A stretch of 36,377 nt of DNA from IMG/VR virus record IMGVR_UViG_3300003410_000016, positions 1,253-37,629 of that record; one strand, given 5' to 3'. Every line of letters begins with the position of its first letter. The first letter of the stretch is position 1. The position numbers were made by a program, and so were the translations under genes. Shown here piece by piece: positions 1 through 36,377 of this stretch. Source of the DNA: a virus. The notes below the pieces were generated by a model. That model saw only the letters and a program-made list of their open reading frames with translations. It was not told where the DNA came from and did not search any database.

Positions 1-453
1 TATACCTTACTAAATCTTACACAACTAGAAGACTGCATAGACGAACTTATTGGGTTTGATAATAAGTATTGCAGTCAGTTTAGAATTCGATGTGGCGTAG
101 ATATCGGAAGGTCTCCGGAAGATAACGAACAAGTGTTTTTAAGTGATTTGCTTAATGCTACAGAAGAAATTTGTAAATCTAAAGGATATACTTTTGAAAG
201 AGAGCCAGAATCAGGCAATAGAGCACATTATCCAGTAAGGATCAACGGCCTAGCTACTAAAATTATACAGTGGCCTAGTGCAGAAACACTAGACTTGAGC
301 GAAGTACAAACAGAAGCAATTGCAGATATATTACCTGGGCAGCCTCCGAGTCCGCTAGTACACCAAGTGTTACTTAGAGACGGCGCAATTAATAAAAGAC
401 TCCCACTACTAGATACAATACCAAAGGAATGGATAGACAATTATGGCAAATAG
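1..453 (+). CDS. Unrecognised protein, C-terminal part (cut by left edge)
   Basis: The reading frame is open from base 1, so the gene begins outside the window; a GTG at 133 is in frame, but the upstream codons continue as sensible protein (for example FDNKYCSQFRIRCGVDIG), so I do not take it as the start. About 150 residues are visible, ending IPKEWIDNYGK. I do not recognise the family, and no metal-binding or nucleotide-binding motif is evident. The end overlaps the start of the next gene by 11 bases, so it belongs to the rightward operon of 2OG-oxygenase-like genes, and a related role is possible but unproven. Confidence 0.7.
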   Translation, partial: YTLLNLTQLEDCIDELIGFDNKYCSQFRIRCGVDIGRSPEDNEQVFLSDLLNATEEICKSKGYTFEREPESGNRAHYPVRINGLATKIIQWPSAETLDLSEVQTEAIADILPGQPPSPLVHQVLLRDGAINKRLPLLDTIPKEWIDNYGK

Positions 454-1252
454 AGGAATTAACGGAACACCGTATTTTGATATGGAACAATATATCGATA
501 TGGAAGGATTTGAAAAGTTACAGCCTGAGATTGTAACAGGCTTCGCTCTAGCAAGAGAATATGCAAAAGAAGCAACTTGGATGACTCCTGGATTTACATT
601 TGAAAATATGAGCTATATTCATAATTGGAAACCTATATACCAAGCACTACAGGAATGGCAACAGTTGCCTGATGATGATCCAATTAAACAAGCTGGTGCA
701 AAAATTATGCCTCAAGACTTTAGTGATTATAAACAGCGTAATATCTTTACTCGTTTTCTAAAAATGGCAATGGGTGCATACGATCCTTACATTTATTATT
801 TCTTATGGGAGGAAGGTAGTTGGGATGACAGAACTGCTGAAAGAACATTAACCGAAGAAGCAAGGTATTTTCCTGAAACAGTCAAATGGGTTGAAGATTT
901 AATCGATCAAAAGATATTTAAACATATTGGCAGAGTTATTTTCTTCCATTGCGATGCAGACGGTATTCCATTCGAACACAGAGATTTGGATGCTAAGAAT
1001 GGTATGAACGAAAGCTTTCCACATAAAAACGAGTTTATACATATTCGTCCTAACACTAAAAAATCATTTTATATATGGGATCCTAAAACTAAGAATAAAA
1101 CATACTTAAATACTAGAGCTGCTTGGTGGAACGATCAAGACTGGCACGGCGGAGAGCGCATTATGGAACAAAGTTATGCATTACGCATTGACGGTGAGTT
1201 TACAGAAGAGTTTCGTAAAACGCTTGGCATTAACAATATAGAGAGTTATTAA
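443..1252 (+). CDS. 2OG-Fe(II) oxygenase-like protein (269 aa)
   Basis: The C-terminal half has the signature of a double-stranded beta-helix dioxygenase: an HxD iron motif at H179/D181 (PFEHRDLD), a distal His at H235 (DWHGGER) and an Arg at R248 suited to binding the 2-oxoglutarate carboxylate. Such enzymes hydroxylate or oxidise a substrate using Fe(II), O2 and 2-oxoglutarate. The N-terminal 160 residues are rich in aromatic and acidic residues and I do not recognise them; they may form a substrate-binding region. The start overlaps the previous gene, with AAAGGA some distance upstream. It is the longest of the seven related proteins here. The substrate is unknown. Confidence 0.75.
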   Translation: MANRGINGTPYFDMEQYIDMEGFEKLQPEIVTGFALAREYAKEATWMTPGFTFENMSYIHNWKPIYQALQEWQQLPDDDPIKQAGAKIMPQDFSDYKQRNIFTRFLKMAMGAYDPYIYYFLWEEGSWDDRTAERTLTEEARYFPETVKWVEDLIDQKIFKHIGRVIFFHCDADGIPFEHRDLDAKNGMNESFPHKNEFIHIRPNTKKSFYIWDPKTKNKTYLNTRAAWWNDQDWHGGERIMEQSYALRIDGEFTEEFRKTLGINNIESY

Positions 1253-1253
1253 T

Positions 1254-1862
1254 ATGAAAATGTATCAAAAATTAAATGTTCCAGAACTACCATTAATTCA
1301 AAAAGAGTTATTAGAATATATTAACAAATATCCCGATAATGTTTTTGACGAGACAGCGACATCAGAATATTGCCACTCAGTAGGTATAAAAGATTTTCCA
1401 ACTCTTAGCGGGTTTTTACTTCCGAGATTAAAACTGCCTTTACAATATACTAATATTTTGATTGTTCCGCCTGTGAGTAACTTTAACATTCATTTAGACG
1501 GGAACAACGAGTTACATCAAAAAGTTGTTATTACTATACCGATAAAAAATTATGAAGAGTCTGTAACACATTGGTATGATCATAAGGATATTAAAGAAGA
1601 ATATATTTGGTCTAAATTTTGTGCAAATGAGCAGCCGCCTTATAATGGATACACAATTAATTTTATTAAGGAAGAAATTGTTTTACAGCCTATTGCAAGT
1701 ACTACCGTCGACAGGATTACTTTAATGAGAGCTGACTGGTATCATGGCGTTGAAAATAGTATGAACGAAAATAGAATAGTAATAGTGATTAGGTGTGGAG
1801 ACACAATGATGGATGAAAATGTTAGTTTTGAAGATCTTATGGAGTTTCAAGATTTAATATGA
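1254..1862 (+). CDS. 2OG-Fe(II) oxygenase-like protein (202 aa)
   Basis: An HxD motif at H80/D82 (NIHLDG) is followed by a distal His at H164 (WYHGVEN) and an Arg at R174, the order and spacing expected of an Fe(II)/2-oxoglutarate dioxygenase of the aspartyl-hydroxylase-like type. The core strand after HxD (VVITIPI) is the usual hydrophobic strand of the jelly roll. It starts one base after the previous stop and its TGA overlaps the next ATG (ATGA), so translation is probably coupled. A second in-frame ATG lies two codons downstream. The substrate cannot be told from the sequence. Confidence 0.72.
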   Translation: MKMYQKLNVPELPLIQKELLEYINKYPDNVFDETATSEYCHSVGIKDFPTLSGFLLPRLKLPLQYTNILIVPPVSNFNIHLDGNNELHQKVVITIPIKNYEESVTHWYDHKDIKEEYIWSKFCANEQPPYNGYTINFIKEEIVLQPIASTTVDRITLMRADWYHGVENSMNENRIVIVIRCGDTMMDENVSFEDLMEFQDLI

Positions 1863-2356
1863 AATATTTAGGCAATTACGCAGACTGGATACAACCAGAA
1901 TGGATCGACTTTATAAAAGATAACGATGGCACATGTCGACCTGGAGGTGGCAGAAATCCTGACAGTGAAGAATTTAGAAAAGCAGCAGAACACGGATACG
2001 ATTTAACACAAACGTATTGGTATATTTACGAGCCCGATACGTTTCCGTTTGATGTTAAGTCGCCTATTCCGTTGGATGGTGAGTTTTTGTGGTGGTTTAT
2101 AAAAATGAATCCAGGTGATAAAATGCCAATGCATAAAGATCCGCATGCTCTTATAGAGAAAAATAGCAAACGCTATTGGATGGCATTACAAGACTACGAA
2201 CCAGGGCATGTGTTTATCTATGAAGATAAACTTGCAACAGGATACAAAAAAGGAGACTTATTTGTATATGACGATAGTAAAGCACTGCACGGTGCATGTA
2301 ATATAGGATGGAGCACAAGAATGATTGCATGTTTTAGCTCTTATGATCTGCAATGA
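1859..2356 (+). CDS. 2OG-Fe(II) oxygenase-like protein, tandem copy 1 (165 aa)
   Basis: A small single-domain protein with an HxD motif at H92/D94 (PMHKDPH), distal H144 (ALHGACNIG) and R154, all in the order expected for Fe(II)/2-oxoglutarate dioxygenases. It is clearly paralogous to the next gene: both start with M(K/N)Y(L/I)GNYADWI and share WWF(I/V)K, EPGH(V/I)F and HG(A/P)(C/A)NIG. The start sits in an ATGA overlap with the previous stop, and its own stop forms another ATGA with the following gene. Conservation of all catalytic positions suggests an active enzyme. Substrate unknown. Confidence 0.75.
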   Translation: MKYLGNYADWIQPEWIDFIKDNDGTCRPGGGRNPDSEEFRKAAEHGYDLTQTYWYIYEPDTFPFDVKSPIPLDGEFLWWFIKMNPGDKMPMHKDPHALIEKNSKRYWMALQDYEPGHVFIYEDKLATGYKKGDLFVYDDSKALHGACNIGWSTRMIACFSSYDLQ

Positions 2357-2384
2357 ATTATATAGGCAATTACGCAGATTGGAT
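1869..2384 (+). repeat. Direct repeat of 22 bases marking a tandem gene duplication
   Basis: Bases 1869-1890 and 2363-2384 differ at one position (GGCAATTACGCAGACTGG versus GGCAATTACGCAGATTGG in the core). They encode the shared GNYADWI near the N-termini of the two neighbouring oxygenase-like genes. The entry spans from the first to the second copy. Confidence 0.8.
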
Positions 2385-2877
2385 TAATGATAATAACATT
2401 ATAGAAATGTTAAACAGTAAACAAGGCGAGAAGACTCCAGTATGGCAACCTGATCGCTGGACAGGCAATGAAACATTAGAAAAGTTTAGAGAAATGGCAA
2501 GACCAGGATACTCAAATAATAAGTGTTTCTTCCATCAGCTTAACGCAGGATCTCCTGAAATGGAAGGATACAACTTTGTGTATCCTGATTTACCAGATAC
2601 TAGAGAATATCAGTTTTGGTGGTTTGTAAAACTATATCCTGGGGAATTTCAAGCAATGCATGTCGATCCGCATTTAACCGAGCTTACTAATTTTGTAAGA
2701 TATACTATGTTCTTACAAGATTGGGAACCTGGTCATATATTTGCGTATGATGACAAAATGCTGTCCAACTATAAGGCAGGCGATTTATACGAATGGAGTG
2801 ATCCTGAGTGCATACATGGGCCTGCTAACATAGGTTACAATCCAAGACTTACATTACAAATTACATTACACGATTAA
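2353..2877 (+). CDS. 2OG-Fe(II) oxygenase-like protein, tandem copy 2 (174 aa)
   Basis: Paralogue of the preceding gene, with iron ligands H103/D105 (AMHVDPH) and H155 (CIHGPANIG) and the co-substrate Arg at R165. The DNA at the start of both genes is still nearly identical over 22 bases, which points to tandem duplication. The gene ends on TTAA, the two stop codons of this gene and the convergent minus-strand gene overlapping in that palindrome; there is no room for a terminator between them. Likely an oxygenase acting in the same pathway as copy 1, perhaps on a related position. Substrate unknown. Confidence 0.75.
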   Translation: MNYIGNYADWINDNNIIEMLNSKQGEKTPVWQPDRWTGNETLEKFREMARPGYSNNKCFFHQLNAGSPEMEGYNFVYPDLPDTREYQFWWFVKLYPGEFQAMHVDPHLTELTNFVRYTMFLQDWEPGHIFAYDDKMLSNYKAGDLYEWSDPECIHGPANIGYNPRLTLQITLHD

Positions 2878-3557
2878 TATAATTTATTAAAAATCTCTGG
2901 GAATGGACAGTCAGGCCAACACTTCGGCAAGTGTACATTCATTGTAAGATTAAAGAAATTTCTGAGATCAATTACGCCGTCAGCTTCTGACTGATCAAAT
3001 CTATAAGAACCTTCGTCTCCAATCATGCCTGCAATTGATTTTCTTTCAATAAAATAATCGTCATGCGGCACAACTGAGTAATAATCAATAATTTTTAAAA
3101 TACCGTCTTTGTTTATAAAGAAACAATGTGGATAGAGTGCTAATTTATAATGTTTACTATTTTTAAATTCTTTTACAACACCATACAATCGATCCTTCCA
3201 ATCAGGAATTTCTTTATCAATTGACCTAGATGGATCAAATATTATTTGCGATAATGTTTCTGTGTTCCATTCTATAAAAACTTTATTATTAGCACGATCA
3301 ATTTCTAAAAGTTTAGGAGTGCAGCTTAAATGTTGTAGCTCTTCTAAAAAACGTACTTCTCTTTCAAAAAAGAAATCTATTATCTCTTGTGTCATTCCAG
3401 GCTGAGAGCCTTGATAATCTTCGTTAATACAATAGTGTTTGCATAAAATATCTTTATTTGGATTCATCAGAGCTGTGTATAACATATTAGATGACGCCGT
3501 TACAGCATCAGCTGTTCTTTTGTAATAATAATTCCAATTACTTGTATTCATAAACAT
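2874..3557 (-). CDS. Kinase-like fold protein, probably inactive (about 227 aa)
   Basis: The middle and C-terminal parts resemble small phosphotransferases of the protein-kinase/APH type: a segment EREVRFLEELQHLSCTPKLL looks like the helix that follows the lysine strand, and LYPHCFFINKDGILKIIDYY resembles a catalytic loop followed by the DFG strand. The usual catalytic Asp of the loop is not seen (Leu-Tyr-Pro-His in its place), though the IDY aspartate that would bind metal is kept. I therefore read it as a pseudokinase or diverged kinase, at moderate to low confidence. Starts at 3566, 3557 and 3551 are all in frame; 3557 is chosen because it mirrors the divergent gene's start. It lies inside the oxygenase cluster but on the opposite strand. 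Confidence 0.55.
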   Translation of the reverse strand: MFMNTSNWNYYYKRTADAVTASSNMLYTALMNPNKDILCKHYCINEDYQGSQPGMTQEIIDFFFEREVRFLEELQHLSCTPKLLEIDRANNKVFIEWNTETLSQIIFDPSRSIDKEIPDWKDRLYGVVKEFKNSKHYKLALYPHCFFINKDGILKIIDYYSVVPHDDYFIERKSIAGMIGDEGSYRFDQSEADGVIDLRNFFNLTMNVHLPKCWPDCPFPEIFNKLY

Positions 3558-3595
3558 ACTTATCATACATTTACAATCGATAAGTATGTTTATGA
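3548..3595. promoter_or_regulatory. Inverted repeat carrying mirrored late-promoter-like octamers at a divergent gene pair
   Basis: Bases 3548-3564 and 3579-3595 form a perfect 17-base inverted repeat (arm GATAAGTATGTTTATGA) around a 14-base spacer. Each arm, read outward, contains GATAAGTA, one mismatch from the T4/cyanophage late-promoter octamer NATAAATA, and the start codons ATGTTTATG. In both directions the last A of the octamer lies exactly six bases before the A of the second ATG (3551 on minus, 3592 on plus), where late transcripts would be expected to begin. This would give leaderless or near-leaderless mRNAs. The promoter role is inferred from position and similarity. Confidence 0.55.
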
Positions 3596-4191
3596 TACAT
3601 AAGTTAAATTTAAAATATAATATAGATGACGCTGTTGAATATTTTAATATATTAAAAACAGACTTTAATTATTTACACTGGGATTATTTGAAACATCATA
3701 ATCAACCGACATTTATTGATGCTAAAAATACAATTGATAGTGTTAATGGCTGGGGACTACAAACAATATACAACGATCCTACATTTCCGTATCACCCTGA
3801 TTTAGACCCGCATGACGAAGGTCCTGAATATTTTAAAGATACTCCAATGGTATTTGGATTCTTTAAGAGATTAAAAAATTTATTAAAACAGCCGTATCGG
3901 TCATTTTTATTTAATTATCCGCCTAACCAAAAATTAGGAAAATGGCATTCTCATAACCGAGACCATGTTACTATTGTAATTCCTATTATAACCAACGACA
4001 AAGTTTGTATAATTAGTCATCAAGAAAATATTCAAACCGTTGTACTAGAAGAAGGCAACGTATACTTATTAGATACAACAAAATACCCTGCTGAATTTCA
4101 AAACAATAGTCAAGGAGAAATAACTATAATAATTATTAGTGTTCTAATAGAATATAAGCAAGAAGTATTAGACATGATAGGAATCATATAA
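3586..4191 (+). CDS. 2OG-oxygenase-fold protein with altered active site (201 aa)
   Basis: The sequence FLFNYPPNQKLGKWHSHNRD followed by HVTIVIPI has the shape of the first iron-binding strands of an Fe(II)/2-oxoglutarate dioxygenase, but the motif is H121-S-H123 rather than HxD. The later strand that normally brings the distal His and the 2-oxoglutarate Arg reads PAEFQNNSQGEITIIIIS, with Glu at about 170 and 178 in those places. So at least three key positions are changed. It may be a non-catalytic partner, or use a different metal or co-substrate. The start at 3586 lies in the inverted repeat; ATG 3592 is the alternative. Its stop overlaps the next start (TAATG). Confidence 0.6.
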   Translation: MFMIHKLNLKYNIDDAVEYFNILKTDFNYLHWDYLKHHNQPTFIDAKNTIDSVNGWGLQTIYNDPTFPYHPDLDPHDEGPEYFKDTPMVFGFFKRLKNLLKQPYRSFLFNYPPNQKLGKWHSHNRDHVTIVIPIITNDKVCIISHQENIQTVVLEEGNVYLLDTTKYPAEFQNNSQGEITIIIISVLIEYKQEVLDMIGII

Positions 4192-4778
4192 TGGATAATC
4201 CTGGCGCAGCCTACGACAGAAGATTACTAACTTTAAAAAGTTGTGCGTTTCTAAATGCATATAGACGCATAAATTTAAAAGAATTAACCGAATCATTAAA
4301 GGACAAACAAGGCTCAGATGTTACCACTGAGCCAAGCCGCTGGAACTTAGATAATAGCGACTATGGAAAAATACATGCTATTTGGAAAGAAGCTAATTTT
4401 AATTCTTCTGCTATGAAGTGGACAAACTACTATCCTGGAGGAGAGTTCTCACAGGAGTTTGTCGATGATGTTGCATTTTATTTACGATTAAAAGGTGTGC
4501 ATCGCGCTTGGATTAGCAGAGTTGATCCCGGATACTATGCTCCGTGGCATTGGGACGTCGATGATAATGAACAGGAATATTTAAAGTATGGTGAGATTAA
4601 ACGCTACAGTATTATGATGGGAGATAAAACTCCCGGACATATTTTTATGCTAGGGGAAGATTATTTGTACGACTGTGTTCAAGGATCAATATTTCGTTGG
4701 AATAATCATAACGAGTGGCACAGTGGCATTAATGCAGGTATGACTCCAAAGTTTATGTTTCACATAATCGGATATTAA
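4191..4778 (+). CDS. 2OG-Fe(II) oxygenase-like protein (195 aa), Arg replaced by Lys
   Basis: Iron ligands are evident: H120/D122 (PWHWDVDD) and H177 (EWHSGINAG). The position ten residues after the distal His, which is Arg in the tandem paralogues at 1859 and 2353, is Lys (K187, MTPKFMF), so binding of 2-oxoglutarate may differ, though Lys can serve the same charge role in some relatives. The PGHIF segment matches the tandem paralogues. It follows the altered oxygenase-fold gene with a one-base overlap, so the two are probably co-translated and could act as a pair. The stop is shared in a TTAA palindrome with the convergent radical SAM gene. Confidence 0.7.
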   Translation: MDNPGAAYDRRLLTLKSCAFLNAYRRINLKELTESLKDKQGSDVTTEPSRWNLDNSDYGKIHAIWKEANFNSSAMKWTNYYPGGEFSQEFVDDVAFYLRLKGVHRAWISRVDPGYYAPWHWDVDDNEQEYLKYGEIKRYSIMMGDKTPGHIFMLGEDYLYDCVQGSIFRWNNHNEWHSGINAGMTPKFMFHIIGY

Positions 4779-6319
4779 TTACTAGTTGACCAACTTAGTT
4801 TTTTATTAATATAATTTTGTACAAAAGTTTTAAACTTAGGATCGTTAGTATCTGTTTGTGACATATTTATATCGTAAATATCTTCATATCGTTCTGCTTC
4901 TGTTAGAACAAATAATCTATCTGATAAGAATGGATTGCAGCCTCGAAGTCCAGTAAAGCCGTTATCTGAATAAAACTCTTGAACTAAACTTTCTGCTTCA
5001 TACCAATTCATAGTGTCGTGATCCCAAATAACAATATCGTTTCTAGTGCTGCCAACGCCGCCTCCTCGAGGAGTAGTAGACTGGAATACTACATTGTTAT
5101 TTTTATCTTTGTATACATTGTAACCTTCGTTTTGTCGTGCTTCTAATTTTACAAGTCCGTTATCAGTTAGTTGCTTTGTAAATCTACTTTGATTAGTAAG
5201 ACTTAGATCATAATCACCAATTTCTAATATGTGAGCACTTGCACTTTGTCTATTCCATTTAGTGTTTAACCAATTAACTGAATCGTACCATGACTCTTTT
5301 GTTTCTCCGGGAATGCCGCAGATAAGTTGTATATTTGCTCGATACCTTTTAGGAGCATGTATATCTGTGTATGCTTGAAATTCTAATAGACCTTCTTTTA
5401 CTTGATCGGGGTCCATGCCTTTACGCACAAGCTTTCCTGCTTCTTGATTGAATGTTTCAAGACCCATGCTATGCCCAAGAAAGCCTAATCTAATGTAAGT
5501 ATCCCAGTGCTCTTTGTGTTTAACAACTAAATCTCCGCGGGCAAACCCGCACATCCAAGGATTATAATTTAACTCGTCTACTGCTTCAGCATATTTTTGT
5601 AATTTTGACGGACGATCATTAAACGTTTCGTCCATAACTCGCCAGTTTTTAATTCCCCATTTTTCATATCCAGTCTGTAGCTGACGCTTAAACTCTTCTT
5701 TGCTTACACTAACATCTTTAGCTTGACCTAACAATGGAAAATTACAATAGCTGCAATTAAACATACATCCTCGTGCAGTTTCAATTTGCGGCATTTCATA
5801 AGGTTTTATAAAATCTCTAGCTTCGTAATCAGTTAAGTAGCTGTCTAATGGCGTAGAAGGATAATGATGCAATCCTCTAATAACACGTTTATCGGTAATA
5901 ACTGTATCAGTTTTTAAAGGCGCACCTAAAGTGCCAATTAAATGTCTGCATAAAGCTAATACTGCATTTTCTCCGTAACTGTCTACCCAATAGTCAACGT
6001 TCTCAGCCGGAGTAACAAGAGCATTTTGTCCTCCTACTACAACAGGTATATCAGGATATTCTTTTTTTAACCAAGCAATAAATTCATTTAAAAACGGGCT
6101 CCATGGATTTAAAAATGCAGTTCCAAAACAAAACATAACAGTACTCGACGATGCACGAGAACGTACAAATTCTTGTAATTCTTCTAGTTTCCAAAATGCA
6201 GTAAAGTCTACTACTTCTGCATCCCAGTCGTGCATCCTTAAATACGTAGCAACTCGATGAGGCCATATGGATCTCTCCCATCGTTTACCAGTAAGTGAAA
6301 AGAATATTACATTATTCAT
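4775..6319 (-). CDS. B12-binding-type radical SAM protein (514 aa)
   Basis: The N-terminal 150 residues have the layout of a cobalamin-binding Rossmann domain (IFFSLTGKRWERSIWPHRVA, then VVVGGQNALVTPAENVDYWV), as in B12-dependent radical SAM methyltransferases and BchE/HpnP-like enzymes. The radical SAM cluster motif CxxxCxxC is C185/C189/C192 (RGCMFNCSYC), with GIPGETKESW later in the barrel. No DxHxxG cobalamin ligand motif is evident, so B12 may bind base-off or the domain may be degenerate. About 120 C-terminal residues are unassigned. Such enzymes methylate or rearrange unactivated carbons. The start overlaps the upstream minus-strand gene as ATGA. Confidence 0.8.
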   Translation of the reverse strand: MNNVIFFSLTGKRWERSIWPHRVATYLRMHDWDAEVVDFTAFWKLEELQEFVRSRASSSTVMFCFGTAFLNPWSPFLNEFIAWLKKEYPDIPVVVGGQNALVTPAENVDYWVDSYGENAVLALCRHLIGTLGAPLKTDTVITDKRVIRGLHHYPSTPLDSYLTDYEARDFIKPYEMPQIETARGCMFNCSYCNFPLLGQAKDVSVSKEEFKRQLQTGYEKWGIKNWRVMDETFNDRPSKLQKYAEAVDELNYNPWMCGFARGDLVVKHKEHWDTYIRLGFLGHSMGLETFNQEAGKLVRKGMDPDQVKEGLLEFQAYTDIHAPKRYRANIQLICGIPGETKESWYDSVNWLNTKWNRQSASAHILEIGDYDLSLTNQSRFTKQLTDNGLVKLEARQNEGYNVYKDKNNNVVFQSTTPRGGGVGSTRNDIVIWDHDTMNWYEAESLVQEFYSDNGFTGLRGCNPFLSDRLFVLTEAERYEDIYDINMSQTDTNDPKFKTFVQNYINKKLSWSTSN

Positions 6320-6969
6320 ATATTGCTCTCAAATTTAAATTCGTTAGGAACTATAGATTTTAATTCTTCTAACGATGACTGTTCTACATCAAAATAAACC
6401 GATGTTTCAGATTGTTTAAAATTACTTATAGTTTTATTTTTAGACGCACGGTTTAACCAAACACTCATAGTATTATCAAAACTATACCTAGGATTGCTGC
6501 CGCCGGCTGTTATTTTTACAGACACAGAATCATTTAATACATTGCGTGTTAATAATTTTCGAACTACTAGCTGCATCCGAGTATGCTCGCCTACACTAAT
6601 TGCAGTGTGCAATCTTCCTGCATCCATTTCGTACCATACTCCGTCTTTTACAAGTTTATGCATTTGTTGATTATCAAGATCAATAAGGTAGTCTTGATCT
6701 CCTGACAAATTTAAATGATACCTATCGTCGATGTCAGCATGTTGTGTGTAACAACTAGGCGACTCCATTACAATAATTCTTGCTTGTCCAGTGTCAATAG
6801 GAAGGCTATTCCAAATACTTTCCCACACTGTGTTTTTATATTCTTCTAATAATACCCAAGGATCATAAAAAAAGTCTCCAGAAGGTGCTGTTAAATCGTG
6901 CTTTCCTTTTTCAAGTAATGGCATGTCATCAATAGATGCAGTATATGGTGTTTTAACAAGCATATGCAT
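6316..6969 (-). CDS. 2OG-Fe(II) oxygenase-like protein with extra C-terminal segment (about 217 aa)
   Basis: From the ATG at 6969, the iron-binding HxD is H77/D79 (YTQHADIDD), the distal His is H121 (GRLHTAISVG) and the 2-oxoglutarate Arg is R131. The catalytic part ends near residue 140; about 75 further residues are not part of the usual fold and are unassigned. A longer frame begins at TTG 6978, but ATG 6969 or 6963 is more credible, and 6963 sits six bases after a late-promoter-like octamer. Translation is coupled to the B12-type radical SAM gene by an ATGA overlap, so the two may act on the same substrate. Confidence 0.72.
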   Translation of the reverse strand: MHMLVKTPYTASIDDMPLLEKGKHDLTAPSGDFFYDPWVLLEEYKNTVWESIWNSLPIDTGQARIIVMESPSCYTQHADIDDRYHLNLSGDQDYLIDLDNQQMHKLVKDGVWYEMDAGRLHTAISVGEHTRMQLVVRKLLTRNVLNDSVSVKITAGGSNPRYSFDNTMSVWLNRASKNKTISNFKQSETSVYFDVEQSSLEELKSIVPNEFKFESNI

Positions 6970-7013
6970 ATTTACCAAGACTAAGTTAACTACGCATATT
7001 TCTTGGTAAATAT
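6968..7013. promoter_or_regulatory. Second inverted repeat with mirrored late-promoter-like octamers at a divergent gene pair
   Basis: Bases 6968-6980 and 7001-7013 are a perfect 13-base inverted repeat (arm TCTTGGTAAATAT) around a 20-base spacer. Each arm contains GGTAAATA, one mismatch from NATAAATA, and in both directions the last A of this octamer is six bases before the A of an ATG (6963 on minus, 7018 on plus). The same geometry is found at the repeat around 3548-3595 although the arm sequences differ. I infer two back-to-back late-type promoters giving leaderless messages. Confidence 0.55.
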
Positions 7014-7017
7014 CATT

Positions 7018-7695
7018 ATGAATCTAACTATAGATAAAAAATGGAAGCGTATAGGCATTAGTTTAAGCGGGGGTGCTGATAGTGCATTGCTTGCATATCT
7101 TGTATTGTCACAAACCAATGCCGACATATATTTTACTACACAAATACGCTTATGGAAAACTAGGCCGTGGCAACGTTATATTGCACAGGAAGTAGTAGAA
7201 TGGTTCCGTAATCGTTTTGATAATCGTATAGAGCACATAGAAGGGTTTATTCCGCCCGAAATGGAAGAACCGCATACAACGTATATTACAGACGAGTACG
7301 AAAAAACAAAACCAGGTAACAGAATTATACTTAGAGCACATAACGAGTTTATTGCACATACACATAAGTTGGATGCGTGGTTTGCAGGTGTTAACAAAAA
7401 TCCAGACATAGATATTCCAGGTGCATTAGCAGAACGTAACGAAGGTGTGTTGCCATTACACACTACACATATGGGAGTTGACATTTGTCATCCTTTCGTG
7501 TATACTACTAAAGACTGGATCATTAAACAATACTATGATAACAACATAGAAGATTTATTAAATTTAACACGTAGCTGCGAAGGAGAATTTGCAGAGTTAG
7601 ATTATACAACATACACACCTAGGCAATTTGTTCCTATATGCAATGAATGTTTTTGGTGTAAGGAAAGAGAGTGGGCTATTGAACAAGTCAAATAG
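7018..7695 (+). CDS. PP-loop ATP pyrophosphatase, QueC-like (225 aa)
   Basis: The N-terminus carries the PP-loop SLSGGADSALLAYL (SGGxDS at residues 17-22), which binds ATP and activates a carboxyl or carbonyl by adenylation. The C-terminus has TRSCEG followed by CNECFWCKERE, a Cys cluster like the zinc site of QueC (7-cyano-7-deazaguanine synthase); the length also matches QueC. Without its QueD/QueE/FolE partners here I would not call it preQ0 synthesis; ATP-dependent amidation, ligation or thiolation in the neighbouring pathway is as likely. The ATG at 7018 is chosen over TTG 7003, which lies inside the inverted repeat. The next gene starts within its last codons. Confidence 0.75.
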   Translation: MNLTIDKKWKRIGISLSGGADSALLAYLVLSQTNADIYFTTQIRLWKTRPWQRYIAQEVVEWFRNRFDNRIEHIEGFIPPEMEEPHTTYITDEYEKTKPGNRIILRAHNEFIAHTHKLDAWFAGVNKNPDIDIPGALAERNEGVLPLHTTHMGVDICHPFVYTTKDWIIKQYYDNNIEDLLNLTRSCEGEFAELDYTTYTPRQFVPICNECFWCKEREWAIEQVK

Positions 7696-8950
7696 TTGTA
7701 CATTCTGTATGCATCCTTTTACAGGATTAGCTACAAGAGAAGACGGCGCGATTAAAGTTTGCTGTCGTAGTCAACCCATTGGGTTCATACAAAATGAAAC
7801 ATTAGAAGAAGTTTGGAACGGTGATGCAATGCGTGAAGTGCGCAGGCAAGTACTAAATGACGAACGCCCAGATGTGTGCAAGCCCTGCTTTGACCTTGAA
7901 GATCAGGGGGTACAGAGCTTACGACAGCGTCATACAGCAGGTGTTATACCCGAAGCTAGGGTCAACTTATACCCAGACGCACTAGACGCACTAGAAGACG
8001 ATTACACTATGCCGTTCGAGCTTCCTACTATGGAAATTAAATTAAACAACTTATGCAACTTGAAATGTCGTATGTGTAATCCACTGGACAGTACTAGTTG
8101 GAAGGACTGGGAAGAAGTAAAACCGTTCTACGAAAAAGAAAACAACATTCTTATTCCTATTGTAGACAATCTTACTACCAAACCTGGACAATACATCGGA
8201 CCATTTGATAACAGTGACAACTGGTGGGAATCGTTTGAAAAGCTATTGCCGTTTTTTAGACGTGTAGAGTTTGCTGGCGGGGAACCTTTAATGGATCCCT
8301 ATCATTACAAAATACTAGACAAGCTAGCAGAGTACGGTGATCAGATAGAATTAAAGTACGCTACAAACGGTACTACGCTAGGCATTAAGGGTGGACGTAC
8401 TATACACGACTACTGGCCCAAGTTTAAAAGAATTGCTGTAAACGTAAGCATAGACGGGTTACACGATGTCTACGAGTACATTAGAGGCAATGGTAAGTTT
8501 AGCGAAATAGAAGCTAACATCGAAGTTTTTAAAAGCTTTCCTAATGTAAGTCGTGTGGTAGGTGCGTTTACTGTACAAGCAAACAATATTATGCAGATTT
8601 GTAATGTTATCGATTACTTTATTAACAATCTGGGCATTGTATTTTATTCTCATCGGGTAACTTACCCCATGGCATTAAGTGCGCAGGTATTACCTCCTGA
8701 TCTAAAGAAAAAAATAATAGCACAATTAGAAGAAATGAAAACATCAGTATTAACATACCCAATGGTTAAACAGCATAAACTATTAGAAACAGTAACATTA
8801 CAACAGATACAAGATAATATTAATTTTTTAGAAGCAAAGTGCATGCATAATACACATTGGCAAGACTGCATAAATTTCAATCGTGCGTTAGACAAGACTC
8901 GTAATCAAGACTTTCTTGCAGCAAATCCAGAGTTTAAACTGTATGTTTAA
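7679..8950 (+). CDS. Radical SAM protein with N-terminal SPASM/twitch-like Cys domain (about 423 aa)
   Basis: Starting at TTG 7679 (with AAGGAAAGAG just upstream), the protein begins MNKSNSCTFCMHPF. Residues 1-75 read like a SPASM/twitch auxiliary-cluster domain: C7, C10, C28, C29, a GFIQ/LEEVW stretch, then C67 and C70. The radical SAM core follows with C126/C130/C133 (LCNLKCRMC) and FAGGEPLMDP, where GGEP helps bind SAM. In most SPASM enzymes this domain is C-terminal, so the order here is reversed. ATG 7643 is an alternative start but gives an N-terminus that is a shadow of the upstream Cys cluster. It is paralogous to the gene at 10800-12206. Confidence 0.75.
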   Translation: MNKSNSCTFCMHPFTGLATREDGAIKVCCRSQPIGFIQNETLEEVWNGDAMREVRRQVLNDERPDVCKPCFDLEDQGVQSLRQRHTAGVIPEARVNLYPDALDALEDDYTMPFELPTMEIKLNNLCNLKCRMCNPLDSTSWKDWEEVKPFYEKENNILIPIVDNLTTKPGQYIGPFDNSDNWWESFEKLLPFFRRVEFAGGEPLMDPYHYKILDKLAEYGDQIELKYATNGTTLGIKGGRTIHDYWPKFKRIAVNVSIDGLHDVYEYIRGNGKFSEIEANIEVFKSFPNVSRVVGAFTVQANNIMQICNVIDYFINNLGIVFYSHRVTYPMALSAQVLPPDLKKKIIAQLEEMKTSVLTYPMVKQHKLLETVTLQQIQDNINFLEAKCMHNTHWQDCINFNRALDKTRNQDFLAANPEFKLYV

Positions 8951-9848
8951 AGTAGAGAGTCGTTGGGGACATCAAAACAGCATACACGTTGAATGGAATA
9001 TAGGCAAACGTTGTAATCTAGATTGCGCTTACTGTCCTGCAGAAATACACGATAACTTTAGTCCACACACTGATTTAGATGTTATGGTTAATACTATATA
9101 CGAATTAGAAAAAATTGGTAAACCAATACGTATGAGTTTAACAGGTGGCGAGCCTACTGTACATCCTAAAATTAATGATATATTGGAATGTGCTAGAGCA
9201 AGATTAGAATGGCTAAGTGTTACTACTAATGGTTTACGTAGTGCAGAATGGTACATCAAACAACCAGTAAATCAATGGGTGTTCAGTTTGCATTTTGACA
9301 ATGAGCACAGTCAACGAGCAGCAGAAAATATTGTTAGATATAGCCAGCTATTAGACATGGAAGGTATGCCTACTCTATATCAAGTTAATCTAATGGCGCA
9401 TCACGGACACATGGATGCAGTAAGAGCCGCTGCTATTCTTTTAGAAGGTCATAATATTCCATATGTGTGCAGGCGTATACGCTGGACCGAAGCAGATGAT
9501 CGAGAATGGTTCGACGACATGCGCTATAAAGAAAAAGATTTAGAATGGGTACTAAGTAAAACTGCAACTGTAAAGGCAAACTGTGTTATAGATGGTAAAG
9601 ATATGCTTCATGCAAGTGACATTATCAAACATAAAATTAATCAATTCGAAGGATGGAAGTGTAATGCTGGACTAGAAAGTCTTATGATCAATTGGGACGG
9701 TGAAGTACATCGTGCTACATGTAGAGTAGGCGGAAGTTTAGGCAATATTTATAATGGCACGTTTGAATCACCTGTTGCTCCTGTTAATTGCACACGCAAG
9801 TGGTGTACGTGTGCAGCCGACATTCCATTAACTAAAGTTTCCACTTAG
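8943..9848 (+). CDS. Radical SAM protein with C-terminal auxiliary Cys cluster (301 aa)
   Basis: The core motif CxxxCxxC is C24/C28/C31 (KRCNLDCAYC), with SLTGGEPTVHP for SAM binding and TTNG on the next strand. The C-terminus carries FEGWKCNAG, then TCRVGG, then NCTRKWCTC, a spacing shared with the proteins encoded at 9832-10803 and in part at 14591-15589, and suited to a second 4Fe-4S cluster (twitch type). ATG 8943 is preferred to the frame's earlier codons, because it overlaps the previous TAA in ATGTTTAA. The end overlaps the convergent minus-strand homologue by 17 bases. Substrate unknown; twitch enzymes often act on peptides, but also on small molecules. Confidence 0.8.
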   Translation: MFKVESRWGHQNSIHVEWNIGKRCNLDCAYCPAEIHDNFSPHTDLDVMVNTIYELEKIGKPIRMSLTGGEPTVHPKINDILECARARLEWLSVTTNGLRSAEWYIKQPVNQWVFSLHFDNEHSQRAAENIVRYSQLLDMEGMPTLYQVNLMAHHGHMDAVRAAAILLEGHNIPYVCRRIRWTEADDREWFDDMRYKEKDLEWVLSKTATVKANCVIDGKDMLHASDIIKHKINQFEGWKCNAGLESLMINWDGEVHRATCRVGGSLGNIYNGTFESPVAPVNCTRKWCTCAADIPLTKVST

Positions 9849-10803
9849 TCATTAGTTGCTCAGGTTGACACCAACAGTGTTTCTTAGTACAGACACTAGG
9901 AATTAATTTAGGATTAAATTTAGTAACAAAATCAGTATCATAAAGATTATACAGCTTATCTTCTCCGTATACTAGATTTCCACAAACGCCGGTTATTTGC
10001 CCTGACTTTTGTATATTAATATTCTCAAGTCCAATATTACACATCCATCCTTCAAATCGATTTAGGTCGTTTGTCGAAAGATAGTTGCGTTCTACTCGTT
10101 TCTTAGTCCCGTCGTCAAATATTATTTGCGGTTTGCCTTTTAGTATATTTTCGTATTCGTCTTTTATAAGTCTATGTAACGGGGGGTTGCGTTTTACATG
10201 TTTTTTAAATATTTTTCTTTGATCGAGCGTGTACTTCGGTGGATGAATTTCCGCAGCACAAATGAACCAAGGATATTTGCTTTGTTTCATGAGTTCGATT
10301 GCATCTAGACAAGCATCCCATTGTGTAGGATCCATCATTACTAACGTGTTTACTGCAACTCTTTGATTATAAACATTATCAATTACATTTATATAATGAG
10401 TTAGATTTGCTTGCCCGGGATGATAACTAAACAACACTTTGTCAAATGCTGTAGCATTTTTCTCCCACCATCGAATTGTCCTGCTGCCGTTAGTAGTAAT
10501 AGTAACTTTTACATTATATAACGCCTTTAAGTCTCTTGCAAAGTCAGCAACTTTTGGCCATAATGTTGGTTCGCCGCCTAGCAAGTTAACTTCAAACTTA
10601 TTCCTACCGTTGCGTGTATAAAAGTCTAGTAAATGTTTAAAGTTTTTCATTAGCGCATTGTAATCTTTTGGCCATCTAGTGTCGCCGCCGTTTGCATATG
10701 GACCGCAGTATGTACATTTAAAATTGCAATAATTTCCTACCATATATTCTATACGCAGCCTATTGTTAGGTTCCATTGTTTTTATTTTAATAATTTCCTT
10801 CAT
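9832..10803 (-). CDS. Radical SAM protein with C-terminal auxiliary Cys cluster (323 aa)
   Basis: C26/C30/C33 (YCNFKCTYC) binds the SAM-cleaving cluster; NLLGGEPTLWP and TTNGS follow as expected. The C-terminal FEGWMCNIG, GVCGNL and VCTKKHCWC match the auxiliary cluster of the convergent gene at 8943-9848, so the two are paralogues facing each other. The first codons overlap the stop of the upstream twitch-type gene (ATGA). It is the last gene of the long minus-strand run that reaches the right edge of the window. Likely works with the 468 aa protein encoded immediately upstream. Confidence 0.8.
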   Translation of the reverse strand: MKEIIKIKTMEPNNRLRIEYMVGNYCNFKCTYCGPYANGGDTRWPKDYNALMKNFKHLLDFYTRNGRNKFEVNLLGGEPTLWPKVADFARDLKALYNVKVTITTNGSRTIRWWEKNATAFDKVLFSYHPGQANLTHYINVIDNVYNQRVAVNTLVMMDPTQWDACLDAIELMKQSKYPWFICAAEIHPPKYTLDQRKIFKKHVKRNPPLHRLIKDEYENILKGKPQIIFDDGTKKRVERNYLSTNDLNRFEGWMCNIGLENINIQKSGQITGVCGNLVYGEDKLYNLYDTDFVTKFNPKLIPSVCTKKHCWCQPEQLMTKWKL

Positions 10804-12206
10804 AGTAAATGTGCCAATTCTGGAAATATAGTTGTAGCGTCTAATCTACGAATTGCATCTAACTTGTTTACATACTCTTTAAATCCTGGTAATAAGTGAC
10901 TGTTGTCTCGACTATCCATATGTTTTAATAGCCCTTCCCACTGTCGCCAGCCTTTAGGATTATGTATCCAAAATTCATCTTCTTGTGTATAGTTATCCCA
11001 TAACCATGTTTTAAGTTCTGCAAAACGCTCACGTACATCTTGCTTGTCTGCTTCAGGCAAGATTGTAATGTTAAGGAATGTAGGTATGTGTACTAAGTGT
11101 GCATTGACTAATCCGCCGCCCATTGTTACTCCATTTATTAATCCAACATTCATTTTCTTAAATTTGCTGTTTACTTTCCACTTTATAAAGTCCGGTATAT
11201 GTTTGATGTTGAATATCTGTACTGCTGTTGCCATACTAACATGTATATTATCAGGAGTATTGTCTAGCATATGCAAAGTGCGCTCAACTTCTTCAAACTT
11301 TCCAGGGAAGCGTATATAATCATCGCGTTCAAAACTTGCATCAACACTAACAGCAAATTTAACTTTGCGAAATTTACTCCATAATTCGATCAGTTCGTCG
11401 TCTACAAGAATACCATTTGAATTATAACGTAACAATACATTGTCTTGATAACCTTGCCTAATGATTTCTTCAATAAACATTTTATGTTCTTTAATCATTA
11501 AAGGTTCTCCGCCTGCAAAATAAACTTGTTTTAGGTTAGGAACTTGTGCATATAACTCTTTCCAAAATGATTCTTTTTCGTGCCACTTGTTGTTAAATTC
11601 TTTTTTGTCCCATGTCATCTGTTGCTTTACAGATTCATTTTCTAATTGCGGGACTAGTTTTTTCCAATCTGCTACCCACTTTGAGCTATCATGCGGACTA
11701 CACATAACACATTTAATATTACAAGTATGTCCTAATCGTAAGTCTAGGTATTGCAATTGTTCAGGTACTGTGCCATCTTCTGCTGTTTGCGCAATAAGTT
11801 CTTCTACATCAATACCTTCGTCATTCATCCACGTAGCAGTTTCCCAAATACGTTTACTAACAATACCTTGCGCTTCTTCATCAAAGCAACCTGTGCAACT
11901 AGCAGGTATGTTGCCTTCAAGCATGGTAGTACGAACGTTTTTCATAAAGTTACTATTCCATGCTTCCATAGGAGTTACCTTACCAAAGTTAGCGTTACTA
12001 CCGTCATTGTTTTTAATCAATCCAACCGTATGATTATCACCTGCGCCGCTGGCATTTGCAGTACAGCAAAGTCGCATATCGCCATTAGGGCGTGTTGCCA
12101 AGTGTATCCAAGGAAGCACACAAAAGGTACAACTTGATTTAGTTTCTAAGTCGCGCTGAAACTTACCAAGTCTTGTGTCGGCGCTTGCATACCAGTATTT
12201 AGACAT
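10800..12206 (-). CDS. Radical SAM protein with N-terminal SPASM/twitch-like Cys domain (468 aa)
   Basis: The N-terminus carries SSCTFCVLPW (C26, C29), MRLCC (C47, C48) and SCTGC (C104, C107), a SPASM/twitch-like iron-sulfur domain placed before the barrel. The core motif is C162/C166/C169 (TCNIKCVMC), with FAGGEPLMIKE downstream and a central NSNG strand. It is the minus-strand counterpart of the gene at 7679-8950 and, like it, is followed directly by a gene of the 300-320 aa radical SAM type. AAGGAGA upstream of ATG 12206 is a strong ribosome-binding site. It overlaps the upstream radical SAM gene by 8 bases. Substrate unknown. Confidence 0.82.
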   Translation of the reverse strand: MSKYWYASADTRLGKFQRDLETKSSCTFCVLPWIHLATRPNGDMRLCCTANASGAGDNHTVGLIKNNDGSNANFGKVTPMEAWNSNFMKNVRTTMLEGNIPASCTGCFDEEAQGIVSKRIWETATWMNDEGIDVEELIAQTAEDGTVPEQLQYLDLRLGHTCNIKCVMCSPHDSSKWVADWKKLVPQLENESVKQQMTWDKKEFNNKWHEKESFWKELYAQVPNLKQVYFAGGEPLMIKEHKMFIEEIIRQGYQDNVLLRYNSNGILVDDELIELWSKFRKVKFAVSVDASFERDDYIRFPGKFEEVERTLHMLDNTPDNIHVSMATAVQIFNIKHIPDFIKWKVNSKFKKMNVGLINGVTMGGGLVNAHLVHIPTFLNITILPEADKQDVRERFAELKTWLWDNYTQEDEFWIHNPKGWRQWEGLLKHMDSRDNSHLLPGFKEYVNKLDAIRRLDATTIFPELAHLL

Positions 12207-13272
12207 CTAATCTTTCTCCTTGCACAAACTGATCTTTAGGCTTACTAAGTTTGTTTACTCCGCAGGTTCTTGCACAAGTAATTAATTTATGTGTGTTCCA
12301 GTATTTGTACCAAACTGTTTGCCAAGAATTAGAATCTATTATATCTTTTATAGAATAATCAAGCGCATTAGTATTTCCTAAATCTTTAATAAGACTAGAG
12401 TACTGTGATTTCATCTTTTGTCTAATATCTTTAGCTAAATCATTAGGATGTATATAATTATATGGAGTACTTGCTAAAAAGCAACAAGGCATAATGTTTC
12501 TTTGTGCGGTTATATAAATTTCTTTTGTTTTTTGTACAAAGCAATCTATTTCACTAGTATCGACTATATGTTTATAATTATCGATTGTTTCTTGAGTTAT
12601 TAGAGTCAGATTGCTTCCTGTTGGCGGTTCTAAATAATATTCAAGTTGTCCTGTTTTATCTAATACTTCAAAGTTAGACGAAGCAACAAATCTTGCACTA
12701 TCTTTTTGTGTAAAATTTGCAAATCCTAATTCTTTGGCGCGACTAGCTGCTTCATTTACTTGATGCTCGTTGTGTTTAAATTTGATAAATGCCCATTCTG
12801 CTATGCCGCCGGCAGCAATAAATGCCTGGGCATTTTTTATTATTGTATTGTAATTTGTACCTATACGGTAGAGACTATGTGTATCTTCTAGTCCGTCGAT
12901 TGCAAATATAACTTTATGACATTTAGGCAGTGATTTAGCAAGCTGTGTCCACCACGAAGACGTTCGTGCGCTTCCGTTTGTGTGTATTCTAATATTTAGA
13001 TTTGGATTAACGCCTTTACTATACTGACACATATCTATCAAATTATTATTAATAATAGGGTCGCCAAAATTGCCACAAAAATAAAATCCTTCAAGTTGAT
13101 GTAAAATTTCTTTAGTTAGAATTTTTTTAAAATCTTCTATAGTCCAGTCAGTATTTTTAATAAGTGGGTTTTCTAGTCCGCCATGATAATTTCTACTACA
13201 CATAGGACAACTTGCCTGACATCTATTAGTTATTTCAAGATGTATATTTTTCAATTCATTAAATTTAAACAT
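12199..13272 (-). CDS. Radical SAM protein with C-terminal Cys pairs (357 aa)
   Basis: C18/C22/C25 (NRCQASCPMC) is the cluster motif. The SAM-binding strand reads FYFCGNFGDPI, a GDP variant of GGEP seen in SPASM-type families. The C-terminal third has DCFVQ, IMPCCFLAS and CARTCG, and probably holds an auxiliary cluster. It differs from the other minus-strand radical SAM proteins in the core and seems to be a separate subfamily. The ribosome-binding site is weak (AAAAAGAAAA). It overlaps the methyltransferase-like gene upstream by 8 bases and the 468 aa radical SAM gene downstream by 8 bases. Confidence 0.78.
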   Translation of the reverse strand: MFKFNELKNIHLEITNRCQASCPMCSRNYHGGLENPLIKNTDWTIEDFKKILTKEILHQLEGFYFCGNFGDPIINNNLIDMCQYSKGVNPNLNIRIHTNGSARTSSWWTQLAKSLPKCHKVIFAIDGLEDTHSLYRIGTNYNTIIKNAQAFIAAGGIAEWAFIKFKHNEHQVNEAASRAKELGFANFTQKDSARFVASSNFEVLDKTGQLEYYLEPPTGSNLTLITQETIDNYKHIVDTSEIDCFVQKTKEIYITAQRNIMPCCFLASTPYNYIHPNDLAKDIRQKMKSQYSSLIKDLGNTNALDYSIKDIIDSNSWQTVWYKYWNTHKLITCARTCGVNKLSKPKDQFVQGERLDV

Positions 13273-13870
13273 TTTTCTTTTTGCCTATAATCATATACCG
13301 TGTGTATTTAGATGTTTCAAATTCGCCGCGCCAGTAAGGCTTAATACCACTCATGCGCATAAAATCGTCTAAGTCTGTTGCACAACGAATATGCTCGTCT
13401 AGTTCAAAATAGTTATTGCTTTGTACTACAAATAGTGCATTGTCTGGCTGATTGTTTAGCCACTGCTCATATTGTTCTTGTGTAATGTGTTCGCAACTTG
13501 TGTTAATAACAATGTTAGCAGGTTCTGTATAGGTACACATGTCTGCTGTTACTGCATCAAATCTTCCTGCTATTTCATAATTTTTATTAACAGTGTATGC
13601 AGTTTCTTGACAGTCTTCATCAATATCTACGCTTGTGATATGTTCTATACTAAGGCTGCTGTTAAAAAGTATACTTGCAAGCACACCATTCCAACCACCG
13701 TAAATTACAATGCGAGCATCGTCGTCTGCATAGTTTACACGTAGAGCATCAGCAAGCCATACTTTGCTGTTGACTTGTCCTTTCCAAAAACTTTCAAGTG
13801 TACGATATCGGTCATTGCTGTTGCGAATTGCATCCATCCAAAATAGTACATCTTGTATATCAACTCTCAT
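13265..13870 (-). CDS. SAM-dependent methyltransferase-like protein (201 aa)
   Basis: RIVIYGGWNGVLASILF is a Rossmann SAM-binding loop with a modified glycine pattern, followed 15 residues later by SVDIDEDC, whose acidic residues would hold the ribose, and by a TADMCTY strand; this is the class I methyltransferase order. VINTSCEHI is in the place of the catalytic strand. ATG 13870 is chosen because AAAAGG lies just upstream and it leaves an 11-base overlap with the preceding gene, whereas the longer frame from 13903 would overlap by 44. Substrate unknown; its position next to nucleotide-sugar and radical SAM genes fits O- or N-methylation in the same pathway. Confidence 0.65.
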   Translation of the reverse strand: MRVDIQDVLFWMDAIRNSNDRYRTLESFWKGQVNSKVWLADALRVNYADDDARIVIYGGWNGVLASILFNSSLSIEHITSVDIDEDCQETAYTVNKNYEIAGRFDAVTADMCTYTEPANIVINTSCEHITQEQYEQWLNNQPDNALFVVQSNNYFELDEHIRCATDLDDFMRMSGIKPYWRGEFETSKYTRYMIIGKKKNV

Positions 13871-14594
13871 TTCGAACCTTTTTATTGTATTCAATTGCTT
13901 CACGTAAGATACTCAGCTCAACGTTATTGCGGTGGGCTGTTTTTATGATTGCATTTGTATCTTTAGGAAAGCAATGTCCACCAAAGCCACGTTCATCTGT
14001 AATGAATGTATGACTGTCGCCAATGCGTTCGTCCATGCTTGTATAGTGCGCAACTGCTGAATACTCTACATCAAGTGCATCGCACAAATCATACAGTTGA
14101 TTGAAGTATGCAACTTTAAGTGCAAGAAAACTATTGCGAGCATACTTGGCTAAGATAAGTTCACGAGGCTCTGCAATTTCAATGTTCACTTCGAACACAT
14201 CTTTCCAAAAGCAGGTATTGGTTCCGCCTATGAGCATTAAACGCATGTTCTGTAGATCTTCTACTGCACTTGCTGCACGTAGGAACTCTGGGGAGAAGTT
14301 TAGCATACGATCAGGAAACGCATCTACTAGCATATCCCAGCCTTCTACAGAAATTGTGCTTTTGATTAGTACGGGCACATCTGGTGCTGCTTCGATTACT
14401 TCGTACACATTGTCCATGTGACAACTGCCGTCTGGTCGCGGTGGTGTGCTTACACAGACAATTACTGCATCAACATCGTCGTAAGAATTAGTATACCCTA
14501 ATGCCGGGTCATTGATTACAACATCGTGTTTAAACTTTAGAACTTCGTAATGTGCTTTGCCAACGAACCCATAACCTGCTATTAATATTTTCAT
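13860..14594 (-). CDS. UDP-glucose/GDP-mannose dehydrogenase-like protein lacking the C-terminal domain (244 aa)
   Basis: The N-terminal Rossmann fold (MKILIAGYGFVGKAH) binds NAD. SPEFLRAASAVEDL, K150/N154 in LAKYARN, and the nucleophile C208 in GFGGHCFPKD are hallmark residues of the family that oxidises UDP-sugars to uronic acids in two steps. The family usually runs to about 390-450 residues, but this protein stops right after the dimer helix, so the UDP-binding C-terminal domain is absent. The sequence continues directly into the next gene, with no frame that restores the missing part, so it is a short natural version rather than a frameshift. The RBS AGAGGAAAA precedes ATG 14594. Confidence 0.82.
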   Translation of the reverse strand: MKILIAGYGFVGKAHYEVLKFKHDVVINDPALGYTNSYDDVDAVIVCVSTPPRPDGSCHMDNVYEVIEAAPDVPVLIKSTISVEGWDMLVDAFPDRMLNFSPEFLRAASAVEDLQNMRLMLIGGTNTCFWKDVFEVNIEIAEPRELILAKYARNSFLALKVAYFNQLYDLCDALDVEYSAVAHYTSMDERIGDSHTFITDERGFGGHCFPKDTNAIIKTAHRNNVELSILREAIEYNKKVRNES

Positions 14595-15589
14595 ATTTTC
14601 CTCTTTGGTATTTTACTATCTGCACTGCTTACACAACTAGGTGTAACGCATTTCTTTGGTGTCTTAAACAGCGTAAAACCGCCGTCTAACGTGCCTAAAG
14701 CTTCGTCATGACAACTGTAGCTGCGCTTTACTTCGTTCTCTCTTATAACGCATCCTTGATAGCCTGCATTACATTCCCAGCCCTCGAACTTGTTAAAACC
14801 AAACGCATTAAATCGTTCTGCTTGATCTATGTAGTAGGTATTTCCGCCTGTGTCTTGCAATTCTACTTGTAGTAAAGGTATTATTCCTTTAAATGCTTCT
14901 GGGATCGTTTGCGGGAATCCTGTTTGCATTTTGTGTACTTGTTCATCTGTGTATCCGTGTACAACGTAGGAGGCAGTAGGGTCGGATTGGGGCTTGAGAG
15001 TGACATTAATACCTCTGGAGGCAAATCGTTCAAGACGTTGATAAAGTTCGTCAAACATTTCTGGCACCATGACTTGATTGATTGTAACATATACACCTGC
15101 TTTCATAAGTTGAAGACATTTGTCTCCAAACTCTTGCTCGTTAGCAAACTCTGAATGATAGCTTGCTGTAATACTTCTACGTTGCAAACTGCTCGTAGTT
15201 TCTATCCATTTGTTCCACCATTTGCTTCCTGGGCTGAGATTGGTCGTCATGTGGATACTCTGGTACTCGGGAGTTGCATCACTGCAATAATGGTCTATAA
15301 CCTTCCCAAAGTATTTATAAGCTGTGGGTTCGCCGCCGCTAAAACTAAAGTGAAAATCTTTAAAACCATTTGCACGGGCCTGACGTTTTATTTCATCTAT
15401 TGTACGAGTGTAAACTTCTAAATCTTGATGGTCAGGAGTGCTGCTGCGAGCATAGGGCCAGCAGTAGCTACAGTTGTAATTACAAAATCTTGCAAGTATC
15501 CAAGACACTGTAAACAAGTTTGTATTTAATAGAGTCTTTTGACCAAAGCTTGTTATATCTTTAAATGGTATGTTTTGAAAATTGTTCAT
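14591..15589 (-). CDS. Radical SAM protein with C-terminal Cys-rich segment (332 aa)
   Basis: The motif C36/C40/C43 (FCNYNCSYC) is followed by SFSGGEPTAYK and TTNLS. The C-terminus FEGWECNAGYQGC, SCHDE and KCVTPSC is related to the auxiliary-cluster segments of the radical SAM proteins encoded at 8943-9848 and 9832-10803, though the last Cys pair is spaced differently. The opening WPYARSS after the cluster resembles GPYANGG of the 9832 protein. ATG 15589 is preferred to a TTG four codons earlier (15601). The gene overlaps the glycosyltransferase-like gene by 29 bases and leads into the dehydrogenase-like gene with an ATGA overlap. Confidence 0.8.
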   Translation of the reverse strand: MNNFQNIPFKDITSFGQKTLLNTNLFTVSWILARFCNYNCSYCWPYARSSTPDHQDLEVYTRTIDEIKRQARANGFKDFHFSFSGGEPTAYKYFGKVIDHYCSDATPEYQSIHMTTNLSPGSKWWNKWIETTSSLQRRSITASYHSEFANEQEFGDKCLQLMKAGVYVTINQVMVPEMFDELYQRLERFASRGINVTLKPQSDPTASYVVHGYTDEQVHKMQTGFPQTIPEAFKGIIPLLQVELQDTGGNTYYIDQAERFNAFGFNKFEGWECNAGYQGCVIRENEVKRSYSCHDEALGTLDGGFTLFKTPKKCVTPSCVSSADSKIPKRKI

Positions 15590-16235
15590 GCAACCACTCA
15601 AAATTGTTTATAAGGCTAATGTCACTCTTATTAGAAATCCCAAACTTCCTACCAGCATTAGCACCAGCAAGAGCGTAATTGCCGTAGCGTTTCTCAGAGA
15701 CTTTTGTACACCACGTATCGAGTCTCTTTTCGGTTTCTTCGTTGTTTTGTCTTGTAATTGTTTTACTACTTAGTTTGGCACATTCTCTAAATGCACTACG
15801 CCATGTTTCAAATGGACTTGTGTTAAATGCTGTAGTATTTGCAACTTCATCCATAGCAATAAAATGTTCACTTATGCTTGTAGTCATATCCGCCTTACTT
15901 GTATCCATTTCTATTGTAAGTTTGCGGGGAAATAACTTTACTCCTCCATAGCCATATTCTAATCCATTAATAGGATTATTTGCTCTCCATACATGTACAT
16001 GATCTAATTGATGGTCCGGGACAACATAATCAAAATTAAATGTATTTTTAATAATTGCATCGCCGTCGACTATCCAAAACATCTTAGTAAAGCATTTCTT
16101 TGCTGCCTTTATGTGTGCTTGATGTATTCCTTTAACTCCGTGTACACGTTTAGCCATAGGAAATCGTGCCTTTAGTGCAGCATAGTTTTCATCTGCAGAA
16201 GGCTCTTGGTAACTAATAAAGACTATATCGTACAT
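15561..16235 (-). CDS. Glycosyltransferase-like protein (224 aa), VDGD family
   Basis: The start MYDIVFISYQEPSADENYAA, then KRVHGVKG and the acidic motif IVDGD (D57, D59), have the layout of a GT-A glycosyltransferase, in which DxD holds a metal and the sugar nucleotide. It is a shorter paralogue of the protein encoded at 23438-24355, which shares each of these motifs as well as NGL(E/M)YG(Y/N)GG and WR(S/A)(A/G)FRE. It lies just downstream of a 506 aa radical SAM gene. ATG 16235 coincides with the predicted transcription start of a sigma70-like promoter, so the message may be leaderless. Donor and acceptor are unknown. Confidence 0.65.
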   Translation of the reverse strand: MYDIVFISYQEPSADENYAALKARFPMAKRVHGVKGIHQAHIKAAKKCFTKMFWIVDGDAIIKNTFNFDYVVPDHQLDHVHVWRANNPINGLEYGYGGVKLFPRKLTIEMDTSKADMTTSISEHFIAMDEVANTTAFNTSPFETWRSAFRECAKLSSKTITRQNNEETEKRLDTWCTKVSEKRYGNYALAGANAGRKFGISNKSDISLINNFEWLHEQFSKHTI

Positions 16236-16241
16236 TGTATT

Positions 16242-16270
16242 ATTGTAACACCGTGTTTAATAAATGTCAA
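16242..16270 (-). promoter_or_regulatory. Sigma70-like promoter placed for a leaderless transcript
   Basis: On the minus strand TTGACA (16265-16270) and TACAAT (16242-16247) are separated by exactly 17 bases. The expected transcription start, seven bases past the -10 element, is the A of the ATG at 16235. The -35 element overlaps the TGA stop of the upstream radical SAM gene (16267-16269). It would give the downstream part of the island (the glycosyltransferase and following genes) its own host-polymerase-type promoter. Confidence 0.55.
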
Positions 16271-17787
16271 GAAGAGTATCGATTATATAGTTCAGCAAAT
16301 TCTGGAAATGTTTCGCAGAAATTAGTGTTTCTACGGGCATCATGCTGATCAAAATATTTAACTAGGTTATAACGATTTCTTTCAACTGCTTCATCGTTAT
16401 TCAAGTGACGTGCTTTTAATACTGCTAGATTGCGTTCTGCTTTTTTAATTTCAAAGTCATAAAAGCCTACAAAATCGTCAGTATTTGCATTTGCTTTCAT
16501 AAATTCAATTGCATCTTCTAAATAATGATCAAACTCTTTAGGTAGTATTTGTATTGCTTGCCATGCTGGATTTCTTAGTAACGGAATATCAAACCAAATT
16601 CGCTGCCTTGGGTGGATTTCGTAGTCGTCATGTGTATTGTACTGATCATATATAGGAATATATTTTGTTCCTTGATTGCCTTTACTGTACTCGGCTCTTA
16701 GAGAAAGTATATATTCTAAAAAGCTTTTAAATTTAGGAACACTCAATGCGTTGAATGTATTGATAAATGTCATTGTTGTATTATTGGTTTCTGCTAAAAA
16801 TCTATCTACATTACTTTGCATTGCACTGTAATCTAATCCTGTTCTGATATATTCGGCTTGTTCTTCTACACTGTCAACACTAACAAATACTGCGACATTT
16901 TTTAATGCCATGTTAACATACCAGTTGTTACCTGAGCCAGGATTAAAACGTTCGTCGTCTTTCCATATTTGTATTTCTTCTAGTTTCTTCAACTTGGTAA
17001 TAAATTTGTCCATTAATTCAGATTTTGGAGGTGAAAAGTTACTGGTTACGCTAACCTCTAACCATGCGTTAGGATTTTCGTAGATATAATCCAATACTTT
17101 AAATGTATTAACGTCCATTAGCGGCTCTCCGCCTGTGATACGAAATACTTCAAGTTTTTTGTATAACTCCGGCCACCATTTCCAAAATGCTGTTACATAG
17201 GGATTATCGGCTTGCGGAACTTTTAGTGGCATTAATCCATCTTTTGCTAGATACTCGGTATTATTATGTTCTGCCTTTTCGCCTTTGTCATTTATAATAC
17301 TATAAGATCCGAACTTGTTGATTTCTTCTTCCCATGCTGTGCTAAGGTGCGGACTACAATATGAACATTTAAGATTACATGCTTGATTAAAGTTTACTTC
17401 TACGTAACGCGGAGTTATATCTCCGGTATCTAATGCTTCAAAAACATCCGTTTTAGAATTTTGTGCCCATTGCTCGCCGCTGCGATAAATTCTATCACTG
17501 CGTCCGCCTTGATCTTCAATTTTCCAACAGTAATTACATCCTTCAGGACGTTTACCTGCGAGCATCTCTTTGCGTTCTTGTTTCTTTTGTTTTGTATTAT
17601 GTAGAGCACTTGGATTTTCTTTAATTTCTTCCGCATCAATTTTATGCAAGGGAGGATGATAACAACTATGTGTTGTGCCGTTGGTCAAGTGCATGGACAT
17701 CTGTGCCCATTTTGCATAGCACATGCTTGACGAAATACGTTTTAATTGGGATTCTGCTACATCAGCAGCATCATTATAATTACTCAT
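16267..17787 (-). CDS. Radical SAM protein with N-terminal Cys domain (506 aa)
   Basis: The N-terminal region has C23, C42, C84 and C87 (MCYAKWAQM, HSCYHPP, GCNYCWK), the same positions as in the protein encoded at 22041-23441. The core motif is C137/C141/C144 (ACNLKCSYC), and FRITGGEPLMDV provides the GGEP loop. The LHNTKQKKQERKEMLAGKRP segment between the N-terminal Cys pairs is strongly basic and conserved with the paralogue. The long C-terminus contains the shared sequence RRNTNF(C/L)ETFPE. The gene overlaps the SGNH gene upstream by ATGA and is followed by a glycosyltransferase-like gene. Substrate unknown. Confidence 0.82.
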   Translation of the reverse strand: MSNYNDAADVAESQLKRISSSMCYAKWAQMSMHLTNGTTHSCYHPPLHKIDAEEIKENPSALHNTKQKKQERKEMLAGKRPEGCNYCWKIEDQGGRSDRIYRSGEQWAQNSKTDVFEALDTGDITPRYVEVNFNQACNLKCSYCSPHLSTAWEEEINKFGSYSIINDKGEKAEHNNTEYLAKDGLMPLKVPQADNPYVTAFWKWWPELYKKLEVFRITGGEPLMDVNTFKVLDYIYENPNAWLEVSVTSNFSPPKSELMDKFITKLKKLEEIQIWKDDERFNPGSGNNWYVNMALKNVAVFVSVDSVEEQAEYIRTGLDYSAMQSNVDRFLAETNNTTMTFINTFNALSVPKFKSFLEYILSLRAEYSKGNQGTKYIPIYDQYNTHDDYEIHPRQRIWFDIPLLRNPAWQAIQILPKEFDHYLEDAIEFMKANANTDDFVGFYDFEIKKAERNLAVLKARHLNNDEAVERNRYNLVKYFDQHDARRNTNFCETFPEFAELYNRYSS

Positions 17788-18707
17788 TTAAATCTCTCAT
17801 GTAAATATTCTGCAACTTCTATACTGATAACTTCGCCCGGGTGTTGTAGATCTCTTGCAGTTTTATCAATCTTAAAGTGTTTTTCGGCATTTAGGATTTG
17901 GGCAGTAGAATAAAAAAAGGATATACTAGAATACTTGCTGCGTTCTTTCCATAACCACTTTCCAATTAATCCTTGATTATAAGTAAGGCCTATTTCGTGG
18001 GAAGGATCTGCATATGTAAGTTGCCATAATTTACTAACGTCAGTTTCTTGACTCGTGTGAGGAGCTTTGTGTCGTCCGTCCCAAGGCCCAGATTTGTGTC
18101 TGCCGATCTTTGAAAAAAATTCAAATCTATCCGTAGGAGTCCAAATAGTAGCTACTGCGTATGGTGTTTCAAAGCTTTCCAATATTTTTGTAGAATTATA
18201 TAAAATTAAACTATTCGAACCTCCTGGAACTCCTAAATTAATTACTGGGCGCCCGGATAGTCGTTCTAAATGAAATGATATTGTCTCGTCGTCCGATAGG
18301 CCAATGCCGTATGTACAAGAACAACCTAATAATACAATAGAGTTTTTCCAATCAATTTGATCCCATTCTAGAGTACGGAAACCTGAACTATTAACTGTAT
18401 ATGTAACCTCTTTTGTTAGATATTTCCAATCTTTACCTTTTTTTCTTTTACTACTGTTAAATCTATTTTCGTCGTCTCCTTGCAACCATAGATATTTTCC
18501 AGAAACTTCTGGAGAATCAATTTTATTAAATGTGCCGACTGGATTTATTCCGAAAGGGTGCTCTGTATCCGTTAGATACAATGGAAAATTGTCATCTATC
18601 TGTTTATCATCAAATAAAGGAGGTGATTTATTAGATTTTTCATTCGTATTTTGGCTTTGAGTGACCGAACGAAATCTTGCCATCATTTTTTTATTTTTTT
18701 TACTCAT
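17784..18707 (-). CDS. SGNH-hydrolase-like protein (307 aa)
   Basis: IVLLGCSCTYGIG holds block I with the nucleophile S130. INLGVPGGSNS is block II/III with its Gly and Asn, and DLQHPG near the end supplies D286 and H289 of the catalytic triad. SGNH proteins are esterases, deacetylases or acyltransferases, often acting on polysaccharides. The first 30 residues are polar and basic with no signal peptide, so it acts in the cytoplasm or on the virion. It overlaps the radical SAM gene downstream and is a tandem relative of the next gene upstream, but the two are strongly diverged. All triad residues look intact. Confidence 0.72.
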   Translation of the reverse strand: MSKKNKKMMARFRSVTQSQNTNEKSNKSPPLFDDKQIDDNFPLYLTDTEHPFGINPVGTFNKIDSPEVSGKYLWLQGDDENRFNSSKRKKGKDWKYLTKEVTYTVNSSGFRTLEWDQIDWKNSIVLLGCSCTYGIGLSDDETISFHLERLSGRPVINLGVPGGSNSLILYNSTKILESFETPYAVATIWTPTDRFEFFSKIGRHKSGPWDGRHKAPHTSQETDVSKLWQLTYADPSHEIGLTYNQGLIGKWLWKERSKYSSISFFYSTAQILNAEKHFKIDKTARDLQHPGEVISIEVAEYLHERFK

Positions 18708-18715
18708 ATTAGCCT

Positions 18716-19726
18716 TTAAATATTGTTTATATAGTTATATAAGTGTTTTGCAAATAAGTCATGTCCTTTCTGACTAGGATGCGAACACGGTGTCATCCAT
18801 CCGTTATATGAACCTTTTCCTAAAAACTGAAAATAATGATCATGTTTATCATCTAACTTATCTTCTTGAGCAATAACTAAGTCAGCAAATGTAGTGTGTC
18901 CGTCAGGTTTAAACATGTTGTTCCATGGAAATAACTCCAACAAATTTGTTTTATCTGATGCAGACTTGCTTAGGATAGGCTTGGTAGATTTTACAAATAA
19001 CTCATCTTTTCTTGTTACTTCTTTTGATAAACATTCTCGAAAATAGTCCTTGTCGTATCTTCTATCAAAACCCGGTGTAATTATTAATTTTGCCTTTTTA
19101 GACTTACACCAAGACATTAGTTCTTGCACATGGGCAAGTTGTTCTATTACCTCAAATTTATCACTTGACAGAGTTTTAGCATACCCTTCCCATAGCGTTT
19201 TACGCGGACTCTCTTCCATATCTTTATAATGGGGCCACATGCATTTCCAATTAAAATGGTCAACTGCTACATCATTAACAAAATCAAATCTTTCAAGACC
19301 GCTAGGCATATATAGCACTATAATTTCTTTTAATTCGTTATAGTTAATTTCAGGATACATATATAATTCTTTGATTGACGCTCTATTGCCACATCCTCGA
19401 AGTCCTAGATTAATTGGAGTATATTTTCCGTTAAAATACTTGTTGCACAAAACACTAACAAAGGCATTTTTGTATTCCATCATAGTAAAATCCATTCCAT
19501 GCATTGAATTGGAAACACCTTGATAATTTTTTGATATTCTTTTACGCTCTTTTGAAGATGCATCTATAACAAGTGGAAGTCCTTCAGTATACTTCCATTT
19601 AAAATTTTCATATAGCTCATCATCAAATGCGCCTTGGCCTTGTACAAAGGAACACCCAATTGCAATAATGGCCCTTTTAGTATTTTTTAAATCTTTGTTT
19701 ATTCTAGTAACTTGCGATTTATACAT
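18716..19726 (-). CDS. SGNH-hydrolase-like protein with incomplete triad (336 aa)
   Basis: IIAIGCSFVQGQG places the nucleophile at S26, and INLGLRGCGNRASI looks like the oxyanion blocks. The last block reads TPCSHPSQKGH: H316 is present, but the position three residues before, normally Asp, is Pro313. It may therefore act as a Ser-His dyad, take its acid from elsewhere, or have lost activity. A large insertion (about residues 40-80) separates the first two blocks. AAGGAAA precedes ATG 19726, which shares one base with the stop region of the upstream gene. Likely works with the adjacent SGNH protein on one substrate. Confidence 0.65.
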   Translation of the reverse strand: MYKSQVTRINKDLKNTKRAIIAIGCSFVQGQGAFDDELYENFKWKYTEGLPLVIDASSKERKRISKNYQGVSNSMHGMDFTMMEYKNAFVSVLCNKYFNGKYTPINLGLRGCGNRASIKELYMYPEINYNELKEIIVLYMPSGLERFDFVNDVAVDHFNWKCMWPHYKDMEESPRKTLWEGYAKTLSSDKFEVIEQLAHVQELMSWCKSKKAKLIITPGFDRRYDKDYFRECLSKEVTRKDELFVKSTKPILSKSASDKTNLLELFPWNNMFKPDGHTTFADLVIAQEDKLDDKHDHYFQFLGKGSYNGWMTPCSHPSQKGHDLFAKHLYNYINNI

Positions 19727-21042
19727 TATGTTTCCTTATCGACATAATCTTCTATAACTTTTAAATACGGTGAAGGATGTTTATTAGTCCTAGACTTTAA
19801 AATGTTATAATTATGATTTAAAATATCTTCTAAGCCTCGAAACCATTCTAATTTATCATCAACAGACATACTGTTTATTCTAGAAATTTCATTAGTAATT
19901 GCTTGCATACGTGGCCAAGTACTTAATTTATCATAACTTTCATCGATAAAGGGACTAAATGTTTTATAGCCTAATTCACGCAATCTAGATAAAGATCCTT
20001 TGTTTCCAGCTATTATAAAAGGATGACAGCATGCTATAGGTTTAAATGTTTTTTCACTAAGAAAACATTCGTGCTCACTGTCTCCAAACGATGCTTCGCT
20101 AACAACTGTAACCCAGGTGTCTAACATTATTTGTTCGTTAAACATAGTCAAATAGTTTCCGCAATCGTGATCGGCAAATTTTTTTAATCCTGAGTTGTTC
20201 GGAGGTAGTAACGGTAATTTACCAATTATATTAGAATAGTCGCTTTCTGTCATTGTTTTGTCTTCGTAGTAAGACTGATTCAATTTAAAGACATTCATAC
20301 TGTTTATTCCACAGTCTAATAATCCAGCATCTGATAGATGCTTAAAAAACCAAGCACGATGAGCTCTTGGGCGCTTCTGTAATGCACTATATGTTTTTAT
20401 GGTAGACAAGTTAGTTTCTTTATACGTTAATTGTTGTTCAAAATTTGGATATGTATCAGTTGCAGCATGGGATAAAATGTTTGCAATCGAAGTTTCAAAA
20501 TGTGGATAAGGAACTACAAAAATTTTATTATCTGGAAGTCGATCTTTAGCCCAGTTATTATATTGATCTCTACTATCTAAATTGCCAGTAACATATATAA
20601 TTTGCGTAGGAGGTATTCTATACTTTTCAAGATTATTGTGAAACCATGCCCAAAGCCATTCGGTTTGATACCCTTCATGACACTGATCTATTAGTAAGTA
20701 TGCATTTTTTCGGCTTAATGATTTACGTTGTTTTTTACTTAGGTGTCCAAATAAAGTAACTCTATTAGGATTTTCTTTATCAAGACCTAACCCAGTATCG
20801 TCTGGACCGCACCAATCCCACGGGGCATGGGCTACACCAGTTGCAATAATATGTTTCTGATTTTTTTCTCGAGTTGTAGAGAATGTGTGGTATCCGTGTT
20901 CTTGTTGTCCTCGACGCTGATGATAATCAATTACGATAGGACTAGGAGTAAATCTACGTATTCCGGATAGATTTTTATCACGGCATTTAATAAAATTTGT
21001 AAATAATCCGTGCGTGCCTATAGATTCGAATAAAAAATGCAT
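19726..21042 (-). CDS. Glycosyltransferase-like protein, GT-B/fucosyltransferase-like C-terminus (438 aa)
   Basis: The C-terminal region WVTVVSEASFGDSEHECFLS, then EKTFKPIACCHPFIIAGNKG, resembles the donor-binding half of fucosyltransferase/exostosin-type GT-B enzymes, where an E-K-x-F/T-x-P-I stretch holds the nucleotide-sugar. YLLIDQCHEGY and IIYVTGNLDSRDQYN in the N-terminal half look like Rossmann strands of the acceptor domain. No membrane segment is visible. The start lies directly after the stop of the epimerase-like gene, with almost no Shine-Dalgarno sequence, so coupled translation is likely. Sugar and acceptor cannot be read from the sequence. Confidence 0.62.
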   Translation of the reverse strand: MHFLFESIGTHGLFTNFIKCRDKNLSGIRRFTPSPIVIDYHQRRGQQEHGYHTFSTTREKNQKHIIATGVAHAPWDWCGPDDTGLGLDKENPNRVTLFGHLSKKQRKSLSRKNAYLLIDQCHEGYQTEWLWAWFHNNLEKYRIPPTQIIYVTGNLDSRDQYNNWAKDRLPDNKIFVVPYPHFETSIANILSHAATDTYPNFEQQLTYKETNLSTIKTYSALQKRPRAHRAWFFKHLSDAGLLDCGINSMNVFKLNQSYYEDKTMTESDYSNIIGKLPLLPPNNSGLKKFADHDCGNYLTMFNEQIMLDTWVTVVSEASFGDSEHECFLSEKTFKPIACCHPFIIAGNKGSLSRLRELGYKTFSPFIDESYDKLSTWPRMQAITNEISRINSMSVDDKLEWFRGLEDILNHNYNILKSRTNKHPSPYLKVIEDYVDKET

Positions 21043-22044
21043 TTAAATTAACCGATCCGTCCATGTTTTTGGAGTTTTGTAATTTACAATCTCTAGTGGA
21101 AATGTGTAGTCAAACGGCTTTGTGCCTCGTTTTTTAATATAGTCAACAGTATATTCAACTGCTGTTTCTAAATTGGTAGTTGTTTTATAATTTAATAACT
21201 TGCGAGCTTTATCTGCACTACACATTGCATGTTTAACTTCTTGAGGACGGTCATCGACATGTATAGGATCTAAATTACAACCTGTTTTATTGGCTACTAG
21301 TTTTGCTAAATTTTTGATATTTATTGTTCCTTCATCTGGTCCAATATTTACTATTTGGCTTGATATATTTTTATCTAATGCGAGTTTTTCAAGACACTGA
21401 ATACAGTCATCAATGTAACTAAAGCATCGTGTTTGTTCGCCATCGCCGTATATAATAGCAGGATTGCCTTGTAAATTTCTATTGATCATAATACTCATTA
21501 CATTTCGGAATGGATCATCATAACGCTGCCTTGGTCCAACAATGTTGTGCGGCACAGCAATATTCCATTCCATACCGTGTACTTCACTTAGCGTAGTCAG
21601 TACTTGTTCGCCTGCTACTTTAGCAATGCCGTAAGGATCAACTGGGGCAGGTGTCTGTGTTTCAACAAACGGAATCTGTTGATTTCCGTAACGTGCCATA
21701 CTAGTACAGTATACAAAACGTTTTACCTTGTTTTCAAGTGCTGCACTAATTGTAGATACCGTTGCTTGAAATATATTCTTAGTAATAAAATCTGGGCTTA
21801 CTACACTTAGACCTTCATGAGCAGTTGCAGCAGTGTGTATAACAATATCTATATCTTTCATTATATCTGCCATGCGTTCTCTGTCGCAACAATCTACTTT
21901 GTACAAAGTAGCTTTGTGATGTACATTATCCTCATAACCGCCAATCAGTGTATCGTTGCCAGATACTTCGTGACCAAGTTCTATCATACGATCTGCTAAA
22001 TGACTTCCTAGAAATCCTGCAATGCCTGTTATAAAAATTTTCAT
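21043..22044 (-). CDS. NAD-dependent epimerase/dehydratase, extended SDR family (333 aa)
   Basis: MKIFITGIAGFLGSHL has the GxxGxxG NAD-binding loop. TAATAHEGLS and S115 precede Y138-GIA-K142, giving the Ser-Tyr-Lys catalytic set. PHNIVGPRQRYDDPFRNV and GEQTRCFSYIDDCI are typical of nucleotide-sugar 4-epimerases and dehydratases. Length is normal. It probably interconverts a nucleotide sugar in the cytoplasm for the neighbouring glycosyltransferases; which sugar is not evident. AGGAAAA upstream supports ATG 22044, which overlaps the preceding stop (ATGA). Confidence 0.88.
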   Translation of the reverse strand: MKIFITGIAGFLGSHLADRMIELGHEVSGNDTLIGGYEDNVHHKATLYKVDCCDRERMADIMKDIDIVIHTAATAHEGLSVVSPDFITKNIFQATVSTISAALENKVKRFVYCTSMARYGNQQIPFVETQTPAPVDPYGIAKVAGEQVLTTLSEVHGMEWNIAVPHNIVGPRQRYDDPFRNVMSIMINRNLQGNPAIIYGDGEQTRCFSYIDDCIQCLEKLALDKNISSQIVNIGPDEGTINIKNLAKLVANKTGCNLDPIHVDDRPQEVKHAMCSADKARKLLNYKTTTNLETAVEYTVDYIKKRGTKPFDYTFPLEIVNYKTPKTWTDRLI

Positions 22045-23441
22045 AGTTTTCCTAAATTTTGTTCACTTGCTAAAGACTTACAATGATTCCAAAAATTATC
22101 CATTTCAGGAAAAGTTTCTAAAAAGTTTGTATTTCTTCTACGATCCATCTCTGTAAACCAATTATAAAAATCTGCACGACCTTCTTGTACTCGGGTTTCG
22201 TCATAATTAGCTGTTGCAAAGTAATCTCGAACTCGACGAAACTTTTGATATTCTAACTCTGTAAATTTGGTCGGATCGTAATCGTCTTTGTTATCGTTAA
22301 TAAATTGTAAAATTTTATCAAAATACGGCAAAAATTCTTCTTTTGGTAAAATCATCATATCATACTGTAAAGGTTCTTTTAAATACGGTGTGTCAAATCT
22401 AATGCGCCGGCCATATCCTCCTGGATTCATTGTTGGTTGATATTTTGTTCGCCAGTCTAAAATCTTTTGTAAAAAATCTGTAAACGAAGTCACACTTAAA
22501 ATATTAAATGTACACATAATACTAACAGGTGCATTTGTAGTTGCTATATAGGTTTCTAAATTTTGTTCCCACAACTCTGTTTTAAGTCCAGTACGAATAT
22601 ATTCGGCTTTTTTGCCCCAAGAGTCTAAACTTGAAAATAATTTAAAGTTTTTAATCTTTTTATTTTCCACTAGGCTTTTTACATTTGTTGCTAGTTTTTC
22701 TACAAGTGCTGGCTTAACACCTAGATTGCTATTTAAATTTAATTCTAATTTAGGCTTTGCTTCTTCTTGTAAAAGGTCAAATAGTCTCCAAGTACTACGG
22801 TGCATCAAAGGTTCGCCGCCGGTGAGACGTAAAATGTTTAGTGTTTTACTAACTTCTGGCCACCATTTCCACCAAGCAGCAATATACGGATTTTCTTCTT
22901 CAGCATATGGTTTAAACCAGTCAACATTTAATGTATGATTTTTAACTGGCATTGGCCCGTGTTTTTTTATTTCTGCATCATACGAACTACTTGCCATAGG
23001 ATGACAGTATCCACATTTAAAATTACATTCGTTACTAAACGCCAATTCAATATATTCAGGATTAATATTAAAATCCCAAGGACTATTAACAATTTCTTCT
23101 AATCTATGCTGATTATAAATGCCTGCATTACGTTCGTGCCTATCACTAATATGTGTATCACTAAGACCTTCAACATTCCAGCAGTATTGACAGCCTTTGG
23201 GCTTTTCGCCTACCAGCATTAAAGCACGTTCTTTTTTCTTTTCTATCGTATTATGAAGTGCAGAAGGATCCTTTTCAATTTCTTCAAGAGGTATATGATG
23301 AGGTGCTGGATGATAACAACTATGTGTGTCACCAGTATGCAAATAAATTGTAGTATGATGCCACTTTGCTAAACAGAAAGTAGGACTAATCTTATTTGTA
23401 ATCTCTTTAGTTTGTGTTATTCTGTCAGTTTCATTACTCAT
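22041..23441 (-). CDS. Radical SAM protein with N-terminal Cys domain (466 aa)
   Basis: Close in design to the 506 aa protein encoded at 16267-17787: N-terminal C23, C42, C84 and C87 (FCLAKWHHT, HSCYHPA, GCQYCWN), then the core motif C139/C143/C146 (ECNFKCGYC), RLTGGEPLMHR, and RRNTNFLETFPE near the C-terminus. The LHNTIEKKKERALM linker also matches. The N-terminal Cys set probably binds an auxiliary iron-sulfur cluster. It follows a glycosyltransferase-like gene with an ATGA overlap, so this radical SAM type is paired with the same glycosyltransferase family twice in the window. Substrate unknown. Confidence 0.82.
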   Translation of the reverse strand: MSNETDRITQTKEITNKISPTFCLAKWHHTTIYLHTGDTHSCYHPAPHHIPLEEIEKDPSALHNTIEKKKERALMLVGEKPKGCQYCWNVEGLSDTHISDRHERNAGIYNQHRLEEIVNSPWDFNINPEYIELAFSNECNFKCGYCHPMASSSYDAEIKKHGPMPVKNHTLNVDWFKPYAEEENPYIAAWWKWWPEVSKTLNILRLTGGEPLMHRSTWRLFDLLQEEAKPKLELNLNSNLGVKPALVEKLATNVKSLVENKKIKNFKLFSSLDSWGKKAEYIRTGLKTELWEQNLETYIATTNAPVSIMCTFNILSVTSFTDFLQKILDWRTKYQPTMNPGGYGRRIRFDTPYLKEPLQYDMMILPKEEFLPYFDKILQFINDNKDDYDPTKFTELEYQKFRRVRDYFATANYDETRVQEGRADFYNWFTEMDRRRNTNFLETFPEMDNFWNHCKSLASEQNLGKL

Positions 23442-24355
23442 AGTTTTTCTATAAACCTTTGATTGTCAGTTCTTGACGGATGCTGGTACACTGCTTTAAA
23501 AAATTTACTTTGCTGTGCATCTAATGGTTGTTCTGCGATAGGTATATCTAGTTGACTGATTAACTTAATACCGTATTCTTCAATTTCATAATCGACATCT
23601 TCAATTGATTCAAACGACACTTTCCATAAATCGTTCAAGTATTCAAAGTCACGTACTTGCACGTAATCCCAGTCTGTACACATTGTCATATACAATCCTG
23701 CTCGTGTTCCAAGTATTGCCCAGTCACCGTTTTCTACATCTTTGCCTATCATACTCCATATGTATAGCCAGTGCAAGCAACGCCAGTGATTATTCTTTAG
23801 TTCTTCTTTTGAAATTCTTACGCCGCGATCAGTTGCAAGTTTAACACCTTCTCTAAAACCTGCTCTCCATGCTTGTGCAGGAGTTTCGTTGTTGTACACG
23901 TCAGAATAACAACTATTCATTTGAATGTATTGTGCATCCCAGCAAAAGTCTACTTGAGCATGTGCATTATCAGGGTCTGCATTTTCATGTGTTTTCATAT
24001 TCAATACATACTCACGAGGCCAACATTTAAGTCCGCCGTTGCCGTACATTAGTCCATTAATCTCATTACGGCCGCACCAGCTGATAACAGTATTTTTCAA
24101 ATCTGCATGTTCATCGAAGTCAATTTCTTGATTTAAAAAATCTTCACGTATACGGTTGTCACCGTCTACTGTAATAAATCTATCTGTCTCGCTTAGTTCT
24201 GCACAAGCTTTGTGTGCGGCGTCTGAGCCTTCTACACCGTGTACACGTTTAGCCCACGGAACTTTTTTACACAAGTCAGCGTAGTTTTTTTCTGCATTAG
24301 GTTCGTCATAACTAAGATAGATAATATCGTAGTCAATTGGTTTAAATTTTGCCAT
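23438..24355 (-). CDS. Glycosyltransferase-like protein (305 aa), VDGD family
   Basis: YDIIYLSYDEPNAEKNYADL, then KRVHGVEG and ITVDGDNRI (D64, D66), give the fold start and DxD of a GT-A transferase. It matches the shorter paralogue at 15561-16235 but has about 80 more C-terminal residues. NGLMYGNGGLKCWPREYVL and RAGFREGVKL are shared. Its ATG at 24355 overlaps the stop of the repeat-rich gene upstream, and its own stop overlaps the radical SAM gene. Donor, acceptor and linkage are unknown. Confidence 0.66.
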   Translation of the reverse strand: MAKFKPIDYDIIYLSYDEPNAEKNYADLCKKVPWAKRVHGVEGSDAAHKACAELSETDRFITVDGDNRIREDFLNQEIDFDEHADLKNTVISWCGRNEINGLMYGNGGLKCWPREYVLNMKTHENADPDNAHAQVDFCWDAQYIQMNSCYSDVYNNETPAQAWRAGFREGVKLATDRGVRISKEELKNNHWRCLHWLYIWSMIGKDVENGDWAILGTRAGLYMTMCTDWDYVQVRDFEYLNDLWKVSFESIEDVDYEIEEYGIKLISQLDIPIAEQPLDAQQSKFFKAVYQHPSRTDNQRFIEKL

Positions 24356-25695
24356 TATATAATCTCATGAGCATAACTTTCAAAATATTTTGCTGTGTAT
24401 ATACTTACATCAGTATCACTACTTTCAGACTCGAATATGAACGGAATTGCCGTTAGACTATCTGATAATAATTCTCCAACAGTAAATTCTAGACTTCTAA
24501 AAAGTACATTTGGATCATATTTTGATGTTACACTAAAATATAATACTTCCGTAGGTTTATATCCACTAGTTAATAGGAATTTTTTAGTATGTGGATTTAA
24601 TAAAATACTCCAATAATTTCCAAAAGTGTTTTGTTGAATAATTATGTCGTATTCTTTATCAACTTGTACTTGATGAAGTTGTTTTCCTGATAGAATAATT
24701 TGTCCATTTTTTAAATTTACCGGCATATGCAAGTCTAATTGTATATCTCGATATGTAATTTTTTCAGTTAAGTCAACTAAATCAACTTCTGCACACATAT
24801 CATCAACATAATACAAAAGTGTAGTAGGATTAGAATAGAAAAAGATACTTGTTTTATCTTTACTAAAATCCTGCATTACAAGTTGTATGCTGTATATACT
24901 GTTATCGTTAAGTACAACGTCTCCAGGAGTAATAGTTTTAACTACCGGAAGTTTTTTATTTGCATCTGAATATAATTTTACATTGCTAACAACAATTTCT
25001 GCATTATCCATAGTAAATTCAGTATATGCTGGTTGATCTTCTAAGAGTCTATAAACTACTCCGTTAATCCAAACATGCTGTCCTGACAAATGAGATAATT
25101 CCTTATACCAAACATCTACGTGTATACCCACGTATTCTGGAATCATGGTTAGTTTTTCTGCTGAATGGGTTTGTGTAGGCAACGAAGTTATTAGTACGTC
25201 CTCTACAAAAAGAATATGTTCATCTTTGTCAAATACCTCAGAAGGAACTAGATCTGTCTTTAATTTATAAACATTATCTTTAAACCAAACACACTGGTTT
25301 TTACTATAACTATGATTATCGTTATACATATAAATGTCAACACCATCGTAAACTTTTTCTATAGAAAAATGCTCATCATGTGTATGCTTAATTACAGGCA
25401 ATTGATAACACATTGTATCAGCTGTTCGATGAGAGTCGTCGTATGCTACTTCTTTTAGTCTTATTTCTTTAACACTGACATCATAAAAAATAGCATACTC
25501 ATCTGTACGGCGTTCGCCAGTAAGTATAGACTGAACTTCGTTCGTATCAATAGGAAAAATCTTGTACTCTTCATCAGGAATATTCTTACTGCTAATTTTG
25601 TATATTTTTCCGTTATCGCTGTCATAATAGACATAGGATTTTGTCCTATCACTGCTAACTTGTATTCTTTTAATTAAATTTTGTAAATCAGACAT
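24355..25695 (-). CDS. Unrecognised repeat-rich beta protein (446 aa)
   Basis: I do not recognise the family. The sequence is rich in Val, Ile, Tyr and Asp with no catalytic Cys cluster, signal peptide or membrane segment. A short unit recurs: NGKIYKI (about 28), DNVYKL (140), NGVVYRL (211) and DNSIYSI (264), each followed some 15-25 residues later by an acidic strand such as FTMDNAEIVVSNVKLY. This suggests four or more repeats of roughly 55-75 residues in a beta-rich rod or propeller-like fold. It could be a virion or adhesin component, or a scaffold for the glycosyltransferases encoded on either side. GGAGT upstream supports ATG 25695. Confidence 0.55.
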   Translation of the reverse strand: MSDLQNLIKRIQVSSDRTKSYVYYDSDNGKIYKISSKNIPDEEYKIFPIDTNEVQSILTGERRTDEYAIFYDVSVKEIRLKEVAYDDSHRTADTMCYQLPVIKHTHDEHFSIEKVYDGVDIYMYNDNHSYSKNQCVWFKDNVYKLKTDLVPSEVFDKDEHILFVEDVLITSLPTQTHSAEKLTMIPEYVGIHVDVWYKELSHLSGQHVWINGVVYRLLEDQPAYTEFTMDNAEIVVSNVKLYSDANKKLPVVKTITPGDVVLNDNSIYSIQLVMQDFSKDKTSIFFYSNPTTLLYYVDDMCAEVDLVDLTEKITYRDIQLDLHMPVNLKNGQIILSGKQLHQVQVDKEYDIIIQQNTFGNYWSILLNPHTKKFLLTSGYKPTEVLYFSVTSKYDPNVLFRSLEFTVGELLSDSLTAIPFIFESESSDTDVSIYTAKYFESYAHEII

Positions 25696-26530
25696 TTGTT
25701 AGACTCCTGTATCTTTCTATTGCAGGCGATTTTGTTACGAAGTCATTTTCAGTATAGTGCAGAATTCCTGTTTGTGCATAATTGCCTATTTTTATACTAC
25801 CATCTTTAGAAATATACACACCTACACGATCTTGCCAGCTAGATTGTATTTCATTCCATCCTTGGCAGTAAGGTTTCATATGTGTAAAATTAGGAAACTT
25901 AGCAATTTTATTTGTAATTGCATCTTCACAATCTAGTATACTAGTAACGATAGCAGCACATACATCAATACTTAGATGTGTAGGGCGAGATGTAGCCACT
26001 AAATGTTGTTCGTAAAACGCTTGCCAATTGTTTACTATTAGTTCTAACCAAGCATAAAACTCTTGTGCAAATTTGCATTTCTTAAAATAATGAAATCCGC
26101 TAAACAAGTTTGGTAAATTGTTTTCTATAAATGTTTTTCTATAGTAACTAGTATCTGCTGCTTCGCCTCTATAATTTAGTACATTGCTAACAAAAAACAT
26201 TTCATAATTAGACAAAAACTTCCACCACATGTCAATGTTTTGTAACACTAACATATCTGTATCCATTACAATTGTTTCGTCATACGGACTAGCATGATAT
26301 AATTTCCATCTATTTTCAATTTTCCAGTCAGTGTCTTTGGCTGCATCGTTAAACGGAATAGGAATAATTTTATCAAAGAGTTTTTGATATTCTTCTGGCA
26401 CAATATTATTTGTTACTAAACTAATAGGAGTATCATTATGCGCTCGTAAACTCATTGCTAATAATGATGCTTGTTCAACGTAGTTGTCTATTTCATTATT
26501 TTGCGCAAGAACCATTATACCTTTACTCAC
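25688..26530 (-). CDS. GT-A glycosyltransferase-like protein (280 aa), GTG start
   Basis: MSKGIMVLAQNNEIDNYVEQ opens a GT-A fold, and SPYDETIVMDTDMLV holds the DxD metal motif (D90, D92) in the GT8-like setting. It is the tandem paralogue of the gene immediately upstream, which starts MSKGVFLIARNN and has PYDETLLMDTD. The GTG start at 26530 is supported by AAGGAG seven bases upstream and by the matching MSKG N-terminus. Later residues (WNEIQSSWQDRVGVYI) may contribute to the acceptor site. Sugar and acceptor are unknown. Confidence 0.68.
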   Translation of the reverse strand: MSKGIMVLAQNNEIDNYVEQASLLAMSLRAHNDTPISLVTNNIVPEEYQKLFDKIIPIPFNDAAKDTDWKIENRWKLYHASPYDETIVMDTDMLVLQNIDMWWKFLSNYEMFFVSNVLNYRGEAADTSYYRKTFIENNLPNLFSGFHYFKKCKFAQEFYAWLELIVNNWQAFYEQHLVATSRPTHLSIDVCAAIVTSILDCEDAITNKIAKFPNFTHMKPYCQGWNEIQSSWQDRVGVYISKDGSIKIGNYAQTGILHYTENDFVTKSPAIERYRSLTNV

Positions 26531-27374
26531 CAGTGAACTCCTTATCGATAATTCTATTAAGACTAATTTTATTCATGACATGAATTGTTTGTCCTTGTGT
26601 TTTTAATGCTGTGTATTCTCCAAGATAGTCTTCCTTTTCTACTAAAAACAGCATTTCATCATCTACAAGTTTCCACAAAATGTCTTTATCTGTAGTATAC
26701 AACATAGTTCCTGGTAGTTGTTGTGCAAAATCTCCCTTTGTAAAGCCATTTAACATATGTATAGCGATACTAAATGCAAAATCATTCCTAAACAAACTAG
26801 AAGTAATTTGATATGCCCTTCTATAATGATTCCATTCTTGCTCTATATGAGCAACAAGATCAAAAAACACTTTGTTTATTTCTGTTTTTCTAAAAAACAC
26901 AACAGTAGCCCAGTAAAAGTCGACACTAGGATCACTTATTTTATCAAATTCAGTTTCGTCTCTAACTTTTGCAATATCGCTGGAGTTTTTATAAATTAAA
27001 AAATCTGAGGTAGAATTAAAACAATCTTTCAACAAACTGTTTGATACAATATAATCTGTATCCATTAATAGAGTTTCGTCATATGGCGTAAGGTCATATA
27101 CACTTGCACGATTATTATTTTTAAAGTTAGCTGTTTTTTTAGTCAAGCCGCCGTCGAAAAAATATCGCATATTAGATGCGCTGGTATACTCTAATTCGAT
27201 AATATTATCAAAGTCATCAGTGCCGAATGTTGTGGTTAGATATTCAGCACTATCAGTAGCAACTGTTACCGGAATATCTAAATATTTTTTTATACGCTTT
27301 GCAAGAAATACTGCTTGTTTAACATAGTCAATATGTCCATTATTTCGTGCAATTAAAAATACACCTTTACTCAT
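26523..27374 (-). CDS. GT-A glycosyltransferase-like protein (283 aa)
   Basis: The N-terminal MSKGVFLIARNNGHIDYVKQ and VTVATDSAEYL look like nucleotide-binding strands. TPYDETLLMDTDYIV contains the DxD motif (D105, D107) of metal-dependent GT-A transferases. It is paralogous to the next gene in the operon, with about the same length. The start overlaps the end of the 116 aa gene by 8 bases and the end overlaps the downstream paralogue by 8 bases, so all three form one unit behind the sigma70-like promoter at 27744-27772. Confidence 0.66.
   Translation of the reverse strand: MSKGVFLIARNNGHIDYVKQAVFLAKRIKKYLDIPVTVATDSAEYLTTTFGTDDFDNIIELEYTSASNMRYFFDGGLTKKTANFKNNNRASVYDLTPYDETLLMDTDYIVSNSLLKDCFNSTSDFLIYKNSSDIAKVRDETEFDKISDPSVDFYWATVVFFRKTEINKVFFDLVAHIEQEWNHYRRAYQITSSLFRNDFAFSIAIHMLNGFTKGDFAQQLPGTMLYTTDKDILWKLVDDEMLFLVEKEDYLGEYTALKTQGQTIHVMNKISLNRIIDKEFTGE
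26538..26543 (-). promoter_or_regulatory. Ribosome-binding site supporting the GTG start at 26530
   Basis: AAGGAG on the minus strand lies seven bases before GTG 26530. An ATG five codons downstream has a poorer site (AAAGG), so this motif decides the start. Confidence 0.6.
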
Positions 27375-27717
27375 AATTGACTAGTTTCTCTACACTTCTA
27401 TTCTTTTTAAGTTTAGCATATGCAGTATAATAGCTGTTAGATGCTACAGTGTATTTGTTTATAATTTCGCCATAAAATTCTTCAAGATTTTCAATCATAC
27501 ACGGAATATTATTGTCATCAGTAATTACAACTTCGTCTTGATCAGCAGATACCATTGCACTTACAAAGGTAATTAGTTCACGAGTAAGCGTAAACTGTGA
27601 TCCTTTGTAAAAATGAATTAATTCTTCTTGATATTTTTCTGCTAACAGTCTTTTTTGATTATTGAGGGTTAGCATATAATTAGAAAAGTCTAGTGCTTTT
27701 TCTAAACGTTCGTCCAT
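27367..27717 (-). CDS. Small unrecognised protein (116 aa), first gene after a strong promoter
   Basis: A helical, charged protein (LEKALDFSNYMLTLNNQKRL near the start; YAKLKKNRSVEKLV at the end) with no catalytic motif I can name. My impression, from memory, is that similar short proteins are found in marine T4-like phages, next to virion genes, but I cannot verify that here. It has a good ribosome-binding site (AGGAG at 27725-27729) and lies 20 bases past the predicted transcription start. The following two genes are glycosyltransferase-like. Confidence 0.65.
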   Translation of the reverse strand: MDERLEKALDFSNYMLTLNNQKRLLAEKYQEELIHFYKGSQFTLTRELITFVSAMVSADQDEVVITDDNNIPCMIENLEEFYGEIINKYTVASNSYYTAYAKLKKNRSVEKLVNYE

Positions 27718-27743
27718 AGTTAAACTCCTAGTTTATTGTTACT

Positions 27744-27772
27744 AGTATATATTAAGTTTTAGGATTTGTCAA
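27744..27772 (-). promoter_or_regulatory. Strong sigma70-like promoter
   Basis: On the minus strand TTGACA (27767-27772) and TATACT (27744-27749) are 17 bases apart, one mismatch from the full bacterial consensus. The predicted start near 27737 gives a leader of about 20 bases with AGGAG. It sits in the 66-base gap between the last structural gene and the 116 aa gene and would let host RNA polymerase transcribe the modification island independently of the structural genes. The stretch also contains AATATATA, one mismatch from the late octamer. Confidence 0.65.
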
Positions 27773-27783
27773 GTGGAGTTTGG

Positions 27784-28767
27784 TTAAGAAAGGGTACGTA
27801 TAGTAGTACCTACAGGTACATTATCAATCACAACTGCATCGTGTAATACACCATTGATTGTTACTTGGCTATCAGGAGTCGCTGTTTCTACAACACTATT
27901 AAATGTTCCAAATACCGGTTCGTCGATGCCATAAGTAGGATCATTTGGCGCACCATCTACAAATTCTACTTTAAATTGTATAGCAGACGTATCATCTCCT
28001 GTGGCATATTCAGCAGCGTATATATTATATCTATTTCTAGCATACACTGCTCCGCCTGTTCTAGAATACAACAACTGATAACTTGATGTTAGATCATAAT
28101 TTCCAAGATTTGATCCAGTACCAATTCCTGCATTATTAATAGTTTCTGTTGCCTTAAAGCTCGTCGAACCCATTGCATTTAATATCGATTGCCAATCAAC
28201 TGTTTTAGCTTGACTTCCTGTATAACCTACATTAGCACTAATTCTAATTTGGCCTCCGGCATTGAAAAAGTGTCTGCGTTCAATAGCAGTATTAAATGTT
28301 ATTGTAAAAATGTGAGAAATAGCACTAACCCAGGTAGTTGTATCTGGGCGTGTGCTGGATGCTGCTGAGACTGCTGCAATTGTTAAATTATTAGGATCTA
28401 CAATTAATTTATCTGTATTAATATTAGTTGCTAAAGATTCTAACCCTTGTACATACGCTTCTTCAATTTTGTCAGCGTTTGCCAAGTTTGTGTCGTAATC
28501 TCCAATTACAAATTCATCAATTGTAACGGCGGCGCCCACTTGGTGGAATCTAGTTCTTACTAAGTCAATATATAAATCTTCATAATCTTGAGCAGTAATT
28601 TTATCAGCATCGGCTGGAGAAGTTACCGAACGTGTACCAACTACGCTATTAGTGCTGAATAATTGCCCGTAACCAAACTCAGGAGAGGCAGTATTAGATT
28701 CACCTAGAATTAAATTTACATTATCTCGGAGAGTATTATATCTACTGGCTAATATTGTTGTTGGCAT
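27784..28767 (-). CDS. Virion-type protein, tandem copy 2 (327 aa)
   Basis: Paralogue of the protein encoded just upstream. Shared features are the N-terminal helix (RYNTLRDNVNLILGES against RINNLQSSIALILGNG), GYGQ, a DxxxI(Y)xDxxxxRxHQVG stretch, and RRHFFNAGGQIRISAN against RRFFFNTGGEIRLSAN. The C-terminal part is beta-rich. No enzymatic motif is evident; the neighbours point to a virion or tail-fibre-associated role, so I call it structural by context. ATG 28767 is preferred to TTG 28770. A late-promoter octamer lies 25 bases upstream. Confidence 0.68.
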   Translation of the reverse strand: MPTTILASRYNTLRDNVNLILGESNTASPEFGYGQLFSTNSVVGTRSVTSPADADKITAQDYEDLYIDLVRTRFHQVGAAVTIDEFVIGDYDTNLANADKIEEAYVQGLESLATNINTDKLIVDPNNLTIAAVSAASSTRPDTTTWVSAISHIFTITFNTAIERRHFFNAGGQIRISANVGYTGSQAKTVDWQSILNAMGSTSFKATETINNAGIGTGSNLGNYDLTSSYQLLYSRTGGAVYARNRYNIYAAEYATGDDTSAIQFKVEFVDGAPNDPTYGIDEPVFGTFNSVVETATPDSQVTINGVLHDAVVIDNVPVGTTIRTLS

Positions 28768-28791
28768 CAATTATCTCTTTACTGTTAAGTA

Positions 28792-28799
28792 TATTTATT
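28792..28799 (-). promoter_or_regulatory. Late-promoter octamer AATAAATA
   Basis: AATAAATA on the minus strand matches the NATAAATA late-promoter motif of T4-like phages. It lies in the gap between two structural genes. A start about six bases downstream would give a 19-base leader before ATG 28767, with an AAAGAGA ribosome-binding site. Confidence 0.55.
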
Positions 28800-28828
28800 T
28801 AAAAAATATTTAGAAAATTAAATGCTGA

Positions 28829-29752
28829 TTATGTCAATGTCTGACTATTAAAATATGCAGGAGCAGGAACTGTTACGTCACCGTTAGCACGGTAATGTTG
28901 TAGTACACTTTCTAGTCTGCCGTCAACATTATTGTCAATGTTGTTATCAAACACTACATCATTGAACTCAACTCTAAAAATAATACGTGTATCGATATCC
29001 GAACGTGCTTTAACAGTGTAAATATTGCCTGCGTATATTGCACTATATGTGCCTGATCCTATTTTTTGATATATATCTTGATACGAGGCTGTTAAACTAT
29101 AGTTGCCAATTGATGTGCCGCCGCCTGTTGTTGAAGTTGTAGAGTCTGAACCAAATTTAATTGTTCCTACTTGAGAACATAACTGGCTCCAATCTAGACC
29201 TTTAGGAGTACTTGCGCTAGTGTTATTAGCACTTAATCTAATTTCTCCGCCTGTGTTAAAAAAGAATCGTCTAGCAGATGCAGAAGAGAAAGTAACTTGA
29301 ATTTCGTGTACTATTAACCCGTTCCAAGAACTTGATCTTACATTAGATATACCAGGTTCTAAAGCAGCTTGACTAGGATGTATCAATGCTTTATCTGCTT
29401 GCACCTGTGTCATTAAATTTTCAAAATCTACAATTCCTTTTTTAATACCGTCTGGATCAATTGATGTTACGCCATCATTATCTATAAAAGAACTTGTATT
29501 TTCAGCAACAATATTTAAATTTTGTAAAACTTCAGCAATTCCAATATCGCCAGGACCTACTTGGTGTACTCTTGCTTTAAGAATGTCAGTATAAATGGCA
29601 TTCATATCCGCTGCTTCAACTACATCACCTGTATTAGAAACTGGAACACTAGTAACTACTTGTCCGTATCCGTTTTGTCCGGAGCCATTGCCTAATATAA
29701 GTGCAATGCTTGATTGCAAGTTGTTAATTCGTGCTGCTGTAATATCTGCCAT
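28829..29752 (-). CDS. Virion-type protein, tandem copy 1 (307 aa)
   Basis: The N-terminus ARINNLQSSIALILGNGSGQ is predicted helical, then the sequence becomes beta-rich with RRFFFNTGGEIRLSAN near the middle, matching the neighbouring paralogue. Low Cys content and no catalytic motif fit a structural protein. AAGGA precedes ATG 29752, nine bases after the stop of the fibre-like gene upstream, so it is translated from the same message as the fibre genes. Exact place in the virion is unknown. Confidence 0.68.
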   Translation of the reverse strand: MADITAARINNLQSSIALILGNGSGQNGYGQVVTSVPVSNTGDVVEAADMNAIYTDILKARVHQVGPGDIGIAEVLQNLNIVAENTSSFIDNDGVTSIDPDGIKKGIVDFENLMTQVQADKALIHPSQAALEPGISNVRSSSWNGLIVHEIQVTFSSASARRFFFNTGGEIRLSANNTSASTPKGLDWSQLCSQVGTIKFGSDSTTSTTGGGTSIGNYSLTASYQDIYQKIGSGTYSAIYAGNIYTVKARSDIDTRIIFRVEFNDVVFDNNIDNNVDGRLESVLQHYRANGDVTVPAPAYFNSQTLT

Positions 29753-29761
29753 GATGATTCC

Positions 29762-31246
29762 TTAAACTTTTAGTACACATTCTACTAGTTTTTCGCCCTC
29801 ATCGCTGTTGCTTTCTAATGCAACACCAACTAAACTGCCGCCGTTAATTTCTGTGCTTGCACAACCATTAGCGTTGACATAAACTGCTTGCCCTTTCTTA
29901 ACTGCACCTATAATGCGAACTGGTAAGCGCCCTTTAAGACCAATGTATTGACCTTCTGCTTCACTGTTCATCATTACAGCTGGATCCGTTGATACAACAC
30001 CAATTGCAATTGCGCCTACACTTGCTGCTTCAACTTCGTGATCTTCGTGTGCGCACACTGTAACTACTGTACCTGGCGCTAGTTCTTCGCCTGTTGAATA
30101 CTTTTCTGCAAGGTCAGCATAACGTGCTTGTGTTGCAACACCTTGGAATAAGTTTGCTGCTATGTTTCCTGTTGCATCTCTAACTGCTACTGTATTATTA
30201 GTTGCGCTCGAACTTGCACTACGGAAATCGCTACCCACTCTTAGTGTAGCAGCTTTAGTTGCTTCGCCTGTAAAGTTAGCAGCATAAACATTTGACCATC
30301 CTAGGCTAGCACTGCCTAATGTAAATGTGTTGTCTGCTGCTGGTACAAATCCAGTTGATGTAACTGTGGCAACATGTGTTAGTACACCTGCGCCACTGGT
30401 AACTTTTAATTTAATTACACCATTGTTAGTAATATTTTGGATTATGCCATCAAATCCATTAGTATCTATTTTAACTTGGAAATCGTTCGATTCACCAATT
30501 AACGCTCCTTCGTCTGGAAATTCAACTGCACTAGTAAATACTGTATTGCCTACTCCAGTTTTAACATAGTTATCTGCTGTAAATCCGCCGAGCTTTTCAG
30601 CGTTTGTTGCTGTTCCATGGAATCTGTCTTCTCCAGTAGTAACACCAGCTGTTGCTAGTTTAGTATTACGCAGTGTAATACCTTTGTTAATTCTATCGAA
30701 TCCTTGTGCAATTAATGCAGTTTCACTTGCATTTAGATCAAACTGTGTAGGACTAATAACAAAAATTGTTTCGTCTTCAATAACACTAGATATCAATCCT
30801 CTAGTAGCACTTGTAGAATCAAGAACTTCAAGGCTTTGCATTTGGGTTACGCCTTCACCTGCGTTCTGTGGTCCTATAAGTACAAAGTTTGTACCGTTAT
30901 ACACATAAAGTTGATCATTGCCATTATCCCACCAAAAATCAGCAGTGGCTAATCCTGTTGGTTCTGTTGCACCTACTTCTGCTCCGCCTGTTGTACGCCA
31001 TTGTGTACCATCATAAAACTTTAGTTTGCTTGTGCCACTGTCAAACCATACCTGACCGCTAATCGGTCTACTTGGCTGATTTGCTCCGCTAAAGTTTTCT
31101 AACAAAAACAAGAAGTTTTCGTTTTGAATTTCACCGTACCCTGCGTAGTTTTTACCGATGAATTTAAGGTCAGTTGTTTGATCAACTGTACCATCTTCCA
31201 CTGTAGTTAACAGTGTGTTATTATATCTGTCTATTGCATATGCCAT
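29762..31246 (-). CDS. Fibre protein with shared N-terminal module and distinct C-terminal domain (494 aa)
   Basis: Residues 1-170 form a module shared with the next two genes upstream: GKNYAGYGEIQNENFLFLLE, then PISGQVWFDS, KLKFYDGTQW and FVLIGPQ. The middle has VGSDFRSASSSATNNTVAVR-type beta-helical sequence. The last 119 residues (YADLAEKYST... ending GEKLVECVLKV) form a compact beta domain of a kind I associate with phage fibre proteins. No S74-type autocleavage motif is seen. It probably forms part of a tail or head fibre. A late octamer (31274-31281) lies upstream. Confidence 0.72.
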   Translation of the reverse strand: MAYAIDRYNNTLLTTVEDGTVDQTTDLKFIGKNYAGYGEIQNENFLFLLENFSGANQPSRPISGQVWFDSGTSKLKFYDGTQWRTTGGAEVGATEPTGLATADFWWDNGNDQLYVYNGTNFVLIGPQNAGEGVTQMQSLEVLDSTSATRGLISSVIEDETIFVISPTQFDLNASETALIAQGFDRINKGITLRNTKLATAGVTTGEDRFHGTATNAEKLGGFTADNYVKTGVGNTVFTSAVEFPDEGALIGESNDFQVKIDTNGFDGIIQNITNNGVIKLKVTSGAGVLTHVATVTSTGFVPAADNTFTLGSASLGWSNVYAANFTGEATKAATLRVGSDFRSASSSATNNTVAVRDATGNIAANLFQGVATQARYADLAEKYSTGEELAPGTVVTVCAHEDHEVEAASVGAIAIGVVSTDPAVMMNSEAEGQYIGLKGRLPVRIIGAVKKGQAVYVNANGCASTEINGGSLVGVALESNSDEGEKLVECVLKV

Positions 31247-31273
31247 TTATGTAACCCCTAGTGCTATTAGTAT

Positions 31274-31281
31274 TATTTATC
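31274..31281 (-). promoter_or_regulatory. Late-promoter octamer GATAAATA
   Basis: GATAAATA on the minus strand fits NATAAATA exactly. It is in the 39-base gap between two fibre genes and is spaced for a leader of about 22 bases before ATG 31246. Confidence 0.58.
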
Positions 31282-31285
31282 GTTT

Positions 31286-33196
31286 TTACGAATACACCAG
31301 AGTTGACTGGTGTTCCCAAGCAGTGCCGCTAGATTTGTATGTCATCATTGTTCTAGCAGGAGTTAGAATAACATTACCGCTTGCGCCTTCTGCGTCAAAC
31401 ACCACATCCTGAACAACTGATTCGTTTTGTGTGCCGTTGCTGTCGACATCAATATAACTTATGACTTTTGCACTCTCAACATCAACACCTTCAACAGTTG
31501 CTCCAGCATATGAAGTTGTATGTATCCTAGCAATTTTATTTGTATTAAGCGAAATAGCAGGATATAAATCATTTAAGTAAGAAGATACAGTTGATTCTAA
31601 TACTGCGCCAGTACCTAAACCAGTAATATCCATACTAAATGCAATTGCTTCAGTTACAATTTCTTCATCTACGTATTCTTTTGTAGTTACAGTATTACTT
31701 ACTGATTCGTCTACGGCAAGCTCTGCTGCTTTTCTAGAACTTATTGCTTTAGCAACCCCAGTAATGCTTTGATTATCTGTAATATTGATATCAGCGCCTG
31801 CTGTAATTGCAATGCCGTTTGTTGAAGTGATAGCCATATCATTCGTAGAGCTAATTATTTTGCCGTTGATGTTAATTTCGTCAACTTGCAATACAGTTAA
31901 CGTGCCAATTTGATCTAGATCTAACGCTTTAGTAACATTAACTAACGTATCATTTGTTAGTTTGTCAACTCCGCCAATTTTGTAAGTAGAAGTACTATTC
32001 AATAAATCAAAGTTTACATTTGAAGTAAACGAGTTAGTAGCAACTTTCCAAAGTATATCCTTACTGCCATTACTACTATTAACTTGTATACCCGAACTGT
32101 CGGCTTGTGCATCAGTAAGTTCTGTACTATCATTTAGCACACCAATTTCGATAATTTTATCTTCAACTCTCAGTGTTTGCACATCTAATGCAACTCTGTC
32201 GCCTTCGACAATTAAGTCGCCTGTTACTCTTAAGTCGCCTTCTACATCAAGTGTGTATTCCGGTAGCCTGTCAGTTGTAAATATACCTACTCGTGCAGTG
32301 CTTGCATCAATATAAATTGCATCTACTGAAATTGCGCCGAACTCAGTAGACTTAACACGCAGACTTAAATCGTGATCAGTAAGCTGGTTTTCAATATAAA
32401 AGCGAGGTCCAACAACTTTCTGTACGTTGTTTTGTGACAATCCAATTGTTAAACCACCTGAGTTTTGAATTGTTAGTGTACCTGTTGTAATACCGTTTGC
32501 TGTAGATGGAAGGAAACTATCAGCTGTTCTAACTATACCGCCTGCTGTTACAAGTGCGTTTGCAGAATCTGCAATTCCTCTATATTTAAAATTATCAGTG
32601 TCAATAATATTATACCCAGATTTGATAATTCCATTTGGATTTGCATCTGTGACTAGACCTAAAATACGCTGTGCATATTGAGGTGTAAATTCAATATTAC
32701 TAATAACTGCTGATAGTGTGCCGGCTACATATAGGTATACCACTGTTCTCGAACGGCTCTGGGAGTCAAGAATACTACCAACTTCAAATCCGCTCTTTCC
32801 TTGAGACTCTGTATACTGTGGACCCATTAACATTAAGTCCGTGCCGTCAAATGCATACACCTGATTGTTTAGGTTGTCAATCCACAAGTCGCCTGCAACC
32901 ATTTGTGGACGAGTATTTTGTACAATTGGTCCGCCACTGGACTTCCATACAGTGCCGTCATAAACTTTCAAACGCTGTTCATTGCTATCCCACCAAAGCT
33001 GTCCAGTGATCGGATTGCTAGGTGCAGCAGTATTTGAGAAATTTTCTAATAGCTTAATAAAGTTTTCGTTAAAATATTCGCCGTAACCTGAATAATTTCT
33101 ACCAACTAATACTAAATTAGTACTAGTAGTATCTATTTGTCCATCAATTAGGTCTGTTAGCAGTGTGCCGTCTGTCTTATTTAATTGATAGCTCAT
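31286..33196 (-). CDS. Fibre protein with shared N-terminal module (636 aa)
   Basis: The N-terminal module has GRNYSGYGEYFNENFIKLLE, PITGQLWWDS, RLKVYDGTVW and LMLMGPQ, matching the two neighbouring fibre genes. A central segment EGDLRVTGDLIVEGDRVALD is typical of repetitive beta-helical trimeric fibres. Long Ser/Thr/Asn-rich stretches, few Cys and no catalytic motif support a structural role. ATG 33196 has GGAGAATAAA just upstream and lies one base after the stop of the tail-collar gene. Each of the three fibre proteins has its own C-terminal half after the shared module. Confidence 0.75.
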   Translation of the reverse strand: MSYQLNKTDGTLLTDLIDGQIDTTSTNLVLVGRNYSGYGEYFNENFIKLLENFSNTAAPSNPITGQLWWDSNEQRLKVYDGTVWKSSGGPIVQNTRPQMVAGDLWIDNLNNQVYAFDGTDLMLMGPQYTESQGKSGFEVGSILDSQSRSRTVVYLYVAGTLSAVISNIEFTPQYAQRILGLVTDANPNGIIKSGYNIIDTDNFKYRGIADSANALVTAGGIVRTADSFLPSTANGITTGTLTIQNSGGLTIGLSQNNVQKVVGPRFYIENQLTDHDLSLRVKSTEFGAISVDAIYIDASTARVGIFTTDRLPEYTLDVEGDLRVTGDLIVEGDRVALDVQTLRVEDKIIEIGVLNDSTELTDAQADSSGIQVNSSNGSKDILWKVATNSFTSNVNFDLLNSTSTYKIGGVDKLTNDTLVNVTKALDLDQIGTLTVLQVDEININGKIISSTNDMAITSTNGIAITAGADINITDNQSITGVAKAISSRKAAELAVDESVSNTVTTKEYVDEEIVTEAIAFSMDITGLGTGAVLESTVSSYLNDLYPAISLNTNKIARIHTTSYAGATVEGVDVESAKVISYIDVDSNGTQNESVVQDVVFDAEGASGNVILTPARTMMTYKSSGTAWEHQSTLVYS

Positions 33197-33197
33197 T

Positions 33198-35273
33198 TTA
33201 TTCTCCGGTATATATAATGTAATTGACTGCTAAGAAGGGATTCATTACATCGATCGGAGTGCCTAACGTAGTGTCTGTTTTTATTCCGCCGCTGCTTGCA
33301 ATACCTTGTGTACCGCCCAACCCTGGTTCTATCGGCAGAGATATTGCATTATCGTCAACAGGTTCGCCTGCTCCTACTCTAACTCCGTAAAACTGTGTTC
33401 CGCTAGCACCTTCTAAATCGTGTTCGTGTTCTGGTAAATTATCTGTTGTAATTGTTTTTGTTTCTGTTCCAGCATTTCCGCCAATAGCATCAGCAGCAAT
33501 GTCTGTAACACGGTTAGCAGCTGGGCCGCCCATATTGTCAAGACCTAATGCAAATCTACCTCTAAAGTCAGGCAACGTAAATTTAGCAACACCATTATCG
33601 CTTACTAAACTAGCATCTTTAAAGTTGTGTCCTATTGCTATCCATAATTCATTATAATCTGATTTATTAACTTCTTGGCCATCACAGAGCAACCATCCGT
33701 CTGGCGCTTCTTCTCCGCCGAACGGCATCATCGCACCGGCTGGTACAAGCGGAATTGTTTTTAAGAAGTTGCGTTTGGTAATTCTATAAACACCAGTTGT
33801 TCCAGTAGTTACGTTTAATAACAATTCGTCTGCATTTCCTGCATCGTAAGTAACATCTTTATTACTAATAAAACTATTTGCAATACTTACTGCGAAGGTT
33901 TTTGTACTACCACCAGTTTGTCCATCAAATTCAAAGCTGTTTGGTTCTACGTCACCACTTAGTGCAAATGTAGTAGCACTAGCTAGTCTATCTGCACTAC
34001 CTGCTCGTCCACTAACTGTGCCACTTACGTTGCCTTGAATGTTTCCGAAGAATGTAGTAGCATGTATTTGTTCGTATTTGTTAATTGCTGTACCAATACT
34101 CCTTGATGCATTTTGATCTGGAGCAATATTACCTGTTTGTAATGTGCCTGCCGCAAGGTCACCGTTACCCTTCATCAGAATGTCGCCGCCTACAACTAAG
34201 TTTTGACTGATGCCTACTCCGCCCGATGTTACTAGACTACCATCACTAATAGCTGTAGTGTTTTCAGTGCTAGTAAGAGTTAATACTCCTGTTTCTGCTT
34301 CGCCAGTTTTGGGAGATATTTTAATATTACCTTTAACATCTATTGCTTCTTCTGGAGCACTATTGTTGAAACCTACATTACCGTCGCCTGTAATACTCAT
34401 AACAGTTGGTGTTAGGTTTCCGTTTCTCATTCTAATATCAATACTCGAACCACTAGTGTTGTGCTGAATAACACCAGTCTCGCCATCGATACCTAAACTT
34501 AATTGTCCGCCTGTGCCAACTTTAATACCATCATTACTTTTAACACTTAGTTGGTAATCTGTACTACTTGCTGCATTTCCTCTTAAAAAATTACTAGCTG
34601 CAATAGTTGTACTACCAACAACCAATGCTTCGGCTTTTTCAGCAGTTCCGTAATATTTTAACGGCTGTAAGTTTACAATAGCCTCGTCTGCAATATTCAT
34701 GCCAGGATTTATGCCTGTTCTAAATCCCTTGATTGCAATTTTAGGTATAAAACTTTGACTACTGATAATAATTACAGGCTGATCTTCAACCTTAATTGTT
34801 AATACGTTATAGGTTACGTCATCAATACCTACTAGTGCATCTGCTTGGGCTCCAGTTAAAAGTCCGTCACTAAAGTCTGGGCCTACTAGTACCCATGCGC
34901 TACCTGTAAACAAATATAGTTGTTGACTATCTGTATTAACCCACAAATCTCCAGCACTTGAATTTGCAACTGCTGGTGCAGAACTTGCTTTTTTAAGGCC
35001 GCCGCTTGCAACCCAATTAGTTCCGTCATAAACTTTAAGTTGATCCACTCCGTCTGTCGAATCATACCAAAGCTGCCCTTCTACAGGACGTTCAGGAGCT
35101 GTAGTATTTGCAAAGTTTTCTAATAAATGTAAGAAATTTTCGTTTACTGCTTGACCGTATGCTGTTGTGCCACGACCTGGAAATTTTAATGTTGTTTCGT
35201 TATTAAGCGTGTTATCTTGGACATTGATTGTACCTTTATTAACAGTGTCAGTGTAACTTATTGTATATGGCAT
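33198..35273 (-). CDS. Tail fibre protein with phage tail-collar domain (691 aa)
   Basis: The N-terminal 170 residues carry the shared module (GRGTTAYGQAVNENFLHLLE, PVEGQLWYDS, LKVYDGTNW, WVLVGPDF). The C-terminal 180 residues form a tail-collar domain: AMMPFGGEEAPDGWLLCDGQ near residue 515, LPDFRGRF near 570, and LPEHEHD near 615, as in T4 gp12-like and microcystin-dependent-protein-like fibres, where His residues can bind metal. The middle is beta-rich and repetitive. Likely a receptor-binding or short tail fibre. AAGGAG precedes ATG 35273. Confidence 0.85.
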   Translation of the reverse strand: MPYTISYTDTVNKGTINVQDNTLNNETTLKFPGRGTTAYGQAVNENFLHLLENFANTTAPERPVEGQLWYDSTDGVDQLKVYDGTNWVASGGLKKASSAPAVANSSAGDLWVNTDSQQLYLFTGSAWVLVGPDFSDGLLTGAQADALVGIDDVTYNVLTIKVEDQPVIIISSQSFIPKIAIKGFRTGINPGMNIADEAIVNLQPLKYYGTAEKAEALVVGSTTIAASNFLRGNAASSTDYQLSVKSNDGIKVGTGGQLSLGIDGETGVIQHNTSGSSIDIRMRNGNLTPTVMSITGDGNVGFNNSAPEEAIDVKGNIKISPKTGEAETGVLTLTSTENTTAISDGSLVTSGGVGISQNLVVGGDILMKGNGDLAAGTLQTGNIAPDQNASRSIGTAINKYEQIHATTFFGNIQGNVSGTVSGRAGSADRLASATTFALSGDVEPNSFEFDGQTGGSTKTFAVSIANSFISNKDVTYDAGNADELLLNVTTGTTGVYRITKRNFLKTIPLVPAGAMMPFGGEEAPDGWLLCDGQEVNKSDYNELWIAIGHNFKDASLVSDNGVAKFTLPDFRGRFALGLDNMGGPAANRVTDIAADAIGGNAGTETKTITTDNLPEHEHDLEGASGTQFYGVRVGAGEPVDDNAISLPIEPGLGGTQGIASSGGIKTDTTLGTPIDVMNPFLAVNYIIYTGE

Positions 35274-35283
35274 AATTTACTCC

Positions 35284-35886
35284 TTAACCTGCTAAACTTT
35301 GTACACGCACTGTGTAATCAATCTGAATTAATCTGTTGAGTGACTTTTGTACTGGATGGAAAATAACATGAGTAATTAATCTGCCTGTACCGCTTGTACT
35401 ATAACTGCGCAATCCTAATTCGTCAAATACATACGGACTGTCGGTTGCACTTGCAGTATCAAATGCATCTTGTCCATTTGGCTCTCCGTAATCTAACAAA
35501 CAACTTACAACAATATCAGTATAGTTAGTACCACTTACATGACGTGTTTCTAATTTATTACGTGCAGGATCAGTATTATTCACACTTCTATCATCAACAA
35601 CTTTGGTATAGGTTTGGTTGTATAGACTTGCATTTGTGCCTGTGCTGTTAGGTGTTAGGTATGTAATAATACCTGTTGGGTCAACACTTGTGCCGCCGTT
35701 GCCAAAACTCATTTCATATATAAATCCTTGCCCAGCATTACTTAAACTCTCTGCAAGTGCAAGACTCATATTTTCATAATGAATTGCATTGCGCTTGTCA
35801 ATATATACTTTTTGTGACTCGGGATCGAATATTTTGATATGTCCCTGAACCAATACTCCATTTGTGTCTTGCATGTTATCGCTCAT
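35284..35886 (-). CDS. Virion structural protein (200 aa)
   Basis: The protein starts MSDNMQDTNGVLVQGHIKIF and includes RNAIHYENMSLALAESLSNA, then a Gly/Asn/Thr-rich beta region and a C-terminal LNRLIQIDYTVRVQSL. No enzymatic motif is visible. It lies between a partial structural gene and the tail-collar fibre gene on the same strand, so a baseplate, tail or fibre-attachment role is likely, but I cannot name it. A late octamer and a GGAAA ribosome-binding site precede ATG 35886. Confidence 0.68.
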   Translation of the reverse strand: MSDNMQDTNGVLVQGHIKIFDPESQKVYIDKRNAIHYENMSLALAESLSNAGQGFIYEMSFGNGGTSVDPTGIITYLTPNSTGTNASLYNQTYTKVVDDRSVNNTDPARNKLETRHVSGTNYTDIVVSCLLDYGEPNGQDAFDTASATDSPYVFDELGLRSYSTSGTGRLITHVIFHPVQKSLNRLIQIDYTVRVQSLAG

Positions 35887-35905
35887 TTAATTTTTTCCTA
35901 TACTG

Positions 35906-35913
35906 TATTTATT
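35906..35913 (-). promoter_or_regulatory. Late-promoter octamer AATAAATA
   Basis: AATAAATA on the minus strand overlaps the TAA stop of the upstream gene (35909-35911). The predicted leader before ATG 35886 is about 14 bases and contains GGAAA. It is the first octamer of the structural gene run in this window. Confidence 0.57.
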
Positions 35914-36377
35914 CAGGCAGCGCACTTGTTCCTGCACGTAAGAACCTTGCAATTGAATTTTCTGAATCACTTAATGATACGCCGTCATCTGTCCAGGCTC
36001 GGCCAACTTTTTTAACAACTGTTACTCTTGTATCTTGTGCAGGAGCAGTAGCTAGAGTAATTTCGTTTGTATCTGCATCAAACGTAAAGTCTGCTACTAT
36101 TGTTGTATCGCCTTCTGGACTATCTAGTGCTGCGGTGTAATCAAAGACATCTAATGGTGTCTTACGCATACGTGTTCCTGCAACAAACACTTCAATTTCG
36201 TTAATTGACGATACTGGGTAACTAACTTCAAAAGTAGTTGTTAGTCCGTCTGCTGTAGTGTTAGATACCAATGTTTGATCTTTATATGGAACAGTTTTGC
36301 CTATATTTTGGTCAAACACATCGGTATTTACATCATATGTATCTTTGACTCCTGTCCCCAATGTTCCTCTACGAAGT
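35909..36377 (-). CDS. Virion structural protein, C-terminal part (cut by right edge)
   Basis: The reading frame is open to the right edge and continues past TTG 36361 with sensible codons (LRRGTL), so the start lies outside the window. About 155 residues are visible. SSINEIEVFVAGTRMRKTPL and TNEITLATAPAQDTRVTVVK are typical of beta-sandwich segments in large T4-like structural proteins. The C-terminus is acidic and Ser-rich. It belongs to the same minus-strand structural block. The exact identity is unknown. Confidence 0.65.
   Translation of the reverse strand, partial: LRRGTLGTGVKDTYDVNTDVFDQNIGKTVPYKDQTLVSNTTADGLTTTFEVSYPVSSINEIEVFVAGTRMRKTPLDVFDYTAALDSPEGDTTIVADFTFDADTNEITLATAPAQDTRVTVVKKVGRAWTDDGVSLSDSENSIARFLRAGTSALPE

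Follow-up and report, generated by a model that had tools for sequence, protein, structure and literature searches.

Inverted repeats between divergent genes of an uncultivated aquatic virus read as paired T4-type late promoters joined to start codons, with predicted leaderless late mRNAs

What is the role of a short, perfect inverted repeat that lies between two divergent genes and carries, in each direction, an octamer immediately before a start codon? The window, by which the whole 36,377-nt stretch analyzed here is meant, is part of a 37.6-kb virus record and contains two such repeats. The first-pass annotation had described the second as a further inverted repeat with an octamer just before an ATG in both directions, had counted four starts of common geometry across both repeats and had proposed late-type promoters giving leaderless messages. 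The elements concerned are the following.

6968..6980, minus strand: left arm of the second inverted repeat, ATATTTACCAAGA, which reads TCTTGGTAAATAT on the minus strand
6969..6976, minus strand: late-type octamer GGTAAATA, predicted -13 to -6 of the minus-strand promoter, retained in relatives
6961..6963, minus strand: ATG, predicted +1 of a leaderless mRNA, with the octamer 5 bases before it; M1 is invariant in homologues
7001..7013, plus strand: right arm of the second inverted repeat, TCTTGGTAAATAT
7005..7012, plus strand: late-type octamer GGTAAATA, predicted -13 to -6 of the plus-strand promoter, retained in relatives
7018..7020, plus strand: ATG, predicted +1 of a leaderless mRNA, with the octamer 5 bases before it
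3548..3564, minus strand: left arm of the first inverted repeat, with octamer GATAAGTA at 3564-3557 and ATG at 3551-3549
3579..3595, plus strand: right arm of the first inverted repeat, with octamer GATAAGTA at 3579-3586 and ATG at 3592-3594

The arms of the second repeat are perfect 13-bp reverse complements, and the five bases between octamer and ATG are TGCAT on the minus and TCATT on the plus strand. The first repeat (3548-3595) has perfect 17-bp arms and TGTTT between octamer and ATG on both sides, so that the two repeats present one geometry in different letters. The observation of the annotation holds: the mirrored octamer-ATG motif occurs twice in the window and in none of 300 dinucleotide-preserving shuffles, and perfect 13-bp inverted repeats with loops of at most 25 occupy 6 positions (shuffle mean 0.025), a number that fits these two repeats. 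The octamers of a pair are separated by 14 bp and 28 bp, with predicted starts 41 and 55 bp apart. In T4, the late octamer starts at -13 and spans -13 to -6 (PMC2988020); with a gap of 5, the predicted +1 falls on the A of the ATG.

Four genes flank the repeats.

6316..6963, minus strand: 215-aa protein of family F0, with a 2OG-Fe(II)-type pattern HxD..H..R; relatives match PF05118 weakly, below the cut-off
7018..7695, plus strand: 225-aa PP-loop / QueC-like protein of family F1 (phrog_1550, E 2.8e-8)
2874..3551, minus strand: 225-aa protein of family F3, no function assigned, leaderless start predicted at 3551
3592..4191, plus strand: 199-aa protein of family F6, no function assigned, located between the promoter and an F4-like gene; in L348 it is likewise divergent from F3

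Judging from its motif and the weak match of relatives to the aspartyl/asparaginyl hydroxylase model PF05118, the 6316-6963 product is probably 2OG-Fe(II) hydroxylase-like. The F4-like gene lies at 4191-4778 (likeness by eye), and the window also holds radical-SAM genes, sugar-modifying genes and tail-fibre-like genes. The small-protein cluster at 443-4778, one member of which has a weak Asp/Asn hydroxylase match, adjoins radical-SAM/SPASM, B12-binding radical-SAM and PP-loop genes and resembles an island for the modification of peptides or proteins. No isolate carrying the PP-loop gene was found in the phage collection searched. The relatives of the virion-side gene 35284-35886 are all distant (<60% identity) and belong mostly to T4-like jumbo phages, e.g. 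Atu_ph07, Phosso and 121Q.

A different arrangement is found at virion genes, where the octamer stands further from the ATG.

35906..35913, minus strand: leadered late octamer AATAAATA, 19 bases to ATG 35886 (phrog_11259 gene), predicted leader 14 nt
31274..31281, minus strand: leadered late octamer GATAAATA, 27 bases to ATG 31246 (tail-fibre-like gene), predicted leader 22 nt
28792..28799, minus strand: leadered late octamer AATAAATA, 24 bases to ATG 28767, predicted leader 19 nt

The contrast drawn by the annotation with octamers that leave leaders before structural genes was thus borne out, the predicted leaders of 14, 22 and 19 nt containing purine-rich stretches.

The geometry is conserved in relatives. 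A search with the PP-loop protein returned 80 loci with about 45 distinct upstream sequences, most of which retain an octamer followed by 4-5 nt and an ATG. The letters of the octamer vary among them (GGTAAATA, CATAAATA, AATAAGTA, GATAAGTA and CTTAAATA), as do the remaining arm letters. In several of the relatives that lack this geometry the gene follows close behind another reading frame, an operon-like arrangement by eye.

For a genome-wide view, six large related contigs (G001-G006, 115-186 kb, read piecewise) were combined with the window, and a histogram was made of the distances between NNTAARTA octamers and the in-frame ATGs that open called ORFs, with start codons picked by rule and the contigs being incomplete. 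Gaps of 4-5 account for 47 octamers, distributed over 25 protein families where 5.0 are expected. Three zones appear: a sharp maximum at 4-5, seen in G001-G005 and the window, a depleted range at 8-15 and a broad second increase at 16-31, the leadered class; in G006 the 4-5 peak is not significant (2 vs 0.8 expected). At gaps of 8-15 a leader would measure about 3-10 nt and could not accommodate a ribosome-binding site, and depletion of these gaps is expected if transcripts are either leaderless or properly leadered. An unbiased hexamer/offset scan of 1714 partly redundant start contexts placed TAAGTA at -11 at the top of all pairs, with TAAATA at -11 and -10 also high, and listed Shine-Dalgarno hexamers (AGGAGA at -11/-12) as well. 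A Shine-Dalgarno-like motif precedes 4% of the genes in the 4-5 class, 68% of the leadered class and 43% of other genes, although its absence from the 4-5 class is partly forced, as the octamer fills -13 to -6 by construction. The fixed octamer-ATG spacing for which the annotation had proposed a motif scan is therefore enriched genome-wide, but only the ORF-based histogram separates the clade from other phages: raw TAARTA-N5-ATG counts taken outside ORF context do not. The two octamer classes also differ slightly in their letters (gap 4-5 vs leadered: G at -13 in 61% vs 32%, G at -8 in 24% vs 9%; G001-G006 and the window), so that a different factor is possible. The six large contigs contain a single tRNA, a tRNA-Asn.

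The same histogram was applied to phage isolates. The Pelagibacter phage HTVC008M shows a strong 4-5 peak (10 vs 1.1 expected, P 3e-7) and Mosig a weak one (5 vs 1.35, P 0.012); the peak is absent in T4, Atu_ph07, 121Q, Syn9 and phiM12, and not significant in P-SSM2 (3 vs 1.25). In one annotated stretch of HTVC008M, five deposited gene starts (6280, 7562, 16007-, 18916- and 18943) coincide with predicted leaderless ATGs, and two of these, at the genes for DNA end protector (18916-) and head closure (18943+), are divergent, with ATGs 27 bp apart. The three starts checked in Mosig (92381-, 92996- and 94129) agree as well. In IMG/VR, a scan for mirrored octamers with 5-nt gaps returned 80 stretches, and in 37 of the 49 distinct ones both ORFs are open for 60+ codons; across the scans with 5-base gaps this holds for 75-79% of distinct matches, compared with 0/14 at gaps of 9 nt (16 stretches). 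The layout is shared by an uncultivated group of aquatic viruses and by Pelagibacter phages but not by T4, and it suggests a compact and largely unnoticed mode of late gene expression in phages. In the open literature searched no description of T4-type late promoters fused to ATGs was found, which is not proof of absence. A phage-encoded ribosomal protein S21 (PF01165) was considered as the cause of leaderless translation and rejected: it is present in HTVC008M but also in Atu_ph07, which has no peak, and in Phosso, and this model gave nothing over the cut-off in G001-G010.

Relatives of the T4 late sigma factor gp55 are encoded by 10 of the 16 related contigs searched; a 275-aa protein of G001 matches the late sigma factor family phrog_12791 at E 6.9e-77 and phrog_234 at E 9.6e-24. 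The gene is absent from the window's own 37.6-kb fragment. Models for gp33 (PF16805) and gp45 (PF09116) gave nothing above the cut-off in the incomplete contigs G001-G006; PF09116 also misses the jumbo isolates 121Q, Atu_ph07 and Phosso, so that the gp45 model may be too narrow. Compared with the T4 late system (TATAAATA, gp55/gp33/gp45), the shared features are an 8-bp TATA-like octamer with no obvious -35 element, its use at virion genes and a gp55-like factor, here encoded by relatives. NNTAARTA is enriched at a fixed offset, although GGTAAATA and GATAAGTA deviate from the strict consensus. The differences are that gp33 and gp45 are not detected here with Pfam models and that in T4 the 4-5 gap is at background (1 case in 246 ORFs, 1.25 expected), whereas here it forms a large class, predicting leaderless mRNAs.

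It is in our judgment likely that both arms represent complete T4-type late promoters joined directly to start codons, served by a gp55-like factor and giving leaderless late mRNAs for both divergent genes, with the likeness of the arms arising by template switching. A gp55-like sigma factor on host RNA polymerase would recognize the octamer NNTAARTA at -13 to -6, and RNA would start at the A of the ATG or one base from it. Because the octamer occupies the Shine-Dalgarno position, these genes could not use such a site. The proposal of late-type promoters giving leaderless messages is thereby supported by the enrichment of the 4-5 gap, the first rank of TAAGTA at -11 and the gp55-like factor of relatives. 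Leaderless genes with an ORF-adjacent -10, known from Deinococcus-Thermus and others, offer a close bacterial likeness (PMC12340547, PMC3160421). They share a -10-like element whose short distance to the start codon is fixed, seen here as the 4-5 peak, and the lack of a Shine-Dalgarno motif; the present genes differ in using a phage late octamer, in a presumed phage sigma factor in place of the host housekeeping factor and in their frequent arrangement as mirror-image divergent pairs.

In a first alternative reading, the elements are host sigma-70-type leaderless promoters, with a TANNNT-like -10 located 6-7 bases before the ATG as in Deinococcus, active early and not as gp55-dependent late promoters. 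A -10 element directly before an ATG is a known leaderless layout (PMC12340547), and one of the spacing classes places the hexamer of the other strand 17-19 bp upstream, where a -35 element would usually be (17 bp optimum, PMC12825309). However, the motif is the late octamer TAARTA, found before leadered virion genes as well, and a gp55 homologue is encoded. The genes starting in this way include a baseplate wedge (phrog_261/43) and a virion protein (phrog_11591) among the structural genes of the 4-5 class and, in HTVC008M, those for DNA end protector and head closure. This reading is therefore considered unlikely.

A second alternative takes the palindrome as an operator for a dimeric regulator or as an RNA/DNA hairpin, with the resemblance to the octamer being secondary. 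It draws on the perfection of the arms, on the 17-19 bp class, whose arms are more alike than a shared motif needs, and on the arms of the first repeat, which changed in concert (both TGTTT in the window, both TAGTT in L004). Across relatives, however, only the octamer and its distance to the ATG persist, while the outer arm bases vary or are asymmetric (L031, L042, L056); unpaired single octamers show the 4-5 nt gap too, and the promoter-to-promoter spacing varies in classes. An operator or hairpin thus appears decidedly improbable, and the best interpretation of the inverted repeat is a pair of divergent promoters, the symmetry following from the use of an identical promoter in both directions. 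Bacterial bidirectional promoters likewise initiate symmetrically and divergently from a very short segment, but they share one -10, and the distance between their starts is typically 18, 10 or 23 bp (Warman et al., PMC12825309), while two octamers are present at each repeat here and the predicted starts lie 27-28, 39-41 or 54-55 bp apart.

In-frame start codons further upstream (TTG 7003, ATG 6969, which overlaps the octamer, and ATGs 3566, 3557 and 3586) would lead an ORF caller to place these starts upstream and allow a third reading, in which they are the true starts and the octamers are chance occurrences within 5' coding sequence, but this is very improbable given an enrichment specific to gaps of 4-5 with depletion at 8-15, the alignment of F0 homologues from an invariant M1 at the gap-5 ATG, which favors that ATG as the start of the 6963 gene, and the coincident deposited starts of HTVC008M and Mosig.

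If each arm is a late promoter, the likeness of the arms beyond the octamer still calls for an explanation. In the 17-19 bp class the arms differ at 2.5 of 6 positions, against 3.3 +/- 0.17 for between-family pairings, and 0 of 400 shuffles are as low. The spacer of the first repeat is also informative.

3565..3578, no strand: 14-bp spacer of the first repeat, ATACATTTACAATC, exactly inverted in the close relative L004/L357 (L004 7100-7240)

Among relatives with the F4 and F3 genes, the spacer of L350 is GCTTGTAAATGTAT, and that of L357 (the contig of L004) is ATACATTTACAATC, the inverse of the former save one base, between perfect arms. The window spacer, GATTGTAAATGTAT beside F6, is the exact inverse of that of L357, the F3 gene lying beside the spacer in both; the L357 inversion is carried by one metagenome contig. 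A second, weaker spacer inversion is seen in L622 relative to L623 and L667. Homogenized arms together with an inverted spacer have been published as the mark of template switching at short inverted repeats (PMC8604942), and arm-to-arm switching (quasi-palindrome correction) would produce both arm identity beyond the motif and the inversion of the spacer. On this comparison of sequences, such switching best explains the likeness of the arms beyond the octamer. The present case differs from those of PMC8604942 in that the arms are presumptive functional promoters, that the shared promoter motif seeds the symmetry and that inversion leaves gene polarity unaltered. The arrangement does not fit an invertible, phase-variable promoter in which inversion switches flanking expression, as the segment is promoter-symmetric and both octamers and ATGs stay in place.

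The genes joined to these promoters vary. F0 is paired with F1, F2 or F4; F3 with F2, F4 or F6; and F5 with F2, F4, F8, F10 or F11. The loci L348 and L349 share an identical promoter upstream of position 4001 and carry F6 or F4, respectively, directly at the ATG (the F4 side of L349 read from sequence), as would result from the insertion or removal of a gene precisely where promoter and ATG meet. From these pairings, genes are evidently swapped at these promoters. Divergent pairs of the clade (L003-L082 and L216-L264, with different gene pairs) have hexamer spacings of 4-5, 17-19 or 32 bp with almost nothing between, the 32-bp class being essentially a single gene pair; 17-19 bp is also the usual -35/-10 distance. 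Quantized spacing as a universal rule was rejected, as in other viruses an IMG/VR control scan at 12 bp returned 37 pairs in which both ORFs are open, which makes discrete spacing a feature of the clade or of gene pairs and not a general constraint. These mirror-image promoter-ATG pairs at 12 bp (L359-L438) belong to other IMG/VR viral groups and include several from repeated gene pairs (e.g. MGKKFD.. / MKFDKL..). A tentative, and on balance doubtful, extension is that ATG-fused late promoters act as plug-in joints for leader-free gene exchange guided by short promoter-to-promoter homology, through which the accessory genes of the phage, among them the 2OG-Fe hydroxylase-like and PP-loop genes, would be reassorted around divergent promoters of few discrete lengths. 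Promoter, transcription start and start codon would then form one block of about 16 bp, and genes could be swapped without rebuilding a leader.

For pelagimyophages, late-promoter prediction with methods developed for cyanophages was reported to be 'unsuccessful in PMP genomes' (PMC7029224), and it is possible that promoters abutting the ATG, missed by such a method, are the reason. A class of leaderless late genes whose 5' ends are exactly defined is predicted here, and cultured Pelagibacter phages would allow the prediction to be tested. Start codons in such genomes could also be corrected by the rule that the geometry supplies, and the repeats may represent a natural case in which promoter symmetry seeds inverted repeats that then homogenize and flip.
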